The notes under the pieces: model-generated | Told to the model about the DNA's origin: nothing | Databases searched by the model: none | What the model saw: only the letters and a program-made list of their open reading frames with translations | In this document: piece by piece, positions 1 through 48,447 of the stretch | How the letters are laid out: every line of letters starts with the position of its first letter | How positions within the stretch are numbered: the stretch's first letter is position 1 | Translations under genes and position numbers: made by a program | Assembly: GCA_019348195.1 (NCBI GenBank) | Contig: JAHWJX010000013.1 | Coordinates: forward strand, 1 to 48,447 | Source of the DNA: Pseudomonadota bacterium | GTDB lineage: Bacteria; Pseudomonadota; Alphaproteobacteria; Caulobacterales; Caulobacteraceae | Length of the DNA: 48,447 nucleotides | Direction: 5' to 3'

Positions 1-1
1 C

Positions 2-172
2 GATCCCGATCGCGCGCGACCTGGTCGAGCGGCACCGACTGGCGCCGTCCTCGCCCTGCTGTGGTCATGGGTGCTGCGCTTCGGGACCGAGTACCTGTCG
101 CTCCAGGCGAGCTTTCGGCCGTATCCGCGCGCGCTGCTGGAGCTGACGGACTCCGGGAAGGGACATCTCTGA
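2..172 (+). CDS. 3' end of an unrecognised, possibly membrane-associated protein (5' truncated)
   Basis: An open frame enters from the left edge and stops with TGA at 170-172. The last 40 or so residues look protein-like: a hydrophobic stretch (AVLALLWSWVLRFG) followed by an amphipathic tail ending TDSGKGHL. Upstream of about position 45 the same frame reads as Arg/Pro/Gly-rich nonsense, whereas the next frame reads IPIARDLVERHRLA, which looks more like protein. A one-base indel near 38-48 would join the two. I do not recognise the family. The tail overlaps the end of the opposing lipoprotein gene by about 108 bases, so one of the two 3' ends may be wrong. Confidence 0.35.
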   Translation, partial: DPDRARPGRAAPTGAVLALLWSWVLRFGTEYLSLQASFRPYPRALLELTDSGKGHL

Positions 173-460
173 GCCGGCGCCCGCGGCCTGGCCCGCGGTA
201 GCGGCCACCGCGCCGCCCACCGCCTGTTTCACATTGGGGGGCGCCATCTGGGCCGCCTCCACGACCGCGGGATCGACACACTCCGGCTTAGCGGCTTTGG
301 CTCTGTCGTTTGAGCTGGCGCTCGCCGTGGCGGTTGCATTGGCCGTGGCCGTGGTTGCAAGCGCGGACCGTTCCGCCGCGGTCTGCTGACAGGCGGCCAA
401 GGTCGAAGCCGCCAGGAGCAGGGCGACCTTAGCCGTTTGAGCCGTTCGGCGATAATGCAT
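65..460 (-). CDS. small predicted lipoprotein, unknown function
   Basis: A 131-residue protein if started at the ATG at 460. The frame is open further upstream to 559, but that part is Arg-rich and lacks a signal. From Met460 there is a classic lipoprotein signal: basic n-region (HYRRTAQTAK), hydrophobic core and lipobox LAAC with Cys24 as the predicted lipidation site. The mature part is Ala/Thr-rich and of low complexity, with one Cys in a KPECVDP segment. I do not recognise the family. A possible ribosome site (GGAGG within GGGAGGACATC) lies just before the ATG. The 3' third overlaps the incoming plus-strand frame, so the true C-terminus is uncertain. Confidence 0.55.
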   Translation of the reverse strand: MHYRRTAQTAKVALLLAASTLAACQQTAAERSALATTATANATATASASSNDRAKAAKPECVDPAVVEAAQMAPPNVKQAVGGAVAATAGQAAGAGSEMSLPGVRQLQQRARIRPKARLERQVLGPEAQHP

Positions 461-599
461 GATGTCCTCCCGCCCGCAGGCAGAGCAGTCCCCCGCCCTA
501 AAAGCTTGGCCGGTTTCAGGGTTCCGGCGCGACCGCGACCTTCGCCGCGTGCGCGTCACGCCGGCCCGATCGTCCCCATATGTAGGTTAGGAGGACCTC

Positions 600-950
600 A
601 TGCCCGACACCACGACCCTGCCCGCACCCGCCAAGGCCGCCCAGACCGGAGGCCGCCGCGGCCGGGGCGCGCCCGCGATGAAGTTCCTGGGCTCGCTCCG
701 CGGCCAGGGCCTGCTCCTGTCGAGCGCCGGCGAGGCGCCCGTGGCCTATCAGCTCGACGTCTTCGAGGGCGGCGCAGGGCGCAGCGGCAGCGGCTCGGTC
801 GACGGGGCCATGCCGCCCGCTTCCGACGAGGGCACCGCCGAGGCCCGGCTGCGCCTGTCCGATGGGCGCGAGCTGGCCGTATCCCTGCAGAGCATGGACG
901 AAGGCGGCGCCCTGTTCGAGAGCCGCGGCGCGGTTCCCCTGCCGGGCTGA
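600..950 (+). CDS. hypothetical 116-residue protein
   Basis: Starts at ATG 600 with a very good Shine-Dalgarno (TAGGAGGA at 587-594). The N-terminal 26 residues are Ala/Arg/Gly-rich and probably disordered. The rest (about residues 27-116) alternates hydrophobic and polar residues like a small beta-rich domain, with acidic patches (YQLDVFEGG, SMDEGGALFESRG). There is no signal peptide, membrane segment or Cys/His motif, so it is probably cytoplasmic. I do not recognise the family. It lies 59 bases before the lemA-like gene on the same strand and could be co-transcribed with it, but nothing ties their functions together. Confidence 0.6.
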   Translation: MPDTTTLPAPAKAAQTGGRRGRGAPAMKFLGSLRGQGLLLSSAGEAPVAYQLDVFEGGAGRSGSGSVDGAMPPASDEGTAEARLRLSDGRELAVSLQSMDEGGALFESRGAVPLPG

Positions 951-1009
951 CCGATTTCCAAGCTCGCCCATTCCGAACTAGATACGGCCAAGTTGGACGG
1001 AGGGACGCC

Positions 1010-1657
1010 TTGAACACTGCTCTGCAGCGCGTGAGCCGCTTGGCCGCGGCGGCCGCCTTGGCCGTGACTCTCGCCGGCCCTCTCGCCGGCTGCGGGGTCA
1101 ATCGCATCCCGACGCTGGACGAGCAGGCGGAAGCGGAGCTGAACAACCTCAACGCCGCTTACCAGCGTCGCGCGGACCTGATCGGAAATCTGGTGCGGAC
1201 GGTGGAGGCCGCGGCCGTGTCCGAGCGCACCACCCTGCGCGAGGTCACCGAAGCCCGCTCGCGCGCCACCTCCATCCAGCTCACGCCGGAGGTTCTGGCG
1301 GACCCGCAGGCGCGGGCCAACTTCGACGCGGCGCAGAGCCAGCTCACGGGCGCCCTGTCGCGCCTCTTGGTGGTGTCGGAAAACTATCCCCAGCTGCAGA
1401 CCAACCAGAACTTCCGAGACCTGCAGCAGCAGATCGAGAGCACCGAGAACCGCATCAACATCCAGCGCCGAGACTACAACGAAGCGGTCCGCCGGCTGAA
1501 CACGGAGATGCGCACCTTCCCGGGCTCGATCTGGGCCAGCACCGTGCATGGCGGGGTGGAGCGCCGCGAAGGCTTCCAGGCCCAGGCGGGCGCCGAACGT
1601 GCGCCGCAGGTGGAGTTCAACAACATCACGGGCCCGGACGCCGCGCCGGCGCGATGA
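1010..1657 (+). CDS. lemA: LemA family lipoprotein
   Basis: A 215-residue LemA family protein started at TTG 1010, chosen because GGAGG (999-1003) sits six bases upstream and a complete lipoprotein signal follows at once (lipobox LAGC, Cys28). The mature protein matches the family: GVNRIPTLDEQAEAELNNL, then a long helical coiled-coil region (YQRRADLIGNLVRTVEAAA, NYPQLQTNQNFRDLQQQIE, RINIQRRDYNEAVRRLNT), ending with a short basic/acidic tail. LemA proteins are membrane-anchored helical proteins of poorly defined role, often encoded beside TPM-domain proteins. Its stop overlaps the next start (ATGA), so translation is probably coupled. The family call is secure; the molecular role is unknown. 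Confidence 0.9.
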   Translation: MNTALQRVSRLAAAAALAVTLAGPLAGCGVNRIPTLDEQAEAELNNLNAAYQRRADLIGNLVRTVEAAAVSERTTLREVTEARSRATSIQLTPEVLADPQARANFDAAQSQLTGALSRLLVVSENYPQLQTNQNFRDLQQQIESTENRINIQRRDYNEAVRRLNTEMRTFPGSIWASTVHGGVERREGFQAQAGAERAPQVEFNNITGPDAAPAR

Positions 1658-2493
1658 GAACACCTCGCGACGCCTTACGGGCGCTGCTCGTCTGGGCGGC
1701 GCTGCTGGTTGTCCCGGCGCTGGCCCAGACCTTTCCCGCGCTCACGGGGCGGGTGGTGGACCAGGCGGGCGTGCTGTCACCCGCCACGGAAGCGCAGCTG
1801 ACCCAGAGGCTGGCCGCGCTGGAGGCGCGCAACGGCGCCCAGCTGGTGGTGGCCACGGTCCGCTCGCTCGAGGATCACGAGATCCGCGACTACGGCTACC
1901 GGCTCGGTCGCGCCTGGGGGATTGGACAGCAGGGCCGCAACAACGGAGCCATCCTGCTGGTCGCGCCCAACGACCGGCAGGTGGCGGTGGAGGTGGGCTA
2001 TGGGCTGGAGCCCGTGCTGACCGACGCCTACGCCAACCGGCTGCTCGACCAGCAGGTCATCCCCCGCTTCAAGGCAGGCGATATGGAAGGCGGCGTGATC
2101 GCGGGGACGGACGCGCTGATCAACCAGATCGGCTTGGAGCCCGGGGAGGCGCAGGCCCGCATCGCGGCCGTAGACGCCCGCCCCAACCCTGCGGCCTCGG
2201 GCGGAGGCGACGGGGGCATCGTCGGCCTGGTCATCACCCTGGTGATCCTGTGGCTTATCTTCTCCGCGGTCTTCGGCGGTCGTGGACGGCGGCGGCGACG
2301 ACGGCGCGGCGGCGGGGTTGCGGGGGACGTGGCGCAGGTGGTGCTGTGGAGCATGCTCAGCTCCGGCGGCCGCGGCCGGGGCGGCGGTTGGGGCGGGGGC
2401 GGCTTTGGCGGCGGCGGCGGCTTTGGCGGCGGCGGCGGATTCCGGGGCGGCGGGGGCTCCTTCGGGGGGGGCGGCGCCTCAGGGAGTTGGTGA
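1654..2493 (+). CDS. TPM-domain protein (YgcG family), exported, Gly-rich tail
   Basis: A 279-residue protein with an N-terminal signal peptide (hydrophobic core to about residue 24, LVVPALAQ) and then a TPM domain (about residues 27-165). Family hallmarks are visible: LTGRVVDQAGVLSP, NNGAILLVAPNDRQVAVEVGYG, DAYANRLLDQQVIPRFK. A transmembrane helix follows (about residues 188-206, GGIVGLVITLVILWLIF), then an Arg-rich stretch and a Gly-rich C-terminus (GGGGFGGGGGF repeats), typical of YgcG-type proteins. TPM domains have been linked to photosystem II repair in plants, but the bacterial role is unsettled. The start overlaps the lemA stop and the stop overlaps the next start (TGATG), giving a tightly coupled trio. 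Confidence 0.9.
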   Translation: MRTPRDALRALLVWAALLVVPALAQTFPALTGRVVDQAGVLSPATEAQLTQRLAALEARNGAQLVVATVRSLEDHEIRDYGYRLGRAWGIGQQGRNNGAILLVAPNDRQVAVEVGYGLEPVLTDAYANRLLDQQVIPRFKAGDMEGGVIAGTDALINQIGLEPGEAQARIAAVDARPNPAASGGGDGGIVGLVITLVILWLIFSAVFGGRGRRRRRRRGGGVAGDVAQVVLWSMLSSGGRGRGGGWGGGGFGGGGGFGGGGGFRGGGGSFGGGGASGSW

Positions 2494-3152
2494 TGTTGAA
2501 CGAAGACGAACAGGCCCGCATCAATGCGGCGATCGCCCAGGCCGAACGCGCCACCTCCGGGGAAGTATTCTGCATCTTGGCGCAACGGTCCTCCAGCTAT
2601 GCGGAGACGCCGCTGGCCTACGCCGGCTTCGCCTCCCTGCTGGTCCCGCTGGCCATGGTGGCGGCGGGGCTGGAGCCCTGGCATTGGGCGCAGGGCTGGA
2701 GCGTCCGCGCGCCCGGGCCAGAGGCGGCCGTCTTCACCTACGCCCTGCTCCAGGCCGGCGTCTTCCTGCTCACGTTGGGGGTGACCGCCTGGCGGCCGCT
2801 TCGGATGCTGCTGGCTCCACATCCGCTGAAGCGCGCCCGCGTGCACAAGCTCGCCTTGCAGCAGTTCCTGGCCAAGGGCCTGCACGTCACCACCGCCCGG
2901 ACGGGCGTGCTGATCCTGGCCTCGGCGGACGAGCGCCACGCCGAGATCGTGGCCGACGAGGGCGTCTACGCCCGGGTCTCGCCCGAGGTCTGGGCCGAAG
3001 CTCTGGAGTCGCTGATCGCGCGCATGAAGCAGGGCGACACCGCGGGCGGCTTCATCGAAGCGGTGCGCCTGTGCGGCGAAGTCCTGGCCCAGCACTTTCC
3101 GCCCAGCGCTGAAAATCCGAACGAGCTTCCCGACACGGTGCTGCTGATCTAG
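2493..3152 (+). CDS. second TPM-domain membrane protein (COG3762-like)
   Basis: A 219-residue protein starting at ATG 2493 within the upstream stop (TGATG). It opens directly with a short TPM-type segment (NEDEQARINAAIAQAERATS GEVF broken by spacing here for length). Two transmembrane helices follow (about residues 43-59 and 80-99), then the second half of the domain: HTTARTGVLILAS-like segment, DERHAEIVADEGVYARV, MKQGDTAGGFIEAV. There is no signal peptide, and the helices interrupt the domain, as in cytoplasmic-facing relatives of YgcG. It completes the LemA - TPM - TPM operon. Its stop codon overlaps the stop of the convergent acyltransferase gene. Function is unknown. Confidence 0.85.
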   Translation: MLNEDEQARINAAIAQAERATSGEVFCILAQRSSSYAETPLAYAGFASLLVPLAMVAAGLEPWHWAQGWSVRAPGPEAAVFTYALLQAGVFLLTLGVTAWRPLRMLLAPHPLKRARVHKLALQQFLAKGLHVTTARTGVLILASADERHAEIVADEGVYARVSPEVWAEALESLIARMKQGDTAGGFIEAVRLCGEVLAQHFPPSAENPNELPDTVLLI

Positions 3153-4129
3153 GCGCGCTCGAAGACGCGGCGCAGCGTGGGGCGGTCCTGAGCCCCCCAG
3201 TGGTACTTGTACCGCTCCTGCCCGCGCAGGAAGCGCAACTCGCCCAGCCCCTCGGCTGCCGCCTCGCCCACCATGTCGCCCAAGAGCAGGGTGCCGGGCC
3301 CGAGGTCGGTCAGGGCCGGGTCGAAGCCGCTGATGAAGAAATGCAGCGCGCCCTTGCCTTCCAGCGCCAGCACCACCGCCCCGATCCGCCCGGCGTGGCG
3401 CAGGGCGTGCAGCCTCAACAGCCCCGCCGTCTCCAGCTCCGGCAGCGCCTGGCGCACCAGGCGCACCAGCAGGTCGTCCTCGAACACGCCGCCCTCGCCG
3501 CGCGACCGCCACCGCTGGGCGTGCAGTTGCAGCAAGGCCCCGGCGATCTCCTCCAGCGTCTCGGCCCCCGCCCGCTCACTGGTCCAGCCTCCCTCGTCCA
3601 AGGCGCGATGGCGCGTATAGCCCAGCTTGCGCCGCCACTTCCCCGGCATGGCGCCCACGCCATCCGGACCCACCACGAGCGCCACGGGGCAGACCTCGCC
3701 CCGCTCCGCCGTCTCCCGCCAACCCGCAGGCGGCAGGGCGGCTGCGAGCGGGTTCTCCGGCCTGAGCTGCTGCAGATCGAGGCGGCAGCCGGAGGCCGCC
3801 GCGCGCTCAGCCAGCACCTCCAGCAGCACGTCGGCGCAACGCGCCGCCTCCGGCCCGAACAAGGCTTCGCCATAGTCGCTGGGCCCGGTGCCCGCGAGCA
3901 GGAGCGCGCCGTTCCAGGTGAACACGGGCGCCAGCGCGATCAGCGTCCCGTCCCGTCTCAGCGCCACCGCCTCGGTCCGGTCCGGGGCATGCGTCCGAGC
4001 CCAGGGCAGCAACCAAGCCGGATGGCCGAAGGGCGTGACCACGGGGTCTTGCGCCCAGAGCGCCGCCCAGTCCTCGCGCAGGGCGTCCAGCGCGGCCAGG
4101 TCGGCGACCGTGTCGATGCTCAGGCTCAC
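3149..4129 (-). CDS. BioF2-like GNAT acyltransferase (CelD/BcsL type)
   Basis: A 326-residue protein with the two-lobed GNAT fold of the BioF2-like acetyltransferases found in polysaccharide clusters. Visible family features are the N-terminal WAALWAQDP...TPFGHPAWLLPWA segment and the C-terminal lobe GAVVLALEGKGALHFFISGFDP followed by LGPGTLLLGDMVGEAAAEGL and FLRGQERYKYHWG, typical of this family. It probably acylates an amino sugar or a related amine. It is the last gene of a four-gene minus-strand operon; its ATG overlaps the upstream stop. Position after a deacetylase and two glycosyltransferases suggests re-acylation of a de-N-acetylated sugar (inference). Confidence 0.85.
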   Translation of the reverse strand: MSLSIDTVADLAALDALREDWAALWAQDPVVTPFGHPAWLLPWARTHAPDRTEAVALRRDGTLIALAPVFTWNGALLLAGTGPSDYGEALFGPEAARCADVLLEVLAERAAASGCRLDLQQLRPENPLAAALPPAGWRETAERGEVCPVALVVGPDGVGAMPGKWRRKLGYTRHRALDEGGWTSERAGAETLEEIAGALLQLHAQRWRSRGEGGVFEDDLLVRLVRQALPELETAGLLRLHALRHAGRIGAVVLALEGKGALHFFISGFDPALTDLGPGTLLLGDMVGEAAAEGLGELRFLRGQERYKYHWGAQDRPTLRRVFERA

Positions 4130-4869
4130 GCCCGGGCCGACGGGGCCGCAGCGCCTCGGATGAGCCGCTCGTAGAGCTCCAGGTGCTGGTCGGTCATCCG
4201 CTGCAGCGAGAAACGTTCGCGGGCGGCGGCGCGGCAGTTCTCCGGGTCGATCTCATCGACCCGGCGCATGGCGTCCGCCATGCCCGCCGCGTCGTCGACG
4301 ATGAAGCCGGTTCGGCCGTGCTCGACGGCCTCCGGCAGGGCGCCGGAGCGCGTAGCCGCGACGGGTCCGCCGGGGATAGTTCTGCGGCACGCCCTGGGCG
4401 ATCGGCGGCAGCAGTTGCAGCTCCGCCGGCGCCGTACGCGCCTGGTGCAGGGAAACGGCAAGAGGTGGGTGTTCGGACGCTGCGGGTGGAGCGCGCCGGG
4501 CGCATACCAGCTGATCGGCAGGTGCAGGCTCACCAATATCGGCGGGCCGGGCGGGGGCAGGTAGGCGTCGAAGTCGATCCCGTGCAGGTGAACCAGGTCC
4601 ACCCGCTCGCGCGCTATCACGGCCGAGACCGCCGCCCGCACCGCCGCGTGCGTCCGGCTCCGCGCCGCGTCCTTGATCTCTCCGGGGACCGCGGGCACGG
4701 CGACGAGTTCGCCCGCAGGCGTGGAGCCCTCGGCGCCGATGACGACCGAGCGCGAGCCCGCCCTCACCAGCGCGCGGTCGAGATGGGCCAGCACCTGCTC
4801 TGCTCCGCCCACCGGATCGGCGGTCAGCGCCGCAAACGGATAGGCCAGGCTGAGAACGGTCGGACGCAC
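4126..4869 (-). pseudogene. GT4-family glycosyltransferase with internal deletion and disturbed frame
   Basis: The N-terminal half is a good GT4 acceptor domain: LSLAYPFAALTADPVGGAEQ, VDLVHLHGIDFDAYLPPPG and VSLHLPISWYAPGALHP. The C-terminal part is the GT4 donor-site tail: GALPEAVEHGRTGFIVDD, then FSLQRM. Between them the annotated frame is Arg/Cys-rich nonsense (CTRRVRRRRSCNCCRR). The neighbouring frame over about 4375-4465 reads VSLHQARTAPAELQLLPPIA and then QGVP, which is what the domain linker should look like. GT4 enzymes are usually 350-400 residues; this one is 247. About 100 residues of the donor-domain start (including the usual G-R-x-x-x-x-K-G segment) are missing. As read it should be inactive. 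Either a deletion plus frameshift occurred or the assembly is wrong here. Confidence 0.75.
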
Positions 4870-4878
4870 CGGGGGCCT

Positions 4879-5667
4879 CTAGGCCGCCAAGCCCAGTTCG
4901 ACGAGGGCCGCCGCCGCCTTGCCGCGCCACGCGGCGCTGGTCAGCGCCCAGCCCCAGGCGTCGTACAAGGCCGTTTCGCCCGAGGGCCGGATGAAGTCGT
5001 AATCGGGCGCGGGCCGGAGCCGCTCCATCGCCGGGTCGAACCAGCTCAGCACCGCCGCCTGGCTGCGATAGACGGCCAAGGCCGCGCGCTTGGCGGCCAA
5101 CCGTTCAGGCGAAAGCGTGAAGGTCGTCTCGGGACAGGCCGGATGGGCCTGGAACTCGCCCACCACCCGCTCGCCGCCCCGCGCACGGTAGAAGGGCGCC
5201 TCCAACCGCACGGGCGCTCGTTGCATCAACCGGCACGCGTTCTGGACCGCAAAGGCGCAGGCGTTGTGGTCCGGATGCCCGCCCTCGTAGGGATGGGTGA
5301 TCACCACAGCGCACCCTTCCAGCATCTCCACCGCCGTGCGCGTCAGCGCCGCCAGATGCTCCACCGCCGTCTGGTCGACCAGCTCCAGCGCCCGCCGGTC
5401 AGGCTGCACGCCCAGGGCCGCCAGCGCCGCCTCCAGCTCCGCCGCACGGGCCTCCGCATAGGCCTCCCGGCTCGCGAAACCTGCCCGCAAGGCGTCGCCC
5501 ATGTCGTAGGGCGCCCCGTCCGTGACCACCGTCAGGCCCAAGGTCTCGAAGCGGTCCATGATCCCGCCCACCGCCGCCGTTTCATCGTCCGGGTGCGCGA
5601 ACACCAGGGCGGTCCGCCCGGGCAGCCGGCCGGCCTCGACCGCGGCCACAGCCGCCAGCGGCGTCAC
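4879..5667 (-). CDS. PIG-L (LmbE) family deacetylase
   Basis: A 262-residue zinc-dependent N-deacetylase of the PIG-L/LmbE family, the family of MshB and BshB. The metal and catalytic motif AHPDDE is at residues 24-29 and the second metal motif GGHPDH at 129-133 (His130, His133). Length is normal. The likely substrate is an N-acetylglucosamine-containing compound (family knowledge), but the exact one cannot be read. Its ATG overlaps the upstream CgeB-like stop (ATGA) and it ends nine bases before the GT4 start, so the four genes look like a single transcript. Confidence 0.9.
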   Translation of the reverse strand: MTPLAAVAAVEAGRLPGRTALVFAHPDDETAAVGGIMDRFETLGLTVVTDGAPYDMGDALRAGFASREAYAEARAAELEAALAALGVQPDRRALELVDQTAVEHLAALTRTAVEMLEGCAVVITHPYEGGHPDHNACAFAVQNACRLMQRAPVRLEAPFYRARGGERVVGEFQAHPACPETTFTLSPERLAAKRAALAVYRSQAAVLSWFDPAMERLRPAPDYDFIRPSGETALYDAWGWALTSAAWRGKAAAALVELGLAA

Positions 5668-6737
5668 GCCGGGACCGCTTCGGCTCGCTTGGCGCGCTCC
5701 AAAAGCCCCAGCAGCTCCCCCGCGCGATGGTCGGAGGTGTGCTCGGCCAGCAGTCGCTCACGCGCGGCCTCGCCGATGCGGGCCAGCTCCGCATCGGAAC
5801 GATCCAGCGCCGCCAGGGCGTCCTCCGTCCGCTCCGCGATCAGGATCTCCCGCCCGGGCTCAAAGAAGGCGTCCAGCCCGGGCCAGCGGTCGCTCAACAC
5901 GGCGGTCCCACACGACGCCGCCTCGAACAACCGGCCCGAGGGGGCCCAGCCCATCAACGCCATGTCCCGCCGCGTCACGTTCAGCGTCATTCGCGAGGCA
6001 GCGAAAAAAGCGGGATGCTCGGCCGGCGGCAGGTGCCGCTTGAACCAGATGTTGTTGGTCCAAGGGAAGTCGGCCGGATAGCTCGCCCCCGCCAGCACGA
6101 ACCTATGGTCCGGCCGTTCGCGGGCGGGCGCGATGAACAAGGCCTCCAGCGCCGCCTGCCGATCTTGCGCATAGGTGCCGATATAGCTCAGGTCCGCCCG
6201 GGGGCCGCTGGCCGGGGCCGGCCGGTGCACCTCGGGATCGGCGTGGCCGTACAAGGCCGCCGTCCGCCGCGCGCCCAGTTCGTCGCGCAAGGCCTCCAGC
6301 GCCGCTCCCCCCGTATAGCTCAGCACCAGGTCGAACCCTCCCAGCCCGTCCAGCGGGAGATAGGGCACGCCCTGGTCCAATCTCGCCAGGGTGACGGGGG
6401 TGTCGAGATCGTAGAAGACCGAGGCGCCGCGCCCGCCCTGGACCAGCGCCGCGGCCGCGCGGGCGTCCGGACAATAGGAGGTGACCATGGCGGCGTCAGC
6501 CTCGCGCACCTCGCACGCCGCCCGGCTCCGGACCGCGTCCCAGTCAGCGTAGAGCACCAGCTCCGCCCCGGGCAGCTCCCGCAGGTCCCGACTCCGGGCA
6601 TAGTAGGGGACGTCGCGCTCGAAGAAGACAACCCGGTGCCCGCGCCGGGCCAGCGCACGGATCAGCCCCCGCCACAAGGTGGCGTGGCCGTTCCCCCACG
6701 ACGAGCTGACCGTAAGACCGAAGACGACCAGCTTCAT
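5664..6737 (-). CDS. CgeB-like glycosyltransferase
   Basis: A 357-residue GT-B type glycosyltransferase of the CgeB / Glyco_trans_1_2 group. The start at ATG 6737 gives MKLVVFGLTVSSSWGNGHAT, the expected first Rossmann strand and Gly-rich turn; the frame is open further upstream but that part is low-complexity. Hallmarks are GHRVVFFERDVPYYA near the N-terminus, DLSYIGTYAQDRQ at mid-protein, and the C-terminal donor-site block NVTRRDMALMGWAPSGRLFE followed by AASCGTAVLSDRWPG. CgeB relatives add sugars to surface or spore glycans. It is first in the four-gene operon and starts 64 bases after the RDD gene on the same strand, so it may also receive read-through from that operon. Confidence 0.85.
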   Translation of the reverse strand: MKLVVFGLTVSSSWGNGHATLWRGLIRALARRGHRVVFFERDVPYYARSRDLRELPGAELVLYADWDAVRSRAACEVREADAAMVTSYCPDARAAAALVQGGRGASVFYDLDTPVTLARLDQGVPYLPLDGLGGFDLVLSYTGGAALEALRDELGARRTAALYGHADPEVHRPAPASGPRADLSYIGTYAQDRQAALEALFIAPARERPDHRFVLAGASYPADFPWTNNIWFKRHLPPAEHPAFFAASRMTLNVTRRDMALMGWAPSGRLFEAASCGTAVLSDRWPGLDAFFEPGREILIAERTEDALAALDRSDAELARIGEAARERLLAEHTSDHRAGELLGLLERAKRAEAVPA

Positions 6738-6801
6738 TCCTGCGGGCCGCCTCCGAACTGCTCCGCTTCGTGAACGGCGACCGGCCGGCTGAGTTCCGGC
6801 C

Positions 6802-7710
6802 TCAGCCTTGATCGTGCTTGTCGCGCCGGCGGCGCCCGAACAGGAGCTGACCTTCCAGCCGGCGGCGGAGCGCGGCGTAATAGGCCTCCAGAAAGTCGCG
6901 GTCGCGGTCGCCCGCCCCCGCGGTCCAGCCGATCTTGGTCCGGATGCGGGCGGCCACTTCCGTGAGGGTCGACGCGTGCCGGGTGCGCAGCACCTCCTCC
7001 AGCACGTGCAGCTCTTTGACCCCATAGGCGTCCACCTGGTCGGGCGTGAAATCGAAGTGCGGCCGGGTCGCCCCCCCGAACAGCGCTGTGTCGGAACGCT
7101 CGGCCGCCAGGTCCGGCAGCAGTCGGCGCCGGGGCGCCTTGACCACCCAGGTGCCTGCGATCAGGTCGCCCGCGCGCAGCCGGTCCTTGTTGAACAAGGG
7201 GAACAGCAGGAAGACCGCGCTCCAGGCGAGCCCCAGCAGAGCGGTCCAAGCGTCCACCGCTTCGGCCTGGGCGCCCAGGAAGCTTAGCGGCAGCCACACC
7301 TCGAGCTCCCGCGTCGCGTTGCGGGCGAACACCGCTTCCGCCGTGAGCCGGCCGCCGTCGCGCGCCGCCACACGTAAACCGAGGACCCGTTTGCCGGGCG
7401 TGGCCGCCCGCGGGGTCAGCTCCCAGCCGGCGAAGTACAGGTTGCGCAAGGCGAAGGCGGCCAGCAGGAACAGGGTGAGCCCCGCCTCGTCGGCGGAGGT
7501 CCCCGCGCCCAGCGTGGTGCGCAGGATGGGCCGGATCAGGGCGAGAACCAGCGCCGTCAGGACCGCCAGGATGATGGCGGCGTCGATCAGAAAGGCGCCC
7601 GCTCGCTCGGACGCCCCGCCCAGCTCCCACCGCAGCGGCACGCCCTCCGGCGTGACCATGGTGCGGACCCGCTTGGGAACGGAGGGGGGCACGGCGGCGG
7701 CCCTAGCCAC
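6802..7710 (-). CDS. RDD family membrane protein
   Basis: A 302-residue protein with an N-terminal RDD domain: WELGGASERAGAFLIDAAII carries the Arg/Asp positions, two helices follow (about residues 37-60 and 79-94), then TPRAATPGKRVLGLRV, the canonical TxGKxxLGL motif. A further membrane segment (about 155-172) ends at FNKDRLRAGDLIAGTWVV, another family signature. The C-terminal about 100 residues are soluble and charged. RDD proteins include ion/proton antiporters and structural membrane proteins; the role here is unknown. It is last in the DUF4129-to-RDD operon and overlaps the SpoIIM-like gene by eight bases. Confidence 0.9.
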   Translation of the reverse strand: MARAAAVPPSVPKRVRTMVTPEGVPLRWELGGASERAGAFLIDAAIILAVLTALVLALIRPILRTTLGAGTSADEAGLTLFLLAAFALRNLYFAGWELTPRAATPGKRVLGLRVAARDGGRLTAEAVFARNATRELEVWLPLSFLGAQAEAVDAWTALLGLAWSAVFLLFPLFNKDRLRAGDLIAGTWVVKAPRRRLLPDLAAERSDTALFGGATRPHFDFTPDQVDAYGVKELHVLEEVLRTRHASTLTEVAARIRTKIGWTAGAGDRDRDFLEAYYAALRRRLEGQLLFGRRRRDKHDQG

Positions 7711-8701
7711 GTGACCCCCCCGGACGGAAGAAGTAGGCGCCCCAGAACACCGCCGTGGCGGCCGCGACCGCGTAGCGGAGCGGGGTGCTGGTCACGACTT
7801 GGCGACCCACGCCCTCCAGCAGGCCGGCGACGGCCAGCATCACCACCACACCCGCGATCACCACACCCGCACGCCGGCCGGCGTCCGCGGCCGCCTCCAG
7901 CCGCGTCCGCCGCCCGGGGTAGGCCAGGGCGCGGCCGATGCTCATGCCCGCCGCGCCGGCCAGCGTCACCGCCCACAGTTCCGTGACGCCGTGGATCAGC
8001 AGCCAACCGCCCACATCCCCGCCCAGCCCTCGCGATACGAACAGCTGCACAAAGGCGCCCAGCACCGCCCCGTTGAACACCAGGAGCAGGACGGAGGGAG
8101 CTCCAAAGGCGAACCCCAGCGCGAACGCCCCGATGGCGATCTGGGCGTTGTGGGTGAAGAGAAAGGCCGCAAAGACGCCCAGCCCCGTCCGTCCTTCCTC
8201 GTCCTCCTGGCCGTAGAGCGTGGCCCGCAGCTCTTGGGTGGAGGCGGCGGGCGTCCGGCCCTGCGCCATCTCGGCGGGGATGACGGAATAGAACCACTCG
8301 GGATCGGCGCTGACCAAGGAATAGCTCAAGGCCGCGCCCAGCAGCATCGCCAGGGCGGCGACCAGGGTTTCCGGCCACAAGGCCCGGACCGCCGCCGGCC
8401 AGTCGTGGGCGAAGAAGCGGCCGACCCGCTCACCCAGGCGGGCCCGCGCGCCGTAGACGAAAACATAGGCGCGGGCGCAAAGCGCCTCCAGATAGTCGAT
8501 CAGGGCCTGATCCAGGGAGATCGCCCGCGCGGTGTTCAAGGACGACAAGGCCGAGCGGTACAGCGCCGGGATTGAGACCAGCTCGTCGTCGGTCAGCTCG
8601 CGCGCCCCGCCACGCTCCGCCCGGCCCAGCAGGCGCTCCAGCCTGAGCCAGGCCTCCTGCCGCTCGGCGCGGAAGCGGGTGCTGCGCAGCTCCAGCGTCA
8701 C
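7703..8701 (-). CDS. SpoIIM / DUF95 family membrane protein
   Basis: A 332-residue integral membrane protein of the stage II sporulation protein M (DUF95) family. It starts at GTG 8701, overlapping the DUF58 stop (GTGA). The soluble N-terminus (LELRSTRFRAERQEAWLRLE, then LIDYLEALCARAYVFVYGAR) is followed by about five transmembrane helices containing FLFTHNAQIAIGAFALGFAF and LIHGVTELWAVTLAGAAGM, both typical of the family. Outside endospore formers, SpoIIM homologues occur in MoxR-DUF58 operons, as here. A role in peptidoglycan or envelope remodelling is often suggested but unproven. Confidence 0.9.
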   Translation of the reverse strand: MTLELRSTRFRAERQEAWLRLERLLGRAERGGARELTDDELVSIPALYRSALSSLNTARAISLDQALIDYLEALCARAYVFVYGARARLGERVGRFFAHDWPAAVRALWPETLVAALAMLLGAALSYSLVSADPEWFYSVIPAEMAQGRTPAASTQELRATLYGQEDEEGRTGLGVFAAFLFTHNAQIAIGAFALGFAFGAPSVLLLVFNGAVLGAFVQLFVSRGLGGDVGGWLLIHGVTELWAVTLAGAAGMSIGRALAYPGRRTRLEAAADAGRRAGVVIAGVVVMLAVAGLLEGVGRQVVTSTPLRYAVAAATAVFWGAYFFRPGGSRG

Positions 8702-10011
8702 AGCAGCTCCCTCCTGCGCACCTCGAGGTAGCCGTTCAGCAGGGCCGGCCCCAGTCGCTCCACCGGAGCGTCGACCACCAGCACGCCCAACCGCTTCAGC
8801 CGCTCCAACACGGTTGCGCGCTCCTGGAGCAGCCGCCCGGCCACCACCGCCCGCGAAACGTCCTCCGGCGTCCGGGGCTCCGCGTCCGTAATGCGCTCCA
8901 GCTCCGTATCGCGCAGGCTCACGAACAGCACCAGGTGCTTGCGCGCCAGCCGCCCGACGTTCTCCACCATCAGCTCGGCCCCAACCGTGTCGGCGAAGTC
9001 GGTGAAGACGACCACCAGCGTCCGCCGGTTGAGCTCGCCGCCCAGCTGGGTCAGCGCCAGGGTGAAGTTGGCCTCCTCCCCCGAGTAGTCCAGGGCGCCC
9101 GCCCGCCGCTGCAACAGGGCGAACGCGTTGGGTCCCGAGACCACGCCCGTGGATAGCCGCGGCCGCGCGTCGAAGGCGAACAGGCCCACCCGGTCGCCCA
9201 GCTTCAGCCCCACATAGGCCAACAGCAAGGCCGCGTTCAGCGCCCGGTCGATCCGCGGCAGGCCGTCCAGGGGCGCGCTCATCAGCCGGCCGGTGTCCAG
9301 GGCCAGCACAATCGGGTGGTTGCGCTCCGTCCGGAACTGCTTGGCCAGGAGCTTGCCGTGGGAGGCCGACCGCTTCCAATCCACCGCGCGCCGATCCATG
9401 CCGGGCATGAACTCGACCAGATTGTCGAACTCCGTCCCCTCCCCCCGCTCGCGCTCCACCTTCATCCCGTGCACGGCGTCCCGGGCGAACAGGCGCAGCG
9501 CCTCTTCCCGCACGCCCTGCAGGTCCGGCGTCACGGGGGTGACCCGGTCCAGCCGCTCCGTTCTCTGCTTCCAGGCCAAGCCCAGCGGGCCGCGCCAGCG
9601 CGCCCAAAGCCGCTCGATCCGCCCCTCGCCGCGCCGCTCAGGCCAGAGCTCGAAGCAGGCCCCCGCCCCCCCGCCCGCGACCGGCGCGCTGACCGGCTCC
9701 AGGCTGGCCCGGAACCGGTCGTTGGTCTCCAGCGCCAGCTCCACCCGCGCGGGCCCGCGGCCCCCAGCCCAGCGCGCTTGCGCCACCGCCGTCTCAGGCC
9801 GTCCCGTCCCCGCCGAGGCGGGCGCCTGCAGACTCAGCCCCAATCCCCGCCGGTCCGCACCCAGCACCGCGTCCGCGCCGACCAGGGCCAGGGCGAAAAC
9901 CGTCCAGGCCGCCCCCAGCGACCAGAGCTCCGGCGACAGCGCGGCCACAGCCAGAGAAACCGGAACGCCCGTCGCCGCCAGCGCCACCCCCCGGGCCGTG
10001 GGGTAGATCAC
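8698..10011 (-). CDS. DUF58 protein with VWA-like fold
   Basis: A 437-residue protein if started at GTG 10011 (VIYPTARGVALAATG), which is preceded by GGAGG; the frame extends ten codons further to an ATG at 10041. Two N-terminal membrane helices (to about residue 50) precede a beta-rich region and the DUF58 signature GTEFDNLVEFMPGMDRRAVD followed by WKRSA. The C-terminal domain resembles a von Willebrand A fold with a degenerate metal site (LALDTGRLMSA, VFTDFADTVG). DUF58 proteins are encoded beside MoxR AAA+ ATPases and are thought to be their partners. The gene is separated from moxR by a palindromic repeat and overlaps the SpoIIM-like start. Confidence 0.9.
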   Translation of the reverse strand: MIYPTARGVALAATGVPVSLAVAALSPELWSLGAAWTVFALALVGADAVLGADRRGLGLSLQAPASAGTGRPETAVAQARWAGGRGPARVELALETNDRFRASLEPVSAPVAGGGAGACFELWPERRGEGRIERLWARWRGPLGLAWKQRTERLDRVTPVTPDLQGVREEALRLFARDAVHGMKVERERGEGTEFDNLVEFMPGMDRRAVDWKRSASHGKLLAKQFRTERNHPIVLALDTGRLMSAPLDGLPRIDRALNAALLLAYVGLKLGDRVGLFAFDARPRLSTGVVSGPNAFALLQRRAGALDYSGEEANFTLALTQLGGELNRRTLVVVFTDFADTVGAELMVENVGRLARKHLVLFVSLRDTELERITDAEPRTPEDVSRAVVAGRLLQERATVLERLKRLGVLVVDAPVERLGPALLNGYLEVRRRELL

Positions 10012-10031
10012 CGGCCCCGTCCTCCGACACC

Positions 10032-10117
10032 CCGGTCCCACCCGCCATGCTTAAGCGGGACCGGAGTTCCAGCCGGCCAGCCATGGACCCCGGCCTTCGC
10101 CGGGGAGAGCGGGACAG
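10032..10117. repeat. palindromic intergenic repeat (REP-like) between moxR and DUF58
   Basis: Two adjacent inverted repeats fill the gap inside the operon: CCGGTCCC (10032-10039) pairs with GGGACCGG (10057-10064), and CCCCGGC (10088-10094) pairs with GCCGGGG (10099-10105) over a CTTC loop. The composition and the second hairpin resemble dispersed repetitive palindromes common in GC-rich alphaproteobacteria. At RNA level both would form stable hairpins between the two genes. Confidence 0.6.
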
Positions 10118-10123
10118 GGGGTG

Positions 10124-11084
<961 letters not shown>

Positions 11085-11095
<11 letters not shown>

Positions 11096-12362
11096 CCGCG
11101 ACCTCCCGCTTCCAACCATGGATCCGCCGCGCGGTCGCCACCAGCGCCGCGCGGGTGCGCACCGCCCTGGCCTGCGAACGCAGGGCCGACCAGGCCGGCC
11201 GACCAGGCGCCCTGCGCTGCAGACCGTCCAGATACCCCGCCGCCCGAGCCCCTGCCGGGACTCCGACCGCCCGCGCCACCGCCGCTTCCGTCAGCTCCGC
11301 ATAACGGTCCGCCATGCGGTGCTCCCGCCCGCTCAGCCGGATCAGCATGGCCGCATTGTCCGTCAAGGCCTGCGCCCCCAAGGCCACGGACCGCCGCGCC
11401 CGCGCGCGAGGCCCGAACCGCACCGCCGCCTGCCAGCCCGCCAACCCCGCCGCAACGGCCGCACACAGCGTCGCGGCCAGGAACGGGGGCGAGAACGCCA
11501 GCTTGAGCAGGCTCCGGCCGCTGGCCAGCCCGTGCAGGCTGACGTCAAACACGATCGGCCCGTCACCCTTTCGCGCACGATCCATGATGGCCAGCGCCGC
11601 CCGCGCAGTCGCCAGCTCGGCCAGTCCCTGGGTGTTCAGCAGGTCGGGATCAGACAACACATAGGTGTTGCGGCTGGGCACATAGGCCAGGACCACCCCG
11701 CCGTTCCCGTCCGTCAGCACCGACTCGTGGTCCGGAGCCACCAAGGGGCCGGCGCCCGCCCGACCGGGAGGCCCGACGGAAGGCGGAGGCGTAAAGCGCA
11801 GAACCTGAAAAGCCTCGACCCGTCCAGCGCCTTGCGAGCCTCGCCGACCTTGCAGCTTCACATCTGCCGCCCCCGCGCCCCGAACCATAGCGACGTTCAG
11901 GTCGTCGAAAATCAGCATGGGGCTCACGGCCACCTGCGGGTTGATAAGTCCATCCTTACTCACCCACCCCTGCCGGTTCCGATGCGGTTCCGTCTCCCAC
12001 TTGGGCAACACGACCAAGATCGGCTCCTCATGCCGGTTGACGTAGTCGTCCAACGCTCGCCGGAGCTCGCCCGTCGGAACGGGCCCCGGGGTGGCGACCA
12101 GCAGCGCCGCCCCCGCCCCTTCCGACGGGTTCCGACCCACGGCCGCCGTGTCGCCCCGGCTCTCCAAAAGGCGCACCAGCCCCGCAAAACCCACCGCCGA
12201 CTTCGACAGGGCGTGCGCTCCGCCGTTGTTCCCCCGCCGCAAGTCCGGCGCAAAGGCGGACAGGACGAAGTAGGCCGCAAAGGCGAACACGCCCACGGCG
12301 ATCACGACCGCCACCGTTCTGGCCGAGAAGGCGCCTCCGCCGCTGTCCGCCTCGGCGCTCAC
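11085..12362 (-). CDS. DUF4350 domain membrane protein
   Basis: A 425-residue protein started at GTG 12362, which overlaps the upstream TGA (GTGA). One transmembrane helix near the N-terminus ([20 protein letters not shown]) anchors a DUF4350-type domain: [32 protein letters not shown], then an acidic/Pro region and [20 protein letters not shown] with [19 protein letters not shown], typical of the family. A second helix follows (about residues 305-325), then a helical Arg-rich C-terminus. Function is unknown. The family recurs in MoxR-DUF58-DUF4129 operons, so it is probably part of the same membrane assembly. Confidence 0.8.
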
Positions 12363-13030
12363 GCCCAGCTCTCGCGCGCCGCAAAGGCCTCGTATTCCGC
12401 ACGGCTCCGCACCCAAGCTTCGGCGTCCACCGCGCGACCGCCGAAGAAGCTGCGCTCCACCACCCCGGCGATGGCTCCGAAGTGCGCCCGCGCCCGGTGC
12501 GGCAAGGCCGACAAAGCCGCGATCTCCCGACTGGTCAGGGCCCGGCGGAACAGCTCCGGCCGCTGGTCGCGGATGTCGTCGACGCCCCGGAACAGCAGCA
12601 CATGCACCGCTTCGGCGTAGCGGCCCTGAGCCGCCAGCCCGTCCGCCTCCGCCAGCAGCGCCCGGACCCCCTCCTCGCTGGGAGGCAGCACCAGGGCCGT
12701 CGCGCCCGGCTCTCGGCCGCGGCCCTCGCGCCAGCGGCGCTCGCCTTCGCGCACGAGGAACCAGATCGCCAGCGCGGCGATCACCGCCACCCCGCCCCAG
12801 AACACCACCAGCAGCAGCGGCTCGAGCGCATCGAACAGCGCGGCCAGCCAGGACGGTCCCGGCCTCGGCGGCGGTTCCTGGGGTGCGGCGGTGAACTCGA
12901 ACTGCAGGCTCCGGTCCCGCTTGAGCTCGGCATGAGCGGCCGCGACCCTATCCTGCGCAGCGGCCTGCGCGTTGGCGCCGCCCGCGACGGCAGCCGCCAG
13001 CCCCGCCGCCCAGACCTCCCTCAACTGCAA
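12359..13030 (-). CDS. DUF4129 domain protein, first gene of the MoxR operon
   Basis: A 223-residue protein starting at TTG 13030 with GGGAGG just upstream (a second TTG at 13024 is an alternative). A signal-like N-terminus (VWAAGLAAAVAGGANAQA) and a transmembrane helix (about residues 70-92, LLLVVFWGGVAVIAALAIWF) precede the C-terminal DUF4129-like helical domain: LAAQGRYAEAVHVLLFRGVD, then LTSREIAAL and AFAARESWA. In transglutaminase-type relatives, DUF4129 lies beside MoxR/DUF58 modules. It opens the six-gene operon, and the divergent DUF393 gene begins 177 bases away; the intervening sequence holds a short GCTCAG/CTGAGC hairpin at 13071-13087. Confidence 0.8.
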   Translation of the reverse strand: MQLREVWAAGLAAAVAGGANAQAAAQDRVAAAHAELKRDRSLQFEFTAAPQEPPPRPGPSWLAALFDALEPLLLVVFWGGVAVIAALAIWFLVREGERRWREGRGREPGATALVLPPSEEGVRALLAEADGLAAQGRYAEAVHVLLFRGVDDIRDQRPELFRRALTSREIAALSALPHRARAHFGAIAGVVERSFFGGRAVDAEAWVRSRAEYEAFAARESWA

Positions 13031-13207
13031 ACCGCCTCCCGTCGTGCCTGCATCTGCGCTCTCGTACTCGGCTCAGCAGCACTGAGCAGACCCGGGCTCC
13101 CTTGTCATAGCGGCTGAAGGCCGCTCGTCACCTTCCGCATCGCGCCGATGCTCGTGTTGGAGCTCCCCCGCCTGACTTGGGTCGCGTGCGGCGCCATATA
13201 CGAGCTT

Positions 13208-13594
13208 ATGACAGCCTTGACGGTCTGGTTCGACGGCGATTGCCCTCTGTGTCGTCGGGAGATCGCGCTGATGGGGCGGTTGGACCGACGGCGCGCGATC
13301 CGTTTCGTGGACTTGGCCACCGGGGAGGGGTCCTGTCCGATTGACCGCGCCGATCTCCTGACGCGTTTCCATGCCCGCGAAGACGGGGTCCTGCTGTCCG
13401 GAGCGGCGGCCTTTGCGGCCATGTGGCGGGCCATCCCGGTTCTGCGCCCCTTGGGCCTCCTCGCTCGAAACCGATCCGTGCTGACCCTGCTTGAGTGGCT
13501 TTACATCCGCTTTCTCCGGGTTCGGCCGTCGTTTCAGGCCCTGGCTCGCCGCCTCGACCACGCTCGGGGCGGCGCTTGCCGCCCGTCCCCCTGA
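13208..13594 (+). CDS. DUF393 / DCC-family thiol oxidoreductase-like protein, copy 1
   Basis: A 128-residue protein started at ATG 13208 (MTALTVWFDGDCPLCRRE); the frame extends upstream but the family normally begins here. The motif FDGDCPLC at the N-terminus is the defining DxDCxxC of the DCC (YuxK-like) family, whose members have a thioredoxin-like fold and are predicted thiol-disulfide oxidoreductases. The remainder (LDRRRAIRFVDLATGEG, DGVLLSGAAAFAAMWRAIPV, LEWLYIRFLRVRPSFQ) fits the family well. A second DUF393 gene follows directly, suggesting duplication. Confidence 0.85.
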   Translation: MTALTVWFDGDCPLCRREIALMGRLDRRRAIRFVDLATGEGSCPIDRADLLTRFHAREDGVLLSGAAAFAAMWRAIPVLRPLGLLARNRSVLTLLEWLYIRFLRVRPSFQALARRLDHARGGACRPSP

Positions 13595-13632
13595 GAGCTC
13601 GACAGGCGGCCACGACCGTCGAGGGGCCCGTG

Positions 13633-14031
13633 ATGGTCTTCGACACCGACTGCGTGCTCTGCAGCGGCATGGTGGCCTTTGTTCTGAACCACGAGCGTGC
13701 GCCCGAGCTGCGCTTTGCAGGCGCGTGGTCCGACGAGGGCCTGAACCTGGCCGCGGCCCACGGTTTCTCGAAAGCGGACCTCCACGAGACCTTTCTGGTT
13801 ATCGACGGCGGCCGGGCCCTGACCCGCTCGGAGGCTGGATTGGCCGTATTGTCCCGACTTCGCGCGCCCTGGCGCTGGCTGACCTTGCTTCGGGTCGCGC
13901 CCCGCCCCTTGCGTGACGCCGTCTACAGCTTCGTGGCTCGGCGACGCTATCGCTGGTTCGGGCGTCGCCAGAACTGCACGGTGGTCCCGGCGAGCGAGCG
14001 GCACAGGTTCCTGGAGGGCGCGAAGGCCTAG
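13633..14031 (+). CDS. DUF393 / DCC-family protein, copy 2
   Basis: A 132-residue protein from ATG 13633, with GAGGGG (13621-13626) at suitable distance; GTG 13630 is also possible, and the frame is open through the end of the previous gene. It begins with FDTDCVLCSGMVAFVLNHE, again the DxDCxxC signature, then LRFAGAWSDEG, LVIDGGRALTRSEAGLAVL and an aromatic/basic tail (YSFVARRRYRWFGRRQNC). Sequence outside the motif differs clearly from copy 1, so this is an old duplication or two subfamilies. It converges on the WD40 gene across 51 bases. Confidence 0.8.
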   Translation: MVFDTDCVLCSGMVAFVLNHERAPELRFAGAWSDEGLNLAAAHGFSKADLHETFLVIDGGRALTRSEAGLAVLSRLRAPWRWLTLLRVAPRPLRDAVYSFVARRRYRWFGRRQNCTVVPASERHRFLEGAKA

Positions 14032-14082
14032 CCAGCCCATTCTGAAGCGCCGTCGCGGATGCGGTCCCGCGGCAGGATCGGC

Positions 14083-15039
14083 TCAGGCGAGCGCCGCCGT
14101 CCCGGCCCCGCCGTCCTCGTCGCCCCAGGCGAGACGCCCCGCCCGGGTGATCGCCAAGGCGCTCACCGGAGAGCCGGAAGGCTCGCGCCAGTGGCGCACG
14201 CCGCGAGAGGCCAGATCCGCCGTCCACACCCGCCCGTCGTCGCACCCGGCGGCGATCACGCCCGAGCCCTCGGCCGCCGCCGCCCGCGTCACCAGACGGC
14301 CTTCGGTGTAGCCGATCTCCGCGGCTTCCTTGCCCATGGGCCCGTTCGGTCCGGCGATGGGCCAGACCACCGCGCCGGGCGCCCCGGAGGTCACCAGCAA
14401 CTGCCCCTTGCCCGGGAAGGTCAGGCTGCGAACCTTGGACGGATAGCCGCCCATGCGCATGTCCTTGCCGTCGCTCAAACGCCAGCCGTGCAGCGCGTTC
14501 TCGCCCATGCTGCTGAACAGGAAGCGCCCGTCCGGGCTGAAGGCGCAGTCCAGGTGGCTGCCGGCCCATCTCAACTCCACCGGCTTCTGCTCGGCGATGC
14601 GCGCCCACCACAGCCGCGCCCCGCCGTAGGTGGCCGTGGCCAGCCGCCGGCCCTTGGCGTCGAACGCCAGCCCCGCGACCGTTCGCCCGTGCCCGAAGCT
14701 GCGCGAAAAGCCGGGGTCCGCCGCATCCAGCATCCGCACCTCCCGCCCCGCGGCATAGGCCATCAGCCCCGAAGCCGCGCTGCTGGCCACCGCATCGATC
14801 CACCGCCCGCCCGCATCGGCCAACTGGACCGCGCCGCTCGGACGGGACCACATCAACCGCCCATCGTCCCCGCCCGTGATCACGCCCTCGCCGCTCGGGT
14901 GCGGCGCCGCGCAAAGCACTGCGCCCTCGTGCGCCTCGACGCCGGCCCCGCCCTCGAATCGCACCGTCCCGTCGCCCAAGGCCCAGACCGCCCCGGTCCG
15001 GTCGAACAGCGCCGCGGTGACGTAGGCGTCGAAGCTCAC
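14083..15039 (-). CDS. WD40-repeat protein
   Basis: A 318-residue protein from GTG 15039, overlapping the SDR stop (GTGA). It consists almost wholly of WD40-like blades: repeated segments such as AHEGAVLCAAPHPSGEGVIT followed by GGDDGRLMWSRP, GRTVAGLAFDAKGRRLATAT, LDCAFSPDGRFLFSS, KVRSLTFPGKGQLLVTSG and AAGCDDGRVWTADLAS. About seven blades are expected for a closed propeller, and the length fits. No signal peptide is seen, so it is probably a cytoplasmic scaffold. Translational coupling to an SDR enzyme is a clue to a shared process, but none can be named. Confidence 0.8.
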   Translation of the reverse strand: MSFDAYVTAALFDRTGAVWALGDGTVRFEGGAGVEAHEGAVLCAAPHPSGEGVITGGDDGRLMWSRPSGAVQLADAGGRWIDAVASSAASGLMAYAAGREVRMLDAADPGFSRSFGHGRTVAGLAFDAKGRRLATATYGGARLWWARIAEQKPVELRWAGSHLDCAFSPDGRFLFSSMGENALHGWRLSDGKDMRMGGYPSKVRSLTFPGKGQLLVTSGAPGAVVWPIAGPNGPMGKEAAEIGYTEGRLVTRAAAAEGSGVIAAGCDDGRVWTADLASRGVRHWREPSGSPVSALAITRAGRLAWGDEDGGAGTAALA

Positions 15040-15716
15040 CAAGGCAGCTCGCGGCCGTCGTATTGGATGAAGCGGTGGTCGCCCCGCCCGCTCGCGGCCT
15101 CGCACACCTCGGCCAGCCCGCGCACGCTGGTGTCCACATCCAGCGGCGCGCGCTCTCCACCCATGTCGGTCCTCACCCAGCCCGGATGCAGCGACAGGGT
15201 GGTGATCCCCTCCGCCTCCGCGGCGCGGTGGTGGAAGCTGCGGGCGTAGCTGTTCATCGCGGCCTTGCTGGCGCGGTAGGTGTCCGATCCGCCGCTGTTG
15301 TTGTCGCCGATGGAGCCCATCAGCGAGCTCATGAAGGCCACCACGCCCGTGCGGGGCTTCACGGCGCCCGCCAGCGCATGGGCCGCGCGCGCAGGTCCAG
15401 CGGCATTGGTGATGAAGGTCGCCGCGATCGCCTCCGGCTCGGCCGCCATCAGGTCACGCGGGCCGGACACGCCGGCGTTCAGAACTAGTAGGTCGAGCGA
15501 ACCGCGCCCCAGCCGCGCGCTCAGGGCCTCGACGGCGCGGAGGTCCGTCACGTCCAGTTGCTCCACCCCGACGCCCAGGTCGGTCGGCGCTTTCGCGCTC
15601 GAGGGATCCCGGACTGTGGCCGCGACAAGCCAGCCCCGCCCGGACAATTCACGCACCAGTCCGAGCCCCAGCCCGCGCGAGGCGCCCACGATCAACGCCG
15701 TCTTGCCGTCCGCCAT
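15036..15716 (-). CDS. short-chain dehydrogenase/reductase (SDR)
   Basis: A 226-residue classical-type SDR. The dinucleotide-binding motif GASRGLG is at residues 11-17, LNAG stands for the usual NNAG (about 79-82), Ser130/131 lies in VAFMSSLMGS, and the catalytic YRASK gives Tyr147 and Lys151, followed by HPGWVRTDMGG. It resembles CsgA/sepiapterin-reductase-like SDRs. NADP preference is suggested by the Arg in GASRG. Substrate cannot be read. Its stop overlaps the start of the WD40 gene. Confidence 0.9.
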   Translation of the reverse strand: MADGKTALIVGASRGLGLGLVRELSGRGWLVAATVRDPSSAKAPTDLGVGVEQLDVTDLRAVEALSARLGRGSLDLLVLNAGVSGPRDLMAAEPEAIAATFITNAAGPARAAHALAGAVKPRTGVVAFMSSLMGSIGDNNSGGSDTYRASKAAMNSYARSFHHRAAEAEGITTLSLHPGWVRTDMGGERAPLDVDTSVRGLAEVCEAASGRGDHRFIQYDGRELPW

Positions 15717-15785
15717 GCCCGTCTCCTCAGATATTTCGGTTCTGCCCCCGCGAGGCGCACTCGCCCGGCGGGACAGCCGCGCCGC

Positions 15786-16838
15786 TTATCCCGCGCAGGC
15801 CTCGAACCCCCGCTGGAGCTCCGCAGCGTCCAGGTTGCGCCCGATGAACACCATCCGGCTCCAGCGCCGCTCGTCCGGGCGCCAGGGCCGCTGCAGGTCG
15901 CCTTCCAGGATCATGTGCACCGCCTGGAAGACGAGCCGGCGCTCCTCGCCCTTCACCTCGATGATCCCCTTGGCCCGGAGGATGTCCGGCCCACGCTCGG
16001 CGAGCAGGGTGTTCAGCCACCCGGTCACCTTGGTTCCGTCCAACGGCCGCTCCAGCGACAGCGAGACGCCCGCGATCCCCGCCTCCGCCACGTGGTCGTG
16101 AGCGTGGTCCCCATGCGCATGGCCGTGCCCGCAATGCTCGTCGTGCACGTGGCCCGGCTCGCCGTGGGTAGGCCCGGGCGAAGCGTTGACGAACTCCGGA
16201 TCCAGTTCGCTGATCCGGTCCAGGTCGAATCCGCCTCGGTCCAGGATGGCGTCCAGTGCCACCGCGGACCGCATCACCGGGTGAATGGGCGCCAGCGGAT
16301 TGATCCGCCGGAGCGCCGCCTCGACCCCCGCCAGCGCCTCCGGCGAGACCAGGTCGATCTTGTTGAGCACGATCTGGTCTGCAAAGGCGATCTGCTCGAC
16401 GGCTTCGCGGCTGTCCCCCAGCCGATCCAGCACATGGCGCGCGTCCACCACGGTGGTCACGCTGTCCAGCCGCGTCTTGGCCTTGACCTCGTCGTCGACG
16501 AAGAAGGTCTGCGCCACCGGCCCCGGGTCAGCCAGGCCGGTGGTCTCCACCACGATGGCGTCGAACCGGCCTTTGCGTTTCATCAATCCGGAGACGACCC
16601 GGATGAGGTCGCCGCGCACCGTGCAGCAGACGCAGCCGTTGTTCATCTCGAACACCTCCTCGTCCGCGCCCACCACGAGGTCGTTGTCGATGCCGATCTC
16701 GCCGAACTCGTTGACGATCACCGCGTACCGCTTGCCATGGTCCTCCGTGAGGATGCGGTTCAGCAGGGTGGTCTTGCCCGCGCCGAGGTAGCCGGTCAGC
16801 ACGGTGACGGGGATCGGCTCGGGGATCGCGTCCTTCAT
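15786..16838 (-). CDS. CobW / COG0523 family GTP-dependent metallochaperone
   Basis: A 350-residue COG0523 GTPase from ATG 16838. Walker A GYLGAGKT is at residues 16-23, [10 protein letters not shown] follows, the metal-binding CxCC motif (Cys69, Cys71, Cys72 in NNGCVCC) is intact, and ETTGLADP and NKID (residues 159-162) complete the GTPase core. A His-rich linker (about residues 225-249, [20 protein letters not shown]) and the C-terminal CobW_C domain ([40 protein letters not shown]) follow. Such proteins insert zinc or cobalt into clients. Location downstream of a CDF transporter and a Zur-like operator favours zinc. Confidence 0.9.
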
Positions 16839-16857
16839 GCAGCCTAGATAAGGCCGA

Positions 16858-17805
16858 TCAGCAGTCCGGACAGGCCTCGCCCGGCCCTGTCTCGACCTGC
16901 AGGGTGGCATGGGCGATGCCGAAGCGGTCGTGCAGGCCCTTGGTCGCCTGGTCGAAAAAGGCCCGGTCTCCCGGCTCGGCCCGGACCAGATGGGCGGTCA
17001 GCGCCGTCTCCGTGGCCGACAGGTTCCACACATGGACGTCGTGCTGTCCCGTAACGCCCGGCAGCCCCGCTAGGAACCGGCCCAGCTCGCCCATGTCCAG
17101 CCGCGCGGGCGCGGCGTCCAGCGCCAGGTCCAGAGACTCGCGCAGCAGCCCCCATGTGCCCCACAGGATCGCCGCCACGATCACCAAGCTGGTCAGCGGG
17201 TCAATCCACCTCGCGCCCGTCCACCAGATCAGCGCGCCGGCCGCCACCACGCCCCCGGACACCGCCGCGTCGGCGGCCATGTGCAGGTAAGCGCCGCGCA
17301 GGTTGACGTCGTGCTCGCGCCCCCGCCGGAAAAGCAGGGCCGTGCCCAGGTTCACCGCGATCCCGGCCGCCGCTACCGCCATCACCAGGTCCGCCTCCAC
17401 CGGCTCCGGCGCTCCGAAGCGGCGCACCGCCTCCCAGCCGATCAGCAGGCACGCCGTGACCAGCAGAACCGCATTGGCCAAGGCGGCCAGGATGGTGGCC
17501 TTGCCGAACCCATAGGTCCGCCGCGCATCCGCCGCCCGCGCCGAAAGCCAGGCCGCCCCGCCTGCCAGCGCCAGTCCGAGCACATCGGATAAATTGTGCC
17601 CCGCATCGGCGAGCAAGGCGGTGGAGCTCGCGGCAAGCCCCGCGCCGAACTCCAGGGCCACGAAGGCCAGGTTCAGGACGACGCCGATCAGGTAGCGGCG
17701 GTCGATCTCCCCTGGGGGCGCATGCAGGGACCCGTGCGCGTGGACGGCGCCGTGGCGGGCGGAACCGTGGACATGCCCGTGCGCATGCCCATGCGCATGG
17801 CCCAT
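16858..17805 (-). CDS. cation diffusion facilitator (CDF) metal transporter
   Basis: A 315-residue CDF family transporter (CzcD/ZitB-like), started at ATG 17805, which overlaps the upstream stop (TGATG). It begins with a His-rich tail ([13 protein letters not shown]), then six predicted helices. Transport-site motifs are present: [15 protein letters not shown] in helix 2 and [11 protein letters not shown] in helix 5. A C-terminal cytoplasmic domain follows ([20 protein letters not shown]). Family members export Zn2+ and sometimes Co2+, Cd2+ or Fe2+ in exchange for protons. It is the middle gene of the metal operon. Confidence 0.92.
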
Positions 17806-18434
17806 CAGTGCCCCACCGCCAGCACCAACACGCCCAGCCCGCACAGGGCGCCGCCCAGCACCCGCCGCTCCAGCCGCTCGGCCAGCTCCAGCTTCAGGCG
17901 GGCGGCTCCCGCCCAGCTCGCGCCCGTAAACACCATCATGCCCAGCAAGGTGGCTGAAGCCAGCACCCCGCTCAAGACCGCAAACCCGGTCCAACCCCAT
18001 CGCTGCCCGGCCAGCAGCACGGAGCCGAAGGTCTCGCCGGGCGACAAGGCCAGCAACCCGACAAGCCCCCCGATCGCCGCCAGGTCCGAGTTCCGCGGTC
18101 GGGGCTGCGCCGCGGAGGTCGGATCGGGCGGCCTTCGGAGGAGGTAAAGCAGGCCCAAGCCGATCAGCACCGCTCCCGCCGCCCGCCGCAGCACCGGCCC
18201 GTAATGATCGTCCAGGGCCAGTCCCGCCCCCATGAGCAGCACGGCCAAGGCCAGGGTGGTGACGATGTGGCCCCCGCCCGCCAGGGCCGTCACGGCCAGG
18301 GTCTTGCGCCCGCTCCAGCCCTGCGCCCGCCCGACCAGCACGAAGGGGAGCCAATGCGTGGGCAGGGCTGCGTGCAGCAAAGCCGCCGCGCCGCCCCCCG
18401 CCGCCACCGTCCAGAACACCGCGTCGTTCATCAT
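17805..18434 (-). CDS. NicO-like / LysE-superfamily membrane protein
   Basis: A 209-residue membrane protein with about six hydrophobic helices and conserved-looking histidines in helix 1 (HAALPTHW, His21 and His27) and helix 2 (GGGHIVTT, His56). This H-x-x-x-x-x-H pattern with a GGH turn resembles the NicO/UreH group of metal transporters, but the match is by motif only. It is the first gene of the operon with the CDF and CobW genes, which supports a role in metal movement. The Zur-like box lies 15 bases upstream of its ATG. Confidence 0.65.
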   Translation of the reverse strand: MMNDAVFWTVAAGGGAAALLHAALPTHWLPFVLVGRAQGWSGRKTLAVTALAGGGHIVTTLALAVLLMGAGLALDDHYGPVLRRAAGAVLIGLGLLYLLRRPPDPTSAAQPRPRNSDLAAIGGLVGLLALSPGETFGSVLLAGQRWGWTGFAVLSGVLASATLLGMMVFTGASWAGAARLKLELAERLERRVLGGALCGLGVLVLAVGH

Positions 18435-18448
18435 CGCGGCCGTAACAC

Positions 18449-18461
18449 GTTATAGTGTAAC
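18449..18461. promoter_or_regulatory. Zur-like operator (GTTATA-N-TGTAAC)
   Basis: GTTATAGTGTAAC is a near-perfect palindrome around a central G, differing at one position from GTTATA-N-TATAAC, the core of the proteobacterial Zur box. It sits between the metal operon (ATG at 18434, minus strand) and the methyltransferase gene (ATG at 18519, plus strand) and is the only AT-rich segment in that gap. Zur control of the metal operon is an inference. Confidence 0.5.
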
Positions 18462-18518
18462 ACGCGAGCGCCCTCGGCCGCATTGACTCCCGCGCCGCCC
18501 CCGGCGACACGGCGCTGC

Positions 18519-19244
18519 ATGAGGCTGAGCATACTGGCGGCGCTCCTGACGGCTCTGGCGGCGGCCTGCTCTCCCGGTGTGGCCCAGCAGGCGCCCTCCA
18601 CCGCTTCCGCCTTTCCGGCCCCCGACCGACCCGTGGCCGAGATCGTGAGTCCTGTCTGGCTCAACGAAGCCGATCGCGACAAGGCGCGGGAGTCCGAACA
18701 GGTGGTCCAGCTGATGGGCATAGCGCCCGGTATGGCGGTAGCCGACATCGGCGCGGGCACGGGGTACCACACGGTGCGCCTGTCCCCCGTAGTGGGCCCG
18801 CGCGGCCGAGTCTACGCCCAGGACGTCACCCCCGAATACCTGGCGGACCTCGAGCGCCGGCTGGAAGGCGCGGAGCTGGACAACATCACCACCCTTCGCG
18901 GCGCCCCCGACGATCCCCGCCTGCCGCCCCGGTCCCTGGACGCCGCCATCCTGATCCACATGTACCATGAGATCGCCCAGCCCTACGCCTTCATGCACCG
19001 GTTGGCGGGCTCCATGAAGCCGGGAGCCCGGGTGGGCGTGGTGGACCTCGACCGCGCCACCTGGCTGCACGGCACGCCGCGCGACCTGCTGCGCTGCGAG
19101 CTCGAAGCGGTCGGCTATCGCCAGATCTCCAGCCATCAGCTCACGGGCGGAGTGGGGTACCTGGCGATCTTCGAACCGCCCGCCGCCCCTATCGAGCCGT
19201 CCGCTATTCGGGCGTGCAAGGGGCAAAAGCCGCCGGGGGTCTAG
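18519..19244 (+). CDS. exported SAM-dependent methyltransferase-like lipoprotein
   Basis: A 241-residue protein from ATG 18519, chosen because a lipoprotein signal follows (LSILAALLTALAAACSPG, predicted lipidated Cys17). The rest is a class I methyltransferase fold: motif I VADIGAGTGYHT (about 75-85), VYAQDVTPEYLADLE, DAAILIHMYHEIAQPYAF and PGARVGVVDLDR. Exported methyltransferase-like proteins of this type are widespread in alphaproteobacteria; their substrate is unknown and SAM is not expected in the periplasm, so activity there is uncertain. The gene diverges from the metal operon. Confidence 0.8.
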   Translation: MRLSILAALLTALAAACSPGVAQQAPSTASAFPAPDRPVAEIVSPVWLNEADRDKARESEQVVQLMGIAPGMAVADIGAGTGYHTVRLSPVVGPRGRVYAQDVTPEYLADLERRLEGAELDNITTLRGAPDDPRLPPRSLDAAILIHMYHEIAQPYAFMHRLAGSMKPGARVGVVDLDRATWLHGTPRDLLRCELEAVGYRQISSHQLTGGVGYLAIFEPPAAPIEPSAIRACKGQKPPGV

Positions 19245-19288
19245 ACCCGGGCTCTCGGCAAGGGGGTCACCCGGTCCCACGCTCTGCG

Positions 19289-19318
19289 TTGACTTCCCAA
19301 CCTGCCCGCGTGTAGAAG
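19289..19318 (+). promoter_or_regulatory. housekeeping promoter for rplU-rpmA
   Basis: TTGACT at 19289-19294 and TAGAAG at 19313-19318 are separated by 18 bases and match the alphaproteobacterial vegetative promoter pattern. They lie 81 bases upstream of rplU. The leader between (19319-19398) contains no further gene. Confidence 0.6.
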
Positions 19319-19398
19319 CGCGCCCTTCCCGCCCCCCCGAGCCCATCGCGGCTGGCTCGCGGGCGATTTCCGTTCGACCCCTTCCAAGGCTCCTCAAA

Positions 19399-20169
19399 AT
19401 GTTCGCGGTGATCAAGACCGGCGGCAAGCAGTACCGGGTCAGCCCCGGCGACATGCTGATCGTCGAAAAGCTGGACGGCGCCCCCGGCGACGAGATCCGC
19501 TTCGACCAGGTGATGATGCTGGGCGAGGGCGAGCAGATCACCGTGGGCGCGCCCTTGATCGACGGCGGCCTGGTCCGCGCGGTCCTGGTTGAAACCCGCA
19601 AGGGTGAGAAGATCAAGGTCTTCAAGAAGAAGCGTCGTCAGGGCTACCGCCGCACCAAGGGCCATCGCCAGATCGAGTCCGTGCTGCGCGTGACCGGCCT
19701 GGAAGGCGCCGGCCAGAGCGTGAACTGGGAGGGCCAGGTCGACCTCACCACCCGCGCCGAGTTCCTGGCCCGTTCGCGGGGCCTCCCGCTGCCGACGACC
19801 GCGGCCCTCGCCGCTCCTCTGTCGGGCGAGCAGGGCTTCAGCCAGGGCATGGTCGACGGCGTTCACGCGGAAAGCGCCGCGATCGTCACGGACGCCGACC
19901 CCCGCTCCCCCGTCCACCACGTCGCTGTGGTGGAGCACGCAGGGCCGGCGAGCGAAGGGACCGAAGCCCCGGCCAAGAAGGCCCGCGCGCCTCGCAAGGC
20001 CAAGGCCGAGACCCTACCTTCCGATCAGGCCGACGCCTCGGCTTCGCAGGACGGCGCCTTGATCGAACCGCCCACCAGCGAGGTTGCGCCTGAAGCCCCG
20101 CAAACCATTGAAACCCCCGTCCCCGGCCCCGGCGCTCAAGCCGGGACCGACACGGACGAACAAGCCTAA
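19399..20169 (+). CDS. rplU: 50S ribosomal protein L21 with long C-terminal extension
   Basis: The first about 103 residues are a standard L21: [58 protein letters not shown]21 binds 23S rRNA in the large subunit. The protein continues to 256 residues. The extension begins with [20 protein letters not shown], resembling the shorter extension seen in Caulobacterales L21. It then runs through a low-complexity Ala/Lys-rich segment ([14 protein letters not shown]) and an acidic, Pro-rich end. The start follows a clear promoter, and rpmA begins 11 bases after the stop. Confidence 0.97.
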
Positions 20170-20180
20170 GGTTCTCCCCA

Positions 20181-20459
20181 ATGGCCCACAAGAAATCCGG
20201 CGGCTCGTCCCGCAACGGTCGCGACTCCGAGTCCAAGCGCCTCGGCGTCAAGAAGTACGGCGGCGAACAGGTCCTGGCCGGCAACATCCTGGTCCGCCAG
20301 CGCGGCACCAAATTCTATCCGGGTGAGAACGTCGGCCTCGGCCGCGACCACACCCTGTTTGCGACCGCCGAAGGCGCCGTGAAGTTCACCAAGAAGCGTG
20401 ACGCCCGCACCTACGTCTCCATCGTGCCGGCCGCCCCTTTGGCCGAAGCCGCGGAATAG
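20181..20459 (+). CDS. rpmA: 50S ribosomal protein L27
   Basis: A 92-residue L27: [60 protein letters not shown]. It lies near the peptidyl-transferase centre of the large subunit, where its N-terminus reaches the tRNAs. The start MAHKKSGG is the mature form; there is no N-terminal cleavable extension as in Firmicutes. It is co-transcribed with rplU. Confidence 0.98.
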
Positions 20460-20468
20460 AGCTACCAA

Positions 20469-20495
20469 CGCCTCCTCTGCCGAGCAGGGGAGGCG
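20469..20495 (+). terminator. hairpin after rpmA
   Basis: CGCCTCC (20469-20475) pairs with GGAGGCG (20489-20495), with CTGC/GCAG pairing inside, ten bases after the rpmA stop. No T-run follows, so it is either a weak intrinsic terminator or a 3'-end protecting hairpin. Confidence 0.45.
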
Positions 20496-20584
20496 GCCGA
20501 TGTCGGGGGCCCTGGGCGCGAGTGCGTCGCCTTTCTTCCGCCCGACCGATCCCCTCCGCACCGCGCAGCCCCTCAGGCCGTGCT

Positions 20585-21121
20585 ATGTCGGCCCTCATGG
20601 CCGCCCTCGCCCACCTGCATACCCGGCGCTTGGTCCTGCGCGCCCCGGCTGCACGGGACGCGGCTCCGCTGACCCGGCTGGCCGACGATCTCGACGTCGC
20701 GCGCATGACCACGCGCATGCCCCATCCCTACACCCTGGCCGACGCCGAAGCCTTTCTGGAGCGCGTAGGCCAGGCCGACCCCGGCCAGGAGGCGACCTGG
20801 GTCATCGCCGACGCCTCCGACGCTCCCCTGGGCGTCCTGGGCTTCTTCAGCGACGACGGGTTTGCGCCCGAGCTCGGTTATTGGCTGGGCCGCCCCTCCT
20901 GGAATCGCGGCTACGCCAGCGAGGCGGTCGCGGCGGCCTTGGACTGGATCGGCGCGGTCTGGCGGAAGCCCTGCGTGGTCGCCGGCTGTTTCACGGACAA
21001 CCCCGCCTCCGTCCGGGTCCTGGAGAAGGCGGGCTTCCTGCCCACCGGCGTCATCCGCCCGCGCGCCTCCCTGGCCCGCGGCGGCCCCCACGCGTGCCGC
21101 GAGTTTGTTCGCATCAGCTGA
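20585..21121 (+). CDS. GNAT family N-acetyltransferase (RimJ-like)
   Basis: A 178-residue protein from ATG 20585. It matches the RimJ/RimL-type acetyltransferases: LHTRRLVLRAPAARDAAPLT, ELGYWLGRPSWNRGYASEAV (motif A, acetyl-CoA binding region with the G-Y-A-x-E-A pattern) and TDNPASVRVLEKAGFLPTGV near the C-terminus. Such enzymes acetylate ribosomal-protein N-termini or small amines. The exact substrate is unknown. It stands alone between rpmA and dapF. Confidence 0.85.
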   Translation: MSALMAALAHLHTRRLVLRAPAARDAAPLTRLADDLDVARMTTRMPHPYTLADAEAFLERVGQADPGQEATWVIADASDAPLGVLGFFSDDGFAPELGYWLGRPSWNRGYASEAVAAALDWIGAVWRKPCVVAGCFTDNPASVRVLEKAGFLPTGVIRPRASLARGGPHACREFVRIS

Positions 21122-21218
21122 TCGTAACGATCCGCCGCGCCGGCCCAGCTCCGCCTGTTGGGGACGTCAGGCTTGGCCTCCACTCCCCAAGCGCGCGCCC
21201 CCCGGTTATAGGCCGCGG

Positions 21219-22046
21219 GTGTCCCGCCCTTTCCTCAAGATGAACGGCCTCGGCAACGACTTCGCCGTGGTGCAAGCGGGCGAAACTCCGTTTCGCCCGT
21301 CGCCGGAACAGGTCCGACGGTGGGCCGACCGGGCCTCCGGCATAGGCTTCGACCAGATGATCGCCGTCGAGCCTTCGCCGGGCGCCGACGCCTTTATGCG
21401 CATCTGGAACGCCGACGGAGGGGAGGTGGAGCAGTGCGGCAATGCGGCCCGATGCGTGGCCTGGCTGTTGATGCAGGCCGCCGGGCGCGACGCCGTCACC
21501 CTGGACACCACCGGCGGCCCGCTGTCCGCAGCCCGCGCGGGCCCGCAGGCGGTGACCGTGGACATGGGCGAGCCTCGCCTCGACTGGCGCGACATCCCCC
21601 TGTCGGAGCCCATGGACACGCGGGGGATCGAGCTGCAGGTCGGGCCGATCGACGACCCCGTCCTGCACACGCCCGGCTGCGTCAGCATGGGCAATCCTCA
21701 CGTCGTCTTTTTCGTTCCGGCGGTGGACGCCGCGCCCGTGCGGGAGGTCGGCCCCTTGGTGGAGCACCACCTGCTCTTCCCGGAAGGCGTCAATGTGGGG
21801 TTCGCGGAGATCCTCGCCCGGGACCGGCTGCGGCTGCGCGTGTGGGAGCGGGGGGCGGGCGAGACCCGCGCCTGCGGCACCGGAGCCTGCGCTGCGGCGG
21901 TGGCCGCTCATCGCCGAGGTCTGACAGATCGGGCGGTCACCGTGGAGCTGCCGGGCGGGCCGTTGGAGATCGAGTGGCGCGGAGGCGACGGTCATGTGCT
22001 CATGACCGGCCCCGTCGAGCTGGAGTTCGCGGGGACTCTGCCGTGA
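21219..22046 (+). CDS. dapF: diaminopimelate epimerase
   Basis: A 275-residue DapF from GTG 21219 (SRPFLKMNGLGNDF). It interconverts LL- and meso-diaminopimelate for lysine and peptidoglycan synthesis, in the cytoplasm. Both catalytic cysteines are present: Cys73 in EQCGNAARC and Cys219 in ACGTGAC. Other family segments are NADGGEVEQCGN, SMGNPHVVFFV and EGVNVGFAEI. The ftsY start follows after 52 bases on the same strand. Confidence 0.96.
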   Translation: MSRPFLKMNGLGNDFAVVQAGETPFRPSPEQVRRWADRASGIGFDQMIAVEPSPGADAFMRIWNADGGEVEQCGNAARCVAWLLMQAAGRDAVTLDTTGGPLSAARAGPQAVTVDMGEPRLDWRDIPLSEPMDTRGIELQVGPIDDPVLHTPGCVSMGNPHVVFFVPAVDAAPVREVGPLVEHHLLFPEGVNVGFAEILARDRLRLRVWERGAGETRACGTGACAAAVAAHRRGLTDRAVTVELPGGPLEIEWRGGDGHVLMTGPVELEFAGTLP

Positions 22047-22098
22047 TCCTCGCCGTCCCGGGCTGGTGGGAACGCGCCGCCCCCGCTATGTCGCGCCC

Positions 22099-23049
22099 AT
22101 GACGGATCTCGCCGGGCAGGAGAAGAAGGGCTGGCTGCAGCGGCTGGCCGACGGCATGTCGCGTTCGTCGCGACAGTTGTCCGAGCAGGTCGTGGGCGCT
22201 TTCGTGAAGCGACCCTTGGACCAGGCCGCGCTGGACGAGCTGGAGGAGATGCTGATCGAGGCGGACCTCGGGCCTGCGGCGGCCGCGCGCATCGTCAGCG
22301 CCTTCGGCCAGGGCCGCTTCGGCCGCCAGATCGGCGAGGAGGAGATCAAACAGGCGCTGGCCGAAGCGGTGCGCGCCGAGCTGCAGAACCACCAGGGCCG
22401 GTTCGACCCCTTCGAAGGGCCCGCGCCCTATGTGGTGCTGTTTGTGGGCGTGAACGGCTCGGGCAAGACCACCACCTTGGGCAAGATCGCCTCGGACCTG
22501 ACCGCGCGCGGCGCCAAGGTGATGGTGGTGGCCGCCGACACCTTCCGCGCGGCGGCTGTGGAGCAGCTCAAGGTCTGGTCGGAGCGGGCGGAAGCGGACT
22601 TCGTGTCGGGCAAGCCTCAGGCCGACGCGGCGGGTCTCGTGTTCGACGCCGTGACCCGGGCCAAGGCGGACGGCACGGACGTGGTCCTGATCGACACGGC
22701 CGGCCGCTTGCAGAACAAACAGGCGCTCATGGACGAGCTGCTGAAGGTGATTCGCGTGCTCAAGAAGGTGGATCCCACCGCGCCGCACGAGACCCTGCTC
22801 GTGCTGGACGCCACGGTGGGGCGCAACGCCCTGGCTCAGGAACAGGTGTTCGGCCGCACGGCCGGCGTCTCCGGCATCGTCATGACCAAGCTCGACGGCA
22901 CCGCGCGCGGCGGAGTGCTGGTGCCGGTGGCCAACGCTTCGGACGCGCCCATCAAGCTGATCGGGGTGGGCGAGGGCGTCTACGACCTCCAGCCTTTCGA
23001 CGCCGTCGCCTTCGCGCGCACCTTGGTGGGCCTGGACGCGGCCGCATGA
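22099..23049 (+). CDS. ftsY: signal recognition particle receptor FtsY
   Basis: A 316-residue SRP-GTPase. It has the helical N domain (residues 1 to about 110), then the G domain: G1 GVNGSGKTTT (117-126), VVAADTFRAAAVEQL, G3 DTAGR (199-203), G4 TKLDG (263-267) and the closing GVGEGVYDLQPFD. The long acidic A domain of enterobacterial FtsY is absent, as is common in alphaproteobacteria. It docks ribosome-SRP complexes at the membrane. The start at ATG 22099 gives a compact N-terminus; the frame extends 11 codons upstream without good support. The stop overlaps yciB (ATGA). Confidence 0.97.
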   Translation: MTDLAGQEKKGWLQRLADGMSRSSRQLSEQVVGAFVKRPLDQAALDELEEMLIEADLGPAAAARIVSAFGQGRFGRQIGEEEIKQALAEAVRAELQNHQGRFDPFEGPAPYVVLFVGVNGSGKTTTLGKIASDLTARGAKVMVVAADTFRAAAVEQLKVWSERAEADFVSGKPQADAAGLVFDAVTRAKADGTDVVLIDTAGRLQNKQALMDELLKVIRVLKKVDPTAPHETLLVLDATVGRNALAQEQVFGRTAGVSGIVMTKLDGTARGGVLVPVANASDAPIKLIGVGEGVYDLQPFDAVAFARTLVGLDAAA

Positions 23050-23669
23050 AGAGAAAAGGAACGCTGGTCCGGCTGGGAGTAGACTTCGGCGCGCCCGCCG
23101 CCTTTTTGGTCAGCTACTTCCTCAGCCGCCAGCTGTTTCCCGACGCGGAAGAAGGCGCCCATGTGATCACGGCCACCTGGTGGCTGGTGGGCGGGTCCGC
23201 CGCGGCGCTCCTGCTCGGTGTGGTGGCGGAGAAGCGCGTGGCCCCGATGCCGCTGATCGCAGGCGTGGCGGCGATCATCTTCGGCGGGCTCACCCTGATC
23301 CTGCACGACGAGACCTGGGTGAAGATCAAGCCCACGGTGCTGAACCTGTTCTTTGCCGGCTTTCTCCTGGGCGGCTGGCTGCTGCGAAAGCTGCCGCTCA
23401 AGGTGGTGCTGGGCGAGGTGATCCAACTGCCGGAACCGCTGTGGCGCACGCTGTCGGTCCGGTACGGCTTTTTCTTCCTGCTGATGGCGCTGCTGAACGA
23501 GGCGGTGTGGCGCACCCAGAGCACCGACACCTGGGCCCTGTTCCGTTTTCCGGGGCTGCAACTGCTGTCGCTGGCGTTCTCGGCGACCCAGTTTCCGCTG
23601 ATCCTGCGGGGGGCCAAGGCGATGGAGGCGGCGGCCGGCTCGGCGACGGACGCCGGTCCTCCTGCATGA
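23046..23669 (+). CDS. yciB: YciB / intracellular septation protein A family
   Basis: A 207-residue polytopic membrane protein of the YciB (IspA/septation protein A) family. Characteristic segments are LILHDETWVKIKPTVLNLFF and LLMALLNEAVWRTQSTDTWA, and about five to six helices are predicted. YciB proteins are implicated in cell-envelope synthesis and septation. The start overlaps the ftsY stop, so translation is probably coupled. Confidence 0.93.
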   Translation: MKRKGTLVRLGVDFGAPAAFLVSYFLSRQLFPDAEEGAHVITATWWLVGGSAAALLLGVVAEKRVAPMPLIAGVAAIIFGGLTLILHDETWVKIKPTVLNLFFAGFLLGGWLLRKLPLKVVLGEVIQLPEPLWRTLSVRYGFFFLLMALLNEAVWRTQSTDTWALFRFPGLQLLSLAFSATQFPLILRGAKAMEAAAGSATDAGPPA

Positions 23670-23750
23670 GGGTCGGTTCGCCTGCGAATTGTGCGGCGTC
23701 GATCCAAAGTTCGGGACTGTTAGGCTCCGCGCGCACCGAGGAGGGCAGGT

Positions 23751-24338
23751 ATGGCCAAGGCTGATGTCGTGAGCGAGGCCGCAAAGGCTTCCGCGGTGGA
23801 GCTGGCGCGCTCGCCCAGCCACCTCTTGCACCGAGCCCTGCAGCACGCCCTGGACATCTATGTGGATTCCGCCGGAGCGGGCGCGCCGACGCAACGGCAG
23901 TTCGCGGTGCTGGCGGCGGTGGCGGAGAACGAGGGCCTGACGCAAACGGCCTTGGTGCGGGCCACGGGGATCGACCGCTCGACCTTGGCCGAACTGGTGG
24001 CGCGGATGATCGTCAAGGGGCTGCTGGCCCGGGAACGGTCGGCCGCCGACGCCCGGGCCAACACGGTCCGGCTGACGGAGGCGGGGCGGGCCGCCCTGGC
24101 CGAGGCGGCGCCCAAGGTGGCCCAGGCCGACGACCGCATCCTGGCGCTGCTGCCGGAGCGGGACCGGGGCCGGTTCCTGTCGGTGCTGTCGGCCCTGTCG
24201 GCAGCGGCGGAGCATCTGCCCGCGCCCATCGGGCTGGACGGGGAGGCTGCGGCTGCACCGGGCAAGCCGGCGAAGAAGGGGAAGTCGGCCAAGGCCGAAG
24301 GCAAGGCCGAAAAGAAGGCCAAGAAGAAGAAGCGTTAG
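23751..24338 (+). CDS. MarR family transcriptional regulator with Lys/Ala-rich tail
   Basis: A 195-residue protein, preceded by GGAGGGCAGGT. Residues about 20-150 form a MarR winged-helix domain: PTQRQFAVLAAVAENEGLTQ, TALVRATGIDRSTLAELVAR (recognition helix) and RERSAADARANTVRLTEAGR (wing). The last 40 residues are low-complexity and Lys-rich (KPAKKGKSAKAEGKAEKKAK), probably a non-specific nucleic-acid-binding tail; this is unusual for MarR. Target and ligand are unknown. It is convergent with rpiB. Confidence 0.88.
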   Translation: MAKADVVSEAAKASAVELARSPSHLLHRALQHALDIYVDSAGAGAPTQRQFAVLAAVAENEGLTQTALVRATGIDRSTLAELVARMIVKGLLARERSAADARANTVRLTEAGRAALAEAAPKVAQADDRILALLPERDRGRFLSVLSALSAAAEHLPAPIGLDGEAAAAPGKPAKKGKSAKAEGKAEKKAKKKKR

Positions 24339-24381
24339 GCTCCGAGAACGCTTATCGCGTCGCGAAGGATGGCTGGCGACG

Positions 24382-24831
24382 CTACCTCTCCAGCGCTCCA
24401 ATCATGTCCACCCGCGTCGCATGCCGGCCGCCCTCGAACTGGGTGGTCAGGAACGCATCCACGATATCGAGCGCCAGCCCTTCGCCCACCACGCGCGCGC
24501 CGATCGACAGCATGTTGGCATTGTTGTGCTGGCGAATCATGCGGGCTGAGAACGTGTCTACGCAGACGCCGCAACGAATGCCCCTCACCTTATTCGCCGC
24601 CATCATGATGCCCTGGCCGGTGCCGCATAGGATGATCCCGAACCGGCAATCGCCGGAGGCGACCAGCCGCGCCGCCGCTTCGCCGTGCTTAGGATAGTGC
24701 GTGCTCTCCGGGGTCGTGGGTCCGATGTCGACCACCACCGAGCCATGCTCCGCGATGTGGGCGCCAATGGCTCGTCGGAGCTGAATGCCGGCGTGATCGC
24801 TGGAGAGAACGATGCGGTTGCGGGCTGTCAT
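24382..24831 (-). CDS. rpiB: ribose-5-phosphate isomerase B
   Basis: A 149-residue RpiB/LacAB-type sugar-phosphate isomerase. Family elements are SSDHAGIQLRRAI (Asp12, His13), the catalytic-cysteine loop ILCGTGQGIMMAANKVRGIR (Cys69) and RMIRQHNNANMLSIGARV (His102). It interconverts ribose-5-phosphate and ribulose-5-phosphate. Length is normal. The gene is monocistronic as far as visible, with its promoter expected in the 375-base gap upstream. Confidence 0.95.
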   Translation of the reverse strand: MTARNRIVLSSDHAGIQLRRAIGAHIAEHGSVVVDIGPTTPESTHYPKHGEAAARLVASGDCRFGIILCGTGQGIMMAANKVRGIRCGVCVDTFSARMIRQHNNANMLSIGARVVGEGLALDIVDAFLTTQFEGGRHATRVDMIGALER

Positions 24832-25206
24832 GGAGAAGCCGTCCCGTTTCCCGAGGTGATGCGGACGCCTGGCCGATCTGGATCAGGTGCTTTTTGCTTC
24901 GTCAATTTTCCTGGTTCTCGAACGACCACTCCTGCGGCGCGCCGGCCCCCGGATAAGATTTGGTCCGCCGAAATCGTCCGGCGGACTGTCCCTCCTCCTC
25001 CCTCTTCATGGATTGGCGGAAGCGCGCAACCCGATCGGTCCTGGGCAACTACGCGATCAGCGCTGCTTTTGACGCTTCTGCCGCGCCGTTCGCGGTAGGG
25101 ACTGTGTTGCCGGCCGAGCAGCGAGCGCCCGCTCTGACACAGTTGGCCGAAGAGGCCCCTGACGTTCTGGGCGCCCCTAACGGATCATCCCCGGCACGCG
25201 CTGAGC
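24832..25206. other. intergenic stretch upstream of rpiB
   Basis: About 375 bases without a supported gene. It is less GC-rich than its surroundings (for example 24885-24920). An 8-bp inverted repeat GTCCGCCG (24963-24970) / CGGCGGAC (24979-24986) could form a hairpin but has no T-run. A weak plus-strand frame from ATG 25008 to 25217 (about 69 residues) lacks a ribosome site and has mixed codon use, so I do not call it a gene. Confidence 0.5.
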
Positions 25207-25434
25207 TCAGACCTTGATGTCCAGCAGGGAGCCGGGGCGGAGGAGGCGCTCCGGCCGGGGGTCGCCGTCGCGTGGAACCCGCTGGGCGGCGGCCACGGAG
25301 CGGACCGGCTCGGCCGAGGCGCTCGGCGCCGCCCGATCCACGGCCGCCTGAAAAAAGGCGCGCTGGGCCGAGCGCGCTTCCGGACGGGCCGGGGCGGTGG
25401 CGGGCAGCTGGGGCGTGGTGCGGATGGGGAGCAA
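25207..25434 (-). CDS. small conserved-looking hypothetical protein
   Basis: A 75-residue protein from TTG 25434. It is Ala/Pro/Arg-rich and mostly disordered, with one helix-like core (RSAQRAFFQAAVDRAA) and an orderly C-terminus ending RLLRPGSLLDIKV. It lies 36 bases after the ccmG stop on the same strand and may be the last gene of the ccm transcript. I do not recognise a named family. Confidence 0.5.
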   Translation of the reverse strand: MLPIRTTPQLPATAPARPEARSAQRAFFQAAVDRAAPSASAEPVRSVAAAQRVPRDGDPRPERLLRPGSLLDIKV

Positions 25435-25470
25435 GGACCCGAGTCTGGCGGCGCGTCTGTCAACGCAAGG

Positions 25471-26004
25471 TTAAGGCAGAGAACGGGCCTGGGCCAGCAG
25501 GGTTCCGGCGTGCTCCGGGGTGAGGGGGCCCGCGTGCTTGGCGCGGACCACGCCGGCGCCGTCGACCAGATAGGTTTCGGGAACCCCGGTGATGCCGAGC
25601 TCGATGCCGGCCCGTCCGTCGCGATCCACCAGAACGGTCGCGAAGGGGTCGCCGAGGCGGTCCAGGAAGGCCGTCGTTTTCGCCGGGTCGTCCTTGTAGG
25701 CCAGCCCCACCACACGCACGCCCGACTGGCTGAGCTTGACCAGTTCGGGATGTTCGACCTCGCAAGGCGTGCACCAGGAGGCGAAAACGTTCACCAGGGT
25801 GGGACCTTCCACCGCGGAGCGGAGCGGGACCGCTTCGCCGCCCACCAGGGTGGGCAGGGTGATCCCGGGCAAGGGCCGCCCGACCAGGGCGTCCGGACTG
25901 ATGTTGGGCTGACGTCGGAGGGAGGAGATGGCGAACAGCCCCACCAGGGCCGCCAGGACGGCCAGGGGAATCAGGGTCCAGAGGCGGCTGACGGGCGGGG
26001 TCAT
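25471..26004 (-). CDS. ccmG: thiol:disulfide interchange protein CcmG (DsbE)
   Basis: A 177-residue membrane-tethered thioredoxin-like protein. An N-terminal anchor helix (about residues 9-28) is followed by the CcmG domain with active site WCTPC (Cys78, Cys81), FASWCTPCEVEHPELVKLS, then LGITGVPETYLVDGAGVV with the cis-Pro loop GVPETY. It keeps apocytochrome c heme-binding cysteines reduced on the periplasmic side. The start overlaps the ccmD stop. Confidence 0.96.
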   Translation of the reverse strand: MTPPVSRLWTLIPLAVLAALVGLFAISSLRRQPNISPDALVGRPLPGITLPTLVGGEAVPLRSAVEGPTLVNVFASWCTPCEVEHPELVKLSQSGVRVVGLAYKDDPAKTTAFLDRLGDPFATVLVDRDGRAGIELGITGVPETYLVDGAGVVRAKHAGPLTPEHAGTLLAQARSLP

Positions 26005-26141
26005 GCCCCGGGCTCCGCCTCGCGGCGCTCGGCCCGCCGACGCCAGCGCCGGGCGCGCAGCAGGGTGTCGGCGGCGAGCGCTCCCAAGACAAGCGCGCTG
26101 ATCCCCCAGGCGGCGGCCACAAAGGCGGTGTAGTCGCCCAT
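26001..26141 (-). CDS. ccmD: heme exporter protein CcmD
   Basis: A 46-residue protein. It begins MGDYTAFVAAAWGISALVLG, continues as a single transmembrane helix, and ends in a strongly basic then acidic cytoplasmic tail (RARRWRRRAERREAEPGA). This is the typical CcmD layout: a small one-helix protein that stabilises the CcmABC-CcmE complex. It sits exactly between ccmC and ccmG, overlapping both (TGATG at its start, ATGA at its end). Confidence 0.92.
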   Translation of the reverse strand: MGDYTAFVAAAWGISALVLGALAADTLLRARRWRRRAERREAEPGA

Positions 26142-26884
26142 CAGGCGGCCTCAGGCGTCAGGGTGGCGCGCATGGCCGGCGCGCGGCGGACGGAGTGGGC
26201 CCGGCGGCGCCAGACCTCCGCGCGAGTGCGGACCAGCCATAGGACGCCGAAGAGGCAGGTGTAGGCGAGGCTCATGACCAGCAGGGGCGCGAGGATCTCG
26301 GGCGCAACGGAGGGCCCGTCCGCGCGGAGCAGGGAGGCGGGCTGGTGCAGGGTGTTCCACCAGTCGACCGAGAACTTCACAACCGGCAGATTGATCAGGC
26401 CGGCCAGCGCCAGAACGGCCGCGGCGCGGGCGGCGCGGGTTTCGTCCTCCACGGCGGCGTGCAAGGCGAGATAGCCCAGATAGAGCAGGAAGAGCACCAG
26501 AACGGAAGTGAGGCGGGCGTCCCACACCCACCAGGCCCCCCACATGGGCTTGCCCCACAAGGATCCGGTCACCAAGGCCAGGAAGGTGAAGCCGGCGCCC
26601 AGCGGGGCGGCGGCCTTGGCGGCGGCGTCGGCCAGCGCGTGACGCCAGACCAGGCCGGCGAAGCTGGCCCCACCCATGCAGGCATAGGCGAACAGGCCCA
26701 TGTAGGCCGCCGGCACATGCACGAACATCATGCGCACGCTGTTTCCCTGCTGGTAGTCGGGGGGAGCAGTGAAGGAGAGCCAGGTCCCGACCGCCAGAAG
26801 CAGCGCGGTCGCCGCGCCCAGCACGGGGACGAGGGGACGGGAGACGGCCATGAACCGTGCGGGATTGGCGAGAACGGTCAGCAC
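26141..26884 (-). CDS. ccmC: heme exporter protein CcmC
   Basis: A 247-residue six-helix protein of the heme-handling family. The tryptophan-rich WWD motif WGKPMWGAWWVWDARLTS lies at about residues 110-127. The flanking heme-ligand histidines are visible: His56 in FVHVPAAYM and the His of WWNTLHQPAS. It transfers heme to CcmE. The start is GTG 26884; LANPARF near the N-terminus fits the family. A 113-base gap separates it from ccmB upstream. Confidence 0.96.
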   Translation of the reverse strand: MLTVLANPARFMAVSRPLVPVLGAATALLLAVGTWLSFTAPPDYQQGNSVRMMFVHVPAAYMGLFAYACMGGASFAGLVWRHALADAAAKAAAPLGAGFTFLALVTGSLWGKPMWGAWWVWDARLTSVLVLFLLYLGYLALHAAVEDETRAARAAAVLALAGLINLPVVKFSVDWWNTLHQPASLLRADGPSVAPEILAPLLVMSLAYTCLFGVLWLVRTRAEVWRRRAHSVRRAPAMRATLTPEAA

Positions 26885-26997
26885 AGGCGGGAGTTACGCA
26901 CGACGCGCCGCCCCGGCAAGACAGCCGTACGCCCGAGCTTCCGGCGCCTGCGCCCAGGCGGTCACAGCCCGCGCCGTCGAGCTCGGGCCTGCGGAGG

Positions 26998-27678
26998 TCA
27001 GCCGAGCGCGTTGCGGAGTCCCGCGCCCGCTGCGAACGGGGCTGCGGCGACGGCCAGCAAGGCGTAGGCCGCCAGCAGGGCCAGGCTGGGGAGCCAGGGG
27101 CCGCCCAGGGCGGCCGCCTCCACTGCGGCTGCGCCGAATATGACCGGAGGGACGAGGAGCGGTAGAACCAGCACCGCAATGAGCAGGCCTCCCCGGCGGG
27201 CGCCCAGGGAAAGCGCGGCGCCGATCGCGCCCAGGTAGGCGAAGGCCAGACCCCCCAGGAGGGCGGCGGCCAGCATGGGGCCGGCGATGCGGACCGGGGC
27301 TCCCAGGGCGACCGCGGCGGCGGGCGCGAGCAGGGCCAGCGGGGCGCCGGTCGCGCACCAGTGTGCGGCGGCTTTGACGGCCGCAACGGCCGCAAGCGGA
27401 GCGCGGCCTTGCGCAAGCAGATCCAAGGCGCCGTCCTCCCAGTCGGGCTCGAACAGGCGCTCCAGGGACAGGAGCGAAGCCACCGCCAGGACGAGCCAGG
27501 CCAAGCCGGGGGCCATCGCCGCGAGGCGCTCGGGCGAGGGGCCGGCGGACAAGGGGACCAGGGCCGCCACCCCTAGATAGAAGGCTCCGGCGAGCAGCGG
27601 GCCGCCGCCGCCGGCCCAGGCCAGCTGCATGTCGCGGAGGAACAGGGCGAGAAGCGGGGTCGGGCGCCGCGCGCTCAC
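26998..27678 (-). CDS. ccmB: heme exporter protein CcmB
   Basis: A 226-residue polytopic membrane protein started at GTG 27678, overlapping the ccmA stop (GTGA). CcmB features are LALFLRDMQLAWAGGGGPLL, ERLFEPDWEDGALDLLAQGR (the FxxDxxDGxLxxL-type loop) and six helices, with LPLLVPPVIFGAAAVEAA near the C-terminus. It forms the membrane part of the CcmAB ABC transporter needed to release holo-CcmE. Confidence 0.95.
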   Translation of the reverse strand: MSARRPTPLLALFLRDMQLAWAGGGGPLLAGAFYLGVAALVPLSAGPSPERLAAMAPGLAWLVLAVASLLSLERLFEPDWEDGALDLLAQGRAPLAAVAAVKAAAHWCATGAPLALLAPAAAVALGAPVRIAGPMLAAALLGGLAFAYLGAIGAALSLGARRGGLLIAVLVLPLLVPPVIFGAAAVEAAALGGPWLPSLALLAAYALLAVAAAPFAAGAGLRNALG

Positions 27679-28340
27679 GCGGACTCCAGACGCAGTTCGC
27701 GGGCCCCGATGGGAAGGGTGTCGTGGACGGCGGCGATGATCAGGCCGCCTTCGTCCAGATGGGCGTGCATCATCTCGCCCACGCGGGTGCGCCACCGGGC
27801 GTCCAGAGGGGCGAGCGGTTCGTCCAACAGCCACAGGGGGCGGAAGCTGGCGAGAAGGCGAGCCAAGGCGAGACGGCGGCGCTGGCCGGTGGACAGGCGG
27901 CGGACTTCGGTGTGGGCCTGGGAGGAAAGGCCAAAGGCGTCGAGCACCGGGTCGAGGCCAGCCCCCTCCCGCCCTGAACGCTCGGGTCCGCCCCTCCCGC
28001 TGAGGCGGACAGGGGGGCCTCCCGTCCACTCGGACCAGAAGCGGAGTTCGGCGGCGGCGGTGCGGGAGCCTTTCAGGCCGTCGGCGGAGCCCAGCCAGTG
28101 GAGCGCGGACGCGCGGGCCTCGTCGGCCTCGAGAGGGCCTTGGGCCGAGGCGAAGCGGATCTGGCCCGCGGCGGGGCGGAGCAGCCCGGCGATGGCGCGC
28201 AGCAGGCTGGTCTTGCCGGCGCCGTTGGGGCCGGTGAGGGCGATGGCTTCGCCGGGCCTGAGGTGGAACGAGAGATCCTCGAACAGGCGACGGCCGGCTC
28301 GGTCCAGGGCCAGGGCCTCGGCGGACACGGCCGTGATCAT
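27675..28340 (-). CDS. ccmA: cytochrome c biogenesis ATPase CcmA
   Basis: A 221-residue ABC ATPase. Walker A GPNGAGKT is at 37-44, signature LSTGQRRRLALARLL at 149-163 and Walker B LWLLDEPLAPLD at 169-180, followed by the switch HD in AAVHDTLP. All catalytic elements are intact. A 23-residue low-complexity insert (about 107-129, Gly/Arg/Pro-rich) lies between the helical subdomain and the signature motif and corresponds to a palindromic DNA element. CcmA powers the CcmABCD complex. It is the first gene of the ccm operon and diverges from acnA. Confidence 0.95.
   Translation of the reverse strand: MITAVSAEALALDRAGRRLFEDLSFHLRPGEAIALTGPNGAGKTSLLRAIAGLLRPAAGQIRFASAQGPLEADEARASALHWLGSADGLKGSRTAAAELRFWSEWTGGPPVRLSGRGGPERSGREGAGLDPVLDAFGLSSQAHTEVRRLSTGQRRRLALARLLASFRPLWLLDEPLAPLDARWRTRVGEMMHAHLDEGGLIIAAVHDTLPIGARELRLESA
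27954..28022. repeat. in-frame palindromic insert within ccmA
   Basis: This 69-base stretch encodes the extra Gly/Arg/Pro segment of CcmA and contains GTCCGCC ... GGCGGAC as an inverted repeat around 27985-28010, with G/C-homopolymer-rich flanks. It is a multiple of three, so the frame is preserved. It looks like a small palindromic element that entered the gene. Confidence 0.5.
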
Positions 28341-28480
28341 GCCCGCAGCCTGAGCGCGCTCACCTGAGGCCCCGCGCTCCTCCGGCGGCGCTTCCGCGGG
28401 CCCCGATGGGGGTAAGCGCCTGAAGGAAGAAGCGCCGGTTGGACGTCCGCCATCCCTGCGGCTATGACGCCCTCGGCCGT

Positions 28481-28507
28481 GCGTCCGCGACGCGCGCGCG
28501 CGGACGC
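28481..28507 (+). promoter_or_regulatory. stem-loop in the acnA leader
   Basis: GCGTCCGCG (28481-28489) pairs perfectly with CGCGGACGC (28499-28507), about 55 bases before the acnA start. It would form a strong hairpin in an acnA leader transcript if transcription starts upstream of 28480. No role is known. Confidence 0.35.
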
Positions 28508-28562
28508 TGTGAGTCCGGGCGCCGAGCGCGATTGGAGGCGGGGGCGGCCGGGGAGAAGGCGC

Positions 28563-31358
<2,796 letters not shown>

Positions 31359-31445
31359 GACGATCTTCACCGGGCGGCGGGTGAGGATCTCGTCGCTCAC
31401 GTCGAAGTGAGACCGCCGCCGCCTCTGCGGCGTTAAGCCGTTCGC

Positions 31446-32117
31446 GTGCGCGTCCTGTCCTTGATCATCGGCCTGCTGTTCGCCACACCCGTCTTGGCGA
31501 GCGGGCCGGTGGTGGTCGAGCTGTACACGAGCCAGGCCTGCGAAAGCTGCCGGCAGGCGAACGCGGTGGTGGCCGGCCTGGCGGCCCGGCCTGACGTGCT
31601 GCCGCTCACCTTCTCCGTGGATTATTGGGACTATCTTGGCTGGACCGACACCTTCGCCCGGCCCGAATTCAGCCAGCGGCAGCAGGAGCGGACGCGGGCG
31701 TTGGGGCTGCGGGGTCTCCGAACTCCCTTGGTGGTGGTGGCCGGGACGGAGCACACCTCGGGTCTGCAGCGGGGACGCGTGGCGGCGCTGATCCGGACGC
31801 AACAAGCCGCCGCTCCCGCACGGCCCACAGCGCGGATAAGCCGCCGCCGCGTGCAGGTTTCAGGCGGGGCGCCTACCCCGGCCGAGGTGTGGCTGGTGCG
31901 CTACGATCCAAGGCTTGTTCAGGTGCCGGTGTCGGGCGGGCCGAACAAGGGACGGCGGGTGCCGCATCAAAACCTGGTGCGCCAATTGGTTCGCTTGGGT
32001 GGCTGGACGGGGCGAACCGTCAGCTATCCTCTGCCCCGCTTCGATGGCGGCGGGCTGCGCTCGGCGGTGCTGGTGCAGGCGGCGGACGGGCGCATCCTGG
32101 CGGCCGTCACGGATTAA
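31446..32117 (+). CDS. DUF1223 periplasmic protein with CxxC
   Basis: A 223-residue protein from GTG 31446 with a signal peptide (LIIGLLFATPVLAS). It carries the DUF1223 hallmark VVVELYTSQACESCRQANAV with a CxxC pair (Cys32, Cys35) in a thioredoxin-like context, then FSVDYWDYLGWTDTFARPEF and the C-terminal beta domain (RRVPHQNLVRQLVRLGGWTG). Family members are exported and of unknown function; a redox role is suggested by the CxxC but unproven. It follows acnA after 87 bases. Confidence 0.9.
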   Translation: MRVLSLIIGLLFATPVLASGPVVVELYTSQACESCRQANAVVAGLAARPDVLPLTFSVDYWDYLGWTDTFARPEFSQRQQERTRALGLRGLRTPLVVVAGTEHTSGLQRGRVAALIRTQQAAAPARPTARISRRRVQVSGGAPTPAEVWLVRYDPRLVQVPVSGGPNKGRRVPHQNLVRQLVRLGGWTGRTVSYPLPRFDGGGLRSAVLVQAADGRILAAVTD

Positions 32118-32385
32118 CGGGAAAGCCCGCACGGCAGGGGTGAACCGCGCGGGCCGCCTCGGAGGGACTGTCGACCGATCCCGCGTCTGTGGCGAGCCCA
32201 GGGGGGGGCTGGGGGCTGGGGTCCGGACCCGCCGCGCCGGATCGATCGACGAGACGACCTTCGGGGACGGGCAAGGCGGCCTCACGTCCGAATTGCGGCG
32301 AGGGCGTGTTTTCTCGCGTAAGGGGAAGGGCTGGACCTAACGGCCGCGGCGCCTACCTCTTGCCGCTGGCCTTCCGAGTGCGCCC

Positions 32386-32730
32386 ATGAGTTTCGATCCC
32401 GTCGTCGTTCCCCTGCAACCCCCTGCCGCCCGCCAGGTCTTCTTTGATCGGCGCGAGCTGGACCTGATCCTGCGGGTCTACGGGCGGATGGTGGCCGCGG
32501 GCGAGTGGCGCGACTACGGCATGGACCCAGGACGGGAGGCGGCCAGTTTCTCCGTTTTCCGCCGTACGGCGGAGGCGCCCCTTTACCGCATCGAGAAGCG
32601 ACCGGCGCTGGCGCGCAAACAAGGGCAGTGGGCCGTGATCGGCCAGGGCGGGGTGGTGCTGAAGCGCGGCCACGAACTGGAGCAAGTCTTGCGGGTTTTC
32701 GAAAGCCGCAAATTCCGGGTGGTGGAATAG
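32386..32730 (+). CDS. DUF2794 protein
   Basis: A 114-residue cytoplasmic protein matching the alphaproteobacterial DUF2794 family: VFFDRRELDLILRVYGRMVA, AGEWRDYGMDPGREAASFSV, FRRTAEAPLYRIEKRP, GQWAVIGQGGVVLKRGHELE. No catalytic motif is recognisable and the function is unknown. It is followed directly by a strong bidirectional terminator. The 268 bases upstream (32118-32385) contain no gene; GCCCGC/GCGGGC pairing near 32126-32155 is the only structure noticed. Confidence 0.88.
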   Translation: MSFDPVVVPLQPPAARQVFFDRRELDLILRVYGRMVAAGEWRDYGMDPGREAASFSVFRRTAEAPLYRIEKRPALARKQGQWAVIGQGGVVLKRGHELEQVLRVFESRKFRVVE

Positions 32731-32731
32731 A

Positions 32732-32762
32732 AAACGCCCCGGCGGGGTCCGCCGGGGCGTTT
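32732..32762. terminator. bidirectional intrinsic terminator
   Basis: AAACGCCCCGGC (32732-32743) and GCCGGGGCGTTT (32751-32762) form a perfect 12-bp stem with a 7-base loop. T-tracts lie on one side for each strand. It separates the convergent DUF2794 and Bax-inhibitor-1 genes. Confidence 0.92.
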
Positions 32763-32787
32763 GGGCGTCGGGTGTTCCGTTTGGCGG

Positions 32788-33540
32788 CTATTCGCGGTTG
32801 CCCATGAAGGCCAGCAGGAATTGGAACAGGTTGACGAAGTTCAGGTACATGCTGAGCGCGCCGAAGTTGGTGGCCACGCCCTGCATGTTCCGGTCCCCGC
32901 CTAGCTGGTAGTAGGTCATCTTCAGCCGCTGAGTATCGTAGGCGGTCAGGCCCGCGAAGATCAGCACGCCCAGCGCGTTGATCGCGAAGATCAGGGCGGG
33001 GCTGCGGAAGAAGACGCTCACCAGGGAGGCGATGATCAGACCAAACAGGCCCATGATCAGGAACGACCCAAAGCCGGTCAGGTCCTTCTTGGTGGTGTAG
33101 CCGAACAGGCTGAGCGCGCCGAAGGAGGCGGCCGTCACGAAGAAGGTCTGGGCGATCGAGCCGCCAGTGTAGCGCAGGAAGATGGAGCTCAGGGAGGCGC
33201 CGATCAGGGCCACCACGGCCCAGTACAGCATGCCCGTGCCACGCGCCGTCGGGTTCTTCATAACAAAGCCCGAGCCCAGCAGGAGAACCAGGGGGGCGAA
33301 GGCCACGACGAAGTAGAGCGGGGTCACGCCGGCCAGGCGTCCGTCCGGAGTGACGCTGAACAGCAGCTGCTGCAAAGCGGGCACGTTGCCGAACGCCCAG
33401 GCGATCGCGCCCGAGACGGCCAGACCGAGGCCCATCTTGTTGTACACGCCCAGCATGAAGCTGCGCAGGCCGGCGTCGACGGCCATGTCGGCGCGGCCGA
33501 CCGGGGCCGTGCGGGTGTATGTACGGTCGAAGTCGCTCAT
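32788..33540 (-). CDS. Bax inhibitor-1 / YccA family membrane protein
   Basis: A 250-residue protein with about seven transmembrane helices. Family features: a cytoplasmic N-terminus ending RSFMLGVYNKMGLGLAVSGA, GTGMLYWAVVALIGASLSSI, and the conserved C-terminal part TAYDTQRLKMTYY followed by NFGALSMYLNFVNLFQFLLA. BI-1 proteins of the YccA/YbhL group interact with membrane proteases or act as leak channels. There is a strong ribosome site (GGAGCCAC region) before the ATG at 33540. It diverges from the arylesterase gene over 140 bases. Confidence 0.94.
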   Translation of the reverse strand: MSDFDRTYTRTAPVGRADMAVDAGLRSFMLGVYNKMGLGLAVSGAIAWAFGNVPALQQLLFSVTPDGRLAGVTPLYFVVAFAPLVLLLGSGFVMKNPTARGTGMLYWAVVALIGASLSSIFLRYTGGSIAQTFFVTAASFGALSLFGYTTKKDLTGFGSFLIMGLFGLIIASLVSVFFRSPALIFAINALGVLIFAGLTAYDTQRLKMTYYQLGGDRNMQGVATNFGALSMYLNFVNLFQFLLAFMGNRE

Positions 33541-33680
33541 GAAGAGTGGCTCCAGTGAATGCGCCCGACCATCGGGCGCTTGTTACGCAATATCGGGCGG
33601 CCGGCCCGCGTCCGCAAGCCGCGCCCATCCTCGCCCCACATGGAATTGCAGAGCGGGATCGGCGCCCTAGATGGGTCCGG

Positions 33681-34328
33681 ATGACCGACCAACCCACCCG
33701 ACGCAGCGCGCTCGGCGCCATGCTGGCCGCGCCGCTGGCCTTTTCCGCGGCCGAGAGCCAGGCGGCGCCCCGTACGCCCGTGGTGACCCTGCTGGGCGAC
33801 AGCATCACGGCGGGCTACGGCCTCCCCGCCCCCGAGGCCCTGCCCGTTCAGTTGCAGAGAGAGCTCAGGGCCCTGGGGATCAACGCCGCCGTGCGCGGCG
33901 CCGGCGTGAGCGGCTCCACCACCGCGGGCGGACTGCGCCGGGTGGAGCAGGTGCGTTCGGACACCGATGTCTGCGTTGTGGCGCTGGGCGGCAACGACCT
34001 GCTGAGCTTCCTGCCCCCGGCCGAGACGCGGTCCAATCTGGAGCAGATCGTGCGCCGGCTAAAGGCGCGGGGGGTCCGCGTGGTGCTGGCGGGGCTGCAG
34101 GCGCCGGCGGAGCTGGGCGCCTATGCGCGATCCTTCAACGCCGTCTTCCCGAGCGTGGCCAAGGCGCAAAGCGTCCCCCTCTACCCTTCCCTGCTGGCCG
34201 GCGTGCTTCTGGACAGCCGCTACAACCAGCCCGACCTGGTGCATCCCAACGCGGCCGGCGTTCGCATCATCGCGCAAAGGCTGGCGCCCGTGGTCGCCCA
34301 GGCGCTAAGAGCGCAGCAGCGCGTCTAG
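33681..34328 (+). CDS. exported GDSL arylesterase (TesA-like)
   Basis: A 215-residue SGNH hydrolase from ATG 33681. The N-terminus (TRRSALGAMLAAPLAFSA) resembles a twin-arginine signal. Catalytic blocks: LLGDSITAGYGLP (Ser41), GAGVSGSTTAGGL, ALGGNDLLSF (Gly103/Asn105) and DLVHPNAAG (Asp185, His188). This is the TesA/arylesterase subgroup, a periplasmic lysophospholipase/thioesterase-like enzyme. It is followed three bases later by the interrupted thpR gene. Confidence 0.92.
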   Translation: MTDQPTRRSALGAMLAAPLAFSAAESQAAPRTPVVTLLGDSITAGYGLPAPEALPVQLQRELRALGINAAVRGAGVSGSTTAGGLRRVEQVRSDTDVCVVALGGNDLLSFLPPAETRSNLEQIVRRLKARGVRVVLAGLQAPAELGAYARSFNAVFPSVAKAQSVPLYPSLLAGVLLDSRYNQPDLVHPNAAGVRIIAQRLAPVVAQALRAQQRV

Positions 34329-34331
34329 GGC

Positions 34332-34892
34332 GTGCTCGCGCCTGAGGGGCCCGTTCTGATCCGCTTGTTCGCCGCCGTGGAGATCCCGCCCGAGATCGGG
34401 GCGGATCTGCTCCGCCGGCAGCGGGGGATCGAGGGCGCGCGCTGGCGCCCCTTGGAGGCGCTGCACATCACGCTGCGATTCATCGGCGAGATCCCGGAGG
34501 ACGTTGCTGCGGACCTCGATGCGGAGCTGTCGCAGATCACGGCCCCGCCGCTGGAGCTCGTGCTGGAGGGCGCCGGCAGCTTCGGCGAGCGGCGCGAGGC
34601 TCGCGCCGTCTGGGTCGGAGTGGCCGATAATCCCGCGCCGCGTTCGCTCGCGGCCTAATGCGCACCGGCCGCGCGCCGGGCGGGGTTGAAGCCGGAGAAG
34701 CGGCCCTACAGGCCGCATGTGACGCTCGCCTATCTGAAGCGCGCCCACCCCGCCGAGGTCGGCCGCTGGGTCGCGGACAACAATCTGCTGCAGTCGCCAC
34801 CCTTCCGGGTTACCTGGTTGGGCCTGTGGTCGTCCACCCTGCACCGGCAGGGCTCGCGCTACGACCTGCAACGCGAGTACCCGCTGCAGTGA
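34332..34892 (+). pseudogene. thpR: RNA 2',3'-cyclic phosphodiesterase ThpR, interrupted by an in-frame TAA
   Basis: The same reading frame runs from GTG 34332 to TGA 34890-34892 with a single ochre codon at 34656-34658 (codon 109). Before it: RLFAAVEIPPEIGADLLRRQ, LEALHITLRFIGEIPED (first HxT motif, His45). After it: CAPAARRAGLKPEKRPYRPH and VTLAYLKR (second HxT motif, His129), then the normal C-terminus. Without the stop the product is a full-length 2H phosphoesterase (186 residues). Both catalytic motifs are needed, so as read the enzyme is lost. The overlap with the next start (GTGA) is kept, which argues that the lesion is recent or a sequencing error. Confidence 0.85.
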
Positions 34893-35743
34893 GGCCGGTT
34901 CGCAGCGCGCTCTACCTGCCGGCCTCCAACATCCGCGCGCTGGCCAAGGCGCGCGCGCTCCCCTGCGACGCCGTGATCCTGGACCTGGAGGATGCGGTGG
35001 CCCCCGAGGCCAAGACCGCCGCTCGCGAACAGGCTCTGGCGGCCCTGCGTGAGGGCTTCGGGGAGCGAGCGGCCGTGCTGCGCGTGAACGGGATCGATAC
35101 GCCTTGGGGCCGCGAGGACCTGGCGGCCGCGGTCGAGGCGAAACCTCACGCCGTGCTGGCGCCCAAGGTCGAGGACCCGGCCTCGCTGCGCACCTACCAC
35201 GAGGCGCTCGGCGGCGCGCCCGAAGCCGTCCAGCTGTGGGCCATGGTGGAAACGCCGCGCGCCGTGCTGAACCTGCCCGAGATTGCGGCCGCCGCGGACG
35301 GCGCCCGGCTGGCGGGACTGGTGGTCGGGCTGAACGATCTGGCGCAGGCGCTGCGCGCCCGGTGGACCCCAGGACGCGCCGCCTTCAGCGGCGTTCTGCA
35401 GGCCACGGTGGTAGCGGCTCGCGCGCACGGGTTGGTGGCCTTGGACGCGGTGTTCAACGATCTGGACGACGCCGCGGGGCTGGAAGCGGAGTGCCGGCAA
35501 GGGCGTGAGCTGGGCTTCGACGGCAAGACGGTGATCCATCCCCGCCAGATCGAGGCGGCGAACCGCGCCTTTTCTCCGGCGGACACGGAACTGGCCTGGG
35601 CGCGCGCGGTGGTGACCGCCTTTGCGGACCCGGCCAACGCCGGTCGGGGCGCGCTCAGGGTGGCGAACGGCATGGTGGAGCGACTGCATCTGCTTGAAGC
35701 GGAGCGCTTGTTGGCGGCGGCCGACGCGGGGGTGGGAACATGA
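34889..35743 (+). CDS. HpcH/HpaI aldolase family, CitE-like CoA ester lyase
   Basis: A 284-residue TIM-barrel protein started at GTG 34889 (RPVRSALYLPASN). CitE-like features: ALPCDAVILDLEDAVAPEAK (metal ligand region), LRVNGIDTPWGREDL, LAPKVEDPASL, WAMVETPRAVLNLPEIAAAA, GLVVGLNDLAQALRA and DGKTVIHPRQIEAANRAFSP. Relatives include citrate lyase beta subunit, malyl-CoA lyase and malyl-CoA thioesterase. The exact substrate is undetermined; no CitD/CitF genes are nearby, so classical citrate lyase is unlikely. It overlaps the arsC-like gene (ATGA). Confidence 0.9.
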   Translation: MRPVRSALYLPASNIRALAKARALPCDAVILDLEDAVAPEAKTAAREQALAALREGFGERAAVLRVNGIDTPWGREDLAAAVEAKPHAVLAPKVEDPASLRTYHEALGGAPEAVQLWAMVETPRAVLNLPEIAAAADGARLAGLVVGLNDLAQALRARWTPGRAAFSGVLQATVVAARAHGLVALDAVFNDLDDAAGLEAECRQGRELGFDGKTVIHPRQIEAANRAFSPADTELAWARAVVTAFADPANAGRGALRVANGMVERLHLLEAERLLAAADAGVGT

Positions 35744-36105
35744 ACTTTCCGGTTGTTATTTGGCACAATCCGGCGTGCGGGACCTCACGCCGGACCCTGG
35801 GGCTGATCCGGGAGGCCGGTTACGAGCCGGAGGTCGTGGAGTACGTCCAGGCCGGCTGGACCCGGGACGCCCTGGCGACCTTGCTGGCCGAGGCGGGACT
35901 TACGCCAGGCCAAGCCTTGCGCGAGAGCGAAGCGCGCGCCTTGGGTGTCCAGCCTGACGCCGAACCGGCCTCGATCCTGGACGCCATGGTCGCGCACCCC
36001 GCCCTCGTGCAGCGTCCCCTGGTCCGCACGCCCAGAGGCGCGGTCCTGGCCCGCCCGCCCGAACGTGCGCTGGAGCTGCTGGAGCCCGTTCCGCCCTCCC
36101 CTTGA
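35740..36105 (+). CDS. arsC: ArsC-family arsenate reductase (glutaredoxin type)
   Basis: A 121-residue thioredoxin-fold protein with IWHNPACGTSRRTLGLIREA (Cys13 in the CGTSRR motif) and LVQRPLVRTPRGAVLARPPE, where the arginines correspond to the oxyanion-binding region of E. coli ArsC. Length is right for this family. It could also be a Spx/YffB-like relative, but the CGTS motif favours ArsC. No arsR or efflux gene is adjacent. It overlaps the CitE-like stop. Confidence 0.85.
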   Translation: MNFPVVIWHNPACGTSRRTLGLIREAGYEPEVVEYVQAGWTRDALATLLAEAGLTPGQALRESEARALGVQPDAEPASILDAMVAHPALVQRPLVRTPRGAVLARPPERALELLEPVPPSP

Positions 36106-36184
36106 AGCCACGCTGGCGGCCCTGCTGGCGGCCGGGCCGCCCGGATGGGGTGGCGCCACGCTCCGATGAAGCGTGGCCTGGGGC

Positions 36185-37291
36185 TCACCGCCCGAGCCAA
36201 GCCGCTGAACGCATCTCCTCCAGCCGGGAGACGGTGCGCTCGAACTCAAAGGCGCCTTCACCCTCGGGATAGAGGCGGGCGGGTTCGGCGGCGGCCAGGA
36301 CGACCAGACGGGTGCGCGCCTCGTACAGGGCGTCGACCAGGGTGTTGAGGCGGCGGGCCTCGTTGCGCTTGACCGGGGTGAGTTCGGGGACCCGCTCGAG
36401 AAAGACGGTGTCGAAGCGTCCAACCAGGGCGAGGTAGTCCTGGGCGCCCAGCGGCTGCTCGCAAAGTTCGGCGAAGGTGGCGCGGACGGCGCGCCCCACC
36501 GTGCGGGGCAGGCGCACGGAGCGGCCCAGGACAGTGAGCTCGGTGCACGCTTCGGGGGCGGCGTCGGTCTGGTCCCGCCACAGGGCGTCGAACGCGGCGA
36601 GGGTCTCGCCGTCCACCGGGCTGAACCAGGTGCGCGCGGCCCGCAGGCGGTCCAGCCGATAGTCGTGCTCGCCGGCCACGGCGACTACTTCGGTGTGGGC
36701 CTTGATCTGTTCGATGAAGGGCAGAAACAGCTGGCGGTTCAACCCATCCTTGTAGAGGTCGTCCGGCGGGCGGTTCGAGGTGGCGACCAGGACCACGCCA
36801 CGCCCCCACAGGGCCTCGAACAGCCGGCCCAGGATCATGGCGTCGGCGATGTCCGTGACCTGGAGTTCGTCGAAGCAGAGCAGCTTGGCGCGACCGGCGA
36901 TCAGTTCCGCAGTGGGGGCGATGGGGTCGTCGCCCCTGGTCCTGCCGAACCTGGCCTTTCGGTGACAACTGTCGCCCTCGCGCCAAGCGGCGATGAGGCC
37001 GTGCACCTCGGCCATGAAGGCGTGGAAGTGAATGCGCAACTTGAGTGAAACGGGGGCGGACTCGAAGAAGAGGTCCATGAGCATGGACTTCCCGCGGCCG
37101 ACCGGGCCCCAGAGATAGACACCGCGGGGCGGAGGCCGCTTCTTGACGAAGGGGATGGGGAAGGAGGGCTCTCCCAGGCTCTCCAGCTCGGACTCCAGCC
37201 TCGACAGGCGCTCCAGGGCGGCGACCTGGGCGGGGTCGGGTTTTAGCGCCCCTTCACGGATCCGGGCCTCAAAGGCGGAGCGGAGCGTCAC
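36185..37291 (-). CDS. zapE: cell division ATPase ZapE (AFG1-like)
   Basis: A 368-residue AFG1/ZapE P-loop ATPase: RGVYLWGPVGRGKSMLMDLF (Walker A about 62-69), RIHFHAFMAEVH, LLCFDELQVTDIADAMILGR (Walker B), ATSNRPPDDLYKDGLNRQLF, then FAELCEQPLGAQDYLALVGR and RRLNTLVDALYEARTRLVVL. ZapE binds FtsZ and modulates the Z ring in E. coli. It is the third gene of an overlapping kynA - kynU-like - zapE operon. Downstream (36106-36184) there is no gene. Confidence 0.95.
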   Translation of the reverse strand: MTLRSAFEARIREGALKPDPAQVAALERLSRLESELESLGEPSFPIPFVKKRPPPRGVYLWGPVGRGKSMLMDLFFESAPVSLKLRIHFHAFMAEVHGLIAAWREGDSCHRKARFGRTRGDDPIAPTAELIAGRAKLLCFDELQVTDIADAMILGRLFEALWGRGVVLVATSNRPPDDLYKDGLNRQLFLPFIEQIKAHTEVVAVAGEHDYRLDRLRAARTWFSPVDGETLAAFDALWRDQTDAAPEACTELTVLGRSVRLPRTVGRAVRATFAELCEQPLGAQDYLALVGRFDTVFLERVPELTPVKRNEARRLNTLVDALYEARTRLVVLAAAEPARLYPEGEGAFEFERTVSRLEEMRSAAWLGR

Positions 37292-38454
37292 AGGCGGTCG
37301 CAGCAGACGGCGGCGAAGCGGTCGAGGTCCTCGGCGTCGTGATACAGTCCCAGGCCTACCCGCAGCACGTCCGCGCGGACGTCGGTGATCACCCCGGCCT
37401 CAGCCAAGGCGGCCTGCCATGCGGGTGCCTTGGGGTGCCGCAGGGCGAGGAAGCGCGCATTGGGCCGGTCGGGGCGGGGCGGGTTCAGCAGCTGGGCCTG
37501 GCGCAGGAGACCCGCGCGCCCGGTCGCGACGTGCTGAAGCAGGCGCGCCTGCAAGCCGTCCACCTGGGCCGAAACGGCGGCGGTGCTCAGGCCTTCGCGC
37601 TGGAGCAGGTCGAAAACGGCGTTCAGGCGGTACAAGCCGCTGGGGTCGAAGGTGGCGCCCATGAAGCGGAAAGCGTCGGCCGTGTACTGGACCCCGCCGG
37701 GCGGGCCGGACAGCTCGCCGAACTCAGCGTACCAGCCGGTGACCTCCGGGCGCGGCCCGAAGCCGGGCGGGGCGTGAAGGAAGGCGGCCCCCTCGCCCGC
37801 CATGGCGTATTTATAACCGCCCGCGAGGTAGAAGGCCCGGTCGGCGATGGCGGACAGGTCCGTCGGGAGGGCCATAAAGCCGTGGTAGCCGTCGATGGCG
37901 AGCCACGGGCCTTCGGGGCGGGCCAGGTCGGCCAGGCCCTGGATCTCGTCGAACACTCGACCCGCGCCGAAGAAGACCTGGCTCACGAAGATCAGGTCGT
38001 GACCGCCCCGCTGCGCCGCGGCGCTGAACCGCTGGGGGAAGCTCTCCCAAGGCTCGGTGGGAACGGTCTCCAGGACGATGCGGCCGGACTCGGCCCAGCG
38101 AGCCGCCTGGCGTCGGAAACTGTGGAACTCGCCGTCGCTGGACAAGACCCGCGCGGGGCGTCGATCCAGGCCCGAGACCACCGACAGCAGATGCTGGTGG
38201 GTGTTGGGGGCGAAAACAATCGTGGACGGGTCCGGCAGCTTCAGCTCGCGCGCCACGCCCGCCTGGGCGCGCGGCCAGACCTCGCCCATGACACGGTCCC
38301 ACTTGCCGTCGAGCCGGGCGGCGGCGTCATCCCAGGCGGCGAGTTGGGCGTCGCGGCTCACGTCCGGCCAGGGGTGGTGGCTGTGGGCGGCCATATGCAG
38401 CCGGTCGGGGTGCTCGCCGATCGCGCGGGTGAACAGGCGTTTCCAGCCGGTCAC
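37288..38454 (-). CDS. class V aminotransferase, kynureninase-like
   Basis: A 388-residue PLP enzyme of the class V fold. WLAIDGYHGFMALPTDLS contains the cofactor aspartate (Asp188) and YLAGGYKYAMAGEGAAFLHA the Schiff-base lysine (Lys215). N-terminal HMAAHSHHPWPDVSRDAQLA and the tail VITDVRADVLRVGLGLYHDA (ending in DLDRFA) match kynureninase-type enzymes. The sequence diverges from standard KynU, but its start overlaps the stop of tryptophan 2,3-dioxygenase, so hydrolysis of kynurenine to anthranilate and alanine is the likely role. No formamidase gene (kynB) is adjacent. Confidence 0.8.
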   Translation of the reverse strand: MTGWKRLFTRAIGEHPDRLHMAAHSHHPWPDVSRDAQLAAWDDAAARLDGKWDRVMGEVWPRAQAGVARELKLPDPSTIVFAPNTHQHLLSVVSGLDRRPARVLSSDGEFHSFRRQAARWAESGRIVLETVPTEPWESFPQRFSAAAQRGGHDLIFVSQVFFGAGRVFDEIQGLADLARPEGPWLAIDGYHGFMALPTDLSAIADRAFYLAGGYKYAMAGEGAAFLHAPPGFGPRPEVTGWYAEFGELSGPPGGVQYTADAFRFMGATFDPSGLYRLNAVFDLLQREGLSTAAVSAQVDGLQARLLQHVATGRAGLLRQAQLLNPPRPDRPNARFLALRHPKAPAWQAALAEAGVITDVRADVLRVGLGLYHDAEDLDRFAAVCCDRL

Positions 38455-39242
38455 AAGCGGCTCCGCACCGACCAGAGCTCAGGAAAGCACCGGCGGGCGA
38501 GCGTACTCTGGAGATAGCCCACCCCGTCCGTGCCGCCGGTGCCGCGGCGACGGCCGATGATGCGCTCGACGGTGAGCACATGCTTGTTTCGCCACGTGGT
38601 CAGGGCGTCGTCCAAGTCGACGAGCTTCTCGGCGAGTTCATAAAGCTCCCAACGGCCCGTCGTGTTCGTATAAACTTGCAGCCAGGCCTCCTCGACCGCC
38701 GCGGAGGGTTGGTAGGGCTGGGTGAAGTCGCGGTTCAGCACCGTGTCGGGCAGCGCAAGACCGTGGGCGGCCAGCTGAGCCAGGGCGGCGTCGTAAAGGC
38801 TGGGCGTCGCCAGCGCCGCCTCCAGCGCCTGGCGGGGCGCCCCGCCTTGCGGATGGTAGCGAAGGAAGTGCGGGTCCTTGAGCCCCAGCCTATACTCCAG
38901 CTCGCGGAATTGGGCGGACTGGAAGCCGGAGCTGGACCCCAGAAGGCCACGGAAGCTGAGGTAGTCGGCAGGGGTCAGCGTGCCCAGCACCTCCCAGGAG
39001 TGGGTCATCACCGCCTGGATGCGTGAGACGCGCGACAGCGCCTTCTGTGCCGGCGGCAGGCGGCCTGCGGCGACCTCCGCCTGCGCGTAGGCCACCTCGT
39101 GGATCATCTCCTTGAGCCAGAGCTCCTTGGCCTGGTGGATGACGATGAAGAGCATCTCGTCATGGTGGGTGCTGAGGGGGCGTTGCGCGGCCAGGACCTC
39201 GTCGAGCGCGAGGTAGTCCGTGTAGGTCAAGTCGGAAGCCAT
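38451..39242 (-). CDS. kynA: tryptophan 2,3-dioxygenase
   Basis: A 263-residue heme dioxygenase: DLTYTDYLALDEVLAAQRPL, THHDEMLFIVIHQAKELWLK (substrate-binding Phe/His region), GSSSGFQSAQFRELEYRLGL and DLDDALTTWRNKHVLTVERI (the heme-ligand His of this family) followed by GRRRGTGGTDGVGYLQSTL. It opens the indole ring of L-tryptophan to N-formylkynurenine. Length is normal. It starts 49 bases after the terminator of the small RNA on the same strand; there are no clustered Trp codons in the leader. Confidence 0.96.
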   Translation of the reverse strand: MASDLTYTDYLALDEVLAAQRPLSTHHDEMLFIVIHQAKELWLKEMIHEVAYAQAEVAAGRLPPAQKALSRVSRIQAVMTHSWEVLGTLTPADYLSFRGLLGSSSGFQSAQFRELEYRLGLKDPHFLRYHPQGGAPRQALEAALATPSLYDAALAQLAAHGLALPDTVLNRDFTQPYQPSAAVEEAWLQVYTNTTGRWELYELAEKLVDLDDALTTWRNKHVLTVERIIGRRRGTGGTDGVGYLQSTLARRCFPELWSVRSRL

Positions 39243-39290
39243 GCTGAAGGCTAGCGGTCCACCGCAGCGGCGTCACTCGGGCGAGGCTGT

Positions 39291-39322
39291 AAAAAAAAGC
39301 GGCGGGTCCGGGGACCCGCCGC
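39291..39322 (-). terminator. intrinsic terminator of the predicted small RNA
   Basis: GCGGCGGGTCC (39299-39309) and GGACCCGCCGC (39312-39322) form an 11-bp stem. On the minus strand it is followed by eight T (A-run 39291-39298). It lies 49 bases before kynA. Confidence 0.9.
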
Positions 39323-39402
39323 AGCGCATCATCGAGAATAGGGTGCGGAGGCGGCAGGCCTGCGTAGCAGGCCTAGTCGGGGGGGCGTCACCGCCTCCGC
39401 AT
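39291..39402 (-). ncRNA. gsrN: GsrN-type small RNA of the general stress response (predicted)
   Basis: A roughly 105-112 nt transcript on the minus strand is predicted between the PRC-like gene and kynA. It has an EcfG promoter (39433-39407), then a long stem TGCGGAGGCGG / CCGCCTCCGCA (39401-39391 with 39354-39344). That stem encloses a C-rich single-stranded run (GACGCCCCCCCGAC in RNA sense) and an inner 8-bp hairpin AGGCCTGC / GCAGGCCT. A perfect intrinsic terminator with eight U follows. Caulobacter GsrN is an about 107-nt EcfG (sigma-T)-dependent RNA with an exposed C-rich loop that pairs with katG mRNA. Promoter class, size, loop and terminator all agree; I could not compare sequences directly. 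Confidence 0.75.
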
Positions 39403-39406
39403 CGTG

Positions 39407-39433
39407 AAAACTCGCTTCCCGCGATGGGGTTCC
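39407..39433 (-). promoter_or_regulatory. EcfG-type promoter of the small RNA
   Basis: On the minus strand GGAAC (39433-39429), 17 bases, then GTTTT (39411-39407). This is the EcfG -35/-10 pattern (GGAAC-N16-17-[C]GTT), with A instead of C before GTT, as tolerated at nepR here. The expected start point, about 39400-39402, coincides with the 5' end of the long stem. Confidence 0.75.
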
Positions 39434-39466
39434 GCCTCCGGGGCGAAAAAGAGCGGCTGCGCGGGC

Positions 39467-39814
39467 TCAGGGGCGAACCTGGGGAAGCAGATTGAACTCC
39501 GCCCTGCGAAGCGGAAGCACCCAGCCGGACCCGTCGGGGCGCAGGCTGGTGATCGGCACGGCGCGGGATTGGGCGCGCACGCCCGTGAGGCCTCGCGTAC
39601 GAACCACCACCTGGACCGGCTGGCCGGCGCTGTCGCGGGTGACTGATTCAATGCGGCCCAGCACCTCGCCGTTGGCGCCGCGCACCGGAGCGCCGATGCC
39701 GGGCGCCCTCTGTTCGAGCGCGGGAGCAGGCGCACGGGCCTGCGCCGCCACGGCGGACACGGGCGCGAACGCGGGCAGGCTGAGAGCCATGATGACGAGA
39801 GCTGGGCGGAACAT
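39467..39814 (-). CDS. secreted PRC-barrel-like protein, predicted stress regulon member
   Basis: A 115-residue protein if started at ATG 39814, for which AAGGA lies at proper distance; an ATG at 39820 would add two residues. Signal peptide: FRPALVIMALSLPAFAPVSA, with cleavage after AVAA. The mature part GAPVRGANGEVLGRIESVTR, DSAGQPVQVVVRTRGLTGV, RAVPITSLRPDGSGWVLPLR reads like a small PRC-barrel domain. Function is unknown. It is transcribed away from the phyR locus from one half of a symmetric EcfG promoter. Confidence 0.75.
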   Translation of the reverse strand: MFRPALVIMALSLPAFAPVSAVAAQARAPAPALEQRAPGIGAPVRGANGEVLGRIESVTRDSAGQPVQVVVRTRGLTGVRAQSRAVPITSLRPDGSGWVLPLRRAEFNLLPQVRP

Positions 39815-39867
39815 GCGCATGTCCTTGGTGAGCCGGTGATGTCGGGAGGTCCCAGGCCGATGCAAGC

Positions 39868-39895
39868 GGAACGGCGCGCAAGGACCGAGCGTTCC
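39868..39895. promoter_or_regulatory. symmetric bidirectional EcfG promoter
   Basis: GGAACG (39868-39873), 16 bases, CGTTCC (39890-39895). Read on the plus strand this is GGAAC-N17-CGTT facing the small membrane protein (ATG 39924). Read on the minus strand it is again GGAAC-N17-CGTT facing the PRC-like gene (ATG 39814). The -35 of each promoter overlaps the -10 of the other, so both genes share one DNA segment. Confidence 0.8.
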
Positions 39896-39923
39896 GTCGG
39901 CGAGATCAGGCCAGGACCCTTCA

Positions 39924-40169
39924 ATGAGCAACATCCCCAGCGATCAACCGCCCGGGCCGCGCGTTTCGGAAACCCGCGCCCGCGCGGGGTTCCGCGACAA
40001 GCCCGTGCTCTGGGTCCTGATCGCCTCGCTCGCGCTGGCGGTGATCTTCGTCATGGGCGCCATGCTCTGGCGGCCGGAGAAGCAGGAAAGCTTGGACGTC
40101 GACGCGGGCCGTGACCGCCGGGACGCGGAGCTGTTCAACGAAACCCCCGTGGCTCCCAAGGGAGACTGA
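39924..40169 (+). CDS. small one-helix membrane protein, predicted stress regulon member
   Basis: An 81-residue protein. The N-terminal 25 residues are polar (SNIPSDQPPGPRVSETRARA), followed by one transmembrane helix (VLWVLIASLALAVIFVMGAM, about 28-47) and a charged C-terminus (RPEKQESLDVDAGRDRRDAE). No family is recognised. It starts 29 bases after the -10 half of the symmetric EcfG promoter, so it should be induced with the general stress response. It is convergent with phyR. Confidence 0.75.
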   Translation: MSNIPSDQPPGPRVSETRARAGFRDKPVLWVLIASLALAVIFVMGAMLWRPEKQESLDVDAGRDRRDAELFNETPVAPKGD

Positions 40170-40222
40170 GGCGCACCGCCTTCGGGCGAGACCGAGGCGC
40201 GCCATCCCGGGAGCGGGGTCAG

Positions 40223-41020
40223 TCAGGCCGCCTTGGCGCTCCGGGCGGGATGGAAGAACAGCGCCTGGCCGATGGCCGCCTTCACTGTTTCCGGCTGGAA
40301 GGGCTTGGTGATTAGGAAGGTGGGCTCCGGCCGCTCGCCGGTGAGCAGGCGCTCGGGGAATGCGGTGATGAAGATCACAGGCACGTCCAACTGGGCCAGG
40401 ATGTCCTTGACGGCGTCGACGCCGGAGGAGCCGTCGGCGAGCTGGATGTCGGCCAGGACCAGTCCCGGCTGGCGCCGGGCCACAGCCTCGGCCGCCTCGG
40501 TCCGCGTGGCGGCGATGTCCAGCACCCGATGCCCCAGTTCACGGACCAGGGCCTCGATGTCTGCGGCGATCACCGGCTCGTCCTCGATGATCAGGACGTC
40601 GGTGGCCAGTTCGGACTCGATCTCGGCCTGGGCTTCGGCGATGAGTTGCTCGACCTCATCGATGCGGGCCGACAGGATCTGCGCGGCTTCGTTGGGGGTG
40701 AAGCCTTCAAGCGCGGTCAGCAGAAACGCCTGGCGCGAACGGGGCGCGATGCGCATCAGCCGCCCGCCGGCGTCGGAAGCATCCAGCGTCTCCTGGCGAC
40801 CGTTCTCCAGCTGAGCTCCGGTGGAGCACCAGATGGTGTGAAACACGTGGTACAAGGCCACGCGAGGCGTGAGGTGGGCCTCGAGAACCCGGTCCCCGGC
40901 CGCCAGAGCTTCAAGGGCCACGCGGACATAGCGGTCGCCGGTGGATTGATCTCCGGTCAAGGCCCGGGCGTAGCGCCGCACATAGGGGAGGTGCGGCGCC
41001 AGTCGTTCAAGCAGACCCAA
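40223..41020 (-). CDS. phyR: PhyR, anti-anti-sigma response regulator
   Basis: A 265-residue PhyR. The N-terminal sigma-like domain (about 1-135) has LPYVRRYARALTGDQSTGDR and the region-4-like segment SRQAFLLTALEGFTPNEAAQ, which mimic EcfG and bind NepR. The C-terminal receiver (about 141-258) has IIEDEPVIAADIEAL, the phosphoacceptor Asp191 in VLADIQLADGSSG, FITAFPERLLTGERPEPTFL and Lys239 in ITKPF. On phosphorylation PhyR sequesters NepR and frees EcfG. It diverges from nepR-ecfG across a 160-base region with EcfG promoters in both directions. Confidence 0.97.
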   Translation of the reverse strand: MGLLERLAPHLPYVRRYARALTGDQSTGDRYVRVALEALAAGDRVLEAHLTPRVALYHVFHTIWCSTGAQLENGRQETLDASDAGGRLMRIAPRSRQAFLLTALEGFTPNEAAQILSARIDEVEQLIAEAQAEIESELATDVLIIEDEPVIAADIEALVRELGHRVLDIAATRTEAAEAVARRQPGLVLADIQLADGSSGVDAVKDILAQLDVPVIFITAFPERLLTGERPEPTFLITKPFQPETVKAAIGQALFFHPARSAKAA

Positions 41021-41093
41021 GGGGGCCCTCCGAATATTTTTCTTGTTGGAACACGACGATGCGGCCTGAGACGCCGGGCGTCCAGACCCAAAG

Positions 41094-41120
41094 AAAACGT
41101 GCGATCCTGGGAACGGTTCC
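41094..41120 (-). promoter_or_regulatory. EcfG promoter of phyR
   Basis: On the minus strand GGAAC (41120-41116), 16 bases, CGTTTT (41099-41094): a full match to the EcfG consensus, 74 bases before the phyR start. Confidence 0.85.
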
Positions 41121-41135
41121 CGAGTTGCGATGTTT
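41110..41135 (+). promoter_or_regulatory. EcfG promoter of nepR-ecfG
   Basis: GGAAC (41110-41114), 17 bases, GTTT (41132-41135), preceded by T instead of C. It lies about 46 bases before the nepR start and shares the palindrome GGAACGGTTCC (41110-41120) with the phyR promoter, so the two -35 elements are back to back. Confidence 0.75.
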
Positions 41136-41180
41136 ATGCGTGTCGGGCTTGTAACATTTGCACCAGCCCAGGTGAGGCCT

Positions 41181-41432
41181 TTGAGCGACGATCATGACGA
41201 ATCCGGGCGCGCGACCCCACCCACCCACGGCGATCCCGGCGTGAACCTCTCGGTTGGCGAGCCCGCCCGCGCCACCCCCCCACGCGACGTTCCGCTGGAC
41301 GAAGCGCGGTTGCGCCAGCAGGCCATCGGCGTCAAGCTTCGCCAAATGTTCGACGAGGTGGTCAGCGAGCCTGTTCCTGACGACTTCCTCGCTATATTAC
41401 GGCGAGCGGATGAGCGCCGCGCTGGGAAGTGA
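41181..41432 (+). CDS. nepR: anti-sigma factor NepR
   Basis: An 83-residue NepR if started at TTG 41181, chosen because it lies downstream of the predicted transcription start and follows AGGTGAGG; upstream codons (from 41130) would overlap the -10. The conserved NepR core is at the C-terminus: RQQAIGVKLRQMFDEVVSEP and VPDDFLAILRRAD. The N-terminal half is disordered. NepR binds EcfG and keeps it inactive until phosphorylated PhyR competes. The stop is adjacent to the ecfG start. Confidence 0.92.
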   Translation: MSDDHDESGRATPPTHGDPGVNLSVGEPARATPPRDVPLDEARLRQQAIGVKLRQMFDEVVSEPVPDDFLAILRRADERRAGK

Positions 41433-42023
41433 ATGCGATCTTATGACCTGGACGCGGCTGACGAGGCCGCCTTCAAGCGCGATCTCGTCGGTCTGATACC
41501 GCACCTGCGCGCTTTCGCGCGTACTCTGGCGGGGGACGCCGCGGCGGCGGACGATCTCGCGCAGGATGCGATGATGAAAGCGTGGGACGCCCGGAGCTCG
41601 TTCCAGCCGGGGACGAACATGAAGGCCTGGACCTTCATGATTCTGCGCAATCAGTTCTACTCCGAAAAGCGTCGCTCATGGCGGTCGACGCAGCTCGACC
41701 AGGAAGCCGCGGAGCGGACCCTGGTGGCCACGGACGACCCCTCTTCGCCCATCGCCCTGGACGAACTTCGTCAGGCGCTCGGCGCCTTGCCCGACGAGCA
41801 GCGCGAGGCCTTGATCCTGGTGGGGGCGGGCGGGTTCGCCTACGAAGAGGCGGCCGAAATCTGCCGGTGCGCCGTGGGCACTGTAAAGAGCCGGGTCAGC
41901 CGGGCGCGCCGGGCGCTGCACGGCATTCTGGAGTCGGGCGGATACATCCGCGACGGCTCGCCCGCCGACGAGGCCATGAGCAGCATCCTTGCCGATGCGG
42001 AGCGCCTAAGCGGCGCTCGGTGA
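41433..42023 (+). CDS. ecfG: ECF sigma factor EcfG (SigT-like)
   Basis: A 196-residue ECF sigma factor of the EcfG group, starting right after the nepR stop. Region 2: HLRAFARTLAGDAAAADDLA, QDAMMKAWDARSSFQPGTNM, KAWTFMILRNQFYSEKRRSW. Region 4: LPDEQREALILVGAGGFAYE, EAAEICRCAVGTVKSRVSRA. It directs RNA polymerase to GGAAC-N16/17-CGTT promoters, several of which are visible in this window. Autoregulation is expected from the promoter upstream of nepR. Confidence 0.96.
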   Translation: MRSYDLDAADEAAFKRDLVGLIPHLRAFARTLAGDAAAADDLAQDAMMKAWDARSSFQPGTNMKAWTFMILRNQFYSEKRRSWRSTQLDQEAAERTLVATDDPSSPIALDELRQALGALPDEQREALILVGAGGFAYEEAAEICRCAVGTVKSRVSRARRALHGILESGGYIRDGSPADEAMSSILADAERLSGAR

Positions 42024-42030
42024 CGATCCG

Positions 42031-43776
42031 GTGACCGGGCTCACCATCCGCCGCCGGCTCACCCTGGCCTTGGCGGCGGCCCTGCTTCCCGTGCTGCTGC
42101 TGGGCGCCGTCCAGTCCTGGTTCAGCTTCCGCGAGGACACCGAACAACGCCGGTCGGCCCTGATCGCCGAGGCCGAAACGGCCTCGCTGCTGGCGCGCGC
42201 CAAGCTGGAAAGCGCCGCGGCCCTGCTAGAGGCCCTGGCCCCCGACACCCTGGGCGTGAACTGCCTGCCGCGCCTGCGGGCGGTCCGGGACAAGCTGGAA
42301 GGCTACGAGAACCTGGTTCGTTTCACCCCGGCCGGGCGGATCAGCTGCGCCGCCGACGCCGTGCCCGCCGATCCGAACCGGGCCGCCCAACCCTGGTTTC
42401 AGGCGCTCGCCCGGGGCGAGCGCCTGGAAATCACCAGCGGACCCGCGGGCCACATCGACGAAGAGGCTGCGGTGGTGGCGGCCGTCCGTACGGAGAGGCC
42501 GGACGGGAGCTTCGACGGCGTGCTCGTGGCCGTGATCCGGCTGTCCAGCCTGCGGCCCCATCCCAGGGAGGCCGGCTTGCCGCATCGCACGGAGGTGGCG
42601 CTGGCCGATCGCAACGGCTCCTTGCTCACCGTGACCAACCGGGCCGCTTTCACCACGGCCCCGCAGGACTGGACCGCACAGACCCTGAAACGCGGCGCCT
42701 ATCTGTTCAAGGCCGATAGCCCTACCGGAGAGCGGCGCGTTTTCGCCGGCGCCCGGCTGGTCGACGACGACGTCTTCGTGCTGCTATCCGCGCCGGAGCC
42801 CAATGTCTGGTCCTGGGCGCGACTGGACCCGATCAGCAACATCGGCCTGCCGCTGCTGGCCTGGCTGCTGGCCCTGATCGCGGTGGGCTTCGCCACCGAG
42901 CGGGTGGTGGTCCGTTGGCTGAGCTATCTCGATCGGATCGCCCAGGATTACGCGGAAGGCAGGTTCACCAGCCGCCCCGTTCAGGTGTCCAAAGCCCCCG
43001 ACGAGATCCGTGCGCTGGCTCACACCCTGGATGAGATGGGGCTGGCCATCACGGCTCGCGACGCCTCGCTGCGCGACAGCCTGGCGCAGAAGGACGCTCT
43101 GATGCGCGAGATCCACCACCGGGTGAAGAACAACCTCCAGGTCATCACCTCCATGCTCAATATGCAGCAAAGGCAGCTGACCGACCCGGCGGCCAAGGCG
43201 GCCATGGGGGACATGCGCCAGCGGATCACCGCCTTGGCGCTGATCTATCGCGCGCTCTATCAGAGCTCGGATCTGCGGCGGGTCGAGGTTCACTCCTTCC
43301 TGGAGGAGCTGGTGGCCCAGCTGCTGAACGGCGAAGGCCCCAAGGCGTATCCGGTCCGAACGGCGATCACGAGCGACGAGCTGCTTCTCGACCCGGACAA
43401 GCTCGCACCTTTCGCCCTCTTCGCCGTTGAGGCCCTGACCAACGCCTTCAAACACGCCTTTCCCGGTCGGGCCGGGCAGGTCACAGTCAGCCTGGTGGTG
43501 GACGGCGCGGAGGCCCGGTTGGAGATCGTCGACGACGGCGTCGGCGGGGCCGCCGAGGCGGCTTCGGGCGGAGTGGGCCGCACCCTGATGACCGCCTTTG
43601 CACGTCAGCTGCGCGGCCGCGCCGAGCTGGCGGCGCTGGATGGAGGCGGCATGGCGGCGCGCCTGTTCTTCCCCGTGCCGGATCCGGAGCCGCACCCGCC
43701 CCTGGACGAGGAGACGGCCGCCCTTCCCGCGCCACGCCCATTCCGAGTCAGCGAGACCCGCAGCGAGGCGGCCTGA
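42031..43776 (+). CDS. phyK: PhyK-type HisKA_2 sensor histidine kinase
   Basis: A 581-residue kinase from GTG 42031, seven bases after ecfG. A first helix (about 14-31) and a second (about 269-290) enclose a periplasmic domain of roughly 240 residues containing one Cys pair (VNCLPRLRAV, GRISCAADA). A HAMP-like linker follows (RWLSYLDRIAQDYAEGRFTS), then the HisKA_2 phosphoacceptor REIHHRVKNNLQVI (His362/His363) and an ATPase domain (AVEALTNAFKHAFPG, EIVDDGVGG). Gene order phyR / nepR-ecfG-phyK matches Caulobacter, where PhyK phosphorylates PhyR. The signal sensed is not evident. Confidence 0.9.
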   Translation: MTGLTIRRRLTLALAAALLPVLLLGAVQSWFSFREDTEQRRSALIAEAETASLLARAKLESAAALLEALAPDTLGVNCLPRLRAVRDKLEGYENLVRFTPAGRISCAADAVPADPNRAAQPWFQALARGERLEITSGPAGHIDEEAAVVAAVRTERPDGSFDGVLVAVIRLSSLRPHPREAGLPHRTEVALADRNGSLLTVTNRAAFTTAPQDWTAQTLKRGAYLFKADSPTGERRVFAGARLVDDDVFVLLSAPEPNVWSWARLDPISNIGLPLLAWLLALIAVGFATERVVVRWLSYLDRIAQDYAEGRFTSRPVQVSKAPDEIRALAHTLDEMGLAITARDASLRDSLAQKDALMREIHHRVKNNLQVITSMLNMQQRQLTDPAAKAAMGDMRQRITALALIYRALYQSSDLRRVEVHSFLEELVAQLLNGEGPKAYPVRTAITSDELLLDPDKLAPFALFAVEALTNAFKHAFPGRAGQVTVSLVVDGAEARLEIVDDGVGGAAEAASGGVGRTLMTAFARQLRGRAELAALDGGGMAARLFFPVPDPEPHPPLDEETAALPAPRPFRVSETRSEAA

Positions 43777-43811
43777 CTACGTCGCCACCTCAGGGGTTTT
43801 CGCATTTGGCG

Positions 43812-43837
43812 GGAACTGCGGGAGGAGCTTGGGCGTT
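43812..43837 (+). promoter_or_regulatory. EcfG promoter of the entericidin-like gene
   Basis: GGAAC (43812-43816), 17 bases, CGTT (43834-43837), 35 bases before the ATG at 43873. The spacing and both hexamer cores match the EcfG consensus. Confidence 0.75.
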
Positions 43838-43872
43838 CGTCGTGGCGAGGGTTCACAAGGAAGGCGAACACG

Positions 43873-43998
43873 ATGCGTAAGCTGGTTATGATTTTCGCGG
43901 CGGCCGGTCTGATGGCCACGGCGGCGTGCAACACGGTCCGCGGCGCGGGTCAGGACGTGGAAGCGGCGGGTGAAGCCGTTCAGGACGTGGCCAAGTAA
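43873..43998 (+). CDS. entericidin-like small lipoprotein
   Basis: A 41-residue lipoprotein: RKLVMIFAAAGLMATAACNT with lipobox TAAC, then NTVRGAGQDVEAAGEAVQDV, the compact Cys-Asn-Thr-x-x-G-x-G-x-D signature of the entericidin EcnA/EcnB family. AAGGAAGG (43857-43864) is a good ribosome site. It is flanked by an EcfG promoter and a strong terminator, so it is an independent stress-induced unit. Members are abundant outer-membrane-associated lipoproteins of uncertain function. Confidence 0.9.
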   Translation: MRKLVMIFAAAGLMATAACNTVRGAGQDVEAAGEAVQDVAK

Positions 43999-44020
43999 GC
44001 TTCTACAACCCAGCCAATGG

Positions 44021-44053
44021 GGCCCTCGCCGCGCATGCGGCGAGGGCCTTTTT
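44021..44053 (+). terminator. intrinsic terminator of the entericidin-like gene
   Basis: GGCCCTCGCCGC (44021-44032), GCAT loop, GCGGCGAGGGCC (44037-44048), then TTTTT: a perfect 12-bp stem 22 bases after the stop. Confidence 0.95.
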
Positions 44054-44122
44054 GCATGCGGGGACGCGCGCAACGGGGTTGCGCCACAGTTTCGTCCCCG
44101 GCCTGACTAGGCTTGCCGTTCC

Positions 44123-44836
44123 GTGCTGACCCCCGTCCTCGCCCTTCTCCTGCTGCAGGCCGCGCCCTACCGGGCGGGCCCGATCCCTCAGGTTGCGCCT
44201 CCTGGCATAGGGCCGGCGCCGCAGACGGCGCCCTATCGAACGGGCCCCGTGTTTCAAGCCGCGCCTTACCGCACGGGGCCTGCTCCGCAGCAGGCGCCCT
44301 ATCGCACCGGTCCGACGCCTTCCTCCCCCCCAGCCTATTCGTCCGGGCCTGGCCCTGCAGCGTCTTACGGCGTCGCCTCTCCTTCGGCCCCGGCGCTTGC
44401 CCGGACGGGCGTGCTCGTCGACGCTTACGACCGACGGGTGGAGGCGCGGTGGGGCGCTGACGACCCCTTCTACGCCGCCACCGTGCGCGGCGGGGCGGCT
44501 GCGGCTCAAAGCCGGCAAGGCGCTCTGGATGGTGGGTGGACGGTGGCCGGCGCGGACGGCGCGCCGCTTTACGCATTACAGCTGGCCGACAACGGCGAGG
44601 GCGTGGTTGACGGCGCCTGGCGGGCGATCCGCGCCTCGGCGCATGGGGCCCCCTCGCCGTCCGGCTTCATCCCGCTGATCGCACGCGGGTCCGGCCGGGT
44701 CGTTTTGAGGTTCTCGGAACCAGGATCAGCCACACCCACCGTGGTGACGGTGTCGATGGCTGCCGACGGCTCATGGCGAGGCGACCTCCGGCGAGGCGAG
44801 ACTTCGCCGTCGCCGGTGATCATGCGCCGACGCTGA
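44123..44836 (+). CDS. proline-rich repeat protein, exported
   Basis: A 237-residue protein from GTG 44123. A short hydrophobic N-terminus (LTPVLALLLLQA) serves as a probable signal. Residues about 12-70 contain four tandem copies of a 12-13-residue unit with core APYRTGP (first copy APYRAGP), followed by a Pro/Ser/Ala linker. The C-terminal half (about 95-237) is a folded-looking domain with GVLVDAYDRRVEARWGADDP, DGAPLYALQLADNGEGVVDG and VVLRFSEPGSATPTVVTVSM. I do not recognise it. A cell-wall or surface function is possible given the repeats but unproven. Confidence 0.7.
   Translation: MLTPVLALLLLQAAPYRAGPIPQVAPPGIGPAPQTAPYRTGPVFQAAPYRTGPAPQQAPYRTGPTPSSPPAYSSGPGPAASYGVASPSAPALARTGVLVDAYDRRVEARWGADDPFYAATVRGGAAAAQSRQGALDGGWTVAGADGAPLYALQLADNGEGVVDGAWRAIRASAHGAPSPSGFIPLIARGSGRVVLRFSEPGSATPTVVTVSMAADGSWRGDLRRGETSPSPVIMRRR
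44156..44320 (+). repeat. tandem APYRTGP-coding repeats
   Basis: Four copies of a unit of about 36-39 bases coding for APYR(A/T)GP plus a Gln/Pro spacer. Copies differ at synonymous positions (TATCGAACG, TACCGCACG, TATCGCACC), so the repetition is maintained at protein level rather than as a fresh DNA duplication. Confidence 0.75.
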
Positions 44837-44862
44837 CCCGGCGTTCTGCCGGGGCTGTCCGC

Positions 44863-45147
44863 TCAGCCCTTCGCGGCCGTGTTGCGGTTCAGAATGGCGT
44901 TGAGCGTCTGGAGGCGAGAGACGGTGTCGTCCGTCAGCTGGCGCGACAGCTCGCGGACGCCGACCGGATAGGCGTCGCCGCCTTCGGAAATCTCGTTCGA
45001 CAGGGTCGCAACGGCTTCCAGGGCGTGCTCAAGGGCGGCCGTGTGCTCGAGCGCCGCGGCCTTGGCCTCGGCCAGGAGGCGCTTGGCCCGGGTGGAGTGG
45101 CTCTCTTGGTAGTCGGAGGTGACGACGCTGAGGTGCGACGGGGTCAT
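44863..45147 (-). CDS. hypothetical 94-residue helical protein
   Basis: A 94-residue cytoplasmic protein, helical throughout: STRAKRLLAEAKAAALEHTA, ALEHALEAVATLSNEISEGG, VGVRELSRQLTDDTVSRLQT, LNAILNRNTAAKG. A ribosome site AAGGA is present at suitable distance. No domain is recognised. The upstream region contains a GTTCTC/GAGAAC inverted repeat (45184-45201) and a TTGACG...ATTAAG promoter-like pair overlapping the CtrA-type box, so it could be CtrA-influenced. Confidence 0.7.
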   Translation of the reverse strand: MTPSHLSVVTSDYQESHSTRAKRLLAEAKAAALEHTAALEHALEAVATLSNEISEGGDAYPVGVRELSRQLTDDTVSRLQTLNAILNRNTAAKG

Positions 45148-45579
45148 GGAGCGAATCCTTAGAACTGTGCCAGCCTAGCTGCTGTTCTCGAAAGAGAGAA
45201 CGGCTTCGAGCCCGTCCTGTTGCACAACCCGGGCCGCAAGACTTCGTCGGCGCTGTTCTGTTGCGAAGCTGCATCACCGACCCAGCCGTTCAGCAGCGGT
45301 TCAGACCTCTGAAACGGCCCCACTGTCCTTAATCGACAGTTAACCTTTTTCGTCAACTTTCTCTTAACAAAAATGCGCCCTCCACCTCCAGAACTCCCGG
45401 ACCAGGCGCTTCCGGAGGGCGAACAAGGCGAGGCGCTGTAAGCCCGTGGAGCGAGTTCGTCGGTCGCCGACTCCCCCATCCGTGGCCTTGCCGGACCGAT
45501 GTAGACGGTTTCGCTCCGCCCGAGAACCAATAACACCTCCTTGGCGCGATCCACCGCCGATTAACCTGATCTATTCAGT
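45148..45579. promoter_or_regulatory. regulatory intergenic region with CtrA-type box
   Basis: About 430 bases between two divergent genes, with an AT-rich core unusual for the window. TTAA-TCGACAG-TTAA at 45329-45343 is a perfect CtrA recognition site (TTAA-N7-TTAA). On the minus strand TTGACG and ATTAAG (about 45356 to 45329) could form a promoter overlapping that box. CGCCCTCC (45376-45383) and GGAGGGCG (45414-45421) are inverted repeats next to an A-run, terminator-like on the minus strand. No convincing gene is seen; a minus-strand frame from 45554 has a ribosome site but atypical codon use. Confidence 0.55.
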
Positions 45580-46785
45580 ATGGTCGAACCCTCCGGACCA
45601 GAGCGCATGAACGAGACGACCCCCGAAGAGCGGCCGGTGCGCATCCTCATCGTGGACGATGTGGCCGACAACCGCGATCTGCTGGCTCGGCGCTTCGACC
45701 GGCGCGGTTACTGCACCCTGCAGGCCGAGGGCGGGCTTCGAGCGCTGGAGATGATCGCGGACGGCGGGATCGACATCGTCCTGCTGGATGTGATGATGCC
45801 GGACATCAACGGCCTGGAGGTTCTTCGCCAGCTTCGCGAAACCCACAGCGCCCTGGAACTGCCCGTGATCATGGTCACGGCCCAGGCCGAAAGCAGCCAG
45901 ATCGTGCGCGCGCTCGAAATGGGCGCCAACGACTACATCACCAAACCCGTGGATTTCCCTGTGGCGCTTGCCCGCGTGGCGGCGCAGGCCGGGCGTCGCC
46001 GGGCGGAGATGGACTTGGCGGCCGCCAACAAAAAGCTCCGGGAGAAGGTCGCCGAACTGCACGAAGCGGTGCTGAAAGCGGAGTCCGCCAATCGGGCCAA
46101 GAGCGAGTTCCTGGCCAATATGAGCCACGAGATCCGCACGCCGCTCAATGGCGTCATGGGCGTGACGGACGTGCTGTCCGCCACCGGGCTGGACGCCCAG
46201 CAGCGGGAGCTGGTCGGCATCATCATGTCCTCGGCCGTCATGCTTGAACGGCTTCTGTCCGACGTCCTGGACTTCTCCAGGATGGAGGCCGGACGGATCG
46301 AGCTCCACCCCCAGTTGGTGCTGTTGGAGGATGTCCTGGCCGGGGTCGTCGCCCTGATCCGTGGCAAGGCGGAAGGCAAGGGCCTGGAGCTGGCCGTTTC
46401 GGTGGCTCCCGGAGCCGGTGGAAGCATCACCGTGGATCCGGTGCGCCTGGCCCAGATCCTGACCAACCTGCTGCACAACGCGGTGAAGTTCACCGAAGCC
46501 GGCAGGGTGAGCCTCGAGGTGACCGGCCGGCCCACGGGGCGCCGCTTCGTGATCCGCGACACGGGCGTGGGTTTCGACCCGGCGATCAAGGAACGGCTGT
46601 TCGCCCGTTTCGAGCAGGCTGACTCGTCCGTCACGCGGCGTTACGGCGGCTCAGGGCTGGGCCTGTCCATCTCCCGCCAGCTTTCGGAATTGATGGGCGG
46701 CACGCTCGACGGCACGAGCGAGCCCGGCCGCGGCGCGGTCTTCACCCTGGACCTGCCCACCCCGGCGCTCTCCGCCGCGGCCTAG
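45580..46785 (+). CDS. receiver-histidine kinase (N-terminal REC, C-terminal HisKA/HATPase)
   Basis: A 401-residue soluble protein. An N-terminal receiver (about 20-135) has DD26-27, phosphoacceptor Asp70 ([16 protein letters not shown]) and Lys121 (YITKPVDFP). A coiled linker leads to the HisKA motif [18 protein letters not shown] (His182) and an ATPase domain with [38 protein letters not shown]. There is no sensor or membrane domain. The start is ATG 45580 or ATG 45607. A CtrA-type box lies about 240 bases upstream. It could be a phosphorelay component; partners are unknown. Confidence 0.9.
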
Positions 46786-46865
46786 GTGTCTGGCGCCGGA
46801 GTGCGTGGCGATCAGCTTAGCTGACCTCCGTTTCCGGCGCTCGTCATGGGACAGGTACTGCGCCC

Positions 46866-47018
46866 TTGGGCCAGGACCCCTTCGCCGAGCGGCTGGCGCC
46901 TCTCACGTCCTGGGCGGACGAGCCGGACCGACCCGGAGACGATGCGAACACTGGACGTCGGAACTGGACACGAGCGAAAGCCGAGTCGCTCGCGGCAGCC
47001 TTGGGCGTGGCCTTCTAG
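46866..47018 (+). CDS. possible small protein, low confidence
   Basis: A 50-residue frame from TTG 46866, reading GQDPFAERLAPLTSWADEPD then GDDANTGRRNWTRAKAESLA and ending in AALGVAF. Its composition looks protein-like, but there is no clear ribosome site and it overlaps the end of the opposing kinase gene by four bases. It may be the remnant of a longer gene. The rest of the 46786-47014 gap shows nothing else. Confidence 0.2.
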   Translation: MGQDPFAERLAPLTSWADEPDRPGDDANTGRRNWTRAKAESLAAALGVAF

Positions 47019-48447
47019 GATACAACGCCGGCGAACTCGGCCTGCATTCTAGGAGCCCTCTTTCGCGTTCCGCGGGGGCGGGAGCGCGCTGGCGAGGCGT
47101 CCACCGGCTCAAGCATGAGGCTAACGGTGAACCGCGCGCCTTCGCCTGGACGGCTTTCCACGTCGATATGGCCACCCATCATCTCGACCAGCTCGCGGCA
47201 GATCGCTAGCCCCAGCCCGGTGCCCCCGAACCTCCTGGTGGTTGTCAGGTCGGCCTGGACGAACTTGTCGAACAGGGTCGCGATCTGGTCGGGCGCTATG
47301 CCCGGGCCGGTGTCGGCCACCACCAGCTTCACCATGCCGGCCTGGGCGAGGTCGGGTTCGAGCGTCACGCGCACCTCGCCCGAGCCCGTGAACTTCACCG
47401 CGTTGGAGACGAGGTTGGTGAGAACTTGCTTCACCCGTAGCGGATCGCCTCGATAGGATCCGGCAAGCTCCGGGGCGATGTCGACGTTCAACTGGACGCC
47501 CTTGCTCTCTGCAAGCTTGCGGAAAACCGTGCAGGTCTCCGCCACCACCTCCCGGGGCTGGAATACGATGTGCTCAAGCTCCAGTCGGCCGCTCTCAAGC
47601 TTGGCCATGTCCAGCACATGGTTGAGCATCTGCAGCAGGGTGTCGGCCGAGCTTTCGATCACCTCCAGATATTCCTGCTGCGTCGGGGTCAGAGGCTCCG
47701 CCCCCAGCAGAGGGGTGAGCCCGACGACCGCGTTGAGAGGTGTGCGAAGCTCGTGGCTCATATTGGCCAGGAACTCCGTCTTGGCCCGACTGCCGGCTTC
47801 GGCCGCATCACGCGCGTCCACCAGCGCTGCATTGCGGCGCGCCAATTCGGTCAGAAGCAGGTTGAACTCATCGGCCAGGCTGGCCAGTTCCGCATCTCGA
47901 CCGGGCTCCACCACCTGATCGAAATCGCCGCTCTCCCGCACTGTACGCATGGCGGCCGATAGGTCATTGACCGGCCTGATCACCCGGCGCGCGAGCACCA
48001 GGGCCGCACGGGCCGCGGCTCCGCCCACCACGAGGACCATGAGCCCGGCGAACAGAGCATAACCTGCAAAGGTCTTGTGCAGCCCACCAAGACTGGAGAC
48101 CATGACCAGCTAGCCCACAGGATCCCCATCCATCCGGACGGGCACGCGCACCTCCAGCGATCCGTGACGGAACTTCCAGCCCGGAGCCACCGTTCGAGCC
48201 GCCGGCGCGGCCTCTCCTGTTCCATATCGGGCGAAGGGGCGGCCGGCGCTGTCGAACAGGATCACAGCCTCGACGTCGGGCACTCCGCGCGCCGAGCGCA
48301 ACACCTGTTGCGCGATGGCCTTGTCGCCAAAGGTCAAGGGCGTGGCGCTATTGGCCGCCATGACCGAGGTGATGGTCGTCCGGCGCTCAACAAGCTCTTG
48401 ACGCTCCAGGCGCCACTCCCGAGCCAGGAAGGACCCGAACCCGCCCA
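47015..48447 (-). pseudogene. CHASE8-type sensor histidine kinase, interrupted by in-frame TAG and truncated by the window edge
   Basis: One minus-strand frame spans from the right edge to 47015. It encodes a periplasmic domain resembling CHASE8 (VMAANSATPLTFGDKAIAQQ, GVPDVEAVILFDSAGRPFAR), then MDGDPVG, an amber TAG at 48112-48110, and continues LVMVSSLGGLHKTFAGYALF, a transmembrane helix, HAMP (RRVIRPVNDLSAAMRTV), HisKA ([18 protein letters not shown]), and HATPase (LTNLVSNAVKFTGSG, DTGPGIAPDQIATLFDKFVQ, RFGGTGLGLAICRELVEMMG). CAG (Gln) to TAG would explain the stop. An internal ATG at 48103 could still give a kinase without its sensor. The 5' end lies beyond the window. Confidence 0.8.

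Follow-up and report, generated by a model that had tools for sequence, protein, structure and literature searches.

A gsrN homologue beside the phyR-nepR-ecfG genes of a Caulobacteraceae bacterium

The window, that is, the whole 48,447-nucleotide stretch of DNA that we analysed, almost certainly carries at positions 39400 to 39291 of its minus strand a Caulobacteraceae gsrN gene, predicted to be driven by EcfG and encoding an RNA that would pair with mRNA leaders through a C-rich loop. The anatomy of this gene, its family membership, its conservation and its co-occurrence with PhyR are directly supported. The identification as GsrN is supported by homology to the Rfam family RF01529, by the match of that family to the numbering and the katG site of GsrN, by conservation of the promoter, the start and the C-rich loop, by covariation of the stems, and by the co-occurrence of the RNA with phyR, with which it is also syntenic. 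This kind of RNA is already known, since the family is in Rfam and was predicted for Caulobacteraceae in 2018; the copy in the window is new, and adds a well-supported gsrN in a further genus of Caulobacteraceae.

The locus and the architecture of the RNA

The gene map confirms that the small RNA lies on the minus strand between a PRC-like gene (39467-39934, minus strand; PRC-barrel score just under the cut-off) and kynA (38451-39242, minus strand). The sigma-EcfG (sigma-T) promoter that had been proposed for it, GGAAC-N17-GTTT, is found at 39433-39408 on the same strand, and is assigned from the motif and from the conservation of its -35 and -10 positions upstream of homologues. This motif occurs three times in the window compared to 0.29 expected, and none of 100 shuffles reached three. 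The remaining two sites are a divergent pair between phyR and nepR, where the two EcfG promoters overlap within 41095-41135. Probably nepR begins downstream of its longest-ORF start (41130), since the latter overlaps a promoter. In the promoter of the small RNA, GTTT is followed by 7 nt and then by the start, G39400, in line with the expected distance of about 6-8 bases.

The small RNA is co-located in the window with the PhyR-NepR-EcfG system. The gene for PhyR, the anti-anti-sigma response regulator that exerts upstream control of EcfG, lies at 40223-41020 on the minus strand (PF22029, PF22233, NF006623); nepR, encoding the anti-sigma factor, lies at 41130-41432 on the plus strand (NF051865, PF18557; start as given in the ORF list); and ecfG (sigma-T), the expected driver of the small RNA, lies at 41433-42023 on the plus strand, recognised by its ECF sigma domains and its operon position after nepR. 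The original prediction was right about the stress-gene neighbourhood; it gave a distance of about 1.7 kb from phyR-ecfG, and we measured a gap of ∼0.8 kb between the small RNA and phyR and a distance of 1.6 kb to the phyR start.

The predicted primary transcript extends from G39400 to the end of a U8 run (39291-39400, minus strand), and its length of ∼110 nt agrees with the 105-112 nt that had been estimated. We placed the start by homology (the G is invariant in 54 of 54 loci) and by GsrN numbering. Folding of 39400-39291 (minimum free energy -60.8 kcal/mol) reproduces the closing stem of 11 bp, the C7 run and the inner hairpin of 8 bp that the original prediction described. The closing stem (39400-39390 with 39355-39345) consists of 10 Watson-Crick pairs and a terminal U•G; 15 unpaired nucleotides contain the C7 run (39385-39379, within GACGCCCCCCCGAC), which has a high unpaired probability in the partition function and would serve as the recognition run; and the inner hairpin (39356-39374), AGGCCUGC-UAC-GCAGGCCU, has a 3-nt loop. 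This 5' domain as a whole (39345-39400), recognised by folding and covariation, is the expected stable 5' isoform. The inner hairpin also has covariation in its support. A 22-nt linker precedes the stem of the intrinsic terminator (39291-39322). Here the terminator and its U8 were found as described, with a CCCG loop, but the stem has 10 bp instead of 11.

Family membership, conservation and association with PhyR

In the Rfam search of the window, the small RNA matches RF01529 (CC3552) with 66.7 bits, compared to a curated cut-off of 50, and with an E value of 1.5e-8; the match is full length, covering all 106 model positions from 39398 to 39300. This is the covariance-model comparison by which the original prediction, 'probably GsrN', was to be checked. 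The name CC3552 was absent from the literature we searched, and we therefore drew the link between RF01529 and GsrN from features. GsrN of C. crescentus (CCNA_R0081) has internal ends at C53/T54 and T64, six loop cytosines and a functional insertion at nucleotide 37, and it pairs with the first seven nucleotides of the katG mRNA, GUCGGGG (PMC5869019). When the RF01529 matches of two C. vibrioides-like Caulobacter genomes (G129 and G076) are numbered from the G that lies two bases ahead of the Rfam start (GCGAAGG), they show C53/T54, T64, six C and, in the apical loop, nucleotide 37, and the katG leaders of these genomes carry GTCGGGG at -39. The Caulobacter vibrioides control genome also has RF01529. 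Judged by these sequence features, RF01529 is GsrN, and the full-length match together with the numbering supports the proposed name. A 2018 paper had already reported GsrN homologues in Caulobacter, Brevundimonas and Phenylobacterium (PMC5869019).

The conservation of the C-run and of both stems across relatives, a further expectation of the original prediction, is borne out in Caulobacteraceae. In none of 54 loci does the -10 T vary; the -35 GGAAC is conserved as well if a one-base shift in spacing is allowed, and the GC at the start varies hardly or not at all. The loop, too, is nearly invariant: ACG and five cytosines are identical in all 35 of the 35 aligned sequences, although the window copy reads GACUAGG in the loop 3' of the C-run, unlike the family consensus GACUUGAG. 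The stems covary, with two-sided compensatory change at 18 of 27 base pairs and with 96.9% of cells pairing in the Caulobacteraceae alignment. There are 84 two-sided compensatory cells compared to 24 in shuffles; none of 500 shuffles reached any of five covariation measures, and a slide of one column destroys the signal.

This covariation bears directly on two simpler readings of the locus. Stable hairpins are common in G+C-rich regions such as this one, and the structure might be a chance fold. However, the 109-nt segment 39399-39291 has a fold z of -4.8 (1 of 200 shuffles was equally stable), the E value of the Rfam match is far from chance, and the excess of compensatory cells already refutes this reading, to which we attach practically no probability. 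Alternatively, since every feature is on one strand and 33 nt (39467 to 39433) separate the end of the PRC-like gene from the promoter, the stem-loops might be a terminator or readthrough structure of that upstream gene, with no independent RNA. We consider this very improbable: the RNA has its own EcfG promoter at a fixed distance from the start in relatives, its 5' domain covaries, its Rfam match runs the full length of the model, and homologues occur outside such a gene order.

RF01529 is present in 208 of 299 sampled Caulobacteraceae genomes and was not found in genomes sampled from the order's other families; a blastn search of the plasmid collection gave no match to the small RNA. With the presence of PhyR defined by an E value below 1e-60, PhyR is found in 206 of the 208 GsrN-positive genomes but in only 33 of the 91 GsrN-negative ones (Fisher p 2e-35, kinship ignored). 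RF01529 without PhyR above this threshold is limited to two genomes, G004 (98% complete) and G049 (79%), both of genus g5, and either assembly gaps or a real loss of PhyR with GsrN kept may account for them. The two genes are also close neighbours, gsrN lying at most 2.5 kb from phyR in 99 of 108 genomes, with a median gap of 753 nt. The C. vibrioides-like exceptions have gsrN ∼84 kb from phyR or on another contig, and the gene of C. crescentus is distal to phyR (PMC5869019). The sister genome G017 keeps the whole neighbourhood between the histidine kinase gene at one end and the ORF that follows kynU at the other.

The assumption that genomes negative for RF01529 have no GsrN proved partly false. 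Of the 33 GsrN-negative genomes with PhyR, six from the probably Brevundimonas-like genus g3 (G173, G209, G197, G230, G236 and G266) have an EcfG-driven C-loop RNA, either diverged or truncated, on the downstream side of phyR. The co-occurrence table thus understates GsrN, and its real link with PhyR is closer. In the PhyR-positive, RF01529-negative genomes G027, G028, G018, G106, G021 and G045, the vicinity of phyR contained no RNA of this kind. Within g3, the copies of G197, G230, G236 and G266 (L195, L197, L198, L199) have an EcfG promoter, a conserved CTCATTCTCGATGATGC linker and a terminator, and their loop is AUUCCCCCG instead of GACGCCCCCCCGAC; they fall under RF01529 detection. The RF01529-negative copies of G173 and G209 (L206, L207) keep a normal 5' domain but lack the usual 3' half or the terminator. 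Taken over the family, the RNA and the PhyR system are closely tied, being present together and lost together.

Candidate targets of the C-rich loop

From GsrN of C. crescentus we infer, for the RNA in the window, dependence on sigma-EcfG, processing, Hfq binding and base-pairing. Under stress, PhyR would titrate NepR and so free sigma-EcfG, which would transcribe the ∼110-nt RNA (39400-39291). Its 5' half would fold into the stem that displays the unpaired C7 loop, whereas the 3' half, which would end in the Rho-independent terminator, would probably be cut off to give a stable 5' isoform. By analogy with the cleavage of GsrN at C53/T54, processing is expected near position 51/52 (∼39350/39349), which would leave an isoform of 51-54 nt. 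Hfq would stabilise the full-length RNA, and the C-loop would pair with G-rich stretches of mRNA leaders, whose translation it would change. Both hfq and katG are present in the window's genome.

Pairing of the C-loop with katG had been part of the original prediction, and here the evidence is divided. The katG leader of the window's genome (G000) contains GGGGGCGT, an 8-nt complement of the loop ACGCCCCC, at -42, near the -39 of the proven C. crescentus site. An interaction with katG through GGGGGCGU (8 nt, -42) is thus plausible in this genome from the sequence, but the complement is statistically weak (p 0.085 with mononucleotide shuffles and 0.21 by duplex energy), and the loop complement is absent from the katG leader of the sister genome G017. 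Regulation of katG would not transfer from C. crescentus with confidence. As a conserved target of the family, katG is rejected: a complement of at least 7 nt occurs in 5 of 28 GsrN-positive leaders compared to 2 of 17 GsrN-negative leaders, and several GsrN-positive genera have no katG match at all. Since the loop is nearly invariant while its katG complement is rare, katG does not explain the invariance of the loop. It may be, then, that the RNA belongs to the GsrN family by descent, but that this lineage no longer acts on katG and that the conserved job of the loop lies on other mRNAs. The rarity of the complement, its absence from the sister genome and the genera with no match all point in this direction, whereas the 8-nt complement that G000 itself has, so near the proven position, points the other way; we give this reading somewhat less than an even chance. 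It refines the target step only and is compatible with the identity of the RNA as GsrN. Conservation is seen in the loop but not at its one characterised target site; what, then, holds the loop constant?

The leaders of the stress regulators nepR and phyR are candidate reasons, and we examined them because nepR and sigT have been reported to co-purify with GsrN (PMC5869019). The nepR-ecfG leader has GGGGGCG in Caulobacter, in Phenylobacterium-like genomes and in several other genera, and AGTCGGGG, CAAGTCGG or GGGGCGTC in others, which are different complement registers of the same loop. GGGGGCG or another register of the loop complement, of at least 7 nt, is found in 50 of 75 GsrN-positive nepR leaders compared to 3 of 19 RF01529-negative ones, counts that are phylogenetically non-independent. 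With one nepR leader per genus, the complement was also enriched compared to decoy loops (4 of 1000, and 43 of 1000 in a held-out set); the idea of leader targets itself came from the same kind of data as this test. In the nepR leaders of g7, g22, g5, g19 and others (L151-L180, L214-L253) we noted a conserved AGGGGGCG tract, ∼33-53 nt before the nepR start and in a reading phase that differs between genera. Coding for Arg-Gly-Arg could account for the tract in Phenylobacterium-like leaders and in some of those from Caulobacter; in other genera this difference in phase does not allow it.

The phyR leaders, intended as a negative control, were equally enriched (4 of 1000), because in g3, g4, g8 and g10 the ribosome site of phyR reads GUCGGGG, identical to the proven site of GsrN in katG. 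This 7-mer stands ∼14-18 nt ahead of the phyR start, at the position expected of a Shine-Dalgarno sequence (for example in L258, L259, L275, L160, L161 and L164). GUCGGGG is retained at phyR in G197, G230, G236 and G266, whose loop lost GAC, and this speaks against pairing as its sole reason. G-rich leaders exceed random windows in GsrN-negative genomes as well (p 0.04), which leaves Shine-Dalgarno-like selection as a possible cause. With the control enriched to the same degree, the nepR leader was not accepted as a conserved target. In addition, a published reporter assay in C. crescentus found GsrN without effect on sigma-T output. The window's own nepR and phyR leaders have neither a GGGGGCG-type nor a GUCGGGG site. 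We consider it unlikely, from these sequence comparisons, that the deeply conserved targets of GsrN are the stress-switch mRNAs (nepR-ecfG or phyR leaders) and not katG; the leader matches are a lead and not a demonstration, and the lead excludes the window's own genome. If it were true, GsrN would feed back on the synthesis of PhyR or of NepR/EcfG, at the level of the family and not in the window's copy.

Comparison with known systems

The closest known system is GsrN of C. crescentus (CCNA_R0081; eLife 2018, PMC5869019), an RNA of ∼100 nt from the same bacterial family, which shares with the window copy the EcfG/sigma-T promoter, a 5' C-rich loop within a closing stem and inner hairpin, and a 3' intrinsic terminator. 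The two differ in that the window copy has seven C instead of six, followed by GACUAGG instead of GACUUGAG; in that its gene adjoins phyR whereas the C. crescentus gene is distal; and in that its candidate katG site is GGGGGCGU, pairing with ACGCCCCC, compared to GUCGGGG, pairing with CCCCGAC. The window copy matches the whole 106-position model of RF01529 above the curated cut-off, but its 66.7 bits are lower than the scores of the best copies elsewhere (up to 124.7 in other genera). GsrN-like RNAs have also been proposed in Rhizobiaceae and other Alphaproteobacteria, on the basis of position, expression and structure and not of sequence homology to GsrN (PMC5869019). These RNAs resemble the window copy in their EcfG promoter, their adjacency to the phyR locus and their exposed C-rich loop, whereas RF01529 itself, within the sampled genomes of the order, finds members in Caulobacteraceae only.
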